From positions 1 to 64,000 of the IMG/VR virus record IMGVR_UViG_3300032668_000017: 64,000 nt of DNA. One strand, written 5' to 3'. The notes below the pieces were generated by a model. The model saw nothing but the letters and a program-made list of their open reading frames with translations, was not told the origin of the DNA and made no database searches. The position numbers and the translations under genes were made by a program. Below are positions 1 through 64,000 of the stretch, piece by piece. This DNA is from a virus. How positions within the stretch are numbered: position 1 is the stretch's first letter; each line of letters opens with the position of its first letter.

Positions 1-2184
1 AGTGTCAAACTTCTTGAAAACTCCAGCACTTTCTTCAAAAAAATTGAGGAAACCAAACAATGCGCCCAGCTTGAGCACTACAAAGCTCACGCATCAGAAG
101 ACGGCATGGAGCCGTTGTTTTTCAATATAGTCTCTTGGGCTAGGCGTTGCGATGACGGCTATGAATGGGCTAAGAAACTCGGGGATATGCACCCCTACGA
201 TGAAGACCGAATCAACGCTAAGTGGCACGCTACTAAAGGTCCGAGCCCATGCTTAAAGCTAGATGAAGTAAACCCCGGCATCTGCACAGGCTGTCCGCAC
301 TTTGGGAAAATTACTAACCCTCTGGTATGGGGTAAAGAGCTAAAGACTGACAATACTGAAAAAGAAATTGTCATGGAGCGTGGTGTGCCTGTTGACAAAG
401 AAGTTGTAGAAGTCGATGCTCCAGTAGTAACTAAACCAGTCCCACCAAGAAACTATAGCTATGGTCAGAACGGCGGTATCTATGTAGATCAGACCATAGA
501 AGACGCTCAGGGAAACAAAACGCGTAAGCAGATCATGCTACTGCCATATGATGTATTCGTGGTAGATATTTTGAATCGCAACGGCGACCACATTGTTCAC
601 ATGGTAGCGTGTAGACCTGAGGGGAATGTAGATGTCTTGCTCCCACAACGGGCGGTAGTTAGTAAAGACGAGACAGTCAAGGCGCTGGCTAGTCAAAACA
701 TTATTGCTTCGTTCGGTTCAGGTAATGATAAGAACCTATTTGAATATGTAAGAGCCTGTGTAGAGCAAGCTAGTGCCAACAAAAAAGCCATCAAGATTCC
801 TAACAACTGCGGCTGGCAAGAAGACAAAACCTTCGTATACAACAGCCACATCTATACACCCACAGGCAAGAAAATATTTGTGCCTACCCCCGGCTTGGAG
901 AACATTAACCAGCACACCGCCCCATCAGGCAACATAAGTGATTGGCGAGATGTCATTAACCTATTTATCAAGCGGGAGATTTGGAACATTCTGACTATGG
1001 GCTTGGTCGGACCTGCATCACTGCTTATGGAGTTCTCAGGCTTTAACGGCATGACATACCACTTAGGCTCAAGCGAATCAGGAACAGGTAAATCGTTGGC
1101 GCTATCTATTGCTGAAAGTTTCTTTGGTCAACCCGGAATGTATCGTGTAGGTCAGGCAACATCGGCGGTAGCTCTGCAACAGCGTCAGGGTATTTTAGGT
1201 AGCTTGCCACTAGTAACCGATGAGATTACCGCTAAGAACCGAGGCGACTTTGAATGGCTTCCTATCTTCTTGCTAGACCAGTCACAGGGTAAAGGCAAAG
1301 AGCGTATGGAGAGTAACGCCAACAAGGAACGCTTGAATGTTCTGAACTGGAAATCTACCGCCCTATTAACTTCTAATACCCACGTCTTTGACTTCTTAGG
1401 TGGTATGCGCAAGCACGCTTCCCAAGCTGAGATGTTGCGGGTTTTAGAAGAATGTCCTACTGTTAAACTGGAATGGAACGAGGTAGAATCATCCATACTA
1501 GATAAGCTAAAGACCAACTACGGCGTGGCAGGCGATATGCTAATACGCTGGATGGTTCAGAATCAGGAGATAGTCCGTGAAGTCTACAAGAAAACCCACG
1601 AGTCACTTAAGAAAGAATTTGAGTCGACAAACGATGAGCGGTACTGGTCTGCTGGTAATGCTGCTGTTGTTGCTGTTACTATTTTACTTGGTTCTAAGTA
1701 TTCCAACGTTATTGATATCCCAGTTGGGCCAGTCATCAAAGTCCTTCGGGGTATGGTTGATAGGGCGAGGATTGTAGTATTCGGTTCTAGAAAGTCTGCT
1801 GAAGATGTATTGAACGCATACACTAGAGAGAACTACGGCAAGTTCATTGTAGTTAAAGACTATAACGGCAAGCTAGAAGCCATGCTTGGCGATGGCGGTG
1901 TGGTAGACCAAAGTATTACACGCTCACAGATTGCGGGGCGGGTAGACCATAACGTGACGCAAGGCTACATAGATTACTATATTGAAGAACAACAGCTTCG
2001 CTCACATTGCGTTACCATGAGTTTCGGTTACTCGGAATTTAAAAAGCAGATGGAATCTTTGAAGCATTTCAGCGTAAAGTATTTAAAGAAAAATATGCTG
2101 GCTAAAACCAAAGGTCCTAGTATGCGGGTCAACGTGATGCAGATTAGTCGCCGTATAGACGAAGAAGATGGGCAGGAAAATTAG
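1..2184 (+). CDS. DUF927-type primase/helicase ATPase (5' end outside window)
   Basis: The frame is open from base 1, so the gene starts left of the window; the first internal ATG is at 106. The product is probably the helicase half of a phage primase-helicase acting at the replication fork. A cysteine-rich segment at about 241-312 (Pro-Cys, then Cys-Thr-Gly-Cys-Pro-His-Phe-Gly-Lys) resembles the zinc-binding piece that joins primase and helicase parts in phage proteins. A P-loop GSSESGTGKS lies at 1066-1095 and a Walker B-like strand LPLVTDEI at about 1204-1227. Any primase catalytic domain would be upstream of base 1. The rightward polarity matches the replication genes at the other end of the window. 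A D5- or VirE-like helicase label is possible; the ATPase assignment is firm, the exact family less so. Confidence 0.8.
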   Translation, partial: SVKLLENSSTFFKKIEETKQCAQLEHYKAHASEDGMEPLFFNIVSWARRCDDGYEWAKKLGDMHPYDEDRINAKWHATKGPSPCLKLDEVNPGICTGCPHFGKITNPLVWGKELKTDNTEKEIVMERGVPVDKEVVEVDAPVVTKPVPPRNYSYGQNGGIYVDQTIEDAQGNKTRKQIMLLPYDVFVVDILNRNGDHIVHMVACRPEGNVDVLLPQRAVVSKDETVKALASQNIIASFGSGNDKNLFEYVRACVEQASANKKAIKIPNNCGWQEDKTFVYNSHIYTPTGKKIFVPTPGLENINQHTAPSGNISDWRDVINLFIKREIWNILTMGLVGPASLLMEFSGFNGMTYHLGSSESGTGKSLALSIAESFFGQPGMYRVGQATSAVALQQRQGILGSLPLVTDEITAKNRGDFEWLPIFLLDQSQGKGKERMESNANKERLNVLNWKSTALLTSNTHVFDFLGGMRKHASQAEMLRVLEECPTVKLEWNEVESSILDKLKTNYGVAGDMLIRWMVQNQEIVREVYKKTHESLKKEFESTNDERYWSAGNAAVVAVTILLGSKYSNVIDIPVGPVIKVLRGMVDRARIVVFGSRKSAEDVLNAYTRENYGKFIVVKDYNGKLEAMLGDGGVVDQSITRSQIAGRVDHNVTQGYIDYYIEEQQLRSHCVTMSFGYSEFKKQMESLKHFSVKYLKKNMLAKTKGPSMRVNVMQISRRIDEEDGQEN

Positions 2185-2362
2185 AGTGCATTACCCTTGG
2201 TTGACAACGCCCCCCGGTGGGGCGTTCTTTGTTCCTACTTTGAAGTTGGCGGAAACCCGAGAAGCTGGATTAAAAGCCGCCGTCTATCATCAAGTTAGAG
2301 CTAAAGCCGAGTTTGGTATTGTTAGCGGGAAGATTGGCGTTTTGTTTCGGCGACCGACTTAG
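2168..2362 (+). CDS. small conserved-looking phage protein, tail-to-tail with the giant late gene
   Basis: 64 residues, starting at an ATG inside the last codons of the primase/helicase gene after a GAAGAAG tract. The sequence reads as a compact domain: an aromatic start (HYPWLTTPPGG), then FFVPTL, a helix AETREAGLKAA and an end GKIGVLFRR. This pattern recalls small phage proteins of unknown role, and the Ala/Glu/Arg composition is protein-like. Its last 41 bases overlap the 3' end of the opposite-strand giant gene. A hairpin lies inside it at 2206-2226, so it may instead be terminator sequence with a chance ORF. Function unknown. Confidence 0.55.
   Translation: MGRKIRVHYPWLTTPPGGAFFVPTLKLAETREAGLKAAVYHQVRAKAEFGIVSGKIGVLFRRPT
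2206..2226 (+). terminator. hairpin at the end of the rightward unit, possible weak terminator
   Basis: A perfect 8-bp inverted repeat (AACGCCCC / GGGGCGTT) with a 5-base loop, followed by TTCTTTGTTCC-like sequence rather than a clean U tract. It lies 22 bases after the primase/helicase stop and inside the small ORF 2168-2362. It could attenuate rightward transcription before it runs into the late operon. The imperfect U tract makes terminator strength uncertain. Confidence 0.45.
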
Positions 2363-5300
2363 TAAACTCTTGGGCAAGTTGCGCTCTAGCTTGTTGTAGC
2401 TGTGTTAGCCTATCACGCTTTTGAACCGCAAACTGCTGTGGGTCCATGCCGGGGGGTAGCTTCTGTTCTTTAACCGCACGAATCGCACCCGATAGCTGGT
2501 CTAGTTGAGCCTTCATACTTTCTGCGCCAGCGCCTAAACCAATCTCAGCTTCGCCATGTTGTTTCAAATATTCTTCAGCGCCTTTAACATCGCCTGTTTC
2601 AGCTAAGTGTTTGAATGTAGCATTAGCTTGGGCAGTTTTTTGTAGAACTTCATAAGCACGCTGAGTAATACCACCCGCATCTTCAGGCTGGAACATTTGA
2701 CCAAACACAGGCAAGTCAGACATTGTGCCGTCAGGTTTTACATTAGATGGATCGGCAAGCATTGGGTTAACAAGCGAAGCTGTTGTGGTAAACAAACCGC
2801 CAAAATAGTTACGAGCTAAGTAGTCTAGCTTAACTGGAGAAATACCTAACATACCGCCAAGCATCTTAGCTGGCTCGCTGGTTGTATCGTAAGCACGTTG
2901 GCCGGGTTCTAAAGCTTGTAGGCGCTTGCTTTCAATATCTTGGCCTGTGTACAACGAACGATTCATAGCTAGTTCAATAGGCGCCTTGATAGCTGTTGGC
3001 ACACCCAGCGGATTAGTCTGTTGTAGAACAGTCTTGATAGCATCTAAACCTTCTCTAGCGGCGTCATCTTGATACGCCATATTCACAAGGGCTTCGGGCA
3101 TAGCTTTAAATATATAGCCCGCTTCAAACGGAATAGGCAGTCTAAATGCTTCTTTCCCATCCTTGCCAAAGCCCGGCACAAACCAATTCAAATACTTCTG
3201 ATCAGGCGTAGCGTTCTTATACGCATCGTTATCTTGGTTAGCAATCGCATACAGAATCGACATACCGGCAATCATAGAGCCACGTTTAATCAATTTGTTT
3301 TGCAAGTCTAACCGCTTAGCGTATGGCATTTTGCCGGTAAACGCTTTATACATTACGTTGTAGCCTTGAATCGCTGAGTTAAAGAACGGCACCATTGTGT
3401 TAACCCAGTGCATCGAAGGAGAAGCGCCACGAGTATTAAAGTTCATCGACTCCATTGTGGCAATCTGCGCTTCCATATCCGTCAAGCCCTGCTTGCGGAA
3501 ACTATCATACAGAACTGAGCGAGTAGAAGCATCAGCCTCAGACGCCATCTTATCCATAAACGCCATAGCACCAGATACGCTAGCTTTACCAGACTGTAGT
3601 CTTGTGACTATTTGGTTTAAATCCTCAGCACGTCCTGTGTAAACTTCCCCACCCAAAATACCTGACTCTTGCAGATGCTTATTAGTTTCACCAGCACCAC
3701 GCACAGCATTGTTAACTTCCTTAAGCGATGACAGAATAGGTGTGAAATTAGCCCCTGTTGTCAGCCAAGCGGACATTGGGTCACGAACTAACTGCTTGTA
3801 AGCATAGAAAGGATTGCGTGTAACGCCCTTACGGAGCCAGTTAGCTGGCACGCCCATCAACCGCACGATACCCGGAAGCTGAGTTGGGATACCTTCCATG
3901 CCTTTGACTAGCAAGTTAGGATCAATGTCGCTAAACTCTGCGTTCTTACTTGTATCAATAACAGCGTGGTAGTCTTTGCCGTTAGCTTTAAAACGGATCA
4001 CATCAGGGCGGGCTTCGCCTTCGCCTTTACGAATCTCAGCAATACCTAAGTCTTGTAGGGTTCTAGCTACGCTGGAGGTTGCGTTGTTGCGCAAAGCCAT
4101 TTCGGTAATCATATTGGTGTTTTGTACAGACGACTTAAAGAAGTCTTGAATCTTCTGATCACCGCCAACCAACTCATGCAAGTATGGCTGGTCTTTTAAT
4201 GTACCAATACGAATAGGGGTTTCAGAACCAATTACCAAATCAACTACACCACCTCGTGAACGATAGTATGGAATATAGTTTTTATTCTTAAACTCGGCGG
4301 CCTTCTCTTTAGAGATGTAGCCTGATTCAGCTAAGCTATCCATCAAGCCGTTGTTATATTTTTGATAGGTTTCAAACGCCTTAACAAAAGCTGGGTCAGC
4401 ATCGCCTGACTTCTTAGCAGCTTCTAGCATCTGTGGGGTAATATTAGCGCTAATCTCTCCATCAGCTAATAGCTTTTTGTAACCAACAACTTCCGCACGC
4501 TTAGCCGCAGCATAGGCGGTAAACATTTCATTGAGCGCTTGTGGGTTGCCCTTTTCAGATTGCAGTAACTCCTGCAATACTTGCTTCATACCGGGACCAC
4601 CTGACGAACGGATAGTTACTTCGCCTGTGATTGGGTCTTTAAAGAAAGTACGGGCGCCGTTGACTACAGTCTCGCTAGAAATATTAGTGCGCTGTCCGTG
4701 TGCCAGCAAGTTATACATCATCTGCGAAGCTGGGCCTGTCTCACCCATACGACGCCAAATTTCTTTAAGCGGGGCTAAGCGGTCAATAAACTGCGTATTA
4801 AATGCGGCTAAGTTACCTTTCAAAGACTCTTTAATACCCTTAGGCTGCGCAACAAGTTTGCCGGCCAACTGTGCAAGTGGGTCAGATTCATCAGAGAACT
4901 TAGCTTTACGATAGGCCGGCTCTAAACCAATCTCTCCAGTAGGAAGCTTACCGGCTTCAAATTCTTTCTTAGCACGTTTTATTAACGCGTAGATTTCAGC
5001 GTCATTTACGTCCATGTATTTATCTAGACCGATACCACGTAACCAATTTCTAAGTGCGCCTACTAACTCTTTAATAAAACGAATAGAACGGTGGATCATT
5101 CGAGTATCGGCAGGCTTTTCAGTAACATGCGCAATCATTTCACGCAAAGAAACTATCATTTCATTCTCAGGAGTTAAATTAGGGTTGTCCCTACGTGCAT
5201 CACGAATGGCTTTCATCACGTCGTCAAGCACTCCCATTTCCCTAGCCATGCGAATAATACCGCCATCGTTTTGGGCTTCAATCTTGCGACCTAAATCCAC

Positions 5301-8300
5301 CAATCCTTTTTTACCGAGCAGGCGGTCTACAGCGTAGTGACCAATAGACTCGTGTGCTAAAGTACTTTGGAAATCTTGCAAGTCTACGTGTTTATCACCA
5401 ACCGCAACAATAGTGCCGTCTTTTAATACAGCGCCCTTCATGTCAGCTAAGTTGTTTGCGCCAACTTCTGCTTTAACATAAGCAGGTAAATCTTCTGCTG
5501 TATCCGCGTATTCAAACTTCACGCCCTCGGGCAACTTTTCTCTAAAAGCATCAGCAATTAACTTAGTTCCTTTTACATCAGCAGTGCCTTGTTCATCTTT
5601 ACCTTTTCTAAATACTAGATTGCCGTTGTCATCTCTACCAACACGAGGTCCATACTCAGGCTCGTAGTCACGCTCAGACTTAAGGGCTTCTTCAAAATCT
5701 TTAGTTACATTTGCTCTACCACTCTTAAGCGGTTTTAATCTTTCTTTACGTGCAGGTGCATTACCCGCTACCGCTAGCGCACGTTCACCTTTAGCTAATT
5801 TCTGTTGCTCAGCTAAATTTTCTTTTTCATTCTCAAGCTCTTTAGTAAGCGTATCAACAATACCTTCAAACTTTTTACGTGCTTCTGTCTTAGGGCTAGC
5901 AATACGGCGCTTTTTGTCGTTAGCTTCGATACGCTCTTCAAGGGCTTTAATATACGCTTTAGAATCAGCAATCACATCTTTGCGGTTAGGCTTGTCTAGA
6001 CCCAACTGTTTGCGGATAGCCTGCATTTCTCTAGCGCCTTCAGCGCTTTCTTCACGTAACTTAGCACGCTTTTCTTCGGCAGTAAGTGGCGCAGTCTTTT
6101 TAACTACACGTTTTTGTAAAATCTCATCTTTAGTGCCGGGCAATACTACGTTAGTACCAACAACTTCTTGACGAATAGTGGGCTCAGCGGCTTTCTTTTC
6201 CAGCATAGCTTGTTCAGCTATACGTTTTTCCGTAACACGTTTTTGCAGTTCGGCTTGATTGGCGGCTTCTATTCTGTCAATTTCTCTACTAACTGGAGCG
6301 GCCTGTTCTTCAGTAATTTTATTTTCGGCAAGCGCATCTTTTAACACCTTGCGAGTCATTTGAACAGAACGCTTATTGTTTTCGCCTTCAATAGTAAAGT
6401 ACTCAACATCACGAGCACGAATATCTTCTAAGTATTTTTCGGCTTGCGCTATAGTTTTTTCAAGTTCTTTTACGTATTTTTTGTAGCCTTCTTTAAACTT
6501 GCCTTTTTCACCAGCGGCTATTTCTTCATACTGTTTAATTTTTTCTTTAGTTTGCGCAATATCAAACAAAAGCTTGTACTCTAGTTGTGTACTAAATAAG
6601 TTACGTAACTTAGCGCTGCGGTCCATAGCAGCTTCTTTGTTTTTGGCAAAAGATTCTTCCAAACGAGTTGTTAAACGCTCAATTAACGGAGCTTTCTTTG
6701 CCTGTTCTGCTTCCATTCGTGCACGATCTTGTGCCGCGGTTGTGCCTTTATCTTTTATTTTTTCTAAAGCAGCTTGCGCCATCTTTATGCTGTGCTGCAA
6801 CTTATTTCTTTGGATGCCAACAAACTTCATAAAGTTAGCTGGGGTAGCGCGCACTGTAGCAATAGGCTCTAACTCTTTAGCACCAAACAAACTGTATTGA
6901 TCAGGGTTTACACCAGATGGAGCATAGCGCTCTTCATCAATTGCTTCTTGTCTAGCCTTTTCTTCTTCCGCTAGTTTTTCTTGCTCTTGAAGTTTTCTTA
7001 CTTCATTACGTAGTGCTTTAACTTTTTCAAGATTGGGGTTTTTCTTTTCCAGCTCTGACTTTAACATCTGAGCAGGATCACGTTCCATAGAACTAAAAAA
7101 CTGCTTTTCACCTTTGACTAAAGGCTCTCCCTCAGCATATTTTTGTTTAATGCCGGCAAGTTGTTTTTCAATTTGGCTAACGCCTTCTGCAAGAGCGCCT
7201 TCTTTTCTAGATTTAGTGTACTGTGCGCTAAGTTTTTTAAGAGCTGCCGCCTCTTCTCCAGATGTTGCGCCTTTTAATTTAAGGCGTTGCTGCATGTAAT
7301 CGGGACGTAGTAGTACGGATAAGTTTTGACTGCTAATAACTTTATCAAGTGAATCTTTTAAATCGTAGGCAAGTTTTAAAGACTCATCTACACTTAATGG
7401 TTTTTGTTTTAACGCGGCACGACGAGCGTTAATATCACGAATTGCTGCTTCAATATACTGCGCAACATGCCCTTTTGCCTTATCAATCAATCCCGATTTC
7501 ATAGACTCGGCGGTAGAAGTATCTACTGCGCCTTCACCCAAATACCGGCCTGTTTTTACGTCTTCAACTGCATCACGCAAGTTATCAATAGCTTCTTGTT
7601 GGTCAAGTAATGCTTTATTTCTAGCATCTTCCGGACGCAGATTTAACTGTTCTTGTAAGTCGTCAAGGCGGTCATGGAGGGCCGCTTCGGACTTTTCGTC
7701 GCCGTTGGCTTTTGCTTCTTCAATGGCACGTTGAAGTCTTGCAACTCTTAAGTTAGTGGTAGGTTCTTCTTTACCTTGTGCGTTTACTGTGTCAACTAGT
7801 CTACCAACTAAATGCTCATCAGTGTTACCAAAAGTTTTTTCCAACTCAGCCTGTTTAGCTGCGTATGCTTTTTCTTCAGCCGTAGGTTCAAATGCTAGAC
7901 CTTGCTGTACTGGTGCAGGTGGCTCCTCTAGTTTTTCACGCTCTGATTTGGCTTTTTCTAGCTTATCTAAAGCCGCTTCAAACTTATCTCTATCAAAAGT
8001 TTCGCCACTATATTTTTGTAAATCAGCATTATGCTTCTTGATTTGTTTATCAAGCGCATCCATTTTTTCTTTAACTGTTGGCTCAGGTTTTGGCAAAGCC
8101 TCAAGTTGTAAATCTGTGGCTTCTAGTGATTTACGTAGTGTTTCTAAATTGCCTGCCAACGCCCTAGCTGTAGATGTGTCGCCAGTTTGTATAGCCTCTT
8201 GAAGTTTAGTTTGTACATCCTCAATTTGGCGCTCGACGTTTGGCTTAAATGTGTTTTCAAGCATAAAGCGATGACGTAGCATCTCTTCTCTATCTGCTTG

Positions 8301-9758
8301 CGCTTTATCTTCCGCAGCTTGTCTTTCACGAACAGATAATGTACTAGGCGCATTAGGTAGCGGCTTAGCATTTACTGTCTCACCTAACTGCAGTTCGTTT
8401 GCTTGACGCAGTCTTTCTTGTTCGGCTTGCGCAGCTTGCTGTTGCTTTTCTTGTTCTGCTTGAGCAGCTTGTGCACGTTGTGTTTTTAGCGCAGCGAGGC
8501 GCCCTTCAATAGTTTGCGGTACTTCGCCTTCTTCAAGCGGTGGGGGCGTTACTCCCGGACGTTTATTGATTTCATCTAGTTGTTTTTGTAACGCATTAAG
8601 CTGCTCTCTACCGGCGTCTCTTTCTTCTTTAGGTAGCCCTTTGCCTTTAAGAACATCTCGCAAATCTTTCATTTGCTGAAGTATGGGTTCACGTTCTGCC
8701 TGTAGTTGCGCTTGACCTTCTGGGCTAGCGTAGTGCTCGGCCATTACACCGGCTTGTTGTTCTTGTGCTATTTGCTGTCTTTGAGTCTCACCTGTTTTAG
8801 CGACATTATCAATTAAAGCTTTAGCACGAGCCGGCTGACCAGCGTGCAATAATCCAAAGAACGGAGCAACCAAGCCCATCTGCTTAGCGCCTTCAACATA
8901 CTGCTTTAATGCTTCTTCGCTAAATACATCTTGACCTGCTGAGTATCTTTCGCCGGCTGTGCCGACTGTGGACATCAATGTACCTGCACCAGCAGCTTCG
9001 GCTGTGCCTTTTAATACGCTTGATAGTCTACCCGAGATTTGGGCTGCGGCGTCTTTAGCCGCAAGTTCTCCACTTAATACTTTAGGTGCTAATAGTTGTG
9101 CTTCTTGAGTTGCTGTCTTTAAAGCAAAGCCTTTCATAGCTCCGCCAACAATCTCACCACCTAAAGAATCAATTGCTGTTTGCGCTAATGCAGGAACCAG
9201 CGCTCTGCCATAATCGGGTTGTTGCCCAGCTTCTTTCTGAGCGGTAATGTCTTCACCAAAATGGATTGGGAAGTTAGCGGCAGCAAAGCCCGCTGTTCCG
9301 GCTAAAGCAGTTTCGGGAGCGAGAAAAGAAGCAGCAGCACCAGCTGCAGCAGGAGCGCCGTACCTACCAGCAAAGCTACCAACAGCTTGTCCGACAGGTT
9401 CAGTAATGTATTTGCTAAGTCCTGTACCCAAGAGTGACGTAATACCTTGGCGTCTAGCCACGTCCATATCTTGTGAAGTAGTTGGTTCATATGCTTGCGC
9501 ACCTTCTTGTTTGATTTGTTTGCCGTAGCCGGCTACATCTTCACTACCTACTAAATTACCAAGACCTTCAAGCGCAGAACCAGCGCCTTCTCTAAAACCG
9601 GACTTAACTGCTGGAAGTAAACCTGTTTTCTTTTTATGCTCGGCGTAATCCTCAAACCCTTCAGGGAACTGTTCTTTAGCTAGCTTGAACGCTTGCTCAT
9701 CAGAAAGTCCACTTGGAACTTCTACATACGACCCATTGGGTAGCGGTAAAAACGGCAT
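2322..9758 (-). CDS. giant internal virion / ejection protein with zincin-like and LPD38-like regions
   Basis: 2478 residues, the last gene of the leftward operon; ATG at 9758 preceded by AGGAAAAATT. Parts in order: an N-terminal signature (VPSGLSDEQAFKLAKEQFPEGF, about residues 14-35) typical of phage ejection proteins; an Ala/Gly-rich amphipathic stretch at about 125-165; very long charged coiled coil at about 320-1340, rich in Lys/Glu/Gln; a HESIGH motif at residues 1469-1474 (HE then three residues then H), as in zincin-like domains of polyvalent proteins; and a C-terminal region with NFNTRG...VPFFNSAIQG near 2105-2125, resembling large polyvalent-protein domain 38. It would be packaged in the capsid and ejected ahead of DNA, like T7 gp16, and works with the transglycosylase gene just upstream. 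Peptidase activity is inference: the spacing is not classical HExxH. Confidence 0.75.
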   Translation of the reverse strand: MPFLPLPNGSYVEVPSGLSDEQAFKLAKEQFPEGFEDYAEHKKKTGLLPAVKSGFREGAGSALEGLGNLVGSEDVAGYGKQIKQEGAQAYEPTTSQDMDVARRQGITSLLGTGLSKYITEPVGQAVGSFAGRYGAPAAAGAAASFLAPETALAGTAGFAAANFPIHFGEDITAQKEAGQQPDYGRALVPALAQTAIDSLGGEIVGGAMKGFALKTATQEAQLLAPKVLSGELAAKDAAAQISGRLSSVLKGTAEAAGAGTLMSTVGTAGERYSAGQDVFSEEALKQYVEGAKQMGLVAPFFGLLHAGQPARAKALIDNVAKTGETQRQQIAQEQQAGVMAEHYASPEGQAQLQAEREPILQQMKDLRDVLKGKGLPKEERDAGREQLNALQKQLDEINKRPGVTPPPLEEGEVPQTIEGRLAALKTQRAQAAQAEQEKQQQAAQAEQERLRQANELQLGETVNAKPLPNAPSTLSVRERQAAEDKAQADREEMLRHRFMLENTFKPNVERQIEDVQTKLQEAIQTGDTSTARALAGNLETLRKSLEATDLQLEALPKPEPTVKEKMDALDKQIKKHNADLQKYSGETFDRDKFEAALDKLEKAKSEREKLEEPPAPVQQGLAFEPTAEEKAYAAKQAELEKTFGNTDEHLVGRLVDTVNAQGKEEPTTNLRVARLQRAIEEAKANGDEKSEAALHDRLDDLQEQLNLRPEDARNKALLDQQEAIDNLRDAVEDVKTGRYLGEGAVDTSTAESMKSGLIDKAKGHVAQYIEAAIRDINARRAALKQKPLSVDESLKLAYDLKDSLDKVISSQNLSVLLRPDYMQQRLKLKGATSGEEAAALKKLSAQYTKSRKEGALAEGVSQIEKQLAGIKQKYAEGEPLVKGEKQFFSSMERDPAQMLKSELEKKNPNLEKVKALRNEVRKLQEQEKLAEEEKARQEAIDEERYAPSGVNPDQYSLFGAKELEPIATVRATPANFMKFVGIQRNKLQHSIKMAQAALEKIKDKGTTAAQDRARMEAEQAKKAPLIERLTTRLEESFAKNKEAAMDRSAKLRNLFSTQLEYKLLFDIAQTKEKIKQYEEIAAGEKGKFKEGYKKYVKELEKTIAQAEKYLEDIRARDVEYFTIEGENNKRSVQMTRKVLKDALAENKITEEQAAPVSREIDRIEAANQAELQKRVTEKRIAEQAMLEKKAAEPTIRQEVVGTNVVLPGTKDEILQKRVVKKTAPLTAEEKRAKLREESAEGAREMQAIRKQLGLDKPNRKDVIADSKAYIKALEERIEANDKKRRIASPKTEARKKFEGIVDTLTKELENEKENLAEQQKLAKGERALAVAGNAPARKERLKPLKSGRANVTKDFEEALKSERDYEPEYGPRVGRDDNGNLVFRKGKDEQGTADVKGTKLIADAFREKLPEGVKFEYADTAEDLPAYVKAEVGANNLADMKGAVLKDGTIVAVGDKHVDLQDFQSTLAHESIGHYAVDRLLGKKGLVDLGRKIEAQNDGGIIRMAREMGVLDDVMKAIRDARRDNPNLTPENEMIVSLREMIAHVTEKPADTRMIHRSIRFIKELVGALRNWLRGIGLDKYMDVNDAEIYALIKRAKKEFEAGKLPTGEIGLEPAYRKAKFSDESDPLAQLAGKLVAQPKGIKESLKGNLAAFNTQFIDRLAPLKEIWRRMGETGPASQMMYNLLAHGQRTNISSETVVNGARTFFKDPITGEVTIRSSGGPGMKQVLQELLQSEKGNPQALNEMFTAYAAAKRAEVVGYKKLLADGEISANITPQMLEAAKKSGDADPAFVKAFETYQKYNNGLMDSLAESGYISKEKAAEFKNKNYIPYYRSRGGVVDLVIGSETPIRIGTLKDQPYLHELVGGDQKIQDFFKSSVQNTNMITEMALRNNATSSVARTLQDLGIAEIRKGEGEARPDVIRFKANGKDYHAVIDTSKNAEFSDIDPNLLVKGMEGIPTQLPGIVRLMGVPANWLRKGVTRNPFYAYKQLVRDPMSAWLTTGANFTPILSSLKEVNNAVRGAGETNKHLQESGILGGEVYTGRAEDLNQIVTRLQSGKASVSGAMAFMDKMASEADASTRSVLYDSFRKQGLTDMEAQIATMESMNFNTRGASPSMHWVNTMVPFFNSAIQGYNVMYKAFTGKMPYAKRLDLQNKLIKRGSMIAGMSILYAIANQDNDAYKNATPDQKYLNWFVPGFGKDGKEAFRLPIPFEAGYIFKAMPEALVNMAYQDDAAREGLDAIKTVLQQTNPLGVPTAIKAPIELAMNRSLYTGQDIESKRLQALEPGQRAYDTTSEPAKMLGGMLGISPVKLDYLARNYFGGLFTTTASLVNPMLADPSNVKPDGTMSDLPVFGQMFQPEDAGGITQRAYEVLQKTAQANATFKHLAETGDVKGAEEYLKQHGEAEIGLGAGAESMKAQLDQLSGAIRAVKEQKLPPGMDPQQFAVQKRDRLTQLQQARAQLAQEFTKSVAETKRQSSR

Positions 9759-9787
9759 AAATTTTTCCTAGCAGTTTGCAGGTATTA

Positions 9788-11719
9788 CTATTGTTTAACT
9801 GACCCTATTACGTTTCCGGGGGTGTTTTGTAATTGTACAGAAGATGATACAGGACTTCCACCCTGATCTTGATACCATTTATACAAAGCTGGGTTTTGTT
9901 TTAAAAGTTCGTCGAAGCGGTTTTTTCTATATTGGTTTTTTTGCAACTGAGTTGCGTATTTATCCGTGCTGTCGTTAAGTTCTTTTTCAATCTGTCCGTT
10001 AATGCCTTGCAGCTGCGACGAAAATTTAACGTCTTGTCCTTGCTGACCCAACATATTGTAGTGTTGTTGTAGTACTTTATTTCTATCCATAGCAGCTTGA
10101 GCAGATAACGCAGCCATTTGACCGGACTGGTCTTGTTTTTGAGCTTGTTCATAAGACTGTAATCCTTGTAAACCGCCAGCCCCAATATTAGATAAACCAT
10201 ATGGAGAACGCTGACCAGCAATGCCTAAACCAGCCGCCATCATAGCTAAGCCGGGGGCTTGCTTACGAGACTGTTCTAAACCAGCCAAATACTTAGTAAT
10301 CATGTCTTGGCTAGCGTCTGGTTGAGTTGGGAATGAAGATGTTAGTTCATCTCTAGTTGGGCCGGTAGGACTTTGGTCTTGTTGTGCTTGAGTGTATGAT
10401 GCAGGTGCTTGCCCAGCTGGAGCTGGTTTTGCCGGGGTTGCTGGCGCCGATTGTTGCGCCAAAGCTAAAGCCTGAGGGTTTTGTTTTAGAATCTGATTTC
10501 CAACAGCTACATCGCCCATAAACGGATCACTGTAGTCATCAAAATACGAATTACCGGCCATAGTGTTCATGGTAGCTTTACCTAATGTTTTACCGCCCTC
10601 ATAAACAGCTCCGGGCACTAGATAGCTACCAATCAACTTATTAATTCCACTAACGGCTGGGGCACTTGGTATTGCCGATGTTGCTGCGGGTGCTGTTGCC
10701 GCGCTGCGAGCTGCTTGTTTTCTTAGATAGTCTGCGGCTTCTTTACTTAATGGTTTTTTACTTGCGGCTGCTGTATCGTCCATAGTAGCTGCTTCGGGAC
10801 CAAACTCGCTTAACAAATCATTTAACCCGCCTCCAGTAAAACCAACGGCGCCACCTTGTGCAAGGCTAGCAACATACATACGAGTTTCTTTAGGCAACGC
10901 TTTTTCGTCAGCTCCTTTATGAAGCCACTTATCTACGTTACCCGTACCCCAGTTGTAAGCCATAGCAGCTAATTTAGGGTCTTGATATTTATTATGTAGT
11001 GCTCCAACCAACTCTCTTCCGACGCGGTTGTATTCTTCTGGGCTTACATCTTTAGCGGGTTTAATACCAAAGCCCGGATTCTTAGCTGTAGAATCTAGCA
11101 CCTGCATAGCGAACTTAGCGCCTTTGTTTGAAGTGAGCGGTCTACCTTTTTCATCGTAGTCACGACCGCCACTTTCCTTACGCATAATGTAGTCAAGCAA
11201 AGAAGCCTGTCCAGCTTTAGGTGTACCCACGCCTTTATCTTGCATACCAATCGAACTATATTGAGCTGCTGCTGGGTTAGCAACGGACATAATGCCAGCG
11301 CCCAAACCGCCTAAGTCGCCTTGACGGGCAATCAATGAATTAAACTCATCTTCTTCGCTACTATCATCATCTTCATCAGGATCAGTAAAGCCACCCATAC
11401 CAAACGCAACAATACCGCCAGCAGCCATACCGGGTTCACCCATAGACTGCATATTCTCAGCAGGTAGTTGGTCTAGTCCAGCTTGAGGCTGTGGTAAATC
11501 TTTAGCCAACATTGTGTCACGCACTGTAGGTTGTTTAGCGCCCATCTGTGCTTGTTGACCCATCTTAGCTTGCTCTAGTTTGTCTCGCTGTTGTTTAGCA
11601 GACATGGCTACAGCCATAGGAAGAGAGTTATCGTGGCCTTGTAAAACAGCCAATAAGCGTGAATCAGGGAAGATGCGCGGATCAAGCGCCATCTTATACA
11701 TTTGTTCCATGCCGAGCAT
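9788..11719 (-). CDS. ejection protein with lytic transglycosylase domain
   Basis: 643 residues. An SLT/lysozyme-fold segment lies at about residues 172-290: the catalytic-type glutamate in RKESGG is E182, followed by SNKGAKFAMQVLDSTA and later the AMAYNWGTGNVDKW end typical of soluble lytic transglycosylases. The rest is low-complexity Gln/Ala/Pro. Its likely job is to cut peptidoglycan locally while the ejected proteins make a channel for the DNA. It starts one base into the stop of the upstream gene (TAATG junction), so the two are probably translationally coupled. Length and place fit a T7 gp16/gp15-like role split over two genes. Confidence 0.8.
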   Translation of the reverse strand: MLGMEQMYKMALDPRIFPDSRLLAVLQGHDNSLPMAVAMSAKQQRDKLEQAKMGQQAQMGAKQPTVRDTMLAKDLPQPQAGLDQLPAENMQSMGEPGMAAGGIVAFGMGGFTDPDEDDDSSEEDEFNSLIARQGDLGGLGAGIMSVANPAAAQYSSIGMQDKGVGTPKAGQASLLDYIMRKESGGRDYDEKGRPLTSNKGAKFAMQVLDSTAKNPGFGIKPAKDVSPEEYNRVGRELVGALHNKYQDPKLAAMAYNWGTGNVDKWLHKGADEKALPKETRMYVASLAQGGAVGFTGGGLNDLLSEFGPEAATMDDTAAASKKPLSKEAADYLRKQAARSAATAPAATSAIPSAPAVSGINKLIGSYLVPGAVYEGGKTLGKATMNTMAGNSYFDDYSDPFMGDVAVGNQILKQNPQALALAQQSAPATPAKPAPAGQAPASYTQAQQDQSPTGPTRDELTSSFPTQPDASQDMITKYLAGLEQSRKQAPGLAMMAAGLGIAGQRSPYGLSNIGAGGLQGLQSYEQAQKQDQSGQMAALSAQAAMDRNKVLQQHYNMLGQQGQDVKFSSQLQGINGQIEKELNDSTDKYATQLQKNQYRKNRFDELLKQNPALYKWYQDQGGSPVSSSVQLQNTPGNVIGSVKQ

Positions 11720-13071
11720 TATGCAGCCCTCCCAACCATATCGTAGTTAACAGCCTTAAAGCCGTTGTCCATAGTAAACACTGCTTCAGGCATAACCTTC
11801 TCAACTTCTTGCGCCATGTAACCAATAAACTTACCATGACCGCAAAGTGGGTGGTCTTTAAACTCAGGTTTGTATTCAAACTCATAAACACGCAAGCCAT
11901 TAGGCGCGGTCCATAAGCCAATAATATTTTCTTTCAAACCTGCATCAGAACCGCTAGAACCACTTGAACCGCCGAACGCTTGATAAGCGCCAAGACCTGC
12001 AAGACCTAAACCTGTAACTTGACTTAGTGCACTTGGAGGAGCTTGATAGCTTTGGGTTGTTGTAGATTGTGTTGGCAAACCACGTAACATAGCGTTCATG
12101 AAAGACAGTTGTTGCTCTGGATACTGTTGTGCAGTAGCGTAGTTTTGAACTGCCTGATTGATAATGTTTTGTTGCTGTTGTTGCTGCGCCGTACCAGCTT
12201 GCATTTGAGCTGAAGCAATACCTTGTTGAGCAGCTAACTGTTGACCGCCTAAAGAACCAAGTTGTCCTGCAGCACCAATACCTGTACCTAAAGCGGCGTT
12301 GGCAGCTTGTTGCCCTGCAAGACCTTGTTGTGATCCAAACTGCATTGCCTGTTGTGCTTGTTGGTACGCTTGGTTATATCCTTGACCAATTGCTTGTTGC
12401 GCCGCTAAGTTACCTTGTTGCTGTTGCAGTGAATTCATTAACGCTTCACGAGAACCACCAAAAGCACCGGCAGATGTAGCAGCGCCTTGTTCAGCCGCAG
12501 TATTAATACCAGTCTGCTGCCCCAGTAATTGAAGTTGTGGTGCAAGAGACTGTTGGACGTATGGGTTCATAAAAGCACCAACCGCATTTGGGTTAGTCGC
12601 CATCATGTTATATTGATTACCAGCTTGCGCTTCTTGACCTGCTAAACCATAAGCACCTAAACCACCAGCACCAGTCATTTGCGATGCTTGTCCGTATTGA
12701 CTTGGTACTTGTAAATTAGCTGTTGTGTTAAAAGCCTGTTCTTGCATTGGGCTAAAACCAGCTACATAATCAGACGGGTTTTGGCTGTATGGTACGTATG
12801 GTTTAACACCAGTGATTTGAGTACTACCATCAGCGTTTTGTTGCGTATTAAATAGCTGTTGCTGAGTAGCGCCAAGCATTGTCTGCGCATAGGGCTGCAG
12901 ATAATCGGGAATGTTTGTATTTTGAACAGTAGTATTTGTAGGTGAAGCCGGAGGAGGAGGGGGAGGAGAACCACCACCACCTTCAAGGGTCATGCCACCA
13001 CCACTAAAACCACGGCCTAAGCGTGGTTTAAAAGCCTCTAAAGGCAACATTGTATCTAAGCCATATCTCAT
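11719..13071 (-). CDS. Gln/Ala-rich virion protein with C-terminal S74-like chaperone segment
   Basis: 450 residues. Residues 1-370 are Gly/Ala/Gln-rich helical sequence with poly-Gln patches. Residues 375-450 begin SDAGLKENI and contain YMAQEVEKVMPEAV, the signature of the endosialidase-type intramolecular chaperone (peptidase S74). The Ser and Lys of the self-cleavage dyad (S375, K380) are present, but the domain is only about 76 residues, shorter than in fibres. The position between the GNAT-like and transglycosylase genes marks it as an internal virion protein rather than a fibre. The C-terminal segment may chaperone assembly; cleavage is inference. Confidence 0.7.
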   Translation of the reverse strand: MRYGLDTMLPLEAFKPRLGRGFSGGGMTLEGGGGSPPPPPPASPTNTTVQNTNIPDYLQPYAQTMLGATQQQLFNTQQNADGSTQITGVKPYVPYSQNPSDYVAGFSPMQEQAFNTTANLQVPSQYGQASQMTGAGGLGAYGLAGQEAQAGNQYNMMATNPNAVGAFMNPYVQQSLAPQLQLLGQQTGINTAAEQGAATSAGAFGGSREALMNSLQQQQGNLAAQQAIGQGYNQAYQQAQQAMQFGSQQGLAGQQAANAALGTGIGAAGQLGSLGGQQLAAQQGIASAQMQAGTAQQQQQQNIINQAVQNYATAQQYPEQQLSFMNAMLRGLPTQSTTTQSYQAPPSALSQVTGLGLAGLGAYQAFGGSSGSSGSDAGLKENIIGLWTAPNGLRVYEFEYKPEFKDHPLCGHGKFIGYMAQEVEKVMPEAVFTMDNGFKAVNYDMVGRAA

Positions 13072-13481
13072 ATTTTTGTCTCTACAATTCTGTACCGCTC
13101 TTCAAACCCATAGCGGCTCCACAAACGGGCAATTGATTCTCTTGCTGCACCCTGTATTTTAGTGGCTCCGCTAGCCTTTAGTAAATCTTTAAGTTGCCCA
13201 AACGTATCTTTATTCGATATCAACTTGCCGCCTATAAAAGTAATAAAAGCTATGCGGTCATTTGGGTAATTTAAAAATGTTACTGTCGCTGCTCCGTGTA
13301 CCGCTCCTTGCTCATCTACTGCTACTAATAAGTTCCAACCGCCTTGACTTAAATAGACCTGTACTTGCTCTAACGTATAGTCTTCACCACCCCAAGAAAC
13401 CGCAGACTCAATATAGTTCTCAACCAAAGGCCAAGCCTGAGCCACATAGTTTGTTGGAACAGCTTTTACTAGCAACGTCAT
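13068..13481 (-). CDS. GNAT-fold internal virion-like protein
   Basis: 137 residues with a GNAT-like layout: an N-terminal helix (AWPLVENYIESAV), a strand LLVAVDEQGAVHGAATVTF, and a C-terminal ARLWSRYGFEERYRIVETKI, the usual end of the fold. Phages with T7-like ejection machinery often carry such a gene at this place (T7 gp13 region), so a morphogenesis role is as likely as acetyl transfer. The acetyl-CoA loop (Q/R-x-x-G-x-G/A) is not clear. ATGA overlaps join it to both neighbours. Confidence 0.6.
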   Translation of the reverse strand: MTLLVKAVPTNYVAQAWPLVENYIESAVSWGGEDYTLEQVQVYLSQGGWNLLVAVDEQGAVHGAATVTFLNYPNDRIAFITFIGGKLISNKDTFGQLKDLLKASGATKIQGAARESIARLWSRYGFEERYRIVETKI

Positions 13482-14881
13482 GCTGGAACGTATTTATCGG
13501 CGTTAATCTTTGGAGCTTGTTTAGCTTTTCCAGTTCTTGCTTTTCTTACTTTATCCATCATAGCGTATAGCTTTTTAGCGCCGGCATCAGATGATCCATT
13601 ACCCAAATGACTTACCACATCAGCCGGAACTACGAACTCATTATCTGCTAAGCGGGCCGGTTGTTTATCTTGTATTGTAGCGGGAATACTATCGCTCATG
13701 CCATCGCCGGGGCCTTTAAGCATTTGACCGCCATCAGAATAAGAGCCCAAAGATTTAATTTTACCCCCCGCTGCGCTAGCAGTAGGAATTAACTGAGGTA
13801 AACCCGAAAGGCGCGCCAGCATAGCTTGTTGCTGAATTTCAGCATTAGGGTCATATGCCATACCACCATTATCAAAAGCAACAACGCCACCAGTAGCCAT
13901 GTTAGCCATTTCATCACCGGTTAATGGGTTTGTCTTTGGCTCGTATAAAGATGCGGTTGCTTGAGCACTAGTAGGCATTTGGCTTGGTGTGGCGTACGCA
14001 GAAGTATACTGTTGGCTTTGTGGGTACATACCACCGCCCATAAAGTCTACTGGCTCAGAATTTGGGTCCATTAAACCGCCGCCAGCATAACCGGGTACCA
14101 TTCCACCTTGAGCTGCTTGATAGTTCGTATAAACAGGTTTATACGGTGGGTTTGGTGGGGATACTACATCTGGGCTATAGTGCTGCGGATCATATTTAAA
14201 ATCAGCCAAAGAACCGCCGTTCCAATTTACCTGTGAGTCTGGTGGTGTGCCGTATTTAGCTTGGTCATTCTTCATCAAAGCCATTAAGCCAAGACCGCCC
14301 GCGCCGTACAAAGCAGCATTTGGGATACCCGAAATAAGGGAAGTGCCAGCCCCAGTACCAGCCAAAATAGAACTCGCTGCAGGTGTTAAAACTCCAGAAC
14401 CAGTAGCACCGGCACCGGCAGATAAACCAGTAGCGCCAGCGGCTCCGGCGTTAAACCCAATACCACCAGCCCCAGCAACTGTCGGCGCTGCCGACCCAGT
14501 ACCAGCCAAAATAGAACTTGCTGCGGGTGTTAAAACCCCAGAACCAGTAGCACCAGCACCAGCGGATAAACCAGTAGCACCAGCACCAGCACCAGCACCA
14601 GCACCAGCACCAGCACCAACACCTAAACCAGCAGCAGCAGCGCCGCCTAAACCACCCATAAGGCCTGTTTGGACAGGATTATAGCCAAGCAAAGCCCCGC
14701 CTAATCCGCCAATACCCATGCCTGTTACACCAGCACCAAGCATAGTGGAGCCAAGAATAGTACCTTCACCTCCAAGTAAAGCGGGAGCTGCGTAAGGCGC
14801 AGCAATAGCTGTACCAGCCACTAAAGCTAGTTCTAAGGGATCGTTAAATAGGCCTCCGCCTCCTCCGCCGCCACCTGACAT
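13478..14881 (-). CDS. Gly/Ala-repeat virion structural protein
   Basis: 467 residues. It starts with a run of Gly, then an Ala/Gly-rich hydrophobic half containing (GA)n and a duplicated 48-residue block, and ends in a more ordered domain (about 370-467) with GPGDGMSDSIPATI, EFVVPADVVSHLGNG and a basic tail KVRKARTGKAKQ. That C-terminal block resembles a protein seen beside ejection genes in other podophages. Probably an internal or tail-associated structural protein. The exact role is unknown. Confidence 0.6.
   Translation of the reverse strand: MSGGGGGGGGLFNDPLELALVAGTAIAAPYAAPALLGGEGTILGSTMLGAGVTGMGIGGLGGALLGYNPVQTGLMGGLGGAAAAGLGVGAGAGAGAGAGAGATGLSAGAGATGSGVLTPAASSILAGTGSAAPTVAGAGGIGFNAGAAGATGLSAGAGATGSGVLTPAASSILAGTGAGTSLISGIPNAALYGAGGLGLMALMKNDQAKYGTPPDSQVNWNGGSLADFKYDPQHYSPDVVSPPNPPYKPVYTNYQAAQGGMVPGYAGGGLMDPNSEPVDFMGGGMYPQSQQYTSAYATPSQMPTSAQATASLYEPKTNPLTGDEMANMATGGVVAFDNGGMAYDPNAEIQQQAMLARLSGLPQLIPTASAAGGKIKSLGSYSDGGQMLKGPGDGMSDSIPATIQDKQPARLADNEFVVPADVVSHLGNGSSDAGAKKLYAMMDKVRKARTGKAKQAPKINADKYVPA
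14351..14587 (-). repeat. 144-bp period direct repeat plus (CAGCAC)n tract inside a coding region
   Basis: Two near-identical copies start at 14351 and 14495, exactly 144 bases (48 codons) apart, each encoding LSAGAGATGSGVLTPAASSI followed by LAGTG. An adjoining hexamer tract at about 14577-14622 encodes alternating Gly-Ala. The in-frame period shows unit-length expansion that keeps the reading frame. Confidence 0.9.
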
Positions 14882-14915
14882 AATATATCCTTTACTTTTT
14901 TCCTGATTTTATCAC

Positions 14916-15218
14916 TTAAACTGCCGTTCCACTAGCGTTTATCCACTTAGTGCCGGTCCACCATATAGGCAGATTTAACGTAGTATCAAAATACTGCTGC
15001 CCAACCTGTAACTTTGACGTAGGTCTTTGATTTGTAGCCCCTGACGCAGGTACTACTGAACCTTGAGTAAAGTTATCTAGCTGTGCAAAATACAACCGTA
15101 ATGCGTTATTAATCTGGTCTTGATACCCTTGCTGATAATCCGTAGGTGCAATAGGTAAGTTAGGCGATGTTGTTGGCCTAAGCTGTCCATTATATGTTTG
15201 GTACTTTGGAATACTCAT
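14916..15218 (-). CDS. small tail-associated protein
   Basis: 100 residues. The C-terminal FDTTLNLPIWWTGTKWINA motif is a common phage-fibre/tail-tip element; the N-terminal half is polar with a YQQGYQDQINNALRLYF helix. It lies between the tail hub and the Gly/Ala-rich protein and is probably a minor tail component. No catalytic features are visible. Confidence 0.6.
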   Translation of the reverse strand: MSIPKYQTYNGQLRPTTSPNLPIAPTDYQQGYQDQINNALRLYFAQLDNFTQGSVVPASGATNQRPTSKLQVGQQYFDTTLNLPIWWTGTKWINASGTAV

Positions 15219-15224
15219 TTTATT

Positions 15225-17330
15225 CTATCTTCTGCCATCTGGTCGAATATCTATTCTCGGCGAACCCAGCTGCCAAGCCACACCTGTACCTGAAGACTCA
15301 ATTCTAAATGCCATCTGGCGCCCTCTTAGGCGGGTGTAAACCTGCCCAGTAAACTCCTGAATCGTATATTGGGGTAGTGTCGTATAGTTTTGTGAACTTT
15401 GTACTTGTGGACTATCAGCAGTACCGTATGGTGTACCGGAGTTTTCCCGCGGTTTTACCGTCATTGTTACAGACGGCTGGTTAGTAGTAGAACCATTAAA
15501 ATTAACGTCAGGCAATATTCTCCAAACAAAGCCGAAGTTGTGGCCGTCACCAATATCAAAGTCTGAGGATTGAACATAAGAGTAAATAGGTAAAGTTGCG
15601 GTTGTTGAATTGTCGTCTGTTCCATTTTCGTGGTAGAGCAATCTGCCGTTATAGTCAGCGGCAATAGGGTAAGGCTGTGTGCCAGTTTGAGTCCAAGCAG
15701 TGCGCCCCATTGTTCCGTAGTACCAAACGCGGTCAAGATAGTTGTAAATAACATATTTGTCAACCGCTGTACCATTACTAGACTTACTTACGTAGTACCA
15801 CCACACTTCATTGAACGCTTCGTTAGCGCCAGCAAATACTTGATAGGCTTGGTCTGTATTAATATCATCAAAAATGTATTGGCGCAACGCACAAGGGAGA
15901 ACCTCAACACGACCAGAATACATATAGAAGCGGTCTTTACCCATCCAATAAGTTACGTTGTTAATCGTAATCATCGAGTTAGGCGACATAATAGATATGT
16001 TATCCATCAAAATCTGGAAGCCCCATACATAAGGCGCGCCAATATACTGCATAGAGTAAATGGCAGAATCAGTCCATACTAAAATCTCTTGGCGGGTTGC
16101 ACGAGCGCCCATAATATAAGAGCCGTTAGTTAACGTAAATTCGCCTGACTGATTAGTTACTTCTGGTACCCATTGATAGGCATTGGCTTGGTCTGACCAG
16201 CGAACTAATAAAGGATTAAATGTAGAGTTAGGCGTGCCGGGTACGTACGAGTTAGCGCCAAATGCAATAACAAACTCTTGAATAGCGGATGTAATAACTT
16301 GATAAGTTTGACTTGGTACAAATGCACCTGAGTATGAAAAGCTATAGTTACCAGAACTAGCGCCGGTTGTTGTGTTATTAATTGTAGCTGCACCAGTTAC
16401 GTTGTTAATTGATAATACATAAGTTCCTGCTGGTATGCCTGAGCCTGTAATGTAAGAATATGGGTATACGTAGGGGGCATTAGCGGATGTAACAGCTATT
16501 GAAGTAGAACCAGAGCTAAACGTCGTAGCATCTGTAAGAAGAGTTGTAGTGTTAGCTAAGTTTTTTAAATATTGGGCACGAGTGCCTACGCCACCAGAAT
16601 CTTGCCAATAAAAAATAGGGCCACCGCGAGGGGCAATAACAAGGTCTGCCCCAAAGTTATCATTAGACCAAAGGCGTAGCTGTTCTCCAATACCAGCATC
16701 GTATGATGACCCCCATGTTCCACGACTCCAAGGACCTGCACCCCAGCCAGTACCGATACTGTAAACATCAAGACCGCTAGGGTACTCATAAGCTGCAGTT
16801 ACAGTACCACCGCCAGTTGCCGATGTTGCTGGGCTTGTAATAGTAATTGTGTAAGTTGTAGCAGACACAACTGAAGTGACTTTATAGTCGCCGCTAATAG
16901 TTACGCCACCAACAGCAGAACCGCCAGAAAAGGTAACATAGTCACCAGCACTGGGGTTATATGATGCGTCTGTAACTAAAACCGTGTAAGCGTTACCGCC
17001 ATAGTTAGTGGTAAATGGGTTTGTTAAAGTATCAGTTTGTACAATAGGTGTGATGTCGTTATAAACACCACCAGAGTAAATATAGTACTTATTACTTGTA
17101 CCTAACCCGATATAGGTATTACCTGCTCCAGCATCAGCGTTTAACCAAACCCATAATGAACGGCAAACACCGTTAAATTGATTATTAGATACTTGAGTCC
17201 AGCCGCCAATCTTTTCTGGAAAGCCAGAACGAAAACGTACCTTATCACCGTCGTACCAGCCGCCCTCGTTTGAGTAGTCTGTGCCTTCGCGGTTTAAACC
17301 GGGTCTAAATTGTAGTTTTTGTAGTGGCAT
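15225..17330 (-). CDS. tail hub / DNA-stabilisation protein, gp10-like
   Basis: 701 residues, beta-rich, beginning MPLQKLQFRPGLNREGTDYS and WYDGDKVRFRSGFPEKIGGW. This start is shared by large podophage tail-hub proteins related in role to P22 gp10 or T7 gp12. Tyr/Trp-rich blades (for example YIGLGTSNKYYIYSGGVYNDI, DRVWYYGTMGRTAW) suggest a beta-propeller. Two Ser/Thr/Gly-rich blocks at about residues 85-165 and 268-336 look like inserted surface domains. It would plug the capsid portal and carry the fibres. It precedes the ejection genes in transcription order. Family by pattern only. Confidence 0.65.
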   Translation of the reverse strand: MPLQKLQFRPGLNREGTDYSNEGGWYDGDKVRFRSGFPEKIGGWTQVSNNQFNGVCRSLWVWLNADAGAGNTYIGLGTSNKYYIYSGGVYNDITPIVQTDTLTNPFTTNYGGNAYTVLVTDASYNPSAGDYVTFSGGSAVGGVTISGDYKVTSVVSATTYTITITSPATSATGGGTVTAAYEYPSGLDVYSIGTGWGAGPWSRGTWGSSYDAGIGEQLRLWSNDNFGADLVIAPRGGPIFYWQDSGGVGTRAQYLKNLANTTTLLTDATTFSSGSTSIAVTSANAPYVYPYSYITGSGIPAGTYVLSINNVTGAATINNTTTGASSGNYSFSYSGAFVPSQTYQVITSAIQEFVIAFGANSYVPGTPNSTFNPLLVRWSDQANAYQWVPEVTNQSGEFTLTNGSYIMGARATRQEILVWTDSAIYSMQYIGAPYVWGFQILMDNISIMSPNSMITINNVTYWMGKDRFYMYSGRVEVLPCALRQYIFDDINTDQAYQVFAGANEAFNEVWWYYVSKSSNGTAVDKYVIYNYLDRVWYYGTMGRTAWTQTGTQPYPIAADYNGRLLYHENGTDDNSTTATLPIYSYVQSSDFDIGDGHNFGFVWRILPDVNFNGSTTNQPSVTMTVKPRENSGTPYGTADSPQVQSSQNYTTLPQYTIQEFTGQVYTRLRGRQMAFRIESSGTGVAWQLGSPRIDIRPDGRR

Positions 17331-17923
17331 TAGTAATTATCCAGTATCTCTTTTGCTGCATCAATTTTAGCAATTCTATCGGCTAAACCCAATAACCCGC
17401 CGTTAATTCTTTTGGTCATCTCAGGGTAATCCCGCTTATCCGCTAAATCATTTAACCCCCGCTTACCCCAAAACCACCCCGCACTTAAAGCCGCATACTT
17501 TGGCTGTATTAAAAGTTCTGGATTATCAATAAAACTAAATCCTAAAGCTGCACCGCAAGCGGTGTATAAATCTCTACCTGTTAGCTGAATAATGCCGCGT
17601 CCATGATAAGCCCATCCATCACCTTCTTCTGTATTTCCCAACCGTCCTGCATACACTTTATTAGCGATTTTCTCTGGATTTTGTGCAAATTGTTCAGCCA
17701 CATCTCTACTAGGAAATCTTGAGGGCCATGTACGCATAAGTCCATCGGCAGAGTAATAAAGGTCCTCTTCCAAAGTTCTAAAGTTTCTTGACTCATGTTG
17801 GCACTGTCCTATAAAAGCTGCTTGTCTTTGTGTTGTCGATATGTTGTACTTAATAAATGTATCAGTTAAAGGCTTAAACCACTCTTCACCTATACCCAGT
17901 TTTTCTAGTTGCTGCGGACTCAT
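17330..17923 (-). CDS. endolysin, GH19 chitinase-like muramidase
   Basis: 197 residues of the GH19 family as used by Gram-negative phages. The catalytic glutamate is E44 in QCQHESRNF; the block YAGRLGNTEEGDG (91-103) and HGRGIIQLTGRDLY (107-120) are family hallmarks. There is no signal peptide, so release depends on the holin encoded just upstream. It degrades peptidoglycan at the end of infection. It is the last gene of the lysis cassette and overlaps the spanin gene by a few bases. Confidence 0.9.
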   Translation of the reverse strand: MSPQQLEKLGIGEEWFKPLTDTFIKYNISTTQRQAAFIGQCQHESRNFRTLEEDLYYSADGLMRTWPSRFPSRDVAEQFAQNPEKIANKVYAGRLGNTEEGDGWAYHGRGIIQLTGRDLYTACGAALGFSFIDNPELLIQPKYAALSAGWFWGKRGLNDLADKRDYPEMTKRINGGLLGLADRIAKIDAAKEILDNY

Positions 17924-18351
17924 TTAATACTCAACTGCTCGGTAATCCATTGCTGAAGCGTTACTGCTTGGAGGGTTGTGGCTGCGCAATCTGAAGCAAG
18001 TTGATTGTAGGCGGCGATTGCATCAGAGAGCTTGGAGGTTGAGGAAATGCCGGACATTGGACTGGTACCTGACTGGCGCACCCCGTTAGCATAATACTGG
18101 CGCAACATAGCAAGTTTCGCATCATATTCATCTTGTATTCCTTTAGTAACTATTTCTTGTTGTTTCTTGATTGATTCGTTTTCCGCAAGTTGTTTCTCGA
18201 CGACAGCTTGTTGCTCAAGTTTGTATACAGTAAAGTCCCTATCACGAGTATGCCAGCCAGCAAAAAACACGCCGCATACAAGTACAACAAGTAGACCAAC
18301 TTTGATTGCAGTTCCATAGCTAGAAAAAAATCCTGTAAACAAACTCCACAT
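17920..18351 (-). CDS. Rz: i-spanin (Rz-like inner membrane spanin)
   Basis: 143 residues. One N-terminal membrane segment (about 14-34, IKVGLLVVLVCGVFFAG) leaves a long periplasmic coiled coil (about 42-90, LEQQAVVEKQLAENESIKKQ) and an end with CAATTLQAVTLQQWI, all typical of Rz-type i-spanins. With its partner it fuses inner and outer membranes in the last lysis step. The partner gene is nested in another frame at 17961-18131. It sits between holin and endolysin, which supports the call. Confidence 0.85.
   Translation of the reverse strand: MWSLFTGFFSSYGTAIKVGLLVVLVCGVFFAGWHTRDRDFTVYKLEQQAVVEKQLAENESIKKQQEIVTKGIQDEYDAKLAMLRQYYANGVRQSGTSPMSGISSTSKLSDAIAAYNQLASDCAATTLQAVTLQQWITEQLSIK
17961..18131 (-). 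CDS. Rz1: o-spanin (Rz1-like lipoprotein) nested inside the i-spanin gene
   Basis: 56 codons read in a different frame within Rz, starting ATG-AAT-ATG-ATG at 18131 after an AAAGGA box 8 bases upstream. The product begins MNMMRNLLCCASIMLTGCAS, a short signal peptide with lipobox LTGC (lipidated Cys18). The mature part is proline-rich (CPAFPQPPSSLMQSPPT). Nested reading frame, lipobox and proline content are the three defining traits of Rz1. It would sit in the outer membrane and bind the i-spanin C-terminus. Confidence 0.85.
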   Translation of the reverse strand: MNMMRNLLCCASIMLTGCASQVPVQCPAFPQPPSSLMQSPPTINLLQIAQPQPSKQ

Positions 18352-18581
18352 TATTGTTCCTCTGGCTCAGTGCCTTTTTTCATCATCAACCCAAAACCAT
18401 GGGCTCCGACAAGTGCTGCTGAACCTAAATAAAACTTTTCAATATCGAATAATCCAGTATGCACGGCATTAAACACTAAGCCAGCAGTAAGCGTCAAAAT
18501 AGAATACAGCAACGACCAACGCACTAAATCATGCGTTTGGTTATCTTTTCCAGTAAGAAGGTCGTTAATAATTTTGTTCAT
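18351..18581 (-). CDS. holin-like two-TM membrane protein
   Basis: 76 residues with two hydrophobic segments (about 20-40, RWSLLYSILTLTAGLVFNAV, and 50-67, FYLGSAALVGAHGFGLMM), a polar start and a charged tail KKGTEPEEQ. Size, topology and position directly before spanins and endolysin fit a class II-type holin that triggers lysis timing. No family signature is certain. Confidence 0.7.
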   Translation of the reverse strand: MNKIINDLLTGKDNQTHDLVRWSLLYSILTLTAGLVFNAVHTGLFDIEKFYLGSAALVGAHGFGLMMKKGTEPEEQ

Positions 18582-19690
18582 TAGGTTTTGATAATGAAGT
18601 TAATACCGAGGTATGGAGAAATAGTAGTTGCTGCAGTGCCAGAACCTGTGTTGCCAATAGAAACCGAAATCCCAGTGACCGCACTATCAGTTGTGCCTGT
18701 ATAAAAACCAGTTGGATTACCGCCACCAGCACCACCAGAGCCAGCATAACCCCAAGCAAGATAGTTATGGGCGTGGCCCGGGTCACTTACCGAAGCACTA
18801 TGGTTGTGAGCTGGTAAGTTAGCTGTGCTTAAAGTTGTTGTTGCAGAACCACCAGAAGAACCAATAGAAGCAGCAATAGTACCAGCACCAATAGGCATTC
18901 TATCGGTATAGTTTGGTAAGTTAAATGTAGTAGACCCGTCACCAGTACCAAAAGTTGTACCAAGAACACTAAACAACGCAGAATAAGTAGTACGAGAAAC
19001 TGCCGAGCCATCACAATTTAAATACCCGCTAGGGGCGCTAGTTGTGGGCCACATTAATAAAGAGCCAGTTAAAACTGCATTTTGTGCTACGAAAGCTGTA
19101 GTTGCTATTTTGGTTGAATTATCCCCCGTTGTTGGGGTTGTAGAAGTGCCCCCGCCATTAAGTGCAGCAGCGCCTGTAAATGTAGAAACTCCGGTAACTC
19201 CTAAAGTACCGCCAATAGACATACTCCCCGCATCGGTTAAACCAGAAGCAGTTAAAGTTCCATTTACAACAAAGTTACCTGCAGAACCTGTTTGGGCGGA
19301 ATAAAAATTTGTACCATCTGTATATACTTGAGCAGTAACGCCATTAGGGATAGTTACAATAGAACCAGTAGAAGCGCCAATAGTAATAGCATATCCGCCT
19401 GTAGTTTGGTTAGATATGACGTACATCTTAGGCTGATTTAAGGGCGCAACAACTTGGTAAATTCCTGAGTTTGTACCCTGAACAACGAGCACCATGTTGC
19501 GGGCTTCGTCAGAAACGCCATTAAGATTTGTCAACGTATAGTTGGCATTAGACATAGTAATGGTTTGAACACCTGCCACCGCCTGTTCAATTAGGGTCCA
19601 GTTAGTATTAGTGGTTGTACCCCAAACGCCCGATTGTTCGCCGTTGCCAATTTCTTGGATTTTTAACGAAGTTGTGTATGTAGATGCCAT
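18581..19690 (-). CDS. tail-collar-domain fibre protein
   Basis: 369 residues. The first 200 residues are a beta-rich Thr/Asn/Gly shaft with a conserved-looking start (ASTYTTSLKIQEIGNGEQSG). At about 205-260 is a phage tail collar domain (APSGYLNCDGSAVSRTTYSA and GDGSTTFNLPNYTDRMPIG), followed by a His-containing AHNHSASVSDPGHAHNY receptor-binding-type tip. Probably a host-recognition fibre. It lies between the repeat protein and the holin. Confidence 0.85.
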   Translation of the reverse strand: MASTYTTSLKIQEIGNGEQSGVWGTTTNTNWTLIEQAVAGVQTITMSNANYTLTNLNGVSDEARNMVLVVQGTNSGIYQVVAPLNQPKMYVISNQTTGGYAITIGASTGSIVTIPNGVTAQVYTDGTNFYSAQTGSAGNFVVNGTLTASGLTDAGSMSIGGTLGVTGVSTFTGAAALNGGGTSTTPTTGDNSTKIATTAFVAQNAVLTGSLLMWPTTSAPSGYLNCDGSAVSRTTYSALFSVLGTTFGTGDGSTTFNLPNYTDRMPIGAGTIAASIGSSGGSATTTLSTANLPAHNHSASVSDPGHAHNYLAWGYAGSGGAGGGNPTGFYTGTTDSAVTGISVSIGNTGSGTAATTISPYLGINFIIKT

Positions 19691-19693
19691 GTT

Positions 19694-20596
19694 TTATCCT
19701 TGAGTATCATTTACCATAACCCAGTTAGGGTTTTGTGCATTGCCAATATTAGTCCAAGTTATTGAATTTGTGTTGTTTACTGGGTTAAACGTAATAGTGC
19801 TGCCGTCATTAATCTGGAACCAGCCCGTAAATACGTTTGAGTCTAGCCATACCACATTTTCATAAATACTTACATTATAGTTGGCTTGGACGCTATTGGC
19901 ATCATTAAATATTACATTTTCCAAGACGTTGTAAAAATGGTTTGCCGTAGCGGTTTGGGTTGAGGCAAAAGAGGCTGGTTCACTAATAGTGTCATAGAAA
20001 ACTGACTGGGTTGTGTTGGAATCGGCTAAATTAAGGTTTTCCGTAATAGAATCCAAGAAGGTAGACCGCGCGCTATTAGCATCGGCAAAAGTAAATCCTT
20101 CGCTAATTGCCTCTTGGAAAATACCTGCCTCACTAATAATATCCCCAAATACAAAGTTTTCTGTAATAGAATCAAGTAACGCCGCTGTACTTGTTGGGGT
20201 ATCGGCTAGATTAAAGTTTTCTGAACGGGATGCAGCAAATGCAGCCGCAATAGATGGGGTATCGGCTAAATTAAAGTTTTCGGCTATAGACTCGGCAAAC
20301 TGAGCGGCAATAGATGCTGAATCAGCAAAACTAAAGTTTTCGGTTCTAGAAGTTGAGAATTGACCCGTAATTGTGGGTGTGTCGGCCAAGCTAAAGTTTT
20401 CTGATACTGACCCTAGGATTGCTGCTGTTATTGAGGCACTATCCGCATATTGGGCATCTTCGGTTACAGACTGGGCAAACTGGGCAGCTAGCGTTGCGGC
20501 GTCAGCAAAGTTCAAATTCTCCGTAGCAGCCAATACATAAGCATTACCGCCAAGAGCAGCAAAAGGAGATTGAGCAAAGGCTGCGTATCCGAACAT
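19694..20596 (-). CDS. virion protein with twelve tandem 20-residue repeats
   Basis: 300 residues. After a hydrophobic start (MFGYAAFAQSPFAALGG), residues 25-264 are twelve consecutive 20-residue units of consensus xEN(F/L)x(F/L)ADxxSxxAxFxxS. The ending (ITFNPVNNTNSITWTNIG) is a small beta domain also common in phage fibres. The regular 20-residue period suggests a fibrous rod with a repeated surface. The flanking fibre genes support a tail-appendage role. No enzyme motif is visible. Confidence 0.75.
   Translation of the reverse strand: MFGYAAFAQSPFAALGGNAYVLAATENLNFADAATLAAQFAQSVTEDAQYADSASITAAILGSVSENFSLADTPTITGQFSTSRTENFSFADSASIAAQFAESIAENFNLADTPSIAAAFAASRSENFNLADTPTSTAALLDSITENFVFGDIISEAGIFQEAISEGFTFADANSARSTFLDSITENLNLADSNTTQSVFYDTISEPASFASTQTATANHFYNVLENVIFNDANSVQANYNVSIYENVVWLDSNVFTGWFQINDGSTITFNPVNNTNSITWTNIGNAQNPNWVMVNDTQG
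19805..20524 (-). repeat. twelve 60-bp coding repeats
   Basis: Twelve in-phase 60-base units encode the 20-residue repeats of the gene 19694-20596. Central units (3-6) are the most alike; outer units diverge, as expected from expansion in the middle of the array. The phase never breaks and there are no stops. Confidence 0.9.
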
Positions 20597-20844
20597 TATC
20601 CGACTAAAGCCTTAATTTCATCTGCAGTTAAACCAAGTGCAGTTAGTTTGGCTAATGCAGAAGCCTTTGCAGTTGCTTGTGCTGTTTCTTTTGCTGTTTC
20701 TGCTGCTTGTAATTCAGCTAATTTTGCTTGTGCTTGTGCCATATCATAAGACACTTCTTGTTCATTTACATCATAAGCAATATTGTTGCGAAATGAAATA
20801 ACATCAGAGTTTAAAAAACAAATGGCTTCAAAAATAGTAATCAT
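20596..20844 (-). CDS. small tail-fibre accessory protein with Ala-rich helical tail
   Basis: 82 residues from ATG 20844, which overlaps the previous stop in an ATGA junction; a longer upstream in-frame opening reads into the previous gene and is rejected. The N-terminus ([20 protein letters not shown]) is followed by a long Ala/Gln/Glu helix (AQAQAKLAELQAAETAKE) and the end LGLTADEIKALVG. Likely a fibre-assembly helper or small virion protein. Role unknown. Confidence 0.65.
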   Translation of the reverse strand: MITIFEAICFLNSDVISFRNNIAYDVNEQEVSYDMAQAQAKLAELQAAETAKETAQATAKASALAKLTALGLTADEIKALVG

Positions 20845-21278
20845 TGTGCTATTTCCATTAAAGTAATTGTATTTAAAACTGAATCTCCAAAAACATAATT
20901 TGTTCCAGCAGCAGCTCTTTGATATAAAGTATATGTAGTAGATGAAGTTGTGGCTGGCGAATCTAAATAACAAATGTTTGAAGTTGACCAATTTGCTGCA
21001 TTACATTCTATAAAACCGTTTGCTGGGCCAATATTAGAACCACTACGATAAATTGTTATAAAACCAGCACTACTACTTTGATAAACAGCAAGTTGCACAA
21101 TAATTAAAATTTTACTTGTTGAAAACAAAGGTGTAATTGAAGCAGAAAAACCTGTAGTTACAAATGAATTGCTAGTTGTAGATGAATAAGTTCCAGCATC
21201 ATTATATGTAGCTTGAACTACTTGCACCACTTTTCCTGTGCCCGTTAGCATTCCCGGTTGTACGGTAGTTAAACTCAT
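20841..21278 (-). CDS. tail-fibre tip-like beta protein
   Basis: 145 residues, beta-rich, with the segment [33 protein letters not shown] and a [20 protein letters not shown] block, typical of short phage proteins that form trimeric tips. It is the end of the fibre cassette and is coupled by ATGA overlaps to both neighbours. Exact role unknown. Confidence 0.65.
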
Positions 21279-21433
21279 TGCGCAGCCTCCGGTGTATTAC
21301 CTTCTGCAAGCCAAGCTAGGTATTGTTGGTAATCGGTGTTGTCTGGGTCGAATGGGATGCAAGCACCGTCTGATGTACGAATGATGCAATTTGATATTGG
21401 GTTAAGAATATCTGGTGTTATTAACTTATACAT
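21275..21433 (-). CDS. small fibre-associated protein, copy B of the MYKLI family
   Basis: 52 residues beginning [15 protein letters not shown] and containing [20 protein letters not shown]. It is a paralogue of the protein at 24371-24541 and follows a fibre gene of the same paralogous family in both places. Its start touches the fibre stop. Probably a fibre-assembly chaperone or a small capping subunit. That it is real is supported by its duplication together with the fibre. Confidence 0.75.
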
Positions 21434-22528
21434 TTATAGCTCCGCAGAAAACGCTAAATAGGCAGTAACATCGCCATTACCCGTAAATCCAGTGTTTTGT
21501 CCTGTGGTCATAACGGCGCTTGAAGCATCAATCCCAAAATATCCATTAGACAAGCCCATTTGTGAGTTACCAAAAACTGAAAAACTAATTACATTTATAC
21601 CACCATACACAATCCGATTATTTCCTCCAGCAGACAAAGTAGGAAATGTTCGCATAGAAACTGGAAGTATTACAAAAACATAAGCTCTTGTTGCTGTACC
21701 AGCGTACCCATTTCCATATCCAGCATATCCACCATTATTATCGTTTGCACTTAATTTTGAATAATAACGCTGACACAACGCTAACTCAGTACCATAGCTA
21801 CGATACTCAAAGTTTGTTGCTGTAGTGCCGATTTCAAGCTGGACGCCGGTGATGTAGAAGGTTGCTCCGTTTGTGCCTACTACGGATGTTGCACCTGTTG
21901 CACCACGATAATCGCCTGATTGCCATGAGCCAGCAGTAGCTGAATAAGTTGAACCAACACCAAGACCTAAAAATACAGAAAGTCCTCTACCATTTGTTGT
22001 TAGCCAAGTTCCTGTTGTGCTTCCAGCAATAGTTACAGAAATAGAAGTCCAAGTATTAGCTACTGGAATAGAATATGTAAATGGATAAGACTGTGTTCTA
22101 GCATTGTTTTGTAACGCACCGCCAAAAGTTCCAGTTAATGAAGAATAAACTTGAAACGATAGGGTAACTGTTTTAGCATTAGCAGTTCCAAAGCCTAAAT
22201 CAGCAACATTAAAACCTTCAATATATTGGGCAATATTAAATAAATCACCGCTACCAACAGAATATGCAGAAGTGGATGTAACTCCAAGATAATTTGTAAA
22301 TCCTACTGGCGGTGTTACTGGACCAGCGTTTTGTTGAATAGTTACTTTTGAGTTTTGAGTTGCATCGTAAAGCCAGCGGTCAAGAGTATAACTACCAGCG
22401 ATAGAGCCTGAATATTGAGCACCAGCATTTCTTTGGTCAATAACCATCGCACCATTAATAATGCGATTTTTCCACGCAGTGCTAACTCCAGCAGAGCCTA
22501 ACTGAGAAAGGATGTTTGATGTTGTCAT
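21434..22528 (-). CDS. tail fibre / receptor-binding protein, copy B
   Basis: 364 residues. It carries the NRIINGAMVIDQRN start and YTLDRW...NVADLGFGTANAKT, GATSVVGTNGATFYITGVQL and ELALCQRYY blocks found in phage fibre tips with a carbohydrate-binding-like beta sandwich. It is closely parallel to residues ~120-447 of the gene at 24542-25885 but lacks that gene's N-terminal attachment part, so it may bind the tail through a partner. It is followed directly by the small MYKLI gene. Confidence 0.75.
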   Translation of the reverse strand: MTTSNILSQLGSAGVSTAWKNRIINGAMVIDQRNAGAQYSGSIAGSYTLDRWLYDATQNSKVTIQQNAGPVTPPVGFTNYLGVTSTSAYSVGSGDLFNIAQYIEGFNVADLGFGTANAKTVTLSFQVYSSLTGTFGGALQNNARTQSYPFTYSIPVANTWTSISVTIAGSTTGTWLTTNGRGLSVFLGLGVGSTYSATAGSWQSGDYRGATGATSVVGTNGATFYITGVQLEIGTTATNFEYRSYGTELALCQRYYSKLSANDNNGGYAGYGNGYAGTATRAYVFVILPVSMRTFPTLSAGGNNRIVYGGINVISFSVFGNSQMGLSNGYFGIDASSAVMTTGQNTGFTGNGDVTAYLAFSAEL

Positions 22529-22686
22529 TTAAGTTGGTCTTCCGTAGGTCTAGCAAGAGTTGGGTGTTCCCATTTAGCAATGTAATCGCCTTTGCCGTCT
22601 GAATCGTTTTGCAAAGTAATGACAGTCAAAAAGTCTTTATCTTCAAGGTTTGGGTAAATTGTTTTAATTTTTTCAAATAATGTCAT
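22525..22686 (-). CDS. XkdW-like small protein, copy B
   Basis: 53 residues: MTLFEKIKTIYPNLEDKDF, then TVITLQNDSDGKGDYIAKW, ending ARPTEDQLK. The DxDGxGDYIxxW pattern is that of the XkdW-type small proteins that accompany tail fibres. The ATG is at 22686 and it ends in an ATGA overlap with the next gene. It shares 82 identical bases with the copy at 23716-23877. Confidence 0.75.
   Translation of the reverse strand: MTLFEKIKTIYPNLEDKDFLTVITLQNDSDGKGDYIAKWEHPTLARPTEDQLK
22547..22628 (-). repeat. 82-bp direct repeat, copy 1
   Basis: Identical over 82 bases to 23738-23819, 1191 bases away. Both lie in the XkdW-like genes. Identity this long at DNA level, synonymous sites included, points to recent duplication or gene conversion. 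Confidence 0.95.
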
Positions 22687-22687
22687 T

Positions 22688-23716
22688 TTATGCCGCCCTT
22701 ACCAAAAAGCCTTGAAAGTTAGATTGTGTAGAAGTTCCTCTAAAAACGGGACTTGTTGCATTAAAATTTCCATAACATTCAACATAATCAGTTGTTCCAT
22801 TGCAATATATTAAATACACACCTAAAGCTGAACTAGAACTACCCCCTGATGTGATTTGTTGCACTTCATATTGAACACTTGACCCATTTTTATAAAATGC
22901 AATGCCTTGGACAACTGGATTTGTAGAAGCATCAACAGTTATTTGGGCATTAAACATATAATACCCAGCAACATTTGGAGTAAATCTATATGTTGATGTA
23001 TTAAAGCAAGAAGCTGTATCAAATTGTTTGGTATCAAATTGTGCTTTTGTCCATGTTGAACTTGTTACAGATTGGTTACTAGACATATAAGCACTAAACG
23101 CTGGCATATTACCGCTAACCATTACTGTGCCAGTAGCGCTGGGGAATGTGGCTGTATTGCTACCCGGTGTATTTAAAGTAGTAATTGTGCCAAGATATGA
23201 ATTGGCTACAGAATTTGCCGTTGCAGGAATAGCATTTAATACGCTAGACACATAGAAGCTTTCGGTGATAATTAAATCGCCAGCCGTTGCGCCCGTAGTC
23301 AAAACCACAGTAGTACCATTAGTCGCAGTATAGTCGGCAGAGCCTAGCAAAACACCATTACGATAGACTTGAATAAATCCCACTGTATAAGATGGCGGGG
23401 TAAATGTAGTCTGTCCTGCGGTTGCAGTAAATTCGGTCTGGGTGCGGTAGGCTGTGGTCGTTACGCCAGATGCTGGGATACCAAGATAGCGGGCTGAAAT
23501 GTTGCCTGTACCAGTTGGAGGCGCAGCTGAGAATGTTAGGGTCGTGCCTGAGACAGAGTAGGTTGATGGGTCTTGAACTACACCAGAGATTGCTACGAGA
23601 ACTGAGGCCGTATTAGCTGGCGCTACAGAAGTAGTAAAGGCGGTTGTAGACCCGTTGCCACTAAATGTGTCTACAAGGAAGGCTACTTGAGAAGGCGATT
23701 GTCCGATATATGGCAT
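22688..23716 (-). CDS. tail fibre with N-terminal attachment repeat and C1q/TNF-like tip
   Basis: 342 residues. The N-terminal part (residues 1-175) has two related beta units of fibre-attachment type (FSGNGSTTAFTTSV, GVVQDPSTYSVSGTTLTF). The C-terminal ~140 residues form a C1q/TNF-like tip (MPAFSAYMSSNQSV, STWTK, YRFTPNVAGYY). The tip is paralogous to that of gene 23877-24371. Likely a trimeric receptor-binding protein. Confidence 0.75.
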   Translation of the reverse strand: MPYIGQSPSQVAFLVDTFSGNGSTTAFTTSVAPANTASVLVAISGVVQDPSTYSVSGTTLTFSAAPPTGTGNISARYLGIPASGVTTTAYRTQTEFTATAGQTTFTPPSYTVGFIQVYRNGVLLGSADYTATNGTTVVLTTGATAGDLIITESFYVSSVLNAIPATANSVANSYLGTITTLNTPGSNTATFPSATGTVMVSGNMPAFSAYMSSNQSVTSSTWTKAQFDTKQFDTASCFNTSTYRFTPNVAGYYMFNAQITVDASTNPVVQGIAFYKNGSSVQYEVQQITSGGSSSSALGVYLIYCNGTTDYVECYGNFNATSPVFRGTSTQSNFQGFLVRAA

Positions 23717-23877
23717 TACGCTAATTGCTCCGCAGTTGGTCTAGCAAGAGTTGGGTGTTCCCATTTAGCAATGTAATCGCCTTTGCCGTCTGAATCGTTT
23801 TGCAAAGTAATGACAGTCATAAAATCTTGAATTGTGAGGCTAGGATATAAAGCCATGATTTTTTCGTATAAAGTCAT
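23716..23877 (-). CDS. XkdW-like small protein, copy A
   Basis: 53 residues (MTLYEKIMALYPSLTIQDF, TVITLQNDSDGKGDYIAKW, ending PTAEQLA). It starts within the TAATG junction of the upstream fibre gene and ends in a TAATG junction with the next, so all three are translationally coupled. Paralogue of 22525-22686. Confidence 0.75.
   Translation of the reverse strand: MTLYEKIMALYPSLTIQDFMTVITLQNDSDGKGDYIAKWEHPTLARPTAEQLA
23738..23819 (-). repeat. 82-bp direct repeat, copy 2
   Basis: Second copy of the repeat at 22547-22628. Recombination between the copies would remove one fibre gene (22688-23716) and fuse the two XkdW-like genes in frame. Confidence 0.95.
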
Positions 23878-24371
23878 TATGCGCTCCTTACCATTGCTGC
23901 TTGGAAATAACTATTACTAATTCCACTTGAAAAAATTGGCAAGCTAGAAGCTACTTGCAATCCATATAACTCAACATAATCTGTTGTACCGTTCATGTAA
24001 ATTAAAATAGTCATATTTGCAAGTGAAGCGGCAGGGGCACCAGCAGGATAAACTAAAGTTCCATATTTGAATAAAGAACTATTTTTATAAATTGCAATTT
24101 GAAATTGGCTATTTCCGCTTGAAGAATTAAAATAAATATTTCCTGTTACCTGATAATAACCAGCTACAGTTGGTGTAAAACGATAATTTGTGGTGTTATC
24201 GTAACAAGAAGCAGTATCAAATTCTTTTGTATTTGCGGCAAGTTTTGTCCATGTATTACTAGAGATAGATTGGTTTGTTCCTAAATAAGCACTAAAAGCT
24301 GGCATATTGCCAGATACCATTACGGTTCCCGTAGACCCTGTAGAAGTTGCATCTATTACTGAGACTGACAT
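23877..24371 (-). CDS. C1q/TNF-like fibre tip protein without attachment domain
   Basis: 164 residues, essentially a free-standing tip: TVMVSGNMPAFSAYLG, SNTWTKLAANTKEFDTAS, NYRFTPTVAGYYQVTG, MNGTTDYVELYG. The same domain ends the gene at 22688-23716. Such short tips may sit on a shared shaft or assemble with the preceding fibre. Coupled by TAATG to both neighbours. Confidence 0.7.
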   Translation of the reverse strand: MSVSVIDATSTGSTGTVMVSGNMPAFSAYLGTNQSISSNTWTKLAANTKEFDTASCYDNTTNYRFTPTVAGYYQVTGNIYFNSSSGNSQFQIAIYKNSSLFKYGTLVYPAGAPAASLANMTILIYMNGTTDYVELYGLQVASSLPIFSSGISNSYFQAAMVRSA

Positions 24372-24541
24372 TATGCTACTCCTTGTGTATCTGCTGGCTG
24401 GGCGACATTACCCTCAGATACCCATTTTAGGTAAGCTTGGTAATCTGTGTTGTCAGGGTCAAAAGGAATAAATGCGCCATCTGACAATCTTTGAACAGTA
24501 TCTGACTTTTGTGTAATTTGATTTTTAATTAACTTATACAT
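24371..24541 (-). CDS. small fibre-associated protein, copy A of the MYKLI family
   Basis: 56 residues (MYKLIKNQITQKSDTVQRLS, then [20 protein letters not shown]). The ATG follows the fibre stop TAA directly with no gap. Paralogue of 21275-21433 in the same position relative to its fibre. Confidence 0.75.
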   Translation of the reverse strand: MYKLIKNQITQKSDTVQRLSDGAFIPFDPDNTDYQAYLKWVSEGNVAQPADTQGVA

Positions 24542-25885
24542 TTATAGCTCCGCAGAAGCGTTAAAACTTCCAGTTGTTCCGCTAAATACATAAGTATCTC
24601 CAGAGCCAGCAGAATTAAACCCTAAAGATGGACTATTTACTGTAGGGCCATTTGGGGCTAACGAATTGCTATTACTGTAAGTCCATGTGCCAGTAACAGT
24701 TATAGTTGGTATAGCCCTCATAGTTACAGGAAAATTATAATTTAATGGGTATGTGTATCCAGTACTTGTTGCATAATTTCTTCCAAAAATTCCAAGACTT
24801 GATGATGCTGGGCTACCTAAATAGTAATAACGCTGACATAAAGCTAACTCTTGACCATACTGTCTATATTCAAATCCAGTAGCACTACTTCCTACTTCTA
24901 GTTGAACACCAGTAATGTAGAAGGTTGCTCCGTTTGTTCCTACTACTGATGTTGCGCCTGTGACTGATACATAAGTAGAACCAGACCAAGAACCAGCAGT
25001 TCCGCTTAATGTTGAGCCTGTACCCAAGCTGAAAAAAACACTAAATCCTTCGCCGTTTGTTGTTCCATAAGTTCCAGTTGTATCACCAGCAATAGTTATA
25101 AAAATTTGAGTCCATGTGTTTGCACTAGAAATTGTGTAACTAAATGGATAAGACCTAGTTCCATTTGGTGCATTTAAAGCACCTCCAAAAGTTCCAGTTA
25201 GGCTTGATTGAACCCAAAAAGAAACCGTTATAGTTTTAGCGTTAGCAGTCCCAAAGCCAAGGTCTGCTACGTTGTAGCCCTCAATAGGTTGTTGCAGACA
25301 AAACAATTCTCCGCTACCAACAGTATAGGAAGATAAAGAAGTAACTTTAATGCTGTTATTAAATCCCGCTGGTGCTGTTGTAACTTGTTGAACGCTATAT
25401 TTTGATGATTGGCTTAATCTGGCTTTCCATCTATCTAATGTATATCCTTCTGCTGTAGGAGTAACACTAGCACCATTATTCCTTTGGTCAATAACCATCG
25501 CACCATTGATAATGCGGTTCTTCATAATAGAAGCATTACCAGCTCCTAATGTTGCATAAGTCATTGGTAGCGCTGTTACAGTGCCAAAAGAACTATTTTG
25601 AACTGTGCCTTGGCTTGGAGCAATAGTGTTAGTCTGTAAACTCGTGTATTCAACCCAAATGTTATTTGTGCCGCTTGGTGGAGCAGAAGTAAAAGTTAAA
25701 GTTGTACCAGATACAGTAAATGCACTTGATGGGTTTTGAACTACGTTAGCTACAGAGACAATAATCTGCGCTGCAGATACAACTGAAACCGGTAAAGTAA
25801 ATGCCGTAGTTGAGCCGTTGCCTGAAAAATAAGCAACTTGTGGGGCGTACTGCTGGACGGAGAGCGAATTGCCGAGATATGCCAT
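24542..25885 (-). CDS. tail fibre / receptor-binding protein, copy A
   Basis: 447 residues. The N-terminal ~110 residues are an attachment-type beta unit (FSGNGSTTAFTLPVSV, VVQNPSSAFTVSGTTLTF). The body begins IMKNRIINGAMVIDQRN and parallels gene 21434-22528, including NVADLGFGTANAKT and GATSVVGTNGATFYITGVQL. The last residues (FNASAEL) match the paralogue (FSAEL), and so does the DNA around the stop. Probably the main receptor-binding fibre. Confidence 0.8.
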   Translation of the reverse strand: MAYLGNSLSVQQYAPQVAYFSGNGSTTAFTLPVSVVSAAQIIVSVANVVQNPSSAFTVSGTTLTFTSAPPSGTNNIWVEYTSLQTNTIAPSQGTVQNSSFGTVTALPMTYATLGAGNASIMKNRIINGAMVIDQRNNGASVTPTAEGYTLDRWKARLSQSSKYSVQQVTTAPAGFNNSIKVTSLSSYTVGSGELFCLQQPIEGYNVADLGFGTANAKTITVSFWVQSSLTGTFGGALNAPNGTRSYPFSYTISSANTWTQIFITIAGDTTGTYGTTNGEGFSVFFSLGTGSTLSGTAGSWSGSTYVSVTGATSVVGTNGATFYITGVQLEVGSSATGFEYRQYGQELALCQRYYYLGSPASSSLGIFGRNYATSTGYTYPLNYNFPVTMRAIPTITVTGTWTYSNSNSLAPNGPTVNSPSLGFNSAGSGDTYVFSGTTGSFNASAEL

Positions 25886-25886
25886 G

Positions 25887-26213
25887 TTATACCGCTGTCA
25901 AAGCTGAAATCCAAACATCACCAGAAGTGGCTGCGCTATTTACTACAGATAATGAATCACTTGCAATCATAACTACTCTATTGCCTTGAATGACCTCAAT
26001 TGAACCGCCAACAGGAATAGTGGCTTGATAAACCAAATAATAGTTCACTGAGCTGCGAGTAATATATACCGAAGTTGTAATAGGAGCATTAGTTGTATTT
26101 GATACGATGCAGCTAGAAATAGCAACTGTACCTGAGGAGATACTAGAAATTACAGTAGAGGCTGATGTGCCTACGTTCTTTGCTGCATACGAGGTATTTG
26201 AATAAGTAGTCAT
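25887..26213 (-). CDS. small beta-rich tail protein
   Basis: 108 residues (MTTYSNTSYAAKNVG, ITTSVYITRSSVNYYLVYQA, IPVGGSIEVIQGNRVVMIAS). It resembles short Thr/Ser-rich phage proteins placed before fibres, perhaps a fibre-attachment or neck protein. No signal peptide or enzyme motif. Confidence 0.65.
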   Translation of the reverse strand: MTTYSNTSYAAKNVGTSASTVISSISSGTVAISSCIVSNTTNAPITTSVYITRSSVNYYLVYQATIPVGGSIEVIQGNRVVMIASDSLSVVNSAATSGDVWISALTAV

Positions 26214-26214
26214 G

Positions 26215-27087
26215 TTAGCCCATCATAAATGATAAAAAGTACGCAACGTCATTAGAAGCGCCAGCAGCCCAAACTGGGGGTGTGCTTGAACCTTGCGAAG
26301 TTAAAACCTGTCCAGTCGAACCATACTGTCCGTTAAATGCCACCGCACTAGCAGCATTAATTGTCATCGCATCGGTAGCAGCATTATTAATCGTAAAGTG
26401 AATAGCGTTTGAGCTATTTGTACCAACAGTTAAGTCAGTACTTTGCGCATATAAATACACCATGCTAGGCGAATTTAGAGGTCCAGTCCCTGTATAAGTA
26501 GAACTATTAATACCAAAGTCGCCATAGTTTGTTGAAGCTGTGCCGCCATCAGAACTTACAATATAGTCTGCAGAAGCTGCTGTGCCATTTAAACTATTTT
26601 GGATAATCATCTGGGCGTAACTATTTACGCTAGTTTGATAAGAAGCAAAAATGCCTGTATCCGAATAAGTTAAAGTACCGTAGTTGTATGGCCCTTTGTT
26701 TGTAGAACCTGTAGTACTAGCAGTTGTTGTAAGGCTGTTCAGCGACGCAGACGAACCAGTATAGATTGAGGTTTCGGCTGGATATGTACAAAATACCGTT
26801 AATGAATTTGATGTACTAAAACTAACTTTAGATGGCTGTGTGCCCGCACTATTTGCATAAACTGTAGTGCGCTGTAAAGTGTTTGGGGTACCAGATACGA
26901 TTGTGCCAAGACCCACTTCCCATGTATATCCAGCAGGGTCGTAGATTGTGTAATAGGTTGTGTTGCCGTTACCAATGCCCGAGACAAAAGACTGATAGCC
27001 GTTAACAGCGCCAGCTAAATTAACAGTCCCTGTACCGGTAGATACTGTACCGGTTTCTTGTACTCGGTCAGCAACAATAAAGGTCAT
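26215..27087 (-). CDS. fibre/shaft protein
   Basis: 290 residues. The start (MTFIVADRVQETGTVSTGTG, later YTIYDPAGYTWEVGLGT) matches an N-terminal phage fibre module. The middle (TSVNSYAQMIIQNSLNG, STNYGDFGINSSTY) and end (SSNAIHFTINNAATDAMTIN, GSTGQVLTSQGSSTPPVWAAG) are widespread fibre repeats. Probably the most tail-proximal fibre of the cassette, given its order in the operon. Confidence 0.75.
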   Translation of the reverse strand: MTFIVADRVQETGTVSTGTGTVNLAGAVNGYQSFVSGIGNGNTTYYTIYDPAGYTWEVGLGTIVSGTPNTLQRTTVYANSAGTQPSKVSFSTSNSLTVFCTYPAETSIYTGSSASLNSLTTTASTTGSTNKGPYNYGTLTYSDTGIFASYQTSVNSYAQMIIQNSLNGTAASADYIVSSDGGTASTNYGDFGINSSTYTGTGPLNSPSMVYLYAQSTDLTVGTNSSNAIHFTINNAATDAMTINAASAVAFNGQYGSTGQVLTSQGSSTPPVWAAGASNDVAYFLSFMMG

Positions 27088-27096
27088 TTAAAACCC

Positions 27097-27708
27097 TTAG
27101 CTTGTTGCGGTGGTGTTATAAGTTACGGTTACGGTATCGCCAGCAGTAACAGTTTTAGAAACAGAGAATCCACCTGCGCTCCACAATGTACCTGTGGTAG
27201 AACTAATTGTTGAAGAAGCGCCTGAACCTGTAACTAAGAAGCATCCTGTAACAGTACCGCCAGCACCAGTAATAGTATATGTAACGGCAGTAGCTGCGCT
27301 AGTTACAACGTTTCCACCAGAAGAAGTTACGTTATTACCAGTAGCGGTAGTAAATACAGCTGTACCACGAACTGCGGAACCACCAACTGTGTAGTTAGTA
27401 AATTCAGTCCAGTCGCTGTGTGAAGCCATTGTATCTGTTGGGCTGTAACCTGTAGAAGAAGAAATCAAACCAAGGTATGGGCCAACCAGTGTATATCCTG
27501 ATGCGGTATACAACAAAGTATTCATTGCAAGAATCTTACCTACTTGCATTACTTGGTTTTCAAAACCGTCTTCCCATTTAACGCTACCATCTGCATCACG
27601 GCAGACTACATGGTAAAAGCCTTCAGCGGCTACGTTTTCGATATTGGTGGTGTTAGCTTGTAGGGTCGCCACTGCGTGGTCGCCGTTACCAACAAATTCT
27701 TTTTGCAT
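27097..27708 (-). CDS. conserved upper-tail structural protein
   Basis: 203 residues. The N-terminal half is conserved-looking (AEGFYHVVCRDADGSVKWED, VMQVGKILAMNTLLY); the second half is Thr/Ser/Gly beta sequence with GTVTGCFLVTGSGASSTISS. Proteins of this pattern sit beside adaptors in podophages. Role unknown. Confidence 0.65.
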   Translation of the reverse strand: MQKEFVGNGDHAVATLQANTTNIENVAAEGFYHVVCRDADGSVKWEDGFENQVMQVGKILAMNTLLYTASGYTLVGPYLGLISSSTGYSPTDTMASHSDWTEFTNYTVGGSAVRGTAVFTTATGNNVTSSGGNVVTSAATAVTYTITGAGGTVTGCFLVTGSGASSTISSTTGTLWSAGGFSVSKTVTAGDTVTVTYNTTATS

Positions 27709-27716
27709 AAAAGCTC

Positions 27717-28157
27717 CTAACTAATTCTAATAATGGCGGTTGTCGCCGTGGGGGTTGGGAATGTTACAGTAAAAGTTCCTGCCGATGTGTTCGTTTTATC
27801 CGAACCAAAATCCAAAACCGCTACCGCTGCACCAGTAGTACTATTATATATTAAGGCACACCTAGCAGTAAAGCTGGCTCCAGTCCAAACAACGGGGGCA
27901 AATGAAATATAGGAAGTGTTTGAATCGGTGTTACCTACGGGTACTTGAGTGATTGTTAGGGGTTTTCCCCCTGCCGTATAACCAGCGCCTGTAACTTCAT
28001 TAGCCGTTGTGTAAGCGGTTGTAGCGTTGTTTAATACTGCGTTACCGGTATAGAGGGCGATATTGTAGGTGTATGGGGTTCCAACAGCAAAATTTTCCAA
28101 CCCGCTGAGCAGGTTGGTTTTAAATGTAGTTGTTTGGCCTTGAACAATGTTGGACAT
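27717..28157 (-). CDS. conserved virion protein of the upper tail
   Basis: 146 residues with YNIALYTGNAVL, TANEVTGAGYTAGGKPLT and FAPVVWTGASFTARCALIYN, a pattern seen in many phage structural modules near the head-tail junction. It overlaps the adaptor gene start by one base. Predicted beta sandwich; function unknown. Confidence 0.65.
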   Translation of the reverse strand: MSNIVQGQTTTFKTNLLSGLENFAVGTPYTYNIALYTGNAVLNNATTAYTTANEVTGAGYTAGGKPLTITQVPVGNTDSNTSYISFAPVVWTGASFTARCALIYNSTTGAAVAVLDFGSDKTNTSAGTFTVTFPTPTATTAIIRIS

Positions 28158-29077
28158 TATGAACCTCTACCACCAACATTAATTTTAAGCTGCCCATCTC
28201 TGTAGAAGTCGCCACGCTCCATACCATCTGCAAGGCGTTTGAGCTGGGATAAAGACTCTTGGTACTTGTCTTCATAATACTTAACCAAATCGGCTTCACC
28301 CTTCATAAACAGCATGGCTTCACGCATAGCCCCATAGAATAAAACTGGATCGTAGTTATTGCCAAGCCAGCTTTGGCCAGTAGCATTTGATATGACGCTT
28401 ACTGTAACAGAAAAGCCGCTGCCAGTATTACCAAGGGAAGAACAAGAAAGAATATCGCCCACGACATAAAAGTTGCCGCCAAAAGTAATGCTACAGGATG
28501 TGACGACACCTCCAACAATAACAATATCTGCTGTAGCATTAGCACCCGAACCTCCAGTTAAAGGAACATTTTGATATATACCGTTGGTGTATAAAGAACC
28601 GCCAACTAGAGAATTAACTGTAACAATTTGACCCTGAACAATCGTTGGTGGGTAATAGAAATAGTGCATCTCTACTGTGTAGTTTTGGTCTGGGGTAGGT
28701 GCTAGAAGATAAGTCATATCCTCTAAATTAGAAATCTGGCTACCAAACAAAGCGTAGTATTTTGGTAAACCCGTAGCAGTAGCTGTTGGGTATGCTTCGC
28801 GCAGAAAGTTAACATCTTTACTTAAAAGGTAGTTATAGCTACCAGAAGAATCAATAACCGCAATAGAATAATTAGCCAGCCAGTCAGTAGGTAAAGCTAC
28901 ATAAGGGTTAGATGCTGTAAGAGTACCTGTGACATTTTTACGTAATGAAGGTAGGTTAACGCTGTTGTATATACGGTCTTCAGCCTGCTGAATAAAAACA
29001 GGGATACTAGCTACGAATAGCTGCTCTGTATTCTCGGCGTAAGCTTGTATGTTGTTATACAGCGTTTCGTAATTCAT
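28157..29077 (-). CDS. head-tail adaptor with an inserted beta domain
   Basis: 306 residues. The N-terminal half (YNNIQAYAENTEQLFVASIP, FIQQAEDRIYNSVNLPSLRK, PYVALPTDWLANYSIAV) and the C-terminal helix (DPVLFYGAMREAMLFMKGEA, YEDKYQESLSQLKRLADG) match the phage adaptor family typified by phage SU10. Residues ~160-235 are a Gly/Val/Thr insertion (LTGGSGANATADIVIVGGVV, GGNFYVVGDILSCSSLG) of a type usually found in tail appendages. It would form the ring below the portal. Confidence 0.75.
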   Translation of the reverse strand: MNYETLYNNIQAYAENTEQLFVASIPVFIQQAEDRIYNSVNLPSLRKNVTGTLTASNPYVALPTDWLANYSIAVIDSSGSYNYLLSKDVNFLREAYPTATATGLPKYYALFGSQISNLEDMTYLLAPTPDQNYTVEMHYFYYPPTIVQGQIVTVNSLVGGSLYTNGIYQNVPLTGGSGANATADIVIVGGVVTSCSITFGGNFYVVGDILSCSSLGNTGSGFSVTVSVISNATGQSWLGNNYDPVLFYGAMREAMLFMKGEADLVKYYEDKYQESLSQLKRLADGMERGDFYRDGQLKINVGGRGS

Positions 29078-29319
29078 TAGGCTAACGGACCTCTAGAAGT
29101 AAAGCCTTTAGTAGCAGCACCTTTACCACGTTGCGCTACGCCATCAGTTTTAGTTTTAGCGTAGTTACCCTTAGTAGTTGTGCCTGCACCAATATTGGCG
29201 TTATTCATAAACTCTGCGCCGGTTTCTACTGACTCTGCTGGCAGTTCATTTCCGACAGTTTTACCACTCATTGTGTGTGGCTTAGCGTATGTGCTTGCTG
29301 GTTTGTTATTAATAGCCAT
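29077..29319 (-). CDS. small Gly/Lys-rich protein
   Basis: 80 residues, ending TDGVAQRGKGAATKGFTSRG. The Gly-x-Ala-x-(R/K)-Gly-Lys core recurs in several small proteins of this operon (29322, 31816 and 32387 entries). Probably a minor virion or DNA-associated protein. Function unknown. Confidence 0.65.
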   Translation of the reverse strand: MAINNKPASTYAKPHTMSGKTVGNELPAESVETGAEFMNNANIGAGTTTKGNYAKTKTDGVAQRGKGAATKGFTSRGPLA

Positions 29320-29321
29320 GA

Positions 29322-29516
29322 TTATTTTCCGTTAGCAGATACTTTAGCCAAGCCACGTCCGACAGCTTCCATTTTATTCTGGTCGATGCCGCCAGCAGTA
29401 CCTTTGCCAACTTTTTTACCTACTTCAATGCCGACGCTTGCGCCGTCATCACCTAAATTTCTACCTTTGGTTTTACCCTTGCTTGTAATTCCATCGGCTG
29501 CGCTTCTATATCCCAT
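29322..29516 (-). CDS. small Gly/Lys-rich protein
   Basis: 64 residues (ADGITSKGKTKGRNLGDDG, GIEVGKKVGKGTAGGID). Highly Gly/Lys-rich and probably disordered, two bases from its downstream neighbour. Related in motif to 29077-29319. No known function. Confidence 0.6.
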   Translation of the reverse strand: MGYRSAADGITSKGKTKGRNLGDDGASVGIEVGKKVGKGTAGGIDQNKMEAVGRGLAKVSANGK

Positions 29517-29525
29517 GTTCTACTC

Positions 29526-29903
29526 CTAGTTAATTGTTACTGTTCCAACCTGCCCTTGACCCACTAAATAGTTAGGCGTTTCATTATAGTCGTAGCCCTG
29601 TCCTACAGGATTCCAACCCCACTGTGTATCGCGACTACCACCACCTTGATAGTTATAAGCCGTCAAACCTGATGCCACATAACTATTATCCCGTCTTGGC
29701 TCCCTAACCGCTTGTGGGTCGTTAACGGGGTACATACCTAACTGCAATTGTGGGTGATCTGGGTCCCAGCAGGTCTTACAAACTTTTAACTGATACGGTT
29801 TGGTCTTAATAATCTCCGTACGTAGTTCAGTTAGTTTATACCTAAAATCACACCTATCACACTGCGCAATTGCATATTTACCGGATGAAAACTTATTAGG
29901 CAT
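29526..29903 (-). CDS. zinc-ribbon phage structural-module protein
   Basis: 125 residues. An N-terminal zinc ribbon has CDRC at about 15-18 and CKTC at about 42-45, followed by WDPDHPQLQLGMYPVNDPQA, a conserved-looking signature in tailed phages. The C-terminal part is Gly/Tyr/Asn-rich (YNYQGGGSRDTQWGWNPVGQ). Role unknown; its place among adaptors suggests a minor virion protein. Confidence 0.7.
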   Translation of the reverse strand: MPNKFSSGKYAIAQCDRCDFRYKLTELRTEIIKTKPYQLKVCKTCWDPDHPQLQLGMYPVNDPQAVREPRRDNSYVASGLTAYNYQGGGSRDTQWGWNPVGQGYDYNETPNYLVGQGQVGTVTIN

Positions 29904-30400
29904 TATACTACCTCAAACCTATTTTTCTTACTTATATTTTCAACACCACGTATAAACCATAAATTGTTCGGAGTGTGTAGTCCAGATACTTTTTCTCCCT
30001 GTAGTGGAATAATGTGGTCCACATGCCACGGTTCTTTGTTTTCACGTGTTAACATGGCGGCGACTTGATACAAGCAGCTTATTTTTAGTTTATCAAAAGC
30101 AGTCAACCAAACTGGCGTACGCTGTTTAACAATCTTTTTGCGTGCTGCGACACGTGCATTAATTTTTCCTTTATTTGCTTGACGGTACTGGCGTTTCTGA
30201 GCTAGTATTTTTTCTTTATGCTTTTCGTAATGTTTCTTTTTATACGCAGGTTTACTTGAACGCTTATTGTGTATGTCGCATTGTAGGCAGCATCTATCAT
30301 TAACCCTACGTTTACTTAAATGCCCATTAACGCAGGGTCTTCCTGTAAAATAGTGCGTTAAACCTAAAGCAGCCGCTTCAACACGCTCAATAATGTCCAT
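29903..30400 (-). CDS. HNH endonuclease inserted between structural genes
   Basis: 165 residues. An N-terminal zinc knuckle (PCVNGHLSKRRVNDRCCLQC), a Lys-rich helical linker, then the HNH core WHVDHIIPLQGEKVSGLHTP followed by NNLWFIRGVENISKKNRF. Free-standing HNH genes of this type are mobile homing-type nucleases. It is wedged with single-base overlaps between an adaptor and the zinc-ribbon gene, so it is transcribed with late genes. Confidence 0.85.
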   Translation of the reverse strand: MDIIERVEAAALGLTHYFTGRPCVNGHLSKRRVNDRCCLQCDIHNKRSSKPAYKKKHYEKHKEKILAQKRQYRQANKGKINARVAARKKIVKQRTPVWLTAFDKLKISCLYQVAAMLTRENKEPWHVDHIIPLQGEKVSGLHTPNNLWFIRGVENISKKNRFEVV

Positions 30401-31155
30401 TAGCCACCCCCGAGGAACATCCTACGAGGCACAAACCGAACCGGTGCTTTTTCTCTATCTTCTTCGGCAGCCAACTGGAACTGCTGCTCATAGTCGGCTT
30501 TTAAACCCGCAATTCGTTGGGGGTCCATATTTGGTAACTTCATGGAAAGGTAATATGCTAAACCAGCTACCATGCAGTTTAAAAAGCGGAAAGGAATATC
30601 TTGGGTATTCACACCTGTACCATCGTCTTGAATACGACGCAAACGCCAGTAAACAAAAGTATAGGTTTGAGAACCATCTGGCGTAGGCCAGACTGTGATT
30701 TTGGGAGCGTCTACACCGCCTGAATTAACGCCATTTGGATTGGTGGTGCTTGGGTATGTTGCGCCTGACATACGTTGAATCCAGACCTGAATAGGACGTC
30801 CTTGGCTCAGTTTATTTGGGATTGTGGCGTATGTTGATACGCTGATGCGGCTAATGTTGATATCTGTCTGTGTCGCCTGCTGACCGGCATTTGTACGGAT
30901 CTGGTGTTCTAAAAGGTCGATTGTGTCAATTGGCAAGTCATATGTGTTTTGACCTTGAACAAGAGTAATCTGCCCCTGCTCAATAGTCCACATGTTAATG
31001 CCACGATTTGCCCACTCAATAGTAAGCAAATTCAAAGAACGACGCGCAGTCCTAAAGTCATAGCCAGTACGCAGCTCAGCACCACAACGCTCAAAAGCGT
31101 CTTCAATCAGTTCCGATAAATCTAGATTAAACGACGAGGTGCCAGAAGTTGTCAT
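30400..31155 (-). CDS. head-tail connector / gp4-like adaptor
   Basis: 251 residues. LSELIEDAFERCGAELRTGY, ARRSLNLLTIEWANRGINMW and FLNCMVAGLAYYLSMKLPNM are typical of portal-proximal adaptors of P22 gp4 or T7 gp11 kind. The middle is a beta domain with YDLPIDTIDLLEH and PKITVWPTPDGSQTYTF. It should bind below the portal and receive the tail hub. With 28157-29077 the phage has two adaptor-like proteins, as expected for a two-ring neck. Confidence 0.75.
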   Translation of the reverse strand: MTTSGTSSFNLDLSELIEDAFERCGAELRTGYDFRTARRSLNLLTIEWANRGINMWTIEQGQITLVQGQNTYDLPIDTIDLLEHQIRTNAGQQATQTDINISRISVSTYATIPNKLSQGRPIQVWIQRMSGATYPSTTNPNGVNSGGVDAPKITVWPTPDGSQTYTFVYWRLRRIQDDGTGVNTQDIPFRFLNCMVAGLAYYLSMKLPNMDPQRIAGLKADYEQQFQLAAEEDREKAPVRFVPRRMFLGGG

Positions 31156-31388
31156 TACTTTGCCTTTTTAGCAACTTTAGTTGCTTTTTTAACAACAGTT
31201 TTTTTGGCTGGAGTCTTTTTAGCTGGACGAGTTGTAGCCTTGCGTACGTATTTACGCTTAGGACGTGGCTGAAAATCTTCTGATACTGGGAAAGGCCAAG
31301 CCGCAATCTCCGCTTTAGGAAAAACCAATTCTTCCTGCGGCTTTTGAAACAAGCTCATCACCCATGCAAAAACGCTACGTAATCTCAT
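31155..31388 (-). CDS. small protein with histone H1-like Lys/Ala tail
   Basis: 77 residues. The first half is ordinary (SVFAWVMSLFQKPQEELVFP); the second half is almost pure Lys/Ala/Thr/Pro (KRKYVRKATTRPAKKTPAKK, KKATKVAKKAK), as in H1-like DNA-compacting tails. It may help DNA condensation or be a packaged basic peptide. Coupled by overlaps on both sides. Confidence 0.65.
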   Translation of the reverse strand: MRLRSVFAWVMSLFQKPQEELVFPKAEIAAWPFPVSEDFQPRPKRKYVRKATTRPAKKTPAKKTVVKKATKVAKKAK

Positions 31389-31621
31389 TTTTTCCTTGCT
31401 GCTCTCATGTTATCGACTAAATTAGGATAAGGTCTGCCAGCCGCTTTAGCCATAGCTTTTGCGCTAGACTTTTTGGCTTCCGACATTTTTTTTGGTTTGC
31501 CTAATCCTTTTGGGCGCGGCTTATCCCAAACCTTACCGCCATCTTTTAGCATAACGGCGCTTTTGTTTTCTTTAGGTCTTTTAGATGGAAGCATTGCCCC
31601 CATCCCGCGACTAGCTTTCAT
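31385..31621 (-). CDS. small basic Lys-rich protein
   Basis: 78 residues, strongly basic (PRPKGLGKPKKMSEAKKSSA) with an Arg/Lys end. The N-terminus MKASRGMGAMLPSKRPKE is similar in style to other small proteins of this run. Function unknown; a nucleic-acid contact is inferred from charge only. Confidence 0.6.
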   Translation of the reverse strand: MKASRGMGAMLPSKRPKENKSAVMLKDGGKVWDKPRPKGLGKPKKMSEAKKSSAKAMAKAAGRPYPNLVDNMRAARKK

Positions 31622-31624
31622 TGT

Positions 31625-31819
31625 TTACTTCTTGCCCATGTAGCCGCCGCCGCACATTTTTTCTACGTGGTCGTCGTGAATCATATGACCTGCGCTGTGC
31701 TCGCCAAAAACTTCAGCATGTGGCTTGTGACCAGAAGCGTGCATCTTCATTGATTTAGCCAGTGTTTCGTGTTTGATGTTTTCTACACCAGACTCGAGGG
31801 GTGCGTGATCCATTTTCAT
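31625..31819 (-). CDS. small His-rich protein
   Basis: 64 residues with many His and Met (KHETLAKSMKMHASGHKPHA, FGEHSAGHMIHDDHVEK) and a Gly/Cys end CGGGYMGKK. The His content could bind metal, but no defined site is seen. Three bases separate it from the next gene. Unknown role. Confidence 0.6.
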   Translation of the reverse strand: MKMDHAPLESGVENIKHETLAKSMKMHASGHKPHAEVFGEHSAGHMIHDDHVEKMCGGGYMGKK

Positions 31820-32394
31820 ACCATTCTTCCTTTTGTTAAACCTTTAGTTGCAATACCACAGCCCTTTACAGAGCCACCTTTTTTAAGGGTAATCTTAGTG
31901 CCCTTGCCACCTTTGTGTTCTTGAGCGTCGTGCTCTTTGAACGCTTTCTTAATCATAGCAATGTCTTGTTTCTTATCCATTGCCATTTCTTTTTTTGATT
32001 CTGATTTGGATTCTTTTTCCATAACTTTACCGCCTTTTTTCATGCCGTCTTCTACATTTTTTGGGTTAAAAGGCTCATCGGTTTTAACGCCATGTTGTTT
32101 TTGCATTGCCATAATTTTTCCGCCTCGTTTCTTTCCAATAAACTTGTTTAAGTTAATATCAGGTACACCTTTTGATGCCCCCAAAACGCTACCCATTCTG
32201 GTCTCTTGACGGTTGATCATTCCTTTACCACCACGAGTTATTGACGGGCTACCGCCCATACCAAACTTACGACCTTTGTCAGCTTTTAAAAACTCTTCGC
32301 CAACAGATGCTTTAATCCCTACCTTCTTAGCAAAAGCTGGATTCTTAGCGATTGCTGCCATGAAGTTGTGCTGTTTTTTGGAAGTGCTAGGCAC
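31816..32394 (-). CDS. basic phage structural-module protein, GTG start
   Basis: 192 residues. The N-terminal domain (MPSTSKKQHNFMAAIAKNPA, KKVGIKASVGEEFLKADKG) recurs in tailed phages; the rest is disordered, with repeats of KKGGKV/KKGGSV and an end GCGIATKGLTKGRMV. It starts at a GTG that overlaps the previous stop, after AGAGGT. The KKGG blocks link it to 32387-32731. Function unknown. Confidence 0.65.
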   Translation of the reverse strand: MPSTSKKQHNFMAAIAKNPAFAKKVGIKASVGEEFLKADKGRKFGMGGSPSITRGGKGMINRQETRMGSVLGASKGVPDINLNKFIGKKRGGKIMAMQKQHGVKTDEPFNPKNVEDGMKKGGKVMEKESKSESKKEMAMDKKQDIAMIKKAFKEHDAQEHKGGKGTKITLKKGGSVKGCGIATKGLTKGRMV

Positions 32395-32731
32395 GAGTCT
32401 TACCTCTTTGCGCTATACCGTCATGGTGCTTAAACAGCTTAACTTTACCGCCTTTTTTGTAGTTAGCTTTTGGATTAGGCATCAACATTCCGTGCATCAT
32501 TTCCATATCTGCTCCGCCACCGCCAGCTCCTGCTCCACCGCGTGATGCAGCCATTTTAATTGCTTTTTTCTCGTATGGGGCTAGTGTACGTGAATCTGAA
32601 CGGTTTCTTGCAACTTCATTTTCTATTCTGCTTTCACCCATTCTATTTGGGCTGTACTCATCAGAAGGTGCTTGCGCACCAGCCACAGTTATTTTTGCGC
32701 CCGGATATTTAGAAGCTAAATCATCTGCCAT
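32387..32731 (-). CDS. basic phage structural-module protein
   Basis: 114 residues, with a predicted disordered middle (ASRGGAGAGGGGADMEMMHG) and a C-terminal KKGGKVKLFKHHDGIAQRGK motif shared in form with neighbouring small proteins. ATG at 32731 next to the upstream stop. Possibly a minor capsid or DNA-binding protein. Confidence 0.6.
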   Translation of the reverse strand: MADDLASKYPGAKITVAGAQAPSDEYSPNRMGESRIENEVARNRSDSRTLAPYEKKAIKMAASRGGAGAGGGGADMEMMHGMLMPNPKANYKKGGKVKLFKHHDGIAQRGKTRA

Positions 32732-32979
32732 TACTTACTCCAGAATCCTTGAAACAAATTAGCCATAATAGCACCAATTAAAGCTGCAGCGCCGCCAACA
32801 CCAAGTAACAATCTCCAACCGCCATGAGCTTCAGCCAAAGTTTTTTGAATGGCTTGAATAGCAGTTTTAATTTCAGACATCTCTTTTACCATCTTGTCCA
32901 TGTCAGCCTGCAAGTGCTCAATATCGTTGGCGTGTGTGGCTAGTTCTCTAGCCGTTGAAATTGGATCAATGTCACTCAT
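32731..32979 (-). CDS. coiled-coil plus one TM protein, XhlA-like
   Basis: 82 residues from ATG 32979; an upstream in-frame GTG at 32997 is less likely. Residues ~18-52 form a heptad coiled coil (NDIEHLQADMDKMVKEMSEI), then one membrane helix (~56-78, WRLLLGVGGAAALIGAIMAN). This is the architecture of hemolysin XhlA-type phage proteins, which assist holins or anchor to membranes. It is unusual here because it sits in the head module, 14 kb from the lysis genes. Confidence 0.65.
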   Translation of the reverse strand: MSDIDPISTARELATHANDIEHLQADMDKMVKEMSEIKTAIQAIQKTLAEAHGGWRLLLGVGGAAALIGAIMANLFQGFWSK

Positions 32980-33242
32980 TTTGTTCCGCACTTCCACCGT
33001 CTTAAACTAGCTGCTTTACGAGTTGGTTTGCCGTTCTCATCTTTCATTGGTCCAGGCATACCAGACATTCTAGCGCAAAAAGATTTCTTTCTAGGACCAC
33101 CTTCAGGTTGTGGAGCTTTTAAATGCGAGCCAGTAGCCGCATTATATTTAGCACGACCTTTGGCGGTAAGCCCAGCGCCCTTAGATGCAGGCAGTTTTTC
33201 ACCACGACCAACCGCAAGCGAAACACCTTTTTTCTTAGCCAT
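32976..33242 (-). CDS. DUF6321-like basic protein
   Basis: 88 residues with GLTAKGRAKYNAATGSHLKA, PQPEGGPRKKSFCARMSGMP and TRKAASLRRWKC, which I recognise as the DUF6321 pattern of tailed phages. Two Cys (CARM... and WKC) are conserved in that pattern. Strongly basic and of unknown function; its position suggests a virion component. Confidence 0.75.
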   Translation of the reverse strand: MAKKKGVSLAVGRGEKLPASKGAGLTAKGRAKYNAATGSHLKAPQPEGGPRKKSFCARMSGMPGPMKDENGKPTRKAASLRRWKCGTK

Positions 33243-33747
33243 AAAAAATCGTAATACCAGTTACGTTAGATAGTTGCGCATAAATTTGGTTATATACCAA
33301 TGCGCCTTCACCCGGCAACAGCACGGATATTATAGCTGCTGCGCTAGCACTTGTATCAAAAGAAGTAATCCATCTAGTTGCAATAGTAGCAGAACCCGTA
33401 CCGGTAATAGTTCCAGAATTAACATCTTGAACTGTAAAGCTATTTGCGTTAACTACTGTAACTACATAATTACCGTTGGTGGCTGTTCCGCCTGTACCTG
33501 CGCCATAAGCAATGCCTATATATTGCCCAGTTACAAGTCCGTGAGCAGTCAAAGAAACAGTTACAGTATTACCTGAACGAGTATAGGTTCCGGTTGTTAC
33601 CGGTGCTGTTGCGCTGTCCCATAAATTAACTGTACCAGCAGTACCTGTAGGTACACAAAAAAACCCTCTAAGTCTTGTACGTTGTGGGTTTGTGGCAAAA
33701 CTGCTTACGTTTACGTGTGCCGATAATACATCGGTTTGCATTGTCAT
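33235..33747 (-). CDS. virion protein with an inserted Ig-like beta domain
   Basis: 170 residues. Ends (ATNPQRTRLRGFFCVPTGTA and AAIISVLLPGEGALVYNQIY) look like a small capsid/tail protein. The middle (residues ~55-110) is an insertion of a phage-common beta unit (NTVTVSLTAHGLVTGQYIGI, NGNYVVTVVNANSFTVQD). RBS AAGGAG upstream. It is the first gene after the terminator at 33766-33788. Confidence 0.65.
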   Translation of the reverse strand: MTMQTDVLSAHVNVSSFATNPQRTRLRGFFCVPTGTAGTVNLWDSATAPVTTGTYTRSGNTVTVSLTAHGLVTGQYIGIAYGAGTGGTATNGNYVVTVVNANSFTVQDVNSGTITGTGSATIATRWITSFDTSASAAAIISVLLPGEGALVYNQIYAQLSNVTGITIFYG

Positions 33748-33765
33748 AATTAATCTCCTTAAATT

Positions 33766-33788
33766 TTAAAAAGGGGACCGAAGTCCCC
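33766..33788 (-). terminator. strong intrinsic terminator with UUCG loop, leftward
   Basis: On the - strand GGGGAC-TTCG-GTCCCC (33773-33788) is followed by TTTTTAAAATTT. The cUUCGg tetraloop and U tract make it a textbook intrinsic terminator, between genes 33798-34475 and 33235-33747. It would lower expression of downstream late genes relative to the capsid genes. Confidence 0.9.
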
Positions 33789-33797
33789 CGGGATTAA

Positions 33798-34475
33798 TTA
33801 GTCAAAATTACCGTATGGGTAAACAGTTGTAGAACCGATGCTGCCGTCGGCTTGTGTGTAGCTCAATGTGATATAGAACTTACCAGTAGCCAAAGTAGTC
33901 ATTGTGGTACCGACAACAGCTAAAGTACAAACAACTTGTGACAACTCGGAAGGTTGCTGGCTATTAGTGATATCAGAAGAAGTTGCTTGGCAGTTTGCTA
34001 ACTGGGTACCGCTGTATGAAACAGTTTGACGACCTGTGCCAGAAGTTAAGGCAGAAGTTTGAGCGTACTGTGCGCCGTTAAACTGATTACCAACCAACAA
34101 CTGAACCGAAGTCAAAGTACCAGAAGAAATTGTTGGGAACGTAGCAATATCAAAATCAACTGCAGTGATACGGCTGTTAATAGGCAAATAAAACACTACG
34201 CCACGATAGATAGCGGTAGCAGAGTCAGCTGTTGGGGTTGCAACTACTGGTGGATATACAGTAGATGATGGGGTGTAAACGTTGCCATTTAAGTTAGGAA
34301 TGCTGTTAGAAACCACAAACTGGCTTGAAGCGCCGCTATAGTTAGCGGTACCAGATGTAGTATTAGAAAAATCTAAACCAGCAGATTGAGTTAAACGAGC
34401 GTAACCAACGTCACGCAAAGCGCCAAAACGGTTATCGCCCGATAGAATTGGGCCTTCAAATGTGGAACGTGCCAT
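33798..34475 (-). CDS. capsid-associated structural protein
   Basis: 225 residues from ATG 34475, with AGGA nine bases upstream; an earlier in-frame start at 34505 adds ten unlikely residues. It begins MARSTFEGPILSGDNRFG, a start shared by proteins next to the major capsid gene in similar phages. The rest is Ser/Thr/Val beta sequence (YRGVVFYLPINSRITAVDFD). Probably a capsid decoration or fibre protein. Isolated by a terminator downstream and by the reversed cassette upstream. Confidence 0.7.
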   Translation of the reverse strand: MARSTFEGPILSGDNRFGALRDVGYARLTQSAGLDFSNTTSGTANYSGASSQFVVSNSIPNLNGNVYTPSSTVYPPVVATPTADSATAIYRGVVFYLPINSRITAVDFDIATFPTISSGTLTSVQLLVGNQFNGAQYAQTSALTSGTGRQTVSYSGTQLANCQATSSDITNSQQPSELSQVVCTLAVVGTTMTTLATGKFYITLSYTQADGSIGSTTVYPYGNFD

Positions 34476-34647
34476 AATAAATTGTCCTATGCAAAGTAAG
34501 CTCATACCAATCGTTGCATCGTCTGCTGGGGCAGTCCGGTATAAGCAATCACCCAGTTAGCGTTAGTTTACTCTTTTTTAGTTTTTGTGCAAGGATTTTT
34601 AAGTAAAATGATAGAAATTGGGCAAATATTTTGAGGGGTTATGGGAA

Positions 34648-35136
34648 ATGAAATTCACAGTAAAAAAAGTAGACATCAGAAATCTGGCTATTCAAAATCT
34701 CCTACTATTCCTTCAAAGACAGATACTACCCGCGGATTCCCCTTACAAGCCGGACCGGGGTCATTGGTGGATTGCGTATGCAGAGTGCGGGAAGCCTGTA
34801 GCTTTTGCGGGTTTGGTGCGCTCACAGAAATGGAACGATACAGGTTATTTATGTAGAGCTGGCGTGATGGATGGTTTTACTGGGCACGGTTTACAAAAGC
34901 GTCTTATACTTGCGCGAATCAAACAAGCTAGGAAGTTAGGATGGAATTGGCTAATTACCGATACAACAAACAATCCAGCATCATCGAACTCGCTGATCAA
35001 TGCGGGCTTCAAAATCTATCGACCCGGCCAGCCTTGGAGCTGGAAACATTCAATCTATTGGCGATATAAGGTAAACCCAGATGCCGTACAAAGACAAGAA
35101 CGTGCAAAAAGCGTACTACAAGCAAAGCAGCCGTAA
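34648..35136 (+). CDS. GNAT acetyltransferase-like protein, reversed relative to the operon
   Basis: 162 residues from ATG 34648, nine bases after GAGGGG. GNAT features: AECGKPVAFAGLV (strand), RAGVMDGFTGHGLQKRLI with the acetyl-CoA loop G-F-T-G-H-G-L, and a C-terminal SLINAGFKIYRPGQPWSW. It probably acetylates a small molecule or protein. It reads rightwards inside the leftward capsid operon together with the HNH gene, so it behaves like an added cargo gene with its own promoter. Confidence 0.75.
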   Translation: MKFTVKKVDIRNLAIQNLLLFLQRQILPADSPYKPDRGHWWIAYAECGKPVAFAGLVRSQKWNDTGYLCRAGVMDGFTGHGLQKRLILARIKQARKLGWNWLITDTTNNPASSNSLINAGFKIYRPGQPWSWKHSIYWRYKVNPDAVQRQERAKSVLQAKQP

Positions 35137-35434
35137 GTATTACGAAAAGAATAAAGAAAAAGTTAGGGCGGCAATAAAGTTAGTAAACAAAGCCAACAAA
35201 GAAAAATGGCAAGAATTTAAAGCAACATTAAAGTGCGCAGTATGTGGAGAAAATCATCCGGCTGTATTGGACTTTCATCACATAAACCCAAAAGACAAAG
35301 AGTACTCAGTAAGCCGCTTGGTTAGCGATAGAAGCTATACCAAAGCAATGGAAGAAGTAAAAAAGTGCATAGTGCTATGCGCCAATCATCACAGAATACA
35401 CCACTGGGATGAACTAAAAAACCCCGACAAATAA
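35081..35434 (+). CDS. HNH endonuclease, reversed relative to the operon
   Basis: 117 residues. A Lys/Tyr-rich N-terminal helix (KDKNVQKAYYKQSSRKYYEK), then CAVCGENHPAVLDFHHINP and CIVLCANHHRIHH, which give two Cys pairs plus the His-Asn-His core. It starts 56 bases inside the GNAT gene and ends just before a terminator. A DNA-nicking mobile-type nuclease that may have brought the cassette here. Confidence 0.85.
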   Translation: MPYKDKNVQKAYYKQSSRKYYEKNKEKVRAAIKLVNKANKEKWQEFKATLKCAVCGENHPAVLDFHHINPKDKEYSVSRLVSDRSYTKAMEEVKKCIVLCANHHRIHHWDELKNPDK

Positions 35435-35465
35435 AAAACCCCCCAACCTTGTGAGCTGGGGGGTT
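35433..35465 (-). terminator. intrinsic terminator after the major capsid gene
   Basis: Stem AACCCCCC (35437-35444) with GGGGGGTT (35458-35465); on the - strand it is followed by six T (35438-35433). It lies 36 bases past the capsid stop and would end leftward capsid transcripts. Its stem may also slow rightward transcripts from the HNH gene, though the + strand lacks a U run. Confidence 0.85.
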
Positions 35466-35500
35466 ACATCAACAGTCAGAAACCGTTGAGGGGGTAGTTC

Positions 35501-36412
35501 TTAGAAAGAACCGCTTGAGCCCCATGCTCCGAGTGGATCAGACCAACCGAAGCTATAACGCTCACGTGATTTGTAACGTACGTTACCTGTATCGAAATCA
35601 CCGTCCATGCTGTTTTGCAATGGTGTACGCTCGAAGTGCTTCAGACCGTTTGGAACGTCGGTTAACAAGAACCAAGCGTTGATGTCGGTCAAGAAGTGGT
35701 TAACAGTGTAACCTTCTGGAACGGTACCATTGTTTTTAATGGCGTTGATATCGTTGTTGTTGGTACCAACACGGAGGTTAGTCTCAAGCAAACGAGTTGC
35801 AACGAACATTAATGATGGTGGGATTACCAATTTACGTGGCTTAGCAGCGATCAAGAGACCACGCTCATCTGTCCAAGCGGCGATTTGAATGGTAGCGGCT
35901 TCCAAAGAAGTCTCATTCAAGTCAACTGGGGTAGAAGGAACGTTGCTGTTTGTGCCGCCAGATACCAATGGGTGAGCATTGCTGAACAAAGATACGCCGT
36001 CGCCACCAACATAGCTGGAGCTGAAGCCGTTGTTCAATACAGATGCTGCTTTAACTTGCTTGGTATAGGACATAGCGCGAGCCAATGCTTTGGTGTAACG
36101 AGCAGACAATGAGTCATACAAGTTATCTTCAATCGCTTCTTCAGTGATTGAGAAGCCCAAAGCAATGGTTTCGTGTGAGTAACGAGCTGTGAAAGCTTCT
36201 TGCGCATTGTCATAAGAAATTGCGCCGCCTTCGTTCTTGACTGGAGCAGCCGAGAAGCCAGACAGTTTGGTTTCTTCTTCAAATGAACGCTCAGAAGATT
36301 CAGTTTCGTAAATCTCTTTGTGCTCTTCGCCGTAGCGTTTGTACTCTAAACCAAACAATGCGTTTAGACCGGGGAGTAGCTCTTTTAAGAGCTGTGAACG
36401 TGAAATAGCCAT
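35501..36412 (-). CDS. major capsid protein
   Basis: 303 residues, ATG 36412 after GGAGCT. Typical phage capsid blocks: LFGLEYKRYGEEHKEIYET at the start, FSNAHPLVSGGTNSNVPSTP, AAWTDERGLLIAAKPRKLVI and NHFLTDINAWFLLTDVPNGL, consistent with an HK97-fold protein of the family that includes Mu gpT-like shell proteins. It forms the icosahedral shell and is assembled on the scaffold encoded upstream. A strong terminator follows. Shadow ORFs on the other strand are ignored. Confidence 0.85.
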   Translation of the reverse strand: MAISRSQLLKELLPGLNALFGLEYKRYGEEHKEIYETESSERSFEEETKLSGFSAAPVKNEGGAISYDNAQEAFTARYSHETIALGFSITEEAIEDNLYDSLSARYTKALARAMSYTKQVKAASVLNNGFSSSYVGGDGVSLFSNAHPLVSGGTNSNVPSTPVDLNETSLEAATIQIAAWTDERGLLIAAKPRKLVIPPSLMFVATRLLETNLRVGTNNNDINAIKNNGTVPEGYTVNHFLTDINAWFLLTDVPNGLKHFERTPLQNSMDGDFDTGNVRYKSRERYSFGWSDPLGAWGSSGSF

Positions 36413-36427
36413 GTTATAGCTCCTTTA

Positions 36428-37084
36428 TTAAGCGGTTGTACCAGCGGACTGATAGTACTGATGCACGCCAAAGTTCAACTTAACGATGCAATCGGTATAT
36501 GCGTCACCGGGGTTAGATGGGAAGTTGCCACCGAAAGTAGAGCTGGAGTTAACCAAGTCGACAATCTTGACAGCCAACGCGTTTGTATTAGCAATAGTAG
36601 CTGACAACGCAACAACTGAGTTACCAGAAGTTGTATTACCAGTTGTAGAGCTTGTACCACCGGTGAAGTTTGCCAAAGCAGCAGTCTTACCGATAGAACC
36701 GTAACCAACAGAACCCAAGCTTTGAACTTGGAACAGTTGATCTGGGTCTTCTACTACGCGAATGAAAATATTGGTGTAACCAGCAGTTACGGCGTTTGCA
36801 GGCAGATATTCTGCATACAAAGGATAGCCGAGTTGCTGACCAGATAACTGGTAACGAACACCAACGCAAACACCAGCGATACCAACAGAGCTGGTAGTTG
36901 GTGAAGCTGTAACAACAGTAGGTTGGCCAGCTGCGGCTGCACCTAACTGCACTAAGTCGCCGGTATAGATTGGCGCTGTATTGTTTGTAGTCATCAAATA
37001 CTCACGGATTGTTCCGCCAGTAAACGATTGACCGCCGATTAGATTAATCGGCTTTAGTCCATAAGGACTTGATACTGTGCTCAT
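36428..37084 (-). CDS. capsid decoration-like protein
   Basis: 218 residues. SSPYGLKPINLIGGQSFTGG at the start, VGIAGVCVGVRYQLSGQQLG and VVEDPDQLFQVQSLG in the middle, then a Ser/Thr/Gly loop region. This arrangement resembles decoration or head-stabilising proteins encoded beside capsid genes. Role by position and pattern. Confidence 0.65.
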   Translation of the reverse strand: MSTVSSPYGLKPINLIGGQSFTGGTIREYLMTTNNTAPIYTGDLVQLGAAAAGQPTVVTASPTTSSVGIAGVCVGVRYQLSGQQLGYPLYAEYLPANAVTAGYTNIFIRVVEDPDQLFQVQSLGSVGYGSIGKTAALANFTGGTSSTTGNTTSGNSVVALSATIANTNALAVKIVDLVNSSSTFGGNFPSNPGDAYTDCIVKLNFGVHQYYQSAGTTA

Positions 37085-37099
37085 AAAGCCTCCTAAAAA

Positions 37100-37552
37100 T
37101 TATTTTGTACCGCTTCCAAACCCGCCACCCTTACTAACTGTCGTTTTACGGTCAGAGAATAAAGGCATACGAGCATCATTGTTCCGCATGAAATGGTTAT
37201 CAACCGAGTTCATTTGGTCTTGTGCTTGCTTCTGGTAATACTCATCTCGTGCTGCTAGTTTCTCAGTAAGGATCTTACAAAGCATTAGACCACCCACTTC
37301 AACGTTACCTTCCGCATTACCCGGTAACATAAGCTCAGGATGATCCGCTGCCTTTACAGGCTCGTAACCGTCACGAAACTTTTGTGACACGTTAGTAGGA
37401 ACATCTTGCCCATTTACCGCTGTTGCTACCCATCTGAAGCTATAACCATCTTGAGGAGCTGGAGTAGGTAGTGTTGCTGCAGGTTGATAAACTGCACGAG
37501 TTTGACTTTTTTCACGTGTGTCAATATCACGGGGTGTGCGACTATTAGCCAT
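37100..37552 (-). CDS. head-module protein of unknown function
   Basis: 150 residues, largely charged and helical (SQKFRDGYEPVKAADHPELM, GLMLCKILTEKLAARDEYYQ) with a Gly/Lys tail GGGFGSGTK. It lies between scaffold and decoration-like genes and overlaps the scaffold stop by eight bases. Perhaps a minor capsid or assembly factor. Confidence 0.6.
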   Translation of the reverse strand: MANSRTPRDIDTREKSQTRAVYQPAATLPTPAPQDGYSFRWVATAVNGQDVPTNVSQKFRDGYEPVKAADHPELMLPGNAEGNVEVGGLMLCKILTEKLAARDEYYQKQAQDQMNSVDNHFMRNNDARMPLFSDRKTTVSKGGGFGSGTK

Positions 37553-38516
37553 TACGGGCCTCCTGTTTTAAAAATTCCTTAGCATACAATTCACGTGGGA
37601 TTCCAAGTTTGTCAGCAAGTGCTGCTTGAGTTGCTGTTAGCTTGACTGTTTTTTTCGCTCCCGTAGTGCGGGACGCTGAAGCCACCACTGTTGCCGGTTT
37701 TTTAGCAGGTTCCGTTTGTTTACGGCTAGGTGTCGAATCCTCAAATACATCAGGAAACACCGTCTTTATGCGAGCATCAATGCGCTCGAAGTATTCTTCA
37801 CTACGCGGGTCAACACCCGTGGCGACTAGCTTTTGGTGCAGTCCAAGTGCGAAGGCTGTCATTTCTTCATATCCCGGGCTACCGAACCACTGGTTTTTGG
37901 CTTGCCAGCGCAAGGTTTTTTCGTCGGGCCGTGGGACATCTTGTACCGATGGTTGTATTGTTACATCCTTTTCCTCTGTTTGTAAAGGGGTTGGCTTAAA
38001 ATTTTTCGCCGCTTCCTTCTTAAACATTGCAGCAGTCAAAGCTTCGTTGGCAGCAATAATAGCGTCGGTATCAAAAGACTCTTGCGCTTCTTTCAACTTA
38101 CGACGGGCTGCGTCCATCTCGCTTTCGGCAGCAGTCTTCATCATTTCTTGGTATGAAGTTTCGCCGGTTTGTACGTACTGCTTAAGTTTTTTGTTCTCTT
38201 CAAGAATCTGTTGAGCCAACTTCAAAGCCTCTTCACGCTCACGCAGTGCTGCTTCTTTTGCACGGCGCTCGTCATGACGGGCATGGGTTAACTCCTTGAT
38301 TCTGCTCTGAACTCCCTTTGTGTAGCCATCAATCTCTTCTTCCGAAGGATCATCAACTTCACGTGCTAGGGGTTGTGCCTTACGGTCACGCTCGGGGGTA
38401 TCGTCTTCAATGACAATCTCCGCCTCATCGCCTTCCGCTGTTACTTGTAACTCTTCTCTGTCTTCCGCTGTAGGAAATTCTTTATCCTCATCTGGAAACT
38501 TAAATTGCTCATCCAT
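37545..38516 (-). CDS. capsid scaffolding protein
   Basis: 323 residues, strongly acidic N-terminus (DEDKEFPTAEDREELQVTAE), a long coiled coil (~85-190, HDERRAKEAALREREEALKL) and a basic helical end (TATQAALADKLGIPRELYAK). This charge layout and the place between portal and capsid genes are typical of scaffolds, which template the procapsid and then leave. There is no protease domain in this gene. Confidence 0.75.
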   Translation of the reverse strand: MDEQFKFPDEDKEFPTAEDREELQVTAEGDEAEIVIEDDTPERDRKAQPLAREVDDPSEEEIDGYTKGVQSRIKELTHARHDERRAKEAALREREEALKLAQQILEENKKLKQYVQTGETSYQEMMKTAAESEMDAARRKLKEAQESFDTDAIIAANEALTAAMFKKEAAKNFKPTPLQTEEKDVTIQPSVQDVPRPDEKTLRWQAKNQWFGSPGYEEMTAFALGLHQKLVATGVDPRSEEYFERIDARIKTVFPDVFEDSTPSRKQTEPAKKPATVVASASRTTGAKKTVKLTATQAALADKLGIPRELYAKEFLKQEARNG

Positions 38517-38528
38517 GGTAGCTCCTTA

Positions 38529-38978
38529 TTAAACGCGTGAAATGCCACGGGGGTCAAGAACTGTGCCATCAACTTGATCGTCGTTAATGATACGGAACTC
38601 TTTTCCGTGAATCTTGATTCGGGTGCCGGTGTATGGGCGTGTTAGGATAAAGTCACCTTCTTGGCACCAAGGCCCGTCTGGGAAACGATCTGTATCCTTA
38701 TATGCTGAAACACCTAGGCGAATAACAAACAGGACTGGGGAAGTTAACTCCTCAACCATCTTTGTTTCATCAGCCTTAATAATCCCGCTATCAAATTTAT
38801 CAGTTGCATCAACCAAGGCACAAAGAATCTTATGACCTGATGGCTGGGGCATCTGCGTTGCTTTTTCTACAGCGTCCATGGCTGCCAACTCTTCTTCAGT
38901 CGGAGCATTTTGCTTTACCGGCATATCTACGCCGGGTGGAAGGATTAACCCCTCCGGTGGTAAGGCGATGTTACTCAT
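38529..38978 (-). CDS. GroES-like co-chaperonin
   Basis: 149 residues from ATG 38978 (AGAAAGAAGAAAACG upstream); a longer start at 39014 would overlap the neighbour. Residues ~45-149 follow the GroES beta-barrel plan: HKILCALVDATDKFDSGIIK (mobile-loop region), VIRLGVSAYKDTDRFPDG, EGDFILTRPYTGTRIKIHGK and EFRIINDDQVDGTVLDPRG. The mobile loop has Ile-Ile-Lys where GroES has Ile-Val-Leu. It likely adapts host GroEL for folding of the capsid protein, as T4 gp31 does. Its place between portal and scaffold supports this. Confidence 0.75.
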   Translation of the reverse strand: MSNIALPPEGLILPPGVDMPVKQNAPTEEELAAMDAVEKATQMPQPSGHKILCALVDATDKFDSGIIKADETKMVEELTSPVLFVIRLGVSAYKDTDRFPDGPWCQEGDFILTRPYTGTRIKIHGKEFRIINDDQVDGTVLDPRGISRV

Positions 38979-39183
38979 CGTTTTCTTCTTTCTGTAAATA
39001 CTCAGCGAGGTCAAGTAAGTGGCGCTCTGCGAAAGCTAGACCTCGAATCACTCCGCAAAGCTCTTTGTACTGCTCAAAGGTGGTGCACTGACCATTTGCC
39101 AAATCATCAGTGTAGTTATTCATATCTGTGCGCAACTTGTCACGCATTGCGGCTATGAAATCAGCCGTTAGTAGGTCGATCAC
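38971..39183 (-). CDS. small helical head-module protein, GTG start
   Basis: 70 residues, mostly helical (MIDLLTADFIAAMRDKLRTD, GVIRGLAFAERHLLDLAEYL). It starts at a GTG that overlaps the portal stop (GTGA). Small proteins of this form follow portal genes in related phages. Role unknown, possibly a portal or scaffold partner. Confidence 0.65.
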   Translation of the reverse strand: MIDLLTADFIAAMRDKLRTDMNNYTDDLANGQCTTFEQYKELCGVIRGLAFAERHLLDLAEYLQKEENDE

Positions 39184-41699
39184 TCTTCAGTGCCTCCTTC
39201 AGGTTGGGTTTGTTGGTTTAATAAATCAGACTGGTGGGTAAACAAATCTTTGGCAGTATTGACCTTGTGGTGCTTATCCTGCTGTTGGATTTGAGCCGCT
39301 TGCAGTGCAACATCGGCTGTGGCTTTGTGTTTGCCAACGCGTTTGTCTTCTGCTTGTAGCATGATATTGGCGGTCTTGTTAAACGCTTCTTGCTTAAGTT
39401 CCTGTGCTTTGAGCGCCAATTCTTGTTGCTTGAACTGGGCATCTTGCGCATCCTTAGCTTTCTTACGCTCGAGTTCGCCTTGTTTAACCTGCTGGTCAAT
39501 AAGCTGTGCCTGCATAACTGGGTCTTGCTGGTTTTGCTGGGCTTGTTGTTGCGAAACAACAGCTTGAGATTGAGCCAATACTTGTGGAGCAGCCTGTGCG
39601 ACCAGCTGAGAAATCTGAATCTCCATATCTTCTGGCATCTCTGCGTCTGGTGCGGGTAGCGCTGCACCCATAGCTTGCTCGATCTTGTTTCTATAAGCAA
39701 AGCCTAAATGTTCGGCAATATGCGCTTGCATGGCTCCCTGAATTGCTTGAGCTTGTGGGTTTTGGCCAATCAGCTGCTGAACTAGCGGATCCTGCATAGC
39801 CATCTGGTGTACCTTGATATGAGACTCGTGGTCTTGGTACATAAACGCTTTTAGTGGCTTGCCTTTTAGGGCAGCCATGTTTTCACTTACAGGATCTCTT
39901 GGCTTCTGGTCGTCCTCCAAAGGCACCAGTTTGTCGGCGTTTTTAATTCCAAGAACGTCAAGCATCTGCCGGTGCAGCTGGGGAAGGTTATAAATCTGTG
40001 GTGCTGACTGCGCCAATTGGATAACAGCTTGGTACTGGACCACTCTCTGAGAAAGGGTGGCCGCGTTAGGATCGGATACAGGTAGCACGTCCACATGACT
40101 GTAGTCGGACTTTTTGACGTGGTAGTCACCGCTTTCTGGCTCATAGTTGTAGTCATCGTCGGTGTAGTCTCGGATAATCCCAGCGAGGAGTTTTAGTTCT
40201 TGTCTTAAGGCGTAGTGTACGCGAGCCTGAACTGCAGACATTACCTTAAGGGTTCTCTCTAGTATAGCTAAAGTTGTACCCACTGGGGCGTTAGCCGACA
40301 TATCAGAAATCTGCATATCAGAAGTTGCTGCAAAGCGACGACCTTCTTCAATGATTTTATCCATCAAACCTGCTAAAACTGCAGATGGCTCTTTGTATGG
40401 GAGTGGCAGAATGTTGTCACGAATAGTTCCGCTACCGACATCAACGTCTCTAAACTCACCCGGAGCGATAGGTGTGTCATCGCCCTTAATACGTAAACCT
40501 CTAGACTTCAGGCCACCCGGCAGGTTCGATAGGGTTCCGGCATCGACAAGCTGGCGCAAGATGGAAGTAGCTGACTTAGCAAAACCGCCAATAAGATGGA
40601 ATAAGCCAAAGCCATAAGCACCGTAGCCGGGTATGTACTGGTAATGAACAAAATGATGTCTCTTAAGACGGAGCGGATCTTCTTCTTTCCAGTTTCTACG
40701 AATCGCAAGAATCTCATTTGTACCTCTAATCATAGTTACAACATATGGCAGAGCAATACCGGTCATCTCTCCACTGTCGTCTTTATCTTCAAAGCCGGGT
40801 AAATCTAAATCAACGTGCGCTTCGTACAACTCAAAGCGATCATCGTACGTAGCTGTAAAGCCGGTCTCTTTATCTTTCTTTTCTTGAATCTCAGTGCGGA
40901 ACTTTTGTGGCTCGCCCAGCTCAACGTCTCTGTAGAATCCAGCGCGTTGTAGCTTAACTAGGTCAATCTTAGTCTTGCGCATGCGATGTACTACACGATG
41001 GCATGATGCAATCTCACTAGCGCCATATGGCAGGATGATGTCTTCTGCTGGAATAAAAATCGAAATCTGACGACCGATAGATGGATCGTAATAGACTTTC
41101 TTAAACGCTGAACCTGCTGATGGCAGATTCCACAGCATTCTCTCGTGCTCGTTGCGGAACTCAGGCATCTTTTCTGTGAGCTGGTAGTTCATATCCATCT
41201 CAACACGCTGCGCTGCTTCTACTTTTTCACGGGTTTCTTTACCAATGATCTGTGTCTTTACTGGGCCTTTAGCTGGAAAAGTCTCCATGATGGCTTCAGC
41301 TTGAAAACGCACGACCGCCTCAGTGATCATTGGGTGGAACACACCGCAAGCGCCGTCCCATGGTTCTACTCTTTCTTCAAACTTCAAACCAAGTAGCGTA
41401 ATACCATCTTTGTACATCTGCTCCCAGTCTTTGCGGGAAGCTAGGTCATTATCAATATCGCCAGACAACTCGGAAGCTAAAGACTCTAAATCACCGGCAT
41501 CCATTACGTCAGCTAAGTTCTCATTAAACTCTTCGCTGCCGTCTTCTTCATCCATTTTCTCGATATCAAGCTCAAAACCGCCCGCACTAATGTGCATCGA
41601 CTCTGGATCTTCAACTTCAATCTCAATATCTGGTTCCTGATTTTGCGTCAGTTCTTCTAAACCCTTGGGTGCTTGGTATAAGCCCTTATCAATTGCCAT
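39180..41699 (-). CDS. portal protein
   Basis: 839 residues, larger than most portals. An acidic N-terminus is followed by VEPWDGACGVFHPMITEAVV, EAIMETFPAKGPVKTQIIG, HRVVHRMRKTKIDLVKLQRA and a later SATSILRQLVDAGTLSNLPG and MQISDMSANAPVGTTLAILE, typical of podophage portals. The last ~180 residues are a Gln/Ala/Lys coiled coil (QAQLIDQQVKQGELERKKAK), perhaps forming a barrel into the capsid as in P22. It makes the dodecameric DNA channel. Confidence 0.85.
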   Translation of the reverse strand: MAIDKGLYQAPKGLEELTQNQEPDIEIEVEDPESMHISAGGFELDIEKMDEEDGSEEFNENLADVMDAGDLESLASELSGDIDNDLASRKDWEQMYKDGITLLGLKFEERVEPWDGACGVFHPMITEAVVRFQAEAIMETFPAKGPVKTQIIGKETREKVEAAQRVEMDMNYQLTEKMPEFRNEHERMLWNLPSAGSAFKKVYYDPSIGRQISIFIPAEDIILPYGASEIASCHRVVHRMRKTKIDLVKLQRAGFYRDVELGEPQKFRTEIQEKKDKETGFTATYDDRFELYEAHVDLDLPGFEDKDDSGEMTGIALPYVVTMIRGTNEILAIRRNWKEEDPLRLKRHHFVHYQYIPGYGAYGFGLFHLIGGFAKSATSILRQLVDAGTLSNLPGGLKSRGLRIKGDDTPIAPGEFRDVDVGSGTIRDNILPLPYKEPSAVLAGLMDKIIEEGRRFAATSDMQISDMSANAPVGTTLAILERTLKVMSAVQARVHYALRQELKLLAGIIRDYTDDDYNYEPESGDYHVKKSDYSHVDVLPVSDPNAATLSQRVVQYQAVIQLAQSAPQIYNLPQLHRQMLDVLGIKNADKLVPLEDDQKPRDPVSENMAALKGKPLKAFMYQDHESHIKVHQMAMQDPLVQQLIGQNPQAQAIQGAMQAHIAEHLGFAYRNKIEQAMGAALPAPDAEMPEDMEIQISQLVAQAAPQVLAQSQAVVSQQQAQQNQQDPVMQAQLIDQQVKQGELERKKAKDAQDAQFKQQELALKAQELKQEAFNKTANIMLQAEDKRVGKHKATADVALQAAQIQQQDKHHKVNTAKDLFTHQSDLLNQQTQPEGGTEE

Positions 41700-41707
41700 A
41701 ATGTATC

Positions 41708-42259
41708 CTATTTAAAAGCTGGACCTGAAGCCCAGCACGCTGCAGTGTATCGTGTGCCGCTATCAACGGCAGTAACGCGGTGTTCTAATACTGACGGAAA
41801 AACTATAATGGTGCCCTTCGGCATTTTTTCCGGTAGTAGCGCTATTTTAAATTCAAATACGCCACCTTCATAGCTCTCGGGGTCACTTAAGAACGCTACT
41901 GCCGATAGTTTACGCTGTTTTTTGTCTTTATCGGGCACAAAACTGTCAATATGCCAATCATAATGGCCGCCTGCCTCGTATTTCCCTACCTGAATCTTCT
42001 CAAACGAGTCGACATCAAAGTTCCAACCCGCTTCTTTGTTAGCTAAGCTGGTAAAGGTCTGCATCATGCAACCAAGTGGGGTGTACGGTGTAGTAAAAGT
42101 AACTTCCGTCTTTCTAATTTCATCATCAACAAACAGATTCTCGTTGTCTTTCGACAGCTCTGCGGCAAATTTATCCTTCCATGGCGCAGTTTTAACCATG
42201 TAATCGCATAGAGGAGAGGAAATTACGCTTGGATATACCCAAAAAAAGTTATTTAACAT
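41708..42259 (-). CDS. 2-oxoglutarate/Fe(II) dioxygenase (PKHD-type)
   Basis: 183 residues. Iron ligands are visible as H103-x-D105 in HYDWHIDSF and H160 in SVLEHRV; R170 ten residues later would bind 2-oxoglutarate. The fold markers GYEAGGHYDWH-like and EGGVFEF are present. The substrate cannot be told; prolyl/lysyl or nucleic-acid hydroxylation are possible. It sits between terminase and portal, joined to the terminase by a one-base overlap, so it is expressed late with packaging genes. Confidence 0.85.
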   Translation of the reverse strand: MLNNFFWVYPSVISSPLCDYMVKTAPWKDKFAAELSKDNENLFVDDEIRKTEVTFTTPYTPLGCMMQTFTSLANKEAGWNFDVDSFEKIQVGKYEAGGHYDWHIDSFVPDKDKKQRKLSAVAFLSDPESYEGGVFEFKIALLPEKMPKGTIIVFPSVLEHRVTAVDSGTRYTAACWASGPAFK

Positions 42260-43779
42260 CAGTAATACGCCGCCTTTCGTCTGTATTTATAGGTTAAGTC
42301 ATCTTTTTCATCAGTATCTAAACTAACAAACCCACCATTTCTGTACCGCATAAGCGCTTGGCTCACCGTATCCACATAGTCATCATGCTCGCCGACTGGG
42401 AACGCTGCTACTTCTTCTATTACGTCCTTGGCCCACCGCCTATCTGGAGCCCAGACTATACCTGAAGCGAACAAGTCTGTAATGGAATTAACACGGGCAA
42501 TTTTATCGTTGCCTCTAGATGGGTTTGTTTCTTGTACGGGTAGCCCCATCCGTCTAAGTTCTTGTATCAACGGGCCTCCGCTGGCCTTTTTCTCGATTAT
42601 GAACGCATCAGGCTGCCACTCGTTATAGTGTTTGAGCGCTACCGCCTTTAGTTCTGGGAATGTCATCCGATCTTTAAAAGCATCTAGCAGGATTAACTGT
42701 GGGGCGTTGCCCTCTTCCTCGTTATACCAAACACCCCATGTTGTGCAGGCGCTGTAGTCAGATGTTGTCTTTGTTTCAAACGCCGTATCCCAAGACTGAA
42801 TAATGTATTCGCAAGTGGGTGGGTCTTCTGCTTCCCAGATTCTCCAGTCGCTTCGTTTTATCAGGGCGCTCGTGTCGCCTGTGGGGTTTTGCATGTACTG
42901 GGCGTTCCAGTACCGTGGGTCCATCTGAAGACGCTTTGCTTCTAGTTGTTCGAGTGGCCACTGCTCAGGCCAGAGACTTTTACCAGATGGGAGGATGGCC
43001 GGCAGTTCTACTACTTCCCATGGTTCTGCTTCGGGGTTCTGCATCGTAAAATTAACGAGGCGACCTGTTAAATCTACAAGACTCCACCTAGTCATAATTA
43101 CTATGATCGCACCCCCCGGCATTAAACGCTGCAACGGACCGGTTTGAAACCAAGACCACGCATTATCAAACGTTGCGCGGCTGTTCGCCTTTATATCCTG
43201 TTCAGAATGAGGGTCGTCAATAACAAACAAATCAGCGCCCCGCCCAGCGAGAGCGCCCCCGACACCCACAGCATAGTACTGACCGCCAGCGCCAGTAGAC
43301 CATTTTCCTGCTGCTTTTTGGTCGTCGGCGACGATGGTGCTTGGGAAGACTTCATGGTATTCCTCACTATCAATTAAGTTCCTCACTCTCCGTCCAAAGT
43401 CCTCTGATAAACCCGCGGTATGCGTGGCCATAATGATTTTCTTATCAGGGTATTTACCTAGAAAGTATGCCGGAAACAGGTAAGACGAAAACTCGGATTT
43501 GCCCATCCTTGGTGCAATATTAATAATTACCCGCTTTTTCTTGCCTTGAACCACGTCGTCGAATATCTTTGCCAGCTTCTTGTGGTGTGGCCCTACTTTG
43601 AATCCCGGGTACACGTACTTGGCAAACTCGATGGGGTTATCTTGCGCGGACTTTAACTTGTGGCGTCTTTCTTTTTCTTCTAGCTCTTCTAGGAAGGCTA
43701 GCTTCTCGGTGACGGTCATGTCCTTTAGCGCTTTCTGCGCTGCGAATGCTTCTTCTGGGGTTAAAAAATCTAGACTCAT
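42259..43779 (-). CDS. terL: terminase large subunit
   Basis: 506 residues. Walker A-type APRMGKS at 89-95, a coupling ATHTAG motif at 118-123, Walker B LFVIDDPHS at about 184-192, and a C-terminal nuclease with QSWDTAFETKTTSDYSACTT and FIIEKKASGGPLIQELRRMG. It drives DNA into the procapsid and cuts concatemers. The gene starts in an ATGA overlap with the small subunit. Full length for the family. Confidence 0.9.
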   Translation of the reverse strand: MSLDFLTPEEAFAAQKALKDMTVTEKLAFLEELEEKERRHKLKSAQDNPIEFAKYVYPGFKVGPHHKKLAKIFDDVVQGKKKRVIINIAPRMGKSEFSSYLFPAYFLGKYPDKKIIMATHTAGLSEDFGRRVRNLIDSEEYHEVFPSTIVADDQKAAGKWSTGAGGQYYAVGVGGALAGRGADLFVIDDPHSEQDIKANSRATFDNAWSWFQTGPLQRLMPGGAIIVIMTRWSLVDLTGRLVNFTMQNPEAEPWEVVELPAILPSGKSLWPEQWPLEQLEAKRLQMDPRYWNAQYMQNPTGDTSALIKRSDWRIWEAEDPPTCEYIIQSWDTAFETKTTSDYSACTTWGVWYNEEEGNAPQLILLDAFKDRMTFPELKAVALKHYNEWQPDAFIIEKKASGGPLIQELRRMGLPVQETNPSRGNDKIARVNSITDLFASGIVWAPDRRWAKDVIEEVAAFPVGEHDDYVDTVSQALMRYRNGGFVSLDTDEKDDLTYKYRRKAAYY

Positions 43780-44423
43780 TCTTCGTCGCGGCTCTCCGCC
43801 TTAACCACTTTTTCTACCACTTCTATCTCTTCGACGTCCGTCACGTCCACCACGCCCATGTACTTCTCTAGCTTTTTCTTAATTTGCTGCTCGAGTTCCT
43901 CGTCGCTCATCTCAGTCTTTTTAACTTCAACTCGGTCTGTGAACAGCGCTACTTCCGTTACTTTTCCAAGTAACTCCAACGCCTTTAGGCGTATCCGGGC
44001 ATCCGGATGTTCTGTTTCTTTTACTATTTTTGCTACGGACATACTGCGAAGTTCTTGCGCCTGCTCTACAAATTTCCACTGATAGGCCGTCACCATAGAC
44101 ACGGCTGCCTTAACTTCTTCTGGAACTTCCATCTGTAACAGTTTTTCTTGGGCGTCTGGGTGGGATGTGGTTAAAGCTAGGAAGGCGTCGTTTACCCTGT
44201 CCTCTTGCGCTCTTTCCAAGAGCTCTTCATCTTCGTCGGTAATTTCTTTTAGCCAGTCCGCCGTCTTACTCTGCGCATCTAATGTTTGGGCAGGGCTTGC
44301 GTTTTTTATAGGGACAAATAGTTTCTCGTCCAGAAGAGTTTCTGGAGCAAAATCAGCGGCTGCAGCTGAGACTAAGTGATCTAAGATCAAATCAAATTCC
44401 CTATTGGTTGCGTGGGGGTCCAC
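43776..44423 (-). CDS. terminase small subunit-like protein, GTG start
   Basis: 215 residues, helical and acidic (WLKEITDEDEELLERAQEDR, DARIRLKALELLGKVTEVAL). The position directly upstream of the large subunit and the DNA-binding-sized helical make-up support the small subunit. It starts at GTG 44423; no clear ribosome site precedes it and no better in-frame start was found. It is the first gene of the leftward operon. Confidence 0.65.
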   Translation of the reverse strand: MDPHATNREFDLILDHLVSAAAADFAPETLLDEKLFVPIKNASPAQTLDAQSKTADWLKEITDEDEELLERAQEDRVNDAFLALTTSHPDAQEKLLQMEVPEEVKAAVSMVTAYQWKFVEQAQELRSMSVAKIVKETEHPDARIRLKALELLGKVTEVALFTDRVEVKKTEMSDEELEQQIKKKLEKYMGVVDVTDVEEIEVVEKVVKAESRDEE

Positions 44424-44539
44424 GATTTTGTCTGATTGTACTAGGTTTTTGTTTTTGTGTGTTGTGTTGATTTTTGTTTATACTTGCCTGTACCAGCGCT
44501 TTTACTTCTCCTTTCGTTGTGGCGTTGGTGTGAGGTTTG

Positions 44540-44570
44540 ACCCCGGGCTTAAAACGTCCGGGGTTTTTTT
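44540..44570 (+). terminator. intrinsic terminator pointing into the early region
   Basis: Stem ACCCCGG (44540-44546) with CCGGGGT (44558-44564), extendable inward by two pairs, then seven T to 44570. Oriented for rightward transcription although the genes to its left read leftwards. It would stop antisense or read-through transcripts before the early promoters. Confidence 0.85.
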
Positions 44571-44591
44571 ATGGGCGTAGTTGTCTAAGAT

Positions 44592-44620
44592 TTGACATAG
44601 TCCTTGGAATTTTTTACAAA
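44592..44620 (+). promoter_or_regulatory. candidate rightward promoter 1
   Basis: TTGACA (44592-44597), 17-base spacer, TACAAA (44615-44620). Perfect -35 and a weak -10. It belongs to a repeated unit with the next entry. Confidence 0.5.
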
Positions 44621-44633
44621 ACTTATACCCCGT

Positions 44634-44663
44634 TTGACATGCCTCATAGAATTTTTTTACAAA
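44634..44663 (+). promoter_or_regulatory. candidate rightward promoter 2, repeat of promoter 1
   Basis: TTGACA (44634-44639), 18-base spacer ending in seven T, TACAAA (44658-44663). The layout TTTGACAT-N8-GAATTTTTT-ACAAAA is shared with promoter 1; a third TTGACA starts at 44667. These may be tandem promoters or operator sites. Confidence 0.5.
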
Positions 44664-44795
44664 ATTTTGACATTTTTTGGTTTGCGCCAGCGAAACAGTG
44701 TATGGGCGCAGTGGGGTTGGCTATGGCAAAACGGCTTGGTGGGGGTAGGGTGGGGTCAGAATAGGCTGAATTGATACTAGGGATAGTAGCCCATT

Positions 44796-44804
44796 TGGTA
44801 TAAT
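44796..44804 (+). promoter_or_regulatory. extended -10 promoter for the early genes
   Basis: TGG-TATAAT at 44796-44804, a perfect -10 with the TGn extension, 54 bases before the first early ATG. A TTGATA lies 22 bases upstream, too far for a normal -35, so the extended -10 probably carries recognition. Confidence 0.7.
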
Positions 44805-44857
44805 AGAGGTATCGAGTGAGGGATTCCCCAAGCCGATACACAACAAAGGAGTTTCAA

Positions 44858-45274
44858 ATGCAACAGTTCAATTCATACCTCAAAGCAGTCGAGCAACACA
44901 TCGAGTCAGGTTTCAATCTTGGTGATGCAATGGCTAAGTTCCTGCCTGTATTCAATACGGCTAAGCCCACGCAACAGTTGGAGATGCGTAGTGCAGTCGC
45001 AAGGCTTATCAGTATCAAGAAGAAGGTGGCTACGATTGAAATAAATAAAGGGGCTTTCGCTGGCTCACAAGGCTTTCAGGCTAAGCACAAGGGTGGCACA
45101 GACGCAACGGAGAGAGCAAGAGTCATGCTCAAATACTATATGCCACAAAGCAACAAGGTGGAGAAAACCTCCACCAAACCAAAAGCAAAGCCAAGCCCAG
45201 TTGCTAAACTACTTACACAGTTCAAATCCCTCACGCCAGCACAGCGCAAAGCGTTTTTGTCAGAAGTTCTGTGA
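44858..45274 (+). CDS. first early protein, unknown function
   Basis: 138 residues, ATG 44858 after AAAGGAG. Helical N-terminal half (QQFNSYLKAVEQHIESGFNL, MRSAVARLISIKKKVATIEI), a basic linker (TSTKPKAKPSPVAK) and a C-terminal helix SLTPAQRKAFLSEVL. Basic overall, so nucleic-acid or host-protein binding is possible. It is closest to the early promoter, as expected for a host take-over gene. Family not recognised. Confidence 0.7.
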   Translation: MQQFNSYLKAVEQHIESGFNLGDAMAKFLPVFNTAKPTQQLEMRSAVARLISIKKKVATIEINKGAFAGSQGFQAKHKGGTDATERARVMLKYYMPQSNKVEKTSTKPKAKPSPVAKLLTQFKSLTPAQRKAFLSEVL

Positions 45275-45335
45275 TCGGGCGAGGAAGCGAGGCTTCTACG
45301 CAGTTCGTTTTTATGTCAAACCAAAGGAGAATGTT

Positions 45336-45524
45336 ATGTCAGTAGCAAAAGATATTATCAAAGTAGTTAAGCAAGACCCACTCGGTGAAGCGTTCCTAGT
45401 GGAGGCGATGCGTCGCTACGCTAAAGATGTATTGCAAGACAACACCGATTGGGGCAACTCAATCATCAGCAAAGAAGCGTGGCAACACATTGCACAACAA
45501 GTTGTATTCGAGTTAAACATCTAA
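45336..45524 (+). CDS. small early protein
   Basis: 62 residues from ATG 45336 with AAAGGAGA seven bases before. Helical and mildly acidic (VAKDIIKVVKQDPLGEAFLV, RRYAKDVLQDNTDWGNSI). A longer opening into the previous gene was set aside. Unknown function. Confidence 0.65.
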   Translation: MSVAKDIIKVVKQDPLGEAFLVEAMRRYAKDVLQDNTDWGNSIISKEAWQHIAQQVVFELNI

Positions 45525-45534
45525 GGAGAATCAA

Positions 45535-45780
45535 ATGAAACACCAATCACAACGCAACCCAGTAGGCTTTGTAGTTGCCTACAAAAAAGACGGCTTCATC
45601 TTGGAATTTAAAAGAACGAAGCGAGATGAGATACAAACCTATGCCCATATGAAGCCCGCTATCAATGCCGTCAAGAAGTTAAGGGGGGAGGATCAACTCG
45701 CTGGTGAATGGGTCGCTATGACCACTATACGGCTTGCAGAGATACAAAGAAAGGAGTGGGAGATGGCACAGAGAGGCTAG
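45535..45780 (+). CDS. small early protein
   Basis: 81 residues, start after AAGGAGAATCAA. A strand-rich start (PVGFVVAYKKDGFILEFKRT) followed by a helix (MKPAINAVKKLRGEDQLAGE). Basic. It ends where the long non-coding region begins. Unknown function. Confidence 0.65.
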   Translation: MKHQSQRNPVGFVVAYKKDGFILEFKRTKRDEIQTYAHMKPAINAVKKLRGEDQLAGEWVAMTTIRLAEIQRKEWEMAQRG

Positions 45781-45895
45781 GTATGCACCAATCTAGGGCG
45801 GTGGACAATAGTCAAGTGGTTATGAAATACTGTCGCCCTAGTTGCCACCCTCTAGCCCTTTTACTATATGGGTCTGTCCACTTTGCGCACAATAG

Positions 45896-45930
45896 TATAT
45901 ATATAAATAAAGAAATAAATAATATATATA
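45896..45930. other. AT tract (possible DNA-unwinding element)
   Basis: 35 bases with a single G, made of TATATATATAAATAAA-like runs, flanked on both sides by GTGGAC-type boxes (45876 and 45945). Could melt easily, as at replication origins. Confidence 0.5.
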
Positions 45931-46004
45931 GGGTTCTCTCATAAGTGGACACTTTTCTCTTGGCTTGTCTTGGCTTTAGTATTTTTCTAAAATCGGTTGA
46001 CTAT

Positions 46005-46033
46005 TTGACCGAAATCTCTTTGAGCCATATACT
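46005..46033 (+). promoter_or_regulatory. sigma70-type promoter upstream of the small early genes
   Basis: TTGACC (46005-46010), 17-base spacer, TATACT (46028-46033). The expected start point near 46040 lies just before the inverted repeat at 46050-46095, so a protein bound there could block elongation. Confidence 0.75.
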
Positions 46034-46049
46034 ACAAGGGCTAGCGGGC

Positions 46050-46095
46050 GTCCACTATGTGCGGACATCTTTCATAACCAACGGACATAGTGGAC
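46050..46095. promoter_or_regulatory. 11-bp inverted repeat with GTCCACTATGT arms
   Basis: Left arm GTCCACTATGT (46050-46060) and perfect right arm ACATAGTGGAC (46085-46095) with a 24-base spacer. CGGACAT also repeats directly at 46062 and 46082. Placed just downstream of the promoter, it fits a repressor operator or an RNA hairpin in the leader. Confidence 0.75.
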
Positions 46096-46163
46096 TATTT
46101 TGGTGGAGGACTTCTCCACCTACTACACAAACGACTTAACAAACCGAAAGGATCACAACCAAC

Positions 46164-46697
46164 ATGACGATACGACACACGCCATACTCAAAGCTATCGC
46201 CTAACCAACTACACAATACCCTCCTAAAAAAGAAAACGCCGTTAAATCTAATGGCTGAAATAAAAGAAAGGGTGAGGCTACGCAAGGAAGTAGTAAACAA
46301 GCAACGAGTCGAGGACAAGGTGCGAGCTAAGCGGTGGAACGACATGATTAAACCCCTATCGAACCACATCAAGACAGTCAGATCAAACCTTGCATACCAC
46401 GAATACATCAACCCCGATTTGTTTTGTTTTTATTTAGACTATTTAGATGTGTTGCTTGCTACCCGCACCACCCTCACTAAAAACAAAATCAACCGCAGAG
46501 CTACACCAATAAACACAGATAGAAACAAGCGGGACTGGACAGACTGGGTAGATAAAGACGATAAGGCTAGGCTCACTAGCCACTACAACGCACTACCAAA
46601 GAGTAGCAAAGCGAACCGACGGACGATCTTCGCTCGTCCCAAACAAACTAAATCTAAGAAAGGAAATCAAAATGAAAAGCAAAGTCATAGTAGTTAA
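46164..46697 (+). CDS. basic early protein of unknown function
   Basis: 177 residues, very basic and polar (LRKEVVNKQRVEDKVRAKRW, TTLTKNKINRRATPINTDRN, ARPKQTKSKKGNQNEKQSHS), predicted helical with disordered tail. AAAGGA eleven bases upstream. First gene behind the 46005 promoter; DNA or RNA binding is inferred from charge. No family recognised. Confidence 0.7.
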   Translation: MTIRHTPYSKLSPNQLHNTLLKKKTPLNLMAEIKERVRLRKEVVNKQRVEDKVRAKRWNDMIKPLSNHIKTVRSNLAYHEYINPDLFCFYLDYLDVLLATRTTLTKNKINRRATPINTDRNKRDWTDWVDKDDKARLTSHYNALPKSSKANRRTIFARPKQTKSKKGNQNEKQSHSS

Positions 46698-46890
46698 GAC
46701 AGGCAGAGAAGTAAACGAGAACGAGTGGGTAAACAGGAAGGATATCAAGGGATACTACAGGCGGTATGAGATATTGGAGATATACGAGTGCGATGAAACC
46801 GCAAGGGTCAGGGTTCTTACTGGTGGTGATGGGTATCTCTACACCACGCAAGGCTTCCACAAACTAGGTCTTAAAAAGGTGATGCTATGA
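46672..46890 (+). CDS. small early protein
   Basis: 72 residues, starts within the tail of the previous gene after AAAGGAAATC. Beta-type pattern (KVIVVKTGREVNENEWVN, RVRVLTGGDGYLYTTQGFHK). Unknown function; perhaps a small beta-barrel. Confidence 0.65.
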   Translation: MKSKVIVVKTGREVNENEWVNRKDIKGYYRRYEILEIYECDETARVRVLTGGDGYLYTTQGFHKLGLKKVML

Positions 46891-46997
46891 GATGGAGTAA
46901 AAGCTGGATCAACGGCGGGGACTTGTTTGCTAGGGTGGCTATGACCTTAGCTTATTTATATTTGTTTGTTCATGTAGTTATTTATATAGGGAGGTAG
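46887..46997 (+). CDS. 36-residue single-TM peptide
   Basis: Starts in an ATGA overlap with the previous gene and ends just before the next. A basic/polar start (RWSKSWINGGDLFAR) is followed by one membrane helix (VAMTLAYLYLFVHVVIYIG). Overlaps on one side and a three-base gap on the other support it. Could target the host inner membrane; function unknown. Confidence 0.6.
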   Translation: MRWSKSWINGGDLFARVAMTLAYLYLFVHVVIYIGR

Positions 46998-46999
46998 AG

Positions 47000-47413
47000 A
47001 TGGGATATAGATCAGAGGTGGCATACATAATCAGATTCAAAGACAAGGAACAGAGGGATAGCTTTATTGCATTACAACTTGTCAAGCAAGACCCCGACAT
47101 CAACGAAGCTCTGAAAGAACTTAAGCAACTAGAAGATGACAAGCTATTATTTCATGTGCCTGATTGGAAGTGGTATTCCGAATACAAAGAAGTCAAGGCG
47201 CACACTAGCCTGTATCAGGAAGCGGTCGAGCTATACGAGGACTCAGCGTATTTGTTTTACAGACTGGGCGAGGAGCTAGAGGACATCGAGCAAGATGATG
47301 GCGGTGATGTAGATGACCTGTGGGATTACTTGAGTGTGCATAAATACATCAACATAGACATAGATACAAACCAAATCAAACCAATCCTAACCGAAGAAGG
47401 AGAACTAGCATGA
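47000..47413 (+). CDS. acidic early protein
   Basis: 137 residues, markedly acidic (EELEDIEQDDGGDVDDLWDY). N-terminal strand-helix (MGYRSEVAYIIRFKDKEQRD) and aromatic middle FHVPDWKWYSEYKE. GGGAGGT sits before the ATG. The negative charge would suit a DNA-mimic or inhibitor, but this is speculation. Family not recognised. Confidence 0.7.
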   Translation: MGYRSEVAYIIRFKDKEQRDSFIALQLVKQDPDINEALKELKQLEDDKLLFHVPDWKWYSEYKEVKAHTSLYQEAVELYEDSAYLFYRLGEELEDIEQDDGGDVDDLWDYLSVHKYINIDIDTNQIKPILTEEGELA

Positions 47414-47613
47414 AAAGAGTATTGAGATTTACATGGATCACTATGCCTACTACAACGGCGGGGCATATGGCTACTAGCCTAATCCCAACAAACAAATACA
47501 CAAGGGGCTTTGTGGAGAAAGCTATTAGCCCAATGGCGGGGGTGTATGGGTTTGATGCCAGCTACTTGGGCGAGAAGAAAGAGTTTCGTAATCAATCAAT
47601 CACAATCAGATAG
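47410..47613 (+). CDS. small early protein
   Basis: 67 residues, ATGA overlap with the preceding gene. Thr/Ser-rich with RGFVEKAISPMAGVYGFDAS and a basic end. Unknown. Confidence 0.6.
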   Translation: MKRVLRFTWITMPTTTAGHMATSLIPTNKYTRGFVEKAISPMAGVYGFDASYLGEKKEFRNQSITIR

Positions 47614-47623
47614 GAGAACTAGC

Positions 47624-47791
47624 ATGAAGAACTTAACGGCAGTATGTGTAGAGAAAGACGATAGTAAAGAGTATGTAATGCACGAAGTAAGTTATGAAGC
47701 AGAAGATGGCAGTATCGTGTCGGGTCTAGTATTAGCGACAGACCCACTAGATGCAATAAATAAAACACGCAACCAACTGAAAGGAAACTAA
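47624..47791 (+). CDS. small early protein
   Basis: 55 residues from ATG 47624 after AGGAGAACTAGC; an upstream in-frame opening overlaps the previous gene and lacks a ribosome site. Beta-type pattern (TAVCVEKDDSKEYVMHEVSY, SIVSGLVLATDPLDAINKTR). Unknown. Confidence 0.65.
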   Translation: MKNLTAVCVEKDDSKEYVMHEVSYEAEDGSIVSGLVLATDPLDAINKTRNQLKGN

Positions 47792-47792
47792 G

Positions 47793-48413
47793 ATGACTAC
47801 ATTCACAATGCAAGACTTAACCGAAACACCTGAGGAGAAAGAAGCGTTTGATGCGGTGGCACAAGCAATAGAAAACCGCAAGATATTTGACAACATTCAA
47901 CCCGCAACAAAGGAGCAATTCATGGAGCAAGCAGAAACCATACAAGGCGCAACTGGGGCGCAATATACCCCGATCGACCTCAAGCAATTCCACAAACCAA
48001 TCGAGGAGATTAACAAACCAAACATACATCAACTAGCACAACAACTTACGCAATCATTCAACACCCTTATCAACGCAATCCTAGAACTACAAGCACAGGA
48101 TAAACAACCAGTGTCATCTTCTTCGGGGGGCGATTTTGTTGGCGCAGTCAATACCATCTTGGAGAACGCTGAATGGTTTAACGAAAAGGTGCGTAATGAA
48201 ATCCCCGACATCATCGAGAACACAGACTTAAGCTATGAGATTGAAAGCGCAGTCGAGTCACACTTCAGTAATAGCTTTAGCTTAGATGATCATATTGATG
48301 TAGCTAGTGAGATTGAAAGTATTGTTGATGATCGGCTAGATGATATGGTGCAAGAGAAAGTAGAAGAATATCTACGAGAGAAACTAAGCACCGCCACAAT
48401 CTCATTCAATTAA
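47793..48413 (+). CDS. acidic early protein with Ser-rich linker
   Basis: 206 residues, helical and acidic. Segments: EEKEAFDAVAQAIENRKIFD, a middle helix LAQQLTQSFNTLINAILELQ, a flexible SSSSGG, and an acidic C-terminal half (VASEIESIVDDRLDDMVQEK). Perhaps an oligomeric scaffold-like or inhibitor protein. No family recognised. Confidence 0.65.
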   Translation: MTTFTMQDLTETPEEKEAFDAVAQAIENRKIFDNIQPATKEQFMEQAETIQGATGAQYTPIDLKQFHKPIEEINKPNIHQLAQQLTQSFNTLINAILELQAQDKQPVSSSSGGDFVGAVNTILENAEWFNEKVRNEIPDIIENTDLSYEIESAVESHFSNSFSLDDHIDVASEIESIVDDRLDDMVQEKVEEYLREKLSTATISFN

Positions 48414-48452
48414 CAACAGGTGGAGAAACCCTCCACCACGAAAGGAGAAAGT

Positions 48453-49145
48453 ATGGAAACCATAGTAGAACCACAGACCTACACTATCCAACAACTTATA
48501 GAACTAGAGCAAGACGAAGCGTTAGAGAGGATCAGGCATTGGTGGCAAGAGCATGGCGCAGAGCATGATTGGTGGGACTATATCTACGATGATGCCAAGA
48601 GTGAGGGCTATCAACTAGGCTTTGTTATCAACGACATAAACTTTACAGGCTTTTACTCACAAGGTGATGGCGCTTGTTGGGAAGGACAAGTTGATTTAGC
48701 TCAATGGCTCAAGACGCATACCGAGGACAGTATAGGTAGAGAAGCATGGCTTACTTTGATACGAGAAGAATACTGCGACAAGCATTTAGGTGTTAGCTTT
48801 AGCGGTAGGTATTCACACAGCAACACCATGCGCTGTAATGGTTTAGATTGGGTAGATGATATTGATGGGTTCGGTATCAGAGATGAAGATGCGTTCCTCA
48901 AAGGCGACAGTATCTTTAATGGTATGCGATACACAGACCTACACAACATCATCAGATCATCAGGCTTTCCATACACAGACCCTAACGATTTAGAAGAAGC
49001 CATGTTCGAGAGTGCTAAAGACTACGCTGATGATATATACAGACGACTTAGGAAAGAATACGAATACATCATGAGCGACGAGAACCTGATTGAGATGTGC
49101 AGTATCAACGAGTGGAAGTTTAACAAAGAAGGAGAGATGGTATGA
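48453..49145 (+). CDS. acidic early protein with FxGFxSQGDGA motif
   Basis: 230 residues from ATG 48453 after AAAGGAG. The segment INDINFTGFYSQGDGACWEG is a motif I have seen in several phage proteins of unknown role; WQEHGAEHDWWDYIYDDAK before it and FGIRDEDAFLKGD after it are strongly acidic. No catalytic site is certain. It leads a run of four overlapping small genes. Confidence 0.7.
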   Translation: METIVEPQTYTIQQLIELEQDEALERIRHWWQEHGAEHDWWDYIYDDAKSEGYQLGFVINDINFTGFYSQGDGACWEGQVDLAQWLKTHTEDSIGREAWLTLIREEYCDKHLGVSFSGRYSHSNTMRCNGLDWVDDIDGFGIRDEDAFLKGDSIFNGMRYTDLHNIIRSSGFPYTDPNDLEEAMFESAKDYADDIYRRLRKEYEYIMSDENLIEMCSINEWKFNKEGEMV

Positions 49146-49294
49146 GTGATGAATATATTAAGAAGTTAGAAAGCTACGCTAGGGATTTTTATATAAACAA
49201 GTTAGACAACTGCCCTTGCGATATCGGTCTTTTTTATTTTATTGAAGGTTTTATTGAAGGTGTAATAGCTAACAAGGAAGGAGAGATAGCATGA
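49142..49294 (+). CDS. 50-residue early protein
   Basis: Starts ATGA inside the previous stop and overlaps the next start in the same way. Content: EYIKKLESYARDFYINKLDN, then CPCDIGLFYFIEGFIEG. The CPC pair and hydrophobic end are notable. Unknown. Confidence 0.6.
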   Translation: MSDEYIKKLESYARDFYINKLDNCPCDIGLFYFIEGFIEGVIANKEGEIA

Positions 49295-49452
49295 AGATGT
49301 ATGTATCAGTCCCAATGATTAGGAATTGGGTCGGCGATGACCACTTAAATACTTCAGAGTTGCTTGAGTTATTAAGAGAGATCATCAATGGCGAGTATAC
49401 CCCTGAAGAATTTCGTAATGATGTATTAAATTTATGGGAGGACACAGTATGA
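49291..49452 (+). CDS. 53-residue early protein
   Basis: ATGA-coupled on both sides. Sequence MKMYVSVPMIRNWVGDDHLN followed by helix SELLELLREIINGEYTPEEF. Acidic and compact. Unknown. Confidence 0.6.
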   Translation: MKMYVSVPMIRNWVGDDHLNTSELLELLREIINGEYTPEEFRNDVLNLWEDTV

Positions 49453-49670
49453 AAAGAAGGGAACTAGAAATTAAAACAGGCGACAGCGAAGATGAATACA
49501 AGATAGTAGAGTGGCGCATCATAGCTGTATGGAATGATGGATTAGTAGAGGATTGGTCAGGTGATCTTGCTGACGATTCAACGCTAGCAATGGAGGTCGA
49601 GTCATACTGCGTGGACTACGAGGAATTACGCAACATAGACCCCGAAGAATATAACGACAGTAAATGGTAA
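49449..49670 (+). CDS. acidic early protein
   Basis: 73 residues from ATG 49449 (GGGAGGA upstream, ATGA overlap). Strand-rich and acidic: YKIVEWRIIAVWNDGLVEDW, EELRNIDPEEYNDSKW. Unknown. Confidence 0.65.
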   Translation: MKRRELEIKTGDSEDEYKIVEWRIIAVWNDGLVEDWSGDLADDSTLAMEVESYCVDYEELRNIDPEEYNDSKW

Positions 49671-49697
49671 ACAAACTCACAACTGAAAGGAATCAAA

Positions 49698-50672
49698 ATG
49701 AGAACATACAACGAAGCAGTAGCGCATTACGAGAAGTGCAAAGCACCAACAAGAAGCGCCAAGTGGTTAGCTATGCCTGACAAACCAAGATACCTACGCA
49801 ATGTATCAGCAGACCATATGGGTATTCACAAGACAGACGAGGGCGCTATTTACTATCGCCTTTACAACACCAATGTAGCTATCTTCTATCCACCCGAAGC
49901 CAACGGCGACCGCAAGGTAGTCACTAACTTCTACAACAGTCAGACCACTAGCATCTTTATGTATGAGAATGGCTTGCACTACTACGAGCAGACAACAACA
50001 GAAGGTAAGCAAGTCAAAGTTCCGTATGTAGCATCGTGGGACAGAGATAAGCAACAACATACACCATCGGCAGTTCTTTACTTTGATAGCAACGACAAGC
50101 TGATCGTCGAGCGCTCACATCACAAGGACATCTATACATTCAAGTCATCAGCCGAGGACAAGGAGAAGCGCAAGGAGTTTAAGAAGAAAGTAGATGTATT
50201 GATGACGCTTGCGATGTTCAGACTACCTGAGTATCGAGCCAATGTAACTATCGAGCAAGAGCTAGGTGAACCATTCGGCACGCAGTATCGCAACAAGCCA
50301 CAGTCTATTGATGACTTCGAGCACACAGTAAGCAAGCTAGGTTCAGATGCAACCGAACACCCCGAATACATTCAGCACTTCTTGGATATGGGGCAAGCGG
50401 TATTCAATATCCTAGCTAGCAAGAAAGTCTACAACCATATCCCTGAGGGTGAGCGTTGGCAAGGTAGTTTGTTTAGAACATGGAGCGCAACACCTAACGA
50501 AATAGAAGCCAAACGCAAAACGCAACAAGCAATCGCAGATCAAGTCACCGCCGAGGAGTTCAAGAAGTCGTTAACAACCCGCTTGTTACAGATAGCCGAC
50601 CTCAAGACTGGCTCGGTCAAAACCCCTTGGGGTCAGTTCATGGATACTATCCCACGCAAATACTACATTTAG
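49698..50672 (+). CDS. 324-residue early protein of unknown function
   Basis: AAAGGAATCAAA before the ATG. The first ~120 residues are beta-rich with a repeated 'value in a readout' style (IYYRLYNTNVAIFYPPEANG, TSIFMYENGLHYYEQTTTEG); the second half is charged and helical (AEDKEKRKEFKKKVDVLMTL, RKTQQAIADQVTAEEFKKSL). No family recognised. It directly precedes the AAA+/VWA operon and may belong to that unit. Confidence 0.7.
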   Translation: MRTYNEAVAHYEKCKAPTRSAKWLAMPDKPRYLRNVSADHMGIHKTDEGAIYYRLYNTNVAIFYPPEANGDRKVVTNFYNSQTTSIFMYENGLHYYEQTTTEGKQVKVPYVASWDRDKQQHTPSAVLYFDSNDKLIVERSHHKDIYTFKSSAEDKEKRKEFKKKVDVLMTLAMFRLPEYRANVTIEQELGEPFGTQYRNKPQSIDDFEHTVSKLGSDATEHPEYIQHFLDMGQAVFNILASKKVYNHIPEGERWQGSLFRTWSATPNEIEAKRKTQQAIADQVTAEEFKKSLTTRLLQIADLKTGSVKTPWGQFMDTIPRKYYI

Positions 50673-50823
50673 TATTAACAGCACTACCCCTAGTATCAGG
50701 GTTTATCCTTGTGTCTAAGGTTTTACAAAGCAGTATCATAGAAGAAAGCCACAACATATAGTGGCAAGCAGTAACCTCACGCAGTTCAACCGCAGTATAT
50801 AAACACACGAAAGGTAGTTCATT

Positions 50824-51945
50824 ATGCAAATGCTTTCATTCAAACAAGTAACGCAGTTAATAAAATCAGTAGGTCATAAAAGAACCATAATAGTAGAAGG
50901 AGAAAACGGGATCGGTAAGACTGGTCTGTTCTATCACCTAGCTAACGACCCCTTCTTTGCTAACCATGTTCATGTAGACCCAATCGACTGCACGCAGTTA
51001 TCAGACGGCTCGGTGTGGATGCCTGACATTGACAGAGAGAAGGGTGTCAGTCGTGAGTTACCCAACGAGCGCTTCGGTGTTCACAAAGATAATCAGAAGG
51101 GTATCAACGGCTCTCGCCCCGCACTTGTATTCTTAGACGAGATCGCAAAGGCTCGGCAGTATATCAAAGATGTGCTAGCCCCGATCGTGTATGAGCGTCG
51201 TGTTGGTAACTACCATATGCCCGAGGGTAGCGTAGTATTCTGTGCAACGAATTTAAGTGTAGAAGGTTTAGGTGATTCCATTCAAGCGCACTTGCGTAAT
51301 CGTTTAGTGTTCGTCAAGATGCGTAAGCCTACGCAAACCGAGTGGCGTGAGTGGGCTATTGATCGTGGCTTAGCACCTGAGGTTATCGCATGGACTGACG
51401 AGTTAGGTCAGACATTGTTTGATAGCTTCCTTGATTATCAGACTGGTGCTAAGTATGACGGACAGAAGATGGAAGCACACAATCAATACATCTTCAATCC
51501 ATCTATTGCACAGACTTCATATGTCACACCACGCTCGCTTCATGCCGCTTCGGATATTGTGTATGCCAAAGATGGTATGGACAACGACACCTTGCTAGCC
51601 GCTTTATCAGGCACGATGGGTGAGGCTGGTGCAGAGGGACTCAAGGCTTTCATTCAGTTCGGTGAGCAGACTCAACCATTCCCACGCATTGTCGCTGAGC
51701 CTAAGACTTGTCCTGTGCCTGACAATCCAGTAGCGCAGATCATTACAGTTCTCAAGTGCATTACACAAACCAACACCCGAGAGGAAGCTGATAGTGTTTG
51801 CGAATACATCTTGCGTATGCGTAAGGAGATGCAGTCTATGTTCTGTCACAACCTTGCACAATCATCAAGAGTATCTAACTTCGTGACTGTCAAGCCATTC
51901 CAAACCATGCTTCAAGATAACAAGATTTACTTCACAGGTAAGTGA
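50824..51945 (+). CDS. AAA+ ATPase, MoxR/CobS-like
   Basis: 373 residues. Walker A GENGIGKT at 26-33, Walker B LVFLDEI at 101-107, a sensor-1-like FCATNLSVEG and an arginine-rich AHLRNRLVFVKMRKPT. This layout is that of MoxR/CobS-type AAA+ proteins, which remodel partners through VWA-domain proteins. It heads a unit with the VWA gene (52111) and the DUF3150-like gene (53342). AAAGGT precedes the ATG by about ten bases. Substrate unknown. Confidence 0.85.
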   Translation: MQMLSFKQVTQLIKSVGHKRTIIVEGENGIGKTGLFYHLANDPFFANHVHVDPIDCTQLSDGSVWMPDIDREKGVSRELPNERFGVHKDNQKGINGSRPALVFLDEIAKARQYIKDVLAPIVYERRVGNYHMPEGSVVFCATNLSVEGLGDSIQAHLRNRLVFVKMRKPTQTEWREWAIDRGLAPEVIAWTDELGQTLFDSFLDYQTGAKYDGQKMEAHNQYIFNPSIAQTSYVTPRSLHAASDIVYAKDGMDNDTLLAALSGTMGEAGAEGLKAFIQFGEQTQPFPRIVAEPKTCPVPDNPVAQIITVLKCITQTNTREEADSVCEYILRMRKEMQSMFCHNLAQSSRVSNFVTVKPFQTMLQDNKIYFTGK

Positions 51946-51946
51946 C

Positions 51947-52114
51947 ATGAAGACAGAACAGTTCGAGGTAGGGTATTCAATATACCAAGTAGCTGATGGT
52001 GGCTTCAGAGTATGGAAGCTGGACGAGAATGGTAAACGCACTAAGCAATTAAAAGGCGAGTATGAGTTCTATGCCAATGCGGTGTGCGCTTTGATAAGGG
52101 AGTTAACAAAATGA
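51947..52114 (+). CDS. 55-residue protein between the ATPase and VWA genes
   Basis: Starts one base after the ATPase stop and ends in an ATGA overlap with the VWA gene. Sequence pattern FEVGYSIYQVADGGFRVWKL, then a helix YEFYANAVCALIRELTK. The tight coupling suggests it is part of the same complex or pathway. Unknown. Confidence 0.65.
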   Translation: MKTEQFEVGYSIYQVADGGFRVWKLDENGKRTKQLKGEYEFYANAVCALIRELTK

Positions 52115-53322
52115 GTTCAACATGGGAGAAGATGTCACTCAATGATCGTATCGTTGCGTGCCATGTAGATATTACTAATCACAAAGATTTCGCTACGCTA
52201 TCGGGTGTAGTGTATGTAGGTGATGTTAAGTTAGACGATGACATTGTGACTGCCGCTACTGATGGTCGTAATGTTTACTATGCGCCTAGCTTCATCGGCG
52301 ATATGACTCGCAAGCAACTACGCTATCTAGTTCTACACGAGTCGTTACACAAAGCACTACACCATTGTTCAGCGTATCTTAGTCTGTGCAAGAAGTATCC
52401 AGCGCTATGCAACAAGGCTATGGACTATGTAGTCAACGGCACGATAGAAGAAACCGACCCGACCTTTGCCTTTGTAGAACGACCAACCAAAGTAGCACCG
52501 CTTGTTGATGCTAAGTATCTAGGCTGGTCATTCGTCGAGGTGTTGCAAGACTTAATCAAGGAGTGCGAGGAGTCAGGCGGTGACCCTACTGCTGGCAACG
52601 GCGATGGTGCTGGTGCTGGTGATTGTTTAGATGGGCATATCCTCGGTAAGCTAGCTGAAGCTCTCGAAGCCAAGACTGCACAAGAGATTACTGAAGCGTT
52701 GCATCAAGGCAAGATGTTAGCCAAGCGTATTCAAGATCGTGGCAATACTCGTAATGGTAGCGCGTTGGATAGGTTGACACAGAAGCGTGATACTAATTGG
52801 CGTGAGCATTTGCGTGAGTTCGTTACCCAGTTGTGTGAGGGTGATGACTATTCCCGCTTTGCCCCGCCTAACAAACGCTTACTACCTCAAGGCATACTCA
52901 TGCCGTCGCACTTCTCTGAGTCCACAGGCGAGCTTGTTGTTGCTTGTGATACATCGGGTTCCATGCACGGCTTGTATGCTACTGTGTTCGGTGAGATCGC
53001 ACGCATCTGTGAGAATGTTAAGCCTGACCAAGTGCGTGTTCTGTGGTGGGAGTGTGAGATAGAAGGCGAGCAGATATTCAAACCTCAAGACTTCCATCGC
53101 ATACCCGAGCTACTACAACCGCAAGGTGGTGGTGGCACACGACTGACTTGTGTAAGCGAATACTTTACAGCGCACAAACTAAAACCCAAAGCCTGTATCG
53201 TATTGTCTGACGGCTACATAGAATCAGACTACATACTACCCGACTGCCCTATCCTGTTCGGTGTAGTAGACAACGATAACTTCGTTAGCAACAAGGGCAA
53301 GACTGTCCGTATCTATTCATAA
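52111..53322 (+). CDS. VWA-domain metallopeptidase-like protein (CobT/ViaA-like partner)
   Basis: 403 residues from ATG 52111, the start inside the previous stop; an in-frame upstream start at 52084 is unneeded. N-terminal zincin-like domain with LVLHESLHKALHH (H76-E77-S-L-H80). Linker rich in Gly/Asp. C-terminal VWA domain with MIDAS DTSGS at 280-284 and GGGGTRLTCV later, then ACIVLSDGYIESDY. This pairing of predicted metallopeptidase and VWA domains recurs next to MoxR-like ATPases. It probably recognises a substrate for the ATPase; peptidase activity is unproved. Confidence 0.85.
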   Translation: MSSTWEKMSLNDRIVACHVDITNHKDFATLSGVVYVGDVKLDDDIVTAATDGRNVYYAPSFIGDMTRKQLRYLVLHESLHKALHHCSAYLSLCKKYPALCNKAMDYVVNGTIEETDPTFAFVERPTKVAPLVDAKYLGWSFVEVLQDLIKECEESGGDPTAGNGDGAGAGDCLDGHILGKLAEALEAKTAQEITEALHQGKMLAKRIQDRGNTRNGSALDRLTQKRDTNWREHLREFVTQLCEGDDYSRFAPPNKRLLPQGILMPSHFSESTGELVVACDTSGSMHGLYATVFGEIARICENVKPDQVRVLWWECEIEGEQIFKPQDFHRIPELLQPQGGGGTRLTCVSEYFTAHKLKPKACIVLSDGYIESDYILPDCPILFGVVDNDNFVSNKGKTVRIYS

Positions 53323-53341
53323 ACAACAAAGGAGAATTACT

Positions 53342-54214
53342 ATGACACGCTTTAACATTGATACCTGTGCTATGTTGGTAGAAGTAAATGTTCGCCAATG
53401 GACTGCACGCAAACTAGATAGAAGCACAACCGATGAAGTGTTAGCCAGCAAGCAAGCTGGTAGTAAAGGTGCGGCTCGGGTCAACAAGAACCTGTTGGCT
53501 GGTCGCCCTGAGTTAGAAACAATCAACCAATGTGTAGGTGAGATTCGCACCTATGTCTACGATGTTACTTTGCCTTGGTCTGATAGTGGCTTAAGACTGT
53601 TGACTACCGCTAAGTTCATGGAGTTCAACCAGCGTATGCAAGAGTATGAGGATAAGTTCAATGCACTTGTTGACGACTTCGTTAACACCTATCCTACTCT
53701 GATTACTGCACAAGCTATGGCGCTAGGTGATATGTTCAACCGCACCGAGTATCCAACACCTGACGACATCAAACACCGCTTCGACTTCCGAGTTAACTAT
53801 ATGCCTGTGCCAACCTCAGGCGACTTCCGAGTTGATGTGGGTAATGATGCACAAGCAGAGCTACAAAAGAAGTTAGCAAAGCTAGCTGATGAGCGTATCG
53901 AAAACGCTATGGGTGACATCAAGACCCGACTCAAGGATCACCTCAAGCGTATGTCAGACAGACTGACTGTGGACTATACAGGTCACAAGGCGCAACCTCG
54001 TATGTTCCATGCGTCGTTATTAGATACGGCACAAGAGCTATGCTCACTAGCCAAAGACCTCAACATCACACAAGACAAGGAGTTAGAAAATGCACGCATC
54101 GCCTTGCACCAAGCTATCAATGGTCTGGAAGTTGACGACCTACGCAAAGACCTCGACACCCGCCAAGCGGTCAAGAAAGATGTTGATAGCATCTTGGACA
54201 AATTCAACTTCTAA
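53342..54214 (+). CDS. DUF3150-like protein, third member of the ATPase/VWA unit
   Basis: 290 residues with an AAAGGAGAATTACT leader. The pattern NVRQWTARKLDRSTTDEVLA, VNKNLLAGRPELETINQCVG, YVYDVTLPWSDSGLRLLTTA, FVNTYPTLI and a helical C-terminal half matches my recall of DUF3150 proteins that co-occur with CobS-like ATPases and VWA proteins. Helical and mildly charged throughout; no catalytic site is seen. Likely substrate or regulator of the ATPase/VWA complex. Confidence 0.7.
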   Translation: MTRFNIDTCAMLVEVNVRQWTARKLDRSTTDEVLASKQAGSKGAARVNKNLLAGRPELETINQCVGEIRTYVYDVTLPWSDSGLRLLTTAKFMEFNQRMQEYEDKFNALVDDFVNTYPTLITAQAMALGDMFNRTEYPTPDDIKHRFDFRVNYMPVPTSGDFRVDVGNDAQAELQKKLAKLADERIENAMGDIKTRLKDHLKRMSDRLTVDYTGHKAQPRMFHASLLDTAQELCSLAKDLNITQDKELENARIALHQAINGLEVDDLRKDLDTRQAVKKDVDSILDKFNF

Positions 54215-54228
54215 AAGGAAACATACAA

Positions 54229-54471
54229 ATGAACGCAGTCATTACAGTAAGCAACAGTAGAGCTTTAATCAAAATGTCCCCACCCATGACAAGACATGGG
54301 CAACCAGTGTCAAGAGCTATGCTGAGGGGGGTCATGACCGATGACATCATCGAGGCTTTGCAAAAACATAACCAAGCAAAAACAAAAGCGCTCATCGAAC
54401 AGATGGGTAACAAGTGGCTATGCCACGCTGATAATTTTATTAAACGCAAAGACGGAAAGGTCTACAAATGA
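54229..54471 (+). CDS. small protein after the ATPase/VWA unit
   Basis: 80 residues, AAAAGGAAACATACAA before the ATG. Basic, with SPPMTRHGQPVSRAMLRGVM and helix DDIIEALQKHNQAKTKALIE. ATGA overlap with the next gene. Unknown. Confidence 0.6.
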   Translation: MNAVITVSNSRALIKMSPPMTRHGQPVSRAMLRGVMTDDIIEALQKHNQAKTKALIEQMGNKWLCHADNFIKRKDGKVYK

Positions 54472-54680
54472 ATCAAGAAACTAACGCACCACTCAAACAT
54501 GAAAAGGATATGTTCAAATGCTACGAAGTGAAGGGAGTTCTTTATGTCCCCACCTACAACGAAGCTGGAATCTACATCGGCCCATGCGGAAAGAAATACA
54601 TAGAAAGAGACCTTACTATGGCTGGTGCAAGAGTAGTAAAAGAATCCCTGTATGTAACAAGAGCAAGGAAAGGTGATTGA
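54468..54680 (+). CDS. small basic protein
   Basis: 70 residues. KCYEVKGVLYVPTYNEAGIY and CGKKYIERDLTMAGARVVKE give a beta-alpha pattern with two Cys. ATGA-coupled to the gene before, and its stop is reused by the TTG start of the next. Unknown. Confidence 0.6.
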   Translation: MNQETNAPLKHEKDMFKCYEVKGVLYVPTYNEAGIYIGPCGKKYIERDLTMAGARVVKESLYVTRARKGD

Positions 54681-54835
54681 AGTATAAGGTGGTAGATGAA
54701 ACAGGCATGGCAATACGCTTGTTTCATTCCCTAGATGAAGCCGAGAAGTTTTTACAGGAGGGGTGGAAGATTGTGCGATTGCCCAAGAAACCCAAAGTAA
54801 ATCTGTATGAACTTCTTGGTGAATGTTTGATGTGA
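54677..54835 (+). CDS. 52-residue protein with TTG start
   Basis: TTG at 54677 overlaps the previous stop (TTGA) and has GGAAAGG just upstream. Product: KYKVVDETGMAIRLFHSLDE, AEKFLQEGWKIVRLPKK, then a short Leu-rich end. Protein-like composition and tight coupling favour reality despite the unusual start. Unknown. Confidence 0.6.
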   Translation: MKYKVVDETGMAIRLFHSLDEAEKFLQEGWKIVRLPKKPKVNLYELLGECLM

Positions 54836-54845
54836 AAGGAAAGTA

Positions 54846-55055
54846 GTGTCAGAAATAACAGTAACCCACGCCGAGATACGCAAGGCTCATGAAAAACTTA
54901 TGGAGAGAAAGTATTGTTCTTCATGTCATGCGTATAAAATGATAGACGGCGGTAAAGATGTGCCGTATGCAAACGGCAAAAGAACTCGGTGGCAATGCCT
55001 TAATTGCCACAAAAAGATAAGTGAACGGAAGTATCAATCTAAAAAGGAGAAGTAA
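54846..55055 (+). CDS. small zinc-ribbon protein, GTG start
   Basis: 69 residues from GTG 54846 after AAAGGAAAGTA. Two Cys pairs, YCSSCHAYKM and QCLNCHKKIS, make a zinc ribbon; ends strongly basic. Probably binds nucleic acid or a host protein. Unknown. Confidence 0.65.
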   Translation: MSEITVTHAEIRKAHEKLMERKYCSSCHAYKMIDGGKDVPYANGKRTRWQCLNCHKKISERKYQSKKEK

Positions 55056-55056
55056 A

Positions 55057-55326
55057 ATGTTACAAGAATTAAATCTGTGGGAATTAAGTTGTGAAATTGA
55101 AACTGTTAGCTACAAGTTAGATAGCGTTAAAAATGTGGTAGAGATTCTAGCTGAGCGTGAGATTCACGAGCCCGAGAGCGGTGCGTTGTGGGCGGTGCTT
55201 GAGATGCTAGAAGTTCAAACACAAAAGCTCGAGGCATTGGCGGGTGAAGCTATGAATTTGCACAGAGAAACCTTACCTAAAGAAAAACCAGCGCCAGCAC
55301 CAGCCAAAAAGGAGAAGAAGAAATGA
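55057..55326 (+). CDS. helical protein with Lys/Pro/Ala tail
   Basis: 89 residues from ATG 55057 (AAAAAGGAGAAGTAAA). A helical body (ELSCEIETVSYKLDSVKNVV, LWAVLEMLEVQTQKLEALAG) and the tail KEKPAPAPAKKEKKK. ATGA junction with the next gene. Unknown. Confidence 0.6.
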   Translation: MLQELNLWELSCEIETVSYKLDSVKNVVEILAEREIHEPESGALWAVLEMLEVQTQKLEALAGEAMNLHRETLPKEKPAPAPAKKEKKK

Positions 55327-55631
55327 TTAGATGGTTATGGAATAAGATGATGCAGTGGGGCTGGGACTTTAATCGTAAGGAAGTGGTTGAATTAAGGCAT
55401 AGAGATAGTTGGGATGGCGTTGTGTTAGAACACAGTATCCCTAGCATGGATGGGTTCAGAATGTCAGTAGCCGATGCAGTTAATGGCAAAGTCATTCAGA
55501 TCAGCAAGCCTATCCTTAACAACAAAGGGCACAACACAGGCGACAGAGAAGCAGAGATATATGTCGTTGCAGAGGGGCAGTCTTTGATGGATGTTGTTAA
55601 CACGATACTTACTTTGGAGGATGCAAAATGA
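55323..55631 (+). CDS. small protein of unknown function
   Basis: 102 residues. Aromatic start (IRWLWNKMMQWGWDFNRKEV), then strands VVLEHSIPSMDGFRMSVADA and EAEIYVVAEGQSLMDVVNTI. Coupled by ATGA to both neighbours. Unknown. Confidence 0.6.
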   Translation: MIRWLWNKMMQWGWDFNRKEVVELRHRDSWDGVVLEHSIPSMDGFRMSVADAVNGKVIQISKPILNNKGHNTGDREAEIYVVAEGQSLMDVVNTILTLEDAK

Positions 55632-55924
55632 GAGATGATTGCGGCGGGGAGCCAATCCCTTTCGTTGGCTGGATTCAATATAGCGATGACACAGTTCACA
55701 AAGCTATTACCAAACCCGATATGGTAAATCACCCCAAGCATTACACCTCGCACCCTAGCGGGGTTGAGTGCATAGAAATCACAAGGCACATGGGGTATAA
55801 CTTAGGTAATGCCGTCAAGTATATTTGGCGGTGCGACTTGAAGAAGGAAGCAGTAGAGGACTTAGAGAAGGCGGTATTTTATTTGCAAGACGAAATCAAA
55901 ATGAGAAAGGCAAAGAAATGTTAG
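55628..55924 (+). CDS. DUF3310 protein (nucleotide-kinase-associated)
   Basis: 98 residues. The C-terminal two-thirds (VNHPKHYTSHPSGVECIEIT, NLGNAVKYIWRCDLKKEAVE, DLEKAVFYLQDEI) are the DUF3310 signature found in T7 gp1.7-type nucleotide kinases and many phages. Here the domain is free-standing. Likely linked to nucleotide metabolism; activity not shown. Confidence 0.8.
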   Translation: MRDDCGGEPIPFVGWIQYSDDTVHKAITKPDMVNHPKHYTSHPSGVECIEITRHMGYNLGNAVKYIWRCDLKKEAVEDLEKAVFYLQDEIKMRKAKKC

Positions 55925-56085
55925 AAGAAGATATCAAACGAGTAGCAGACGAGATGGATGCGCTTGGCTACAAGAAAGCGGCAAACATTATCCTAAGACA
56001 ACAAGAGGAGATCAAACTATTGCAAGAGCAGTTCGATAGGGCGATTGAGTTTCTAGCTAAGGCAAACAACTGGAGCAAACAATGA
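55918..56085 (+). CDS. small coiled-coil protein
   Basis: 55 residues from ATG 55918, inside the end of the DUF3310 gene. Helical heptads (LEEDIKRVADEMDALGYKKA, RQQEEIKLLQEQFDRAIEFL). An in-frame opening farther upstream is a shadow of the DUF3310 gene. Unknown. Confidence 0.6.
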   Translation: MLEEDIKRVADEMDALGYKKAANIILRQQEEIKLLQEQFDRAIEFLAKANNWSKQ

Positions 56086-56279
56086 TGGAGATGGTGGCAT
56101 TATTCGTGGGTTACTTTTTCTATGAAGCTGGCGCCCCTGACTGGTGGTGGGTAGGTTACTGGATTATCTTGGGTCTGTATGCAAGAAAACAATTAAGCGA
56201 CTACAGAAAAGAAATGATAGCCAAGATGGAGAAAGAAGTTGAAGAACAACGCATTTACTGGGAAGGGAAAGAGAAATGA
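56082..56279 (+). CDS. small membrane protein with charged tail
   Basis: 65 residues; start at 56082 or the adjacent ATG 56085. Two hydrophobic segments (EMVALFVGYFFYEAG and DWWWVGYWIILGLYA) and a charged coiled tail (YRKEMIAKMEKEVEEQRIYW). Sits directly before an exported peptide gene, so the two may work together in the envelope. Confidence 0.6.
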   Translation: MMEMVALFVGYFFYEAGAPDWWWVGYWIILGLYARKQLSDYRKEMIAKMEKEVEEQRIYWEGKEK

Positions 56280-56419
56280 AATATGTAATGTGGTTCCTGT
56301 TTGGGGTTCTAGCGACCCTTGCCTACCAAAAAGTATATGCTTGCGAACAACAGACTTTTATCCTTGACGGCAGAGTTGTAGTATGCTCTAGTTGCGGTGG
56401 CGTAACTGTTTGTAATTAA
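56276..56419 (+). CDS. exported Cys-rich peptide
   Basis: 47 residues. N-terminal signal peptide (KYVMWFLFGVLATLAYQKVY) then a Cys-rich mature part beginning ACEQQTFILDGRVVVCSSCG with four Cys. The pre-Cys site (VYAC) resembles a lipobox only partly, so secretion or lipidation are both possible. ATGA overlap with the membrane protein gene. An envelope target such as superinfection exclusion is speculation. Confidence 0.65.
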   Translation: MKYVMWFLFGVLATLAYQKVYACEQQTFILDGRVVVCSSCGGVTVCN

Positions 56420-56428
56420 GGAAAGAAC

Positions 56429-56593
56429 ATGACAGAACTAAGCAGAGCAGAAGTAGTAGAAATAGCCCTAGAAGCCAACTTTGGTAAGCATGAAGTAATG
56501 AAGGATATTACTAAGTTCGAGCGTTTTGCTAGGCTGGTTGTGCGAGCAGCTAAGGAAAAGGAAGACGAGTTTGATATGGATGGAAGATGCTAA
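56429..56593 (+). CDS. small helical protein
   Basis: 54 residues, AAGGAAAGAAC before ATG. MTELSRAEVVEIALEANFGK, then ITKFERFARLVVRAAKEKED. Acidic end. Unknown. Confidence 0.6.
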   Translation: MTELSRAEVVEIALEANFGKHEVMKDITKFERFARLVVRAAKEKEDEFDMDGRC

Positions 56594-56754
56594 TGATTGA
56601 ATCTCTAGTAAAGCCCACTACCCTAGACAATGATATTGCGGTAATGAAAATCCTACAACTGATGGGGCAACTCACACCCAACGATATCCAGTATGTATTA
56701 AATGTAGCTCGTCAAGTGCATGAAGCAGTCAACATAGGAGAAAAACATGAGTGA
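56593..56754 (+). CDS. small protein
   Basis: 53 residues starting on the last base of the previous stop (TAATG). Helical (IAVMKILQLMGQLTPNDIQY, VLNVARQVHEAV). It runs eight bases into the next gene. Unknown. Confidence 0.6.
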   Translation: MIESLVKPTTLDNDIAVMKILQLMGQLTPNDIQYVLNVARQVHEAVNIGEKHE

Positions 56755-56929
56755 ACACGACGGCGGTAAGGGCGATGTGCCACGCCCATTAGGTGTAACA
56801 ATGGAAGAGTTTGACAAGAACTTTGACAGAATCTTTAAAAAGGAAAAAGACGGCAGTCTGACAGTAAATGTAGATGCCGAGCAAGGTGAGGCGGAAGTTA
56901 CCATAAACAAAACTTGGGAGATTGAATGA
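56747..56929 (+). CDS. small acidic protein
   Basis: 60 residues (EHDGGKGDVPRPLGVTMEEF, then KEKDGSLTVNVDAEQGEAEV). The GKGDxPRPxG start recurs in small phage proteins. Unknown function. ATGA junction with the next gene. Confidence 0.65.
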   Translation: MSEHDGGKGDVPRPLGVTMEEFDKNFDRIFKKEKDGSLTVNVDAEQGEAEVTINKTWEIE

Positions 56930-57147
56930 GGAACTGCCCTGAGTGCGGAGCCAAGTTAAAGACTACACAAACTCGTCAAGCAAGTCAGCACCCTGACTGG
57001 GTGCGTAGAAGGCGGGTATGTGTAGCCGACTGTGGCTTCCGTATCACAACAATAGAAATATCCATGTCAGATTTAACACTTGAACAACAAGGAGAAGCAG
57101 ATGGACTCGAAGGAAATACTGAAAGCGATAGACCCGAAGGGGGCTGA
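56926..57147 (+). CDS. zinc-ribbon protein, Ogr/NrdR-like
   Basis: 73 residues. CPECGAKLKTTQTR followed by RRRRVCVADCGFRITTIEI gives CxxC ... CxxxC spacing close to the Ogr/Delta late-gene activators and to the NrdR zinc ribbon. A role in activating late transcription is possible, since late promoters lack a good -35, but unproved. The C-terminal tail is acidic. Confidence 0.65.
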   Translation: MRNCPECGAKLKTTQTRQASQHPDWVRRRRVCVADCGFRITTIEISMSDLTLEQQGEADGLEGNTESDRPEGG

Positions 57148-57520
57148 GATTGAAAAGCTACAAAGAGAAATACAAGTAGCTAAACAAAGATATGAAATGG
57201 TATCCACAGAACTCAACAAAGCAAACGAGGATAAACGAAAGCTACGCTGGCTTAAAGAGCATGGGATTTTATTGGAAACCCCCGATGGTATGCGCTACTT
57301 GAAAGAGGAAGAGTTTGATGAGTTCCTTAGCAACTTGCCTGACTTCGGCGGGATTACAAAACGGCTCGCAGAATCAATGCAACGAACTAAAGAAGCGGTA
57401 GCTGGCAAAATACTCAATAAAATATTTGAGGAAGAATACACCGAGCAATCAGAACAATTAGCAAAGGAGTTACTAAATGGCACAGACACCGGAAAAAAAG
57501 GTAAAAGACGCAGTAACTAA
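57101..57520 (+). CDS. coiled-coil protein of unknown function
   Basis: 139 residues from ATG 57101 (AAGGAGAAGCAG); the gene overlaps its neighbour by 47 bases. Heptad helix EIEKLQREIQVAKQRYEMVS, a Trp-containing RWLKEHGILLETPDGMRYLK and a Lys/Arg end. Unknown. Confidence 0.65.
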   Translation: MDSKEILKAIDPKGAEIEKLQREIQVAKQRYEMVSTELNKANEDKRKLRWLKEHGILLETPDGMRYLKEEEFDEFLSNLPDFGGITKRLAESMQRTKEAVAGKILNKIFEEEYTEQSEQLAKELLNGTDTGKKGKRRSN

Positions 57521-57800
57521 AATCCTTAAACAGTTTGGCGCCTACTATTTCTATCCTGTAATGGGCGGTTATGGTCGTTCGGGTATACCTGACATTATCG
57601 CTTGTTACAAAGGCCGGTTTATTGCGATAGAATGTAAGGCTGGTAAGAACACACTAACCGCACTACAAGAAGCAGAACTAAAGAAGATTGAAGAGGCAAA
57701 AGGTTATGTGCTGGTGGTCAACGAAGAAAACATCGACTTCGTAGATGGCGCTTTGCAAACGATGGAATGGATTGAACAACACAACGAAAGAAACGAATGA
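57477..57800 (+). CDS. VRR-NUC domain nuclease
   Basis: 107 residues. VRR-NUC markers: QFGAYYFYPVMGGYGRSGIP, the catalytic Asp in PDIIACYKGRFIAIECKAGK with Glu and Lys of a PD-(D/E)xK centre, and a closing ALQEAELKKIEEAKGYVLVV. It probably cleaves branched or flapped DNA during recombination. Overlaps both neighbours by a few bases. Confidence 0.85.
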   Translation: MAQTPEKKVKDAVTKILKQFGAYYFYPVMGGYGRSGIPDIIACYKGRFIAIECKAGKNTLTALQEAELKKIEEAKGYVLVVNEENIDFVDGALQTMEWIEQHNERNE

Positions 57801-58033
57801 CTGATAAGACTACAGTAGATAGCGCACTAGAAGCCATTTACGACCTACTAGAAACCGCCGCAGATGATCCAAGTATTTCCGTAGTATTAGTAGTAGCCAA
57901 CAGCGAAACAAGTAGCGTTAAAGTATGTGGGCTAAACATTGATGAGATGGAAGTTCCAATCCTGCTTACCGAAACTGCGGCTGAAATTGGGCATAGAGTA
58001 TTAGAACAACTGGGCGACAGGACTTTAAATTGA
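57797..58033 (+). CDS. small protein of unknown function
   Basis: 78 residues: ALEAIYDLLETAADDPSISV, then VVANSETSSVKVCGLNIDEM. Beta-alpha and acidic. Coupled to both neighbours by ATGA and TGATG. Unknown. Confidence 0.6.
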   Translation: MTDKTTVDSALEAIYDLLETAADDPSISVVLVVANSETSSVKVCGLNIDEMEVPILLTETAAEIGHRVLEQLGDRTLN

Positions 58034-58539
58034 TGAACGCAAATGAAATAGCTGATAAATTAGAGCAAGGTCATTGGGAAGGTGGCACAAGAGAACAAGC
58101 AGCCACCATGCTACGCCAGCAACAAGCTGAATACTATTCTTTACTTGTTAATCACGACAAACTTTATGCAAAAGTAGTAGAGCAACAAGCTGAAATTGAG
58201 GCGTTGAAAAACGGGTTTAATACAACTTGGGCAGGAACTAATAATTCTGAAATGGCAGAAGTAAGAGCAATGGCTAATAGATGTATTTTAAAGATACAAG
58301 AATTAGAGTTTGAGCAAGAAGGATTTGAGAATTTGGTTGAAATGCTAGAGTCAGAAAAAGAAGAGCTTGTAGAAAAAACACGCCAGCAACAAGCCGAAAT
58401 TGAGGCGTTGAAAGCAAAGACACTAACAGATGACGAGATTGCCGACTTGATTAAAGCAACCAACGATGAGATTGGCATGATAAATATACGCACTTTTGAT
58501 TTTGTGAAAGTACTACTAAGAAAGGCACAAGAGAAATGA
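58033..58539 (+). CDS. coiled-coil protein ending in RKAQEK
   Basis: 168 residues from ATG 58033; a TTG three bases earlier is less likely. Coiled coil with repeated RQQQAE(Y/I) and EQQAEIEALK segments; the end LLRKAQEK recurs exactly in the protein 58681-59133. Unknown function, perhaps a structural partner. Confidence 0.65.
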   Translation: MNANEIADKLEQGHWEGGTREQAATMLRQQQAEYYSLLVNHDKLYAKVVEQQAEIEALKNGFNTTWAGTNNSEMAEVRAMANRCILKIQELEFEQEGFENLVEMLESEKEELVEKTRQQQAEIEALKAKTLTDDEIADLIKATNDEIGMINIRTFDFVKVLLRKAQEK

Positions 58540-58664
58540 AGCCCGTAATTAAAGAATATACGATTGAATTTGATACATCAGGCGGGTCATCTGTATTTGG
58601 TAGATTGATTCGTTTAGTTATTTTTCCGATTAAATATGTTTTGTTTGGCAAAGCCAGCATTTAA
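58536..58664 (+). CDS. 42-residue protein with hydrophobic C-terminus
   Basis: ATGA junction after the previous gene. IKEYTIEFDTSGGSSVFGRL, then IRLVIFPIKYVLFG. One short hydrophobic segment, possibly membrane-associated. Unknown. Confidence 0.6.
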   Translation: MKPVIKEYTIEFDTSGGSSVFGRLIRLVIFPIKYVLFGKASI

Positions 58665-58684
58665 GAAAGGCACAAGAGAAATGA
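58663..58684 (+). repeat. repeated gene-junction sequence (three copies)
   Basis: A 22-base unit containing AAAGGCACAAGAGAAATG recurs at 58518, 58663 and 59113, each time ending on the start codon of the next gene. It contains an AAAGG ribosome site. In the first and third copies it also encodes the RKAQEK C-terminus of the upstream protein. Confidence 0.85.
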
Positions 58685-59133
58685 ACAATGAACCAGTAGC
58701 GTGGATGATGGAAAACCCCCAAAATACAAGTGCATATTTGACCTTTGAAAAACCCACAAGAGAAATGAAAATTAGTCATCAAGCTATTCCACTCTACACC
58801 CATCCAGCAAAGAACAATGGGGGAAATCCTGAAGAACTGAACACTAGGCAGATTCAAGATGCTCGAACATCGTTGGAAAGTACCCCACCTTTTGCTTATG
58901 CGGTAGTCAGTAAAGAATGTCCTGATGGCATGGAAAATATGTCATTGCAGTTCAATGAACCAGTAGAGGCTAAAAAAGTTATTCCGCTTTATGAACGACC
59001 AATAGATGTAACAGATGAAGAAATACTTGAAATTATTGAACAAGTCAGCGAAGAGCAAAGATTGGTATGGCTTGGTGATAAAGTAATTTTTCCATTTGCT
59101 AGAGCAATACTAAGAAAGGCACAAGAGAAATGA
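58681..59133 (+). CDS. phage protein with EPVAW/IPLYTHP blocks, ending in RKAQEK
   Basis: 150 residues from ATG 58681. NEPVAWMMENPQNTS, then ISHQAIPLYTHPAKN and later KKVIPLYERPIDVTD are related repeats typical of widespread phage proteins of unknown role. The end AILRKAQEK matches 58033-58539. ATGA overlap with the polymerase gene. Confidence 0.7.
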   Translation: MNNEPVAWMMENPQNTSAYLTFEKPTREMKISHQAIPLYTHPAKNNGGNPEELNTRQIQDARTSLESTPPFAYAVVSKECPDGMENMSLQFNEPVEAKKVIPLYERPIDVTDEEILEIIEQVSEEQRLVWLGDKVIFPFARAILRKAQEK

Positions 59134-61097
59134 ATGGGCTACGAACTTTAGTCGTAGACTTTGAAACTCGTTGGGATAGTAAGGACTACACACTAAGCAA
59201 AATGACTACGGAAGAATATGTCCGCAGTCCGATGTTCAAAGCATTTGGTGTAGGCTATAAGTGGCTTGACGAAGATACAACTCATTGGGTTACGCACGAC
59301 GACATACCATCGTGGGTTAGTTCTATTGATTGGGAAAACATAAATGTGCTAGCGCATAATGCCCAGTTCGATATCTCAATCCTCGCTTGGCGATACGGCG
59401 CGCGACCCTTCTTCATACTAGATAGTTTGTCTATGGCTCGTGCCTTGCGTGGTGTAGAAGTAGGCAATAGCCTAGCTAAGTTGGCAGAAGACTATGGGCT
59501 ACCACCTAAAGGACAAGCGGTGCATAGCACCAACGGCTTGGCTGAAATTACCTATGAGATGGAGAAAGAGTTAGCCATCTACTGCGAGCATGATGTGGAG
59601 TTGTGTGCGCAGATATACAGGAACCTGATGGGCGAAGTTGAAGGTGGGTTTCCTGAGAGCGAGCTAAAGCTAATTGACATGACGCTCAAGATGTTTGTGT
59701 TCCCTAGACTTGAGCTAGACAAGGAGATGTTAGATGAAGCAATCGAAGATGAGAGGACAAAGCGGGAAGCGTTGCTTGCAAAAGTTGGGGTTGATGAAAC
59801 GGCGCTTGCTAGTAACCCTAAGTTTGCTGAAGTTCTTAGTGGACTTGGGGTCAAACCACCCCTCAAAATCAGTAAAACGACTGGTAAGGAAACTTACGCT
59901 TTCTCTAAAAACGATGCGCTCTTCCAAGCGTTGCTTAACAGTAGTAACGACGATGTTGCCCTACTTTGTGAGGCAAGGCTTAAGGTTAAATCGACGCTTG
60001 AACGCACAAGAGCGCAGAGATTCGCAGATATATCGGAACGAGGTGCGCTACCTGTCCCGCTCAATTACTACGGCGCACACACAGGTCGTTGGTCGGCGAG
60101 CAAGGGCTCGGGGCTTAATCTACAAAACCTCAAGCGGAACTCCTTCCTACGCAAAGCTATCAAAGCACCGCAAGGTTATACCCTCGTGGTCTGCGACCTC
60201 GCACAAATTGAGCCGAGAGTTCTTGCATACCTTGCGGACTATGAAGAGCTTATTGAAATCTTTGCGTCGGGGCAAGATGCGTATTCGGCTTTCGGGGCGC
60301 AAATGTTCGGCATTCCGAATCTCAGTAAGGAAACACATCCGACGCTTAGGCAGTCAGCCAAATCAGCGCTGTTAGGTTGTGGCTATGGCATGGGTTGGGC
60401 TAGCTTTTCTGCACAACTTCTTACTGGATTCCTAGGCGCACCACCTACGCTATACGACAAAGCATTTGCTAAACAACTTGGTGTAACTCAGCAAGATGCC
60501 GAAGACTTTGTTGGTTGGGAAAGAAACATGGAACTACTTAGCAAGATACCCCACACTTGCACAGACAGAGAGCTAGCGATACATAGCTTAGCGGCTAAGA
60601 AAATCATTGAGAAGTATCGTGAAGCGGCTTACCCTGTCGTAGCCTTTTGGGAGTTGTGTAGTTCGTTAATAAAGCATAGCCTAGCCGATGGTAAAGATTA
60701 CGAATACAAGTGTCTAAAATTTACAAAAGAGCGTATAATTCTACCTAGTGGTTTGGCTCTGCGTTATCCTGATTTAAAGGGCGTAGCCGACGACAAAGGT
60801 AGGATGCAGTGGTTTTATGGGTCTGACGAGAAGAAGCTATACGGCGGTAAGCTGGTAGAAAACATCGTTCAGGCGGTAGCTCGTTGTGTGATGACTGATG
60901 GTATGTTGAGAATACAAGAACGATACCCTTGTGTTTTGACTGTCCATGATGAAGTAGTGGCGCTAGCCCCTGAGGAAGAAGCTGATGAAGCTGAAAACTG
61001 GGTCTTGGCGCAAATGGTCATGGAGCCAAAGTATATGAAAGGTATCCCGCTTGACGCAGAATCAAGTCATGCTAAACGCTATGGAGATGCAAAGTAA
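59130..61097 (+). CDS. DNA polymerase I-type (family A) with 3'-5' exonuclease
   Basis: 655 residues. Exonuclease I motif DFET at 10-13, exo II NVLAHNAQFD at ~72-81, exo III YCEHDVELC at ~151-159. Polymerase motif A DLAQIEPR from D356, motif B RQSAKSALLGCGYG from R407 with K411, motif C VHDEV with H606-D607-E608. All catalytic residues are present and the order is normal. No 5' nuclease domain. Replicates the phage genome; adjacent genes supply nuclease and helicase. Confidence 0.95.
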   Translation: MNGLRTLVVDFETRWDSKDYTLSKMTTEEYVRSPMFKAFGVGYKWLDEDTTHWVTHDDIPSWVSSIDWENINVLAHNAQFDISILAWRYGARPFFILDSLSMARALRGVEVGNSLAKLAEDYGLPPKGQAVHSTNGLAEITYEMEKELAIYCEHDVELCAQIYRNLMGEVEGGFPESELKLIDMTLKMFVFPRLELDKEMLDEAIEDERTKREALLAKVGVDETALASNPKFAEVLSGLGVKPPLKISKTTGKETYAFSKNDALFQALLNSSNDDVALLCEARLKVKSTLERTRAQRFADISERGALPVPLNYYGAHTGRWSASKGSGLNLQNLKRNSFLRKAIKAPQGYTLVVCDLAQIEPRVLAYLADYEELIEIFASGQDAYSAFGAQMFGIPNLSKETHPTLRQSAKSALLGCGYGMGWASFSAQLLTGFLGAPPTLYDKAFAKQLGVTQQDAEDFVGWERNMELLSKIPHTCTDRELAIHSLAAKKIIEKYREAAYPVVAFWELCSSLIKHSLADGKDYEYKCLKFTKERIILPSGLALRYPDLKGVADDKGRMQWFYGSDEKKLYGGKLVENIVQAVARCVMTDGMLRIQERYPCVLTVHDEVVALAPEEEADEAENWVLAQMVMEPKYMKGIPLDAESSHAKRYGDAK

Positions 61098-61768
61098 TGG
61101 AAGTTAAACCAATCAAGTGGAGCCACTCGGGTCTTAAAGATTACGAAGGATGCGCTCGTCGGTTCTACGAGGTTAAGGTTTTAAAGAACTACCCATTCCA
61201 AGAGACTGTCCATACTAAATATGGTAAGCAAGTTCACGAAGCGGCTGAGTTGTTTGTAAAAGACGGCACGCCTGTGCCAGCAGAATACTCTTTTATGGAG
61301 CCGATTCTAGAACAGCTTATGAAGATTAACGGCAGAAAGATGCCTGAGCTTGAGATGGGTGTGCGTGAGGATTTAACCCCTTGCGCATTTGACGCACCTG
61401 ATGTTTGGGCTAGAGGTATCGCTGACTTGGTCATCATAGATGACGATGGTTTAAAGGCTTGGGTAGTTGATTACAAAACAGGCAACGACAAATACCCTGA
61501 CAGAGACCAGCTAATTCTAATGTCTTTGATGGTGTTTGCTCACTTCCCACACATCCGTCAGGTCAACTCTTCTTTGCTTTTCGTAGTGAAAAATAGTATG
61601 GTTAAGCATAAAATGGTGGCAGACGAGAAAGATTTTCATTGGGGTTTATACCGAGAAAGAGTTAGCAAGCTACAAGCTAGCTACAAAAACGATGTATGGA
61701 ACCCAACAAGCACCCCGCTATGTGGCTGGTGTCAAGTAAAGTCTTGTGAATTTAACCCCAAGCACTAG
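61097..61768 (+). CDS. Cas4/RecB-like PD-(D/E)xK nuclease with four cysteines
   Basis: 223 residues. Nuclease core: YGKQVHEAAELF (His), RGIADLVIIDD (Asp) and AWVVDYKTGND (Asp-x-Lys). C19 at the N-terminus and C209, C212, C217 at the C-terminus give the one-plus-three layout that binds an iron-sulfur cluster in Cas4 and AddB-type nucleases. Starts one base before the polymerase stop ends, so it is translationally coupled. Probably an exonuclease in recombination. Confidence 0.85.
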   Translation: MEVKPIKWSHSGLKDYEGCARRFYEVKVLKNYPFQETVHTKYGKQVHEAAELFVKDGTPVPAEYSFMEPILEQLMKINGRKMPELEMGVREDLTPCAFDAPDVWARGIADLVIIDDDGLKAWVVDYKTGNDKYPDRDQLILMSLMVFAHFPHIRQVNSSLLFVVKNSMVKHKMVADEKDFHWGLYRERVSKLQASYKNDVWNPTSTPLCGWCQVKSCEFNPKH

Positions 61769-61776
61769 GAACTATT

Positions 61777-62013
61777 ATGCAAACAGACGGCAAGCGTAAC
61801 TACAAACACGCATACAAACTACAAAAGAAAACAGGCGAGACTGAGGATCAGTTAGAGCGACAAAAGGCTCGTAGAAAATACGACAAGGAAGGTATAGACC
61901 GCAAAGGCAAACACATTGACCATGTGAAACCTTTAAAGTCAGGTGGGAAATCAACAAGCGGTAACTTAAGACTGCGATCTCCCAAAGCAAATATGTCAGA
62001 TAATAAAAAATAA
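61777..62013 (+). CDS. small HNH-like protein
   Basis: 78 residues: KRNYKHAYKLQKKTGETEDQ, then KHIDHVKPLKSGGKSTSGNL and RLRSPKANMSDNKK. The H-I-D-H ... N-L-R ... N pattern is a minimal HNH core, without zinc cysteines. Small enough to need a partner. Likely a nuclease or DNA-binding protein. Confidence 0.65.
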   Translation: MQTDGKRNYKHAYKLQKKTGETEDQLERQKARRKYDKEGIDRKGKHIDHVKPLKSGGKSTSGNLRLRSPKANMSDNKK

Positions 62014-62037
62014 TACTGGCAACAACGAAAGGAAAAT

Positions 62038-62310
62038 ATGGAGTTACTAAAAAGTTTATTTGAAGACTTTGGTAGGGTGTTAACAAGCCCCGCTAACGAC
62101 ACAATGGATACGCCTATTCATGTGCTTGAAGCTATGTGGCAAGTTAAGTGGGGCAACGAATGGGTTCCAGCAGAAGACTTTAACGACCTCTTTTGGCAAG
62201 GGGCTTTAATGCGCTTAGCTAACCGAGACTTAGTCGAACATCATAGAATTGTTACCGCACCAGATGGCAATAGCGGTCTGGTATACAGGCTAAAGAAAAA
62301 TGAGGCATGA
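62038..62310 (+). CDS. small protein, winged-helix-like, paralogue of the next gene
   Basis: 90 residues (AAAGGAAAAT ribosome site). Segment LEAMWQVKWGNEWVPAEDFN, FWQGALMRLANRDLV, then VYRLKK fits a small helix-turn-helix-wing. The next gene repeats this plan (RNLWLITYGDDWV ... RLFWAGLLE). Unknown role. Confidence 0.65.
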   Translation: MELLKSLFEDFGRVLTSPANDTMDTPIHVLEAMWQVKWGNEWVPAEDFNDLFWQGALMRLANRDLVEHHRIVTAPDGNSGLVYRLKKNEA

Positions 62311-62647
62311 AAGGTATTCGATTGGGTGGACTGATCCTAGGGGTGTGTTTGGTCTCGGAACAGGATACCCACCAAAATTTGGGCGGTATGGAATGGAAAA
62401 CAAAGTAAGGAGAAGCTTTGTGAAAGGCGCAAAGAAAGCAGATGCACACGAGTATGTAACCGACGCCAAAGAAATGCCGATCGAAGCGTGTCGTAATCTT
62501 TGGTTAATTACTTATGGAGACGATTGGGTCGATTCTAGCGTTTGCGTAGAACAAGAACCTGTTATGTGGGAAGTTGGCAATAGACTATTTTGGGCTGGCT
62601 TATTAGAGCATGATACACAAGTGGATAGATACAAATGCAAATCATAG
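62300..62647 (+). CDS. small protein, paralogue of the previous gene
   Basis: 115 residues if started at ATG 62300, which lies within the previous gene; an internal GTG at 62420 preceded by AAGGAG would give 75 residues. The C-terminal part (EACRNLWLITYGDDWVDSSV, RLFWAGLLEHDTQVDRYKCK) parallels 62038-62310. The 5' part is Gly/Pro/Tyr-rich. Start uncertain, gene reality good. Confidence 0.6.
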   Translation: MRHERYSIGWTDPRGVFGLGTGYPPKFGRYGMENKVRRSFVKGAKKADAHEYVTDAKEMPIEACRNLWLITYGDDWVDSSVCVEQEPVMWEVGNRLFWAGLLEHDTQVDRYKCKS

Positions 62648-64000
62648 AAAACAAAGCGCTGGTGTTTAACACCCGTGACCCACACAAATATAGCGTTATC
62701 CCTAATCATGCCATCGTAGAATCGAACGGCAATATACATAAAGTTGCTGTGAAATGGGGCTTGGATGAAGTGCGTGTGCTACGCAATCTAGGTGTTAAGA
62801 ATGTTCCTTCGCCTATCCGAGCTAAATACACATGGCCGGGTATGTATAAACCCTTTGAACATCAGATTGATACCGCAGAATTTCTGACAATTCACCCTAG
62901 AGCTTTCGTATTTAACGACCCCGGCACAGGGAAAACTATGAGCGCGCTATGGGCTGCCGACTATTTAATGAAGCTAGGTCGTGTCCGTAGATGTCTTATC
63001 CTATGCCCCCTATCAATCATGCACGACGCTTGGATGAACGGCGTAGGTAAGAGCGTAATACACAGATCAGTTATCGTAGCGCACCACGCACAAGCTACAA
63101 GACGCATTGAAATGGTGCAAGGCAACTACGAGTTTGTAGTAGTGAACTATGACGGCTTAAATCTTATCGCTGACGAAGTTGTAGCTAACGGCAAGTTCGA
63201 TTTAATTATTGTGGATGAAGCCAACGCATACAAGAATCCATCTACTAAACGCTGGAAGTCACTTAGCAAAATCCTCAAGCCCGATACTATGCTTTGGATG
63301 ATGACAGGAACACCAGCGTCTCAGTCCCCTGTTGATGCGTATGGCTTGGCTAGGCTAGTCAATCCCTCAGGAGTTCCTAAATTCGCTACGGCATGGCGGG
63401 ACAAGACTATGCAGAAATTAACCCAGTTCAAGTGGGTTCCCAAGAAAGGGGCGGCTGAGGCTGTTTTTGAGGCGCTACAGCCCGCCATTCGGTTTACTAA
63501 GGAAGAGTGTACCGACTTGCCCCCAGTCCTTACAGAGACCCGAGAAATACCCTTAACGCCCCAACAGACAAAATACTACCGCTTGCTTAAAGATAAGATG
63601 GTCATGGAAGCGGCTGGTGAAACTATTACCGCAGTTAATGCGGCGGCTGGTGTCTCTAAATTACTACAGATTTCTGCGGGTGCGGCTTACACAGATGGGC
63701 ATGAAGTAGTTGAGTTTGATTGCGCCCCACGCTTATCGGTACTACTGGAAGTATTAGAAGAGACGAGCCGTAAGGTGATAGTTTTTGCTCCGTTCAGACA
63801 TAGCATTGATACTATCCATAACCACTTACTAAAACACAATGTGGCTTCTGAGGTGATTCATGGGGACATTGGAGTATCTAAAAGAACAGATATCTTCAAG
63901 CGCTTCCAAACCTTGCCCGAACCTCGTATACTGGTAGTTCAACCGCAAGCCGCATCGCATGGTGTGACTTTAACTGCCGCAGATACAGTCGTGTTTTATG
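62635..64000 (+). CDS. SNF2-type helicase (3' end outside window)
   Basis: 455 codons visible, open at the right edge. Motif I NDPGTGKTMSALWAADYL, motif II IIVDEANAYKN (DEAN in place of the usual DEAH), motif III MMTGTPASQSP, and helicase C-terminal segment RKVIVFAPFRHSIDTI and HGDIGVSKRTDIFKRF. Typical phage SNF2-type ATPase that works at forks or in recombination. It starts inside the end of the previous gene. Confidence 0.9.
   Translation, partial: MQIIENKALVFNTRDPHKYSVIPNHAIVESNGNIHKVAVKWGLDEVRVLRNLGVKNVPSPIRAKYTWPGMYKPFEHQIDTAEFLTIHPRAFVFNDPGTGKTMSALWAADYLMKLGRVRRCLILCPLSIMHDAWMNGVGKSVIHRSVIVAHHAQATRRIEMVQGNYEFVVVNYDGLNLIADEVVANGKFDLIIVDEANAYKNPSTKRWKSLSKILKPDTMLWMMTGTPASQSPVDAYGLARLVNPSGVPKFATAWRDKTMQKLTQFKWVPKKGAAEAVFEALQPAIRFTKEECTDLPPVLTETREIPLTPQQTKYYRLLKDKMVMEAAGETITAVNAAAGVSKLLQISAGAAYTDGHEVVEFDCAPRLSVLLEVLEETSRKVIVFAPFRHSIDTIHNHLLKHNVASEVIHGDIGVSKRTDIFKRFQTLPEPRILVVQPQAASHGVTLTAADTVVFY

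What the first reader, a model, noticed from the sequence alone, without database searches (positions are those of the whole stretch)
50824..54214. Phage-borne AAA+ / VWA-metallopeptidase / DUF3150-like operon
Seen: an ATPase with clean Walker motifs (GENGIGKT, LVFLDEI), a tightly coupled 55-residue protein, a VWA protein with a HExxH motif and a DTSGS MIDAS, and a helical protein resembling DUF3150. Known: MoxR/CobS-type ATPases work with VWA proteins (CobST chelatase, RavA-ViaA) as remodelling machines. Inferred: in a phage this unit probably remodels a host or virion complex, or inserts metal. Its substrate and purpose are open, and the coupled small gene may be a new component.
Basis: partly seen in the sequence, partly recalled or inferred. 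Interest (0 to 1): 0.75.

Follow-up and report, generated by a model that had tools for sequence, protein, structure and literature searches.

The report
Phage and plasmid AAA+/VWA-metallopeptidase/DUF3150 machine
This aquatic phage carries a three-gene ATP-driven protein-remodelling machine, one part of which has a protease-like active site; the same three-gene set is standard equipment of many conjugative plasmids, so it probably helps incoming mobile DNA establish itself and replicate rather than building the virus particle or inserting cobalt.

Summary
[quoted passage not shown] All 20 non-redundant related phage loci with enough flank carry ATPase+VWA+DUF3150, in three gene orders, under purifying selection. 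The 55-aa gene is not a component: the ATPase-VWA junction is a cargo slot holding unrelated small ORFs, or none. A 324-aa upstream gene (49698-50672) usually travels with the triad.

The triad is not phage-specific. Burkholderiales plasmids carry the same metallopeptidase-VWA type. Conjugative IncP-7, IncHI2 and IncC plasmids carry AAA+/DUF3150/VWA, often beside ssb-bet-exo. Their VWA proteins look NorD/CobT-like, but all six examined keep an N-terminal HExxH, as do 5 of 6 in a separate genome sample; 0 of 10 B12-pathway CobT proteins do. Two isolate phages sharing this phage's capsid, portal and terminase lack the triad.

Best reading: a mobile-element ternary machine (AAA+ motor, VWA-metallopeptidase adaptor, DUF3150 third subunit) that remodels or cleaves a protein during establishment, replication or recombination of incoming DNA. 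Machine identity is well supported; substrate and proteolysis are inferred. Virion assembly and cobalt insertion are weaker rivals.

The parts
50824..51945 (+). MoxR-like AAA+ ATPase, 373 aa. Walker A GENGIGKT 50899-50922, Walker B LVFLDEI 51124-51144; sensor-1 N143, Arg-finger candidate R160, sensor-2 R237
   Evidence: phrog_1297 ATPase E 5.2e-40; motifs conserved across relatives; N4 gp24-type relatives in Schitoviridae
52111..53322 (+). Metallopeptidase-VWA protein, 403 aa (alternative GTG start 52084). HExxH 52336-52350, N-x3-D 52411-52425, MIDAS DTSGS 52948-52962, T343 53137-53139, D367 53209-53211
   Evidence: PF13203 and PF09967 above curated cut-offs; HExxH and MIDAS residues invariant in 16 relatives apart from one S/T-position change; HExxH kept in 13 of 14 proteins compared across phages and plasmids, the exception being Variovorax
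53342..54214 (+). DUF3150-like protein, 290 aa, third subunit of the triad
   Evidence: PF11348 E 3.9e-5, 1.4 bits under cut-off; best BFVD match is an annotated DUF3150 phage protein, E 8.5e-15; weak but near full-length profile match to plasmid DUF3150; same operon context as PF11348 proteins
51947..52114 (+). 55-aa ORF between ATPase and VWA: accessory cargo, judged NOT part of the machine
   Evidence: present at this junction only in contigs identical to the window; other phages have unrelated 54-73 aa ORFs or an 8-27 nt gap there
49698..50672 (+). 324-aa upstream protein of unknown fold; candidate fourth partner in this phage clade only
   Evidence: adjacent to the triad in 24 of 32 non-redundant loci and stays with it when order is rearranged (L070, L071); AlphaFold pLDDT 89.8 without a convincing structural match; absent from MinM2 and from the isolate-phage collection

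Best explanation
A ternary ATP-driven remodelling machine carried by mobile DNA. The AAA+ protein forms a MoxR-type ring (inferred from its motifs). The VWA protein is its co-chaperone: its MIDAS face captures a peptide of a target protein, and its N-terminal zincin-like HExxH domain may cleave that target. DUF3150 is a third subunit that travels with the pair in phages, plasmids and ICE-like loci. The shared purpose is most likely a step in the cell that conjugative DNA and phage DNA both need: clearing or re-arranging a host or element protein during establishment, replication or recombination of the incoming DNA. Shown here: gene content, motif conservation, co-occurrence across element types, neighbourhood, accessory status in phages. 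Inferred: ring, complex, proteolysis, timing, substrate.
For: Triad complete in 20 of 20 testable non-redundant phage loci, in three orders. Same triad on conjugative plasmids: pCAR1, R478, IncC with ssb-bet-exo inside the cluster, pMAQU02, PA83, Vibrio; Burkholderiales and Rhodovastum plasmids carry the phage VWA type (ATPase gene not annotated at L086). 1118 plasmid records match pCAR1 DUF3150, 969 typed conjugative. HExxH in all six plasmid VWAs and in 5 of 6 VWAs of a separate sample of 7 DUF3150 loci (two of the seven are close relatives); bet and exo beside 3 of those 7, ssb beside 3, a toprim gene beside 3. N-terminal domains of the two VWA classes align HExxH on HExxH, P 4e-6. In this phage the triad lies on the replication-gene strand with polA, a PD-(D/E)XK nuclease and an Hjc-like resolvase. 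N4 gp24/25 are middle genes (PMC4193335). Deleting s067, s068, s070, bet or exo from SXT cut transfer at most 10-fold (PMC2791158): helpful, not essential.
Against: No biochemical datum; no substrate. That SXT s067/s068/s070 are this triad is inferred from gene order and IncA/C orthology, not from sequence here. Neighbourhood with recombination genes is not universal (the pCAR1 triad is about 10-13 kb from ssb-recT; Burkholderiales triads lie by T4SS/PRTRC genes). The phage DUF3150 is under the Pfam cut-off. The PA5oct ATPase homologue is annotated as seen by mass spectrometry, which could mean a virion role in some phages. The Variovorax VWA has lost HExxH, so catalysis may be dispensable.
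Confidence: 0.5

Rival explanations
1. Virion assembly or maturation: the ATPase-VWA pair assembles tail or head parts and the metallopeptidase processes structural proteins, as proposed for jumbo phages (PMC7824862) by analogy with the Acidianus two-tailed virus.
For: Published proposal for the same MoxR plus metallopeptidase-VWA pair (PMC7824862); PA5oct ATPase homologue marked ESI-MS/MS (homology); in a Vequintavirus the VWA gene sits between tail genes.
Against: HTVC027P and DSL-LC04 share MCP (64-65%), TerL (51-54%), portal (39-42%), GroES-like and tail genes with this phage but lack ATPase, VWA and DUF3150; the triad lies among replication genes here and in N4-like phages; plasmids without virions keep it.
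Confidence: 0.17
2. Cobalt or other metal insertion: the pair is viral CobST working with host CobN to raise cobalamin supply, as proposed for tailed viruses in PMC8651126.
For: Published proposal for viral cobST clusters (PMC8651126); the IncC VWA N-terminus is weakly like PF06213 CobT (E 1.6e-5, under cut-off).
Against: The phage ATPase and VWA match neither CobS nor CobT models; no CobN or RNR in the 66.8-kb record; 0 of 10 chromosomal CobT carry HExxH while the triad VWAs do; that paper treats the peptidase annotation as a mistake, but here the peptidase motif is invariant.
Confidence: 0.06
3. Counter-defence: the machine disarms a host immune or restriction complex that attacks incoming DNA, whether phage or plasmid. 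A special case of the best explanation.
For: Largely a mobile-element family as far as seen: DUF3150 in 0 of 14 control genomes and 9 of 398 sampled genomes, 1118 plasmid records; accessory in phages.
Against: No known anti-defence family matched; no direct evidence; in IncC it lies beside recombination rather than anti-restriction genes.
Confidence: 0.2
4. Host-directed conflict or exclusion system, like the MoxR-vWA ternary systems of PMC7159879, in which the third protein sets off an effector.
For: Same logic of MoxR plus VWA plus a third protein (PMC7159879).
Against: No PADLOC match; no effector domain found among the neighbouring genes tested; DUF3150 is not VMAP, iSTAND or FtsH.
Confidence: 0.07

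Closest known systems
Phage N4 gp24/gp25 pair and its Schitoviridae homologues (EcP1 gp33/gp34)
   Same: Adjacent MoxR-like ATPase and metallopeptidase-VWA beside replication genes; EcP1 VWA alignable over 96% at 26% identity
   Different: No DUF3150 gene detected beside the pair in the two N4-like loci read
Cyanophage MinM2 / Pag-Yong1 / Pra-JY27 cluster
   Same: ATPase, DUF3150, VWA in one cluster; homologous capsid, portal, terminase
   Different: Order ATPase-small-DUF3150-3 small-VWA; proteins 25-28% identical; no 324-aa protein
Burkholderiales and Rhodovastum plasmid cassettes (L085-L089)
   Same: AAA+, DUF3150-like and the same DUF2201 metallopeptidase-VWA type
   Different: DUF3150 before VWA; beside T4SS, PRTRC, toprim or methyltransferase genes
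IncP-7 pCAR1 ORF101-103, IncHI2 R478, IncC and probably SXT/R391 cluster
   Same: AAA+, true PF11348 DUF3150, VWA with N-terminal HExxH
   Different: NorQ-like ATPase (CbbQ_C domain in pCAR1 and IncC); 584-668 aa NorD/CobT-like VWA with acidic linker; often with ssb-bet-exo
CobS-CobT cobaltochelatase motor
   Same: MoxR-type ATPase plus MIDAS VWA
   Different: CobT lacks HExxH (0 of 10); works with CobN
MoxR-vWA metallopeptidase pair of jumbo phages (PMC7824862)
   Same: Same two-protein architecture
   Different: Described as a pair without DUF3150; virion role proposed there

Membership tests
MoxR-clade AAA+ ATPase | Walker A and B, sensor 1, Arg finger, sensor 2 | tested here: met
   invariant or near-invariant in relatives
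MoxR-clade AAA+ ATPase | match to AAA_5 (PF07728) above cut-off | tested here: inconclusive
   15.3 bits against 22; Simplicispira homologue 24.9 bits
MoxR-clade AAA+ ATPase | helix-2 insert and hexameric ring | not tested
   no ATPase model was built; the two structure jobs went to DUF3150 and the 324-aa protein
DUF2201 metallopeptidase-VWA | PF13203 and PF09967 above curated cut-offs | tested here: met
   58.4 and 47.6 bits
DUF2201 metallopeptidase-VWA | HExxH and complete MIDAS (DxSxS, T, D) | tested here: met
DUF2201 metallopeptidase-VWA | metal-dependent proteolysis | not testable with these tools
   needs purified protein
DUF3150 (PF11348) | profile score over 24.9 bits | tested here: inconclusive
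   23.5 bits, E 3.9e-5; profile-profile 76% probability over residues 3-250; BFVD match E 8.5e-15 to a DUF3150 protein
DUF3150 (PF11348) | linked to AAA+ and VWA genes | tested here: met
CobST cobaltochelatase motor | PF06213/PF11775 CobT match | tested here: not met
   no hit for the window VWA
CobST cobaltochelatase motor | CobN partner in the same genome | tested here: not met
   none in the 66.8-kb record, though a host CobN could serve
MoxR-vWA ternary conflict systems (PMC7159879) | VMAP, iSTAND, FtsH or beta-propeller third component | tested here: not met
   no such Pfam or PADLOC match among the window genes tested
RavA-ViaA | RavA-specific C-terminal domains | tested here: not met
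   no such Pfam hit for the ATPase

The most novel reading that the evidence does not exclude
Phages, conjugative plasmids and ICEs share one three-part AAA+ metalloprotease-like machine (AAA+ / zincin-VWA / DUF3150) that acts on a common host barrier to incoming DNA; the VWA proteins annotated NorD- or CobT-like on these elements are active peptidases, not chelatase subunits.
Probability: 0.28. Interest if true: 0.85.

Novelty: new variant of a known kind. Interest (0 to 1): 0.62.

Why it matters
DUF3150 returned no paper in the library searched, yet the family sits on more than a thousand sequenced plasmids, most of them conjugative, including IncC plasmids. Linking it to the core ATPase/VWA genes of N4-like phages, and showing that a peptidase motif is kept in both element types but absent from CobT, turns two long-unexplained gene sets into one testable question and argues against the cobalamin reading for this group. 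It also gives a way to tell true CobT from mobile-element VWA proteins.

Tried and rejected
Small gene as new component: rejected. Virion assembly as general role: weakened (and plasmid distribution). Cobalamin: weakened. Known defence system: no PADLOC match of weight. Homology of the 324-aa protein to MinM2 MM2_72 upstream of its ATPase: none. Fold of the 324-aa protein: confident model but only weak matches (best VIA Z 5.6 over about 100 residues, TarM), so unexplained. DUF3150 model is mediocre (pLDDT 70, pTM 0.40); its PDB matches are generic helical bundles and are not used as evidence of function. No solved structure matches any of the four families by sequence (one chance hit, E 0.72). 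Global profile comparison of the two VWA classes aligned only a VWA stretch; the N-terminal comparison was needed. Genome scan with alignment A5 failed for lack of conserved stretches and a single-protein scan gave two loci. The CRISPRi-ART paper uses phages N4 and EdH4 but its main text gives nothing on gp24/gp25. One DUF3150 locus (L137) has a VWA without HExxH, not adjacent; another (L136) had no VWA in the stretch read; L135 and L137 had no AAA+ match there.

Full report
WHAT IS THERE. The four ORFs are real and correctly placed. The ATPase (50824-51945) matches phrog_1297 'ATPase' at E 5e-40. The VWA protein (52111-53322) scores over Pfam's cut-offs for PF13203 'putative metallopeptidase domain' and PF09967 VWA-like domain. 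The last protein matches DUF3150 at E 3.9e-5, 1.4 bits short of the cut-off. In 14-16 relatives down to about 45-50% identity the Walker motifs, sensor 1, the Arg finger, HExxH, the N-x3-D downstream of it and the MIDAS residues are conserved, nearly all without exception. Codon comparison shows strong purifying selection on all three.

THE PHAGE. The window is part of a 66,823-base IMG/VR record. Terminase, portal and capsid tie it to Pelagibacter phage HTVC027P, phage DSL-LC04 and cyanophage MinM2. Structural genes run on the minus strand, replication genes on the plus strand; the triad is on the plus strand, upstream of an Hjc-like resolvase, a family A DNA polymerase and a PD-(D/E)XK nuclease.

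CONSERVED CORE AND CARGO. From two IMG/VR scans I took 78 loci, 32 of them non-redundant. All 20 with at least 2.6 kb on each side of VWA hold ATPase, VWA and DUF3150. Orders: ATPase-VWA-DUF3150 in most, VWA-ATPase-DUF3150 twice, ATPase-DUF3150-VWA once. The ATPase-VWA junction is usually 8-27 nt; in some phages it holds one of several unrelated 54-73 aa ORFs, often overlapping the VWA start. The window's 55-aa ORF is one of these and occurs in only a few contigs. A 324-aa protein upstream keeps company with the triad even when order changes, evolves faster (pN/pS 0.21-0.43), folds confidently (pLDDT 90) and matches nothing convincing.

BEYOND PHAGES. Plasmids of Burkholderiales and Rhodovastum carry AAA+, DUF3150-like and the same metallopeptidase-VWA. 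True PF11348 proteins lie between or beside AAA+ and VWA genes on pCAR1, R478 and IncC, and annotated DUF3150 genes do so on pMAQU02, PA83 and a Vibrio plasmid; 1118 plasmid records match pCAR1 DUF3150, 969 typed conjugative. The pCAR1 transcriptome paper already records that ORF100-103 are conserved in R478, Rts1, SXT and R391 and names the MoxR-like and VWA proteins (PMC2642839). In IncC the cluster encloses ssb-bet-exo; bet and exo of SXT and IncA/C are driven by the transfer activators SetCD and AcaCD (PMC4542580; s089 operon, PMC4344509). That the triad shares that operon is inferred from position.

A SHARED PEPTIDASE MOTIF. These plasmid VWA proteins are annotated NorD- or VWA-like, without a peptidase domain. 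All six examined, 20-36% identical to the first, have HExxH at residues 57-70; chance in shuffled sequence is 0.6-2.5% each. N-terminal profiles of the two VWA classes align HExxH on HExxH and TDG on TDG (probability 87%, P 4e-6). As a separate check I drew 398 genomes of one phylum: 9 had DUF3150 matches. Of seven full loci read, six have a VWA gene, five of these with HExxH at residues 60-71; five have the AAA+ gene; bet and exo lie beside three, ssb beside three. Two of the seven (L132, L133) are close relatives, so they count as little more than one. In contrast none of ten chromosomal CobT proteins has HExxH; the eleventh, weak CobT hit that does have it (L120) turned out to be the VWA next to a DUF3150 gene. 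One plasmid VWA of the DUF2201 type (Variovorax) has lost it.

MECHANISM. Known MoxR-VWA pairs work by VWA capture of a target and ATPase-driven remodelling (PMC7159879; NorQD, PMC13036017). I infer the same here, with DUF3150 as third subunit and possible cleavage by the HExxH domain. Because phages and conjugative elements share the set, the target should matter to both: establishment, replication or recombination of incoming DNA. The virion and cobalamin proposals in the literature fit this phage less well, but neither is excluded for other phages.

CONFIDENCE. Machine identity (MoxR plus metallopeptidase-VWA with DUF3150): about 0.9. Functional class as stated: about 0.5. Proteolysis: about 0.5. 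Substrate: unknown.

Noticed in passing
window 52111-53322; phage records: PHROG family phrog_1314 is named 'HNH endonuclease' although the members tested are metallopeptidase-VWA proteins with no HNH hit; the wrong name has spread to many phage records.
   Followed up: partly
window 49698-50672: Fast-evolving 324-aa protein with a confident predicted fold that matches nothing convincing, linked to the triad in this phage clade.
   Followed up: partly
ATPase-VWA junction, window 51946-52111 and loci L025, L026, L030, L031, L041, L059, L061: Insertion slot for unrelated small ORFs, several with overlapping stop/start to the next gene.
   Followed up: yes
   Followed up: no
L004 252-1718: In a Vequintavirus the metallopeptidase-VWA gene lies between tail genes on the strand opposite to the ATPase gene.
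   Followed up: partly
OQ594354, OL906435, PP438419: Three cyanophage records from different named hosts all have length 65,014 and give identical match statistics; possibly one phage deposited three times.
   Followed up: no
L097 8342-10138: IncC VWA N-terminus weakly matches Pfam CobT (PF06213, 25.0 bits against 26.1), hinting that CobT may be a relative that lost the peptidase motif.
   Followed up: partly
window 106-2184: 692-aa protein with DUF927 and primase/helicase profile matches, on the replication strand.
   Followed up: no
window 34618-35133: Plus-strand ORF with a GNAT acetyltransferase match inside the minus-strand structural region.
   Followed up: no
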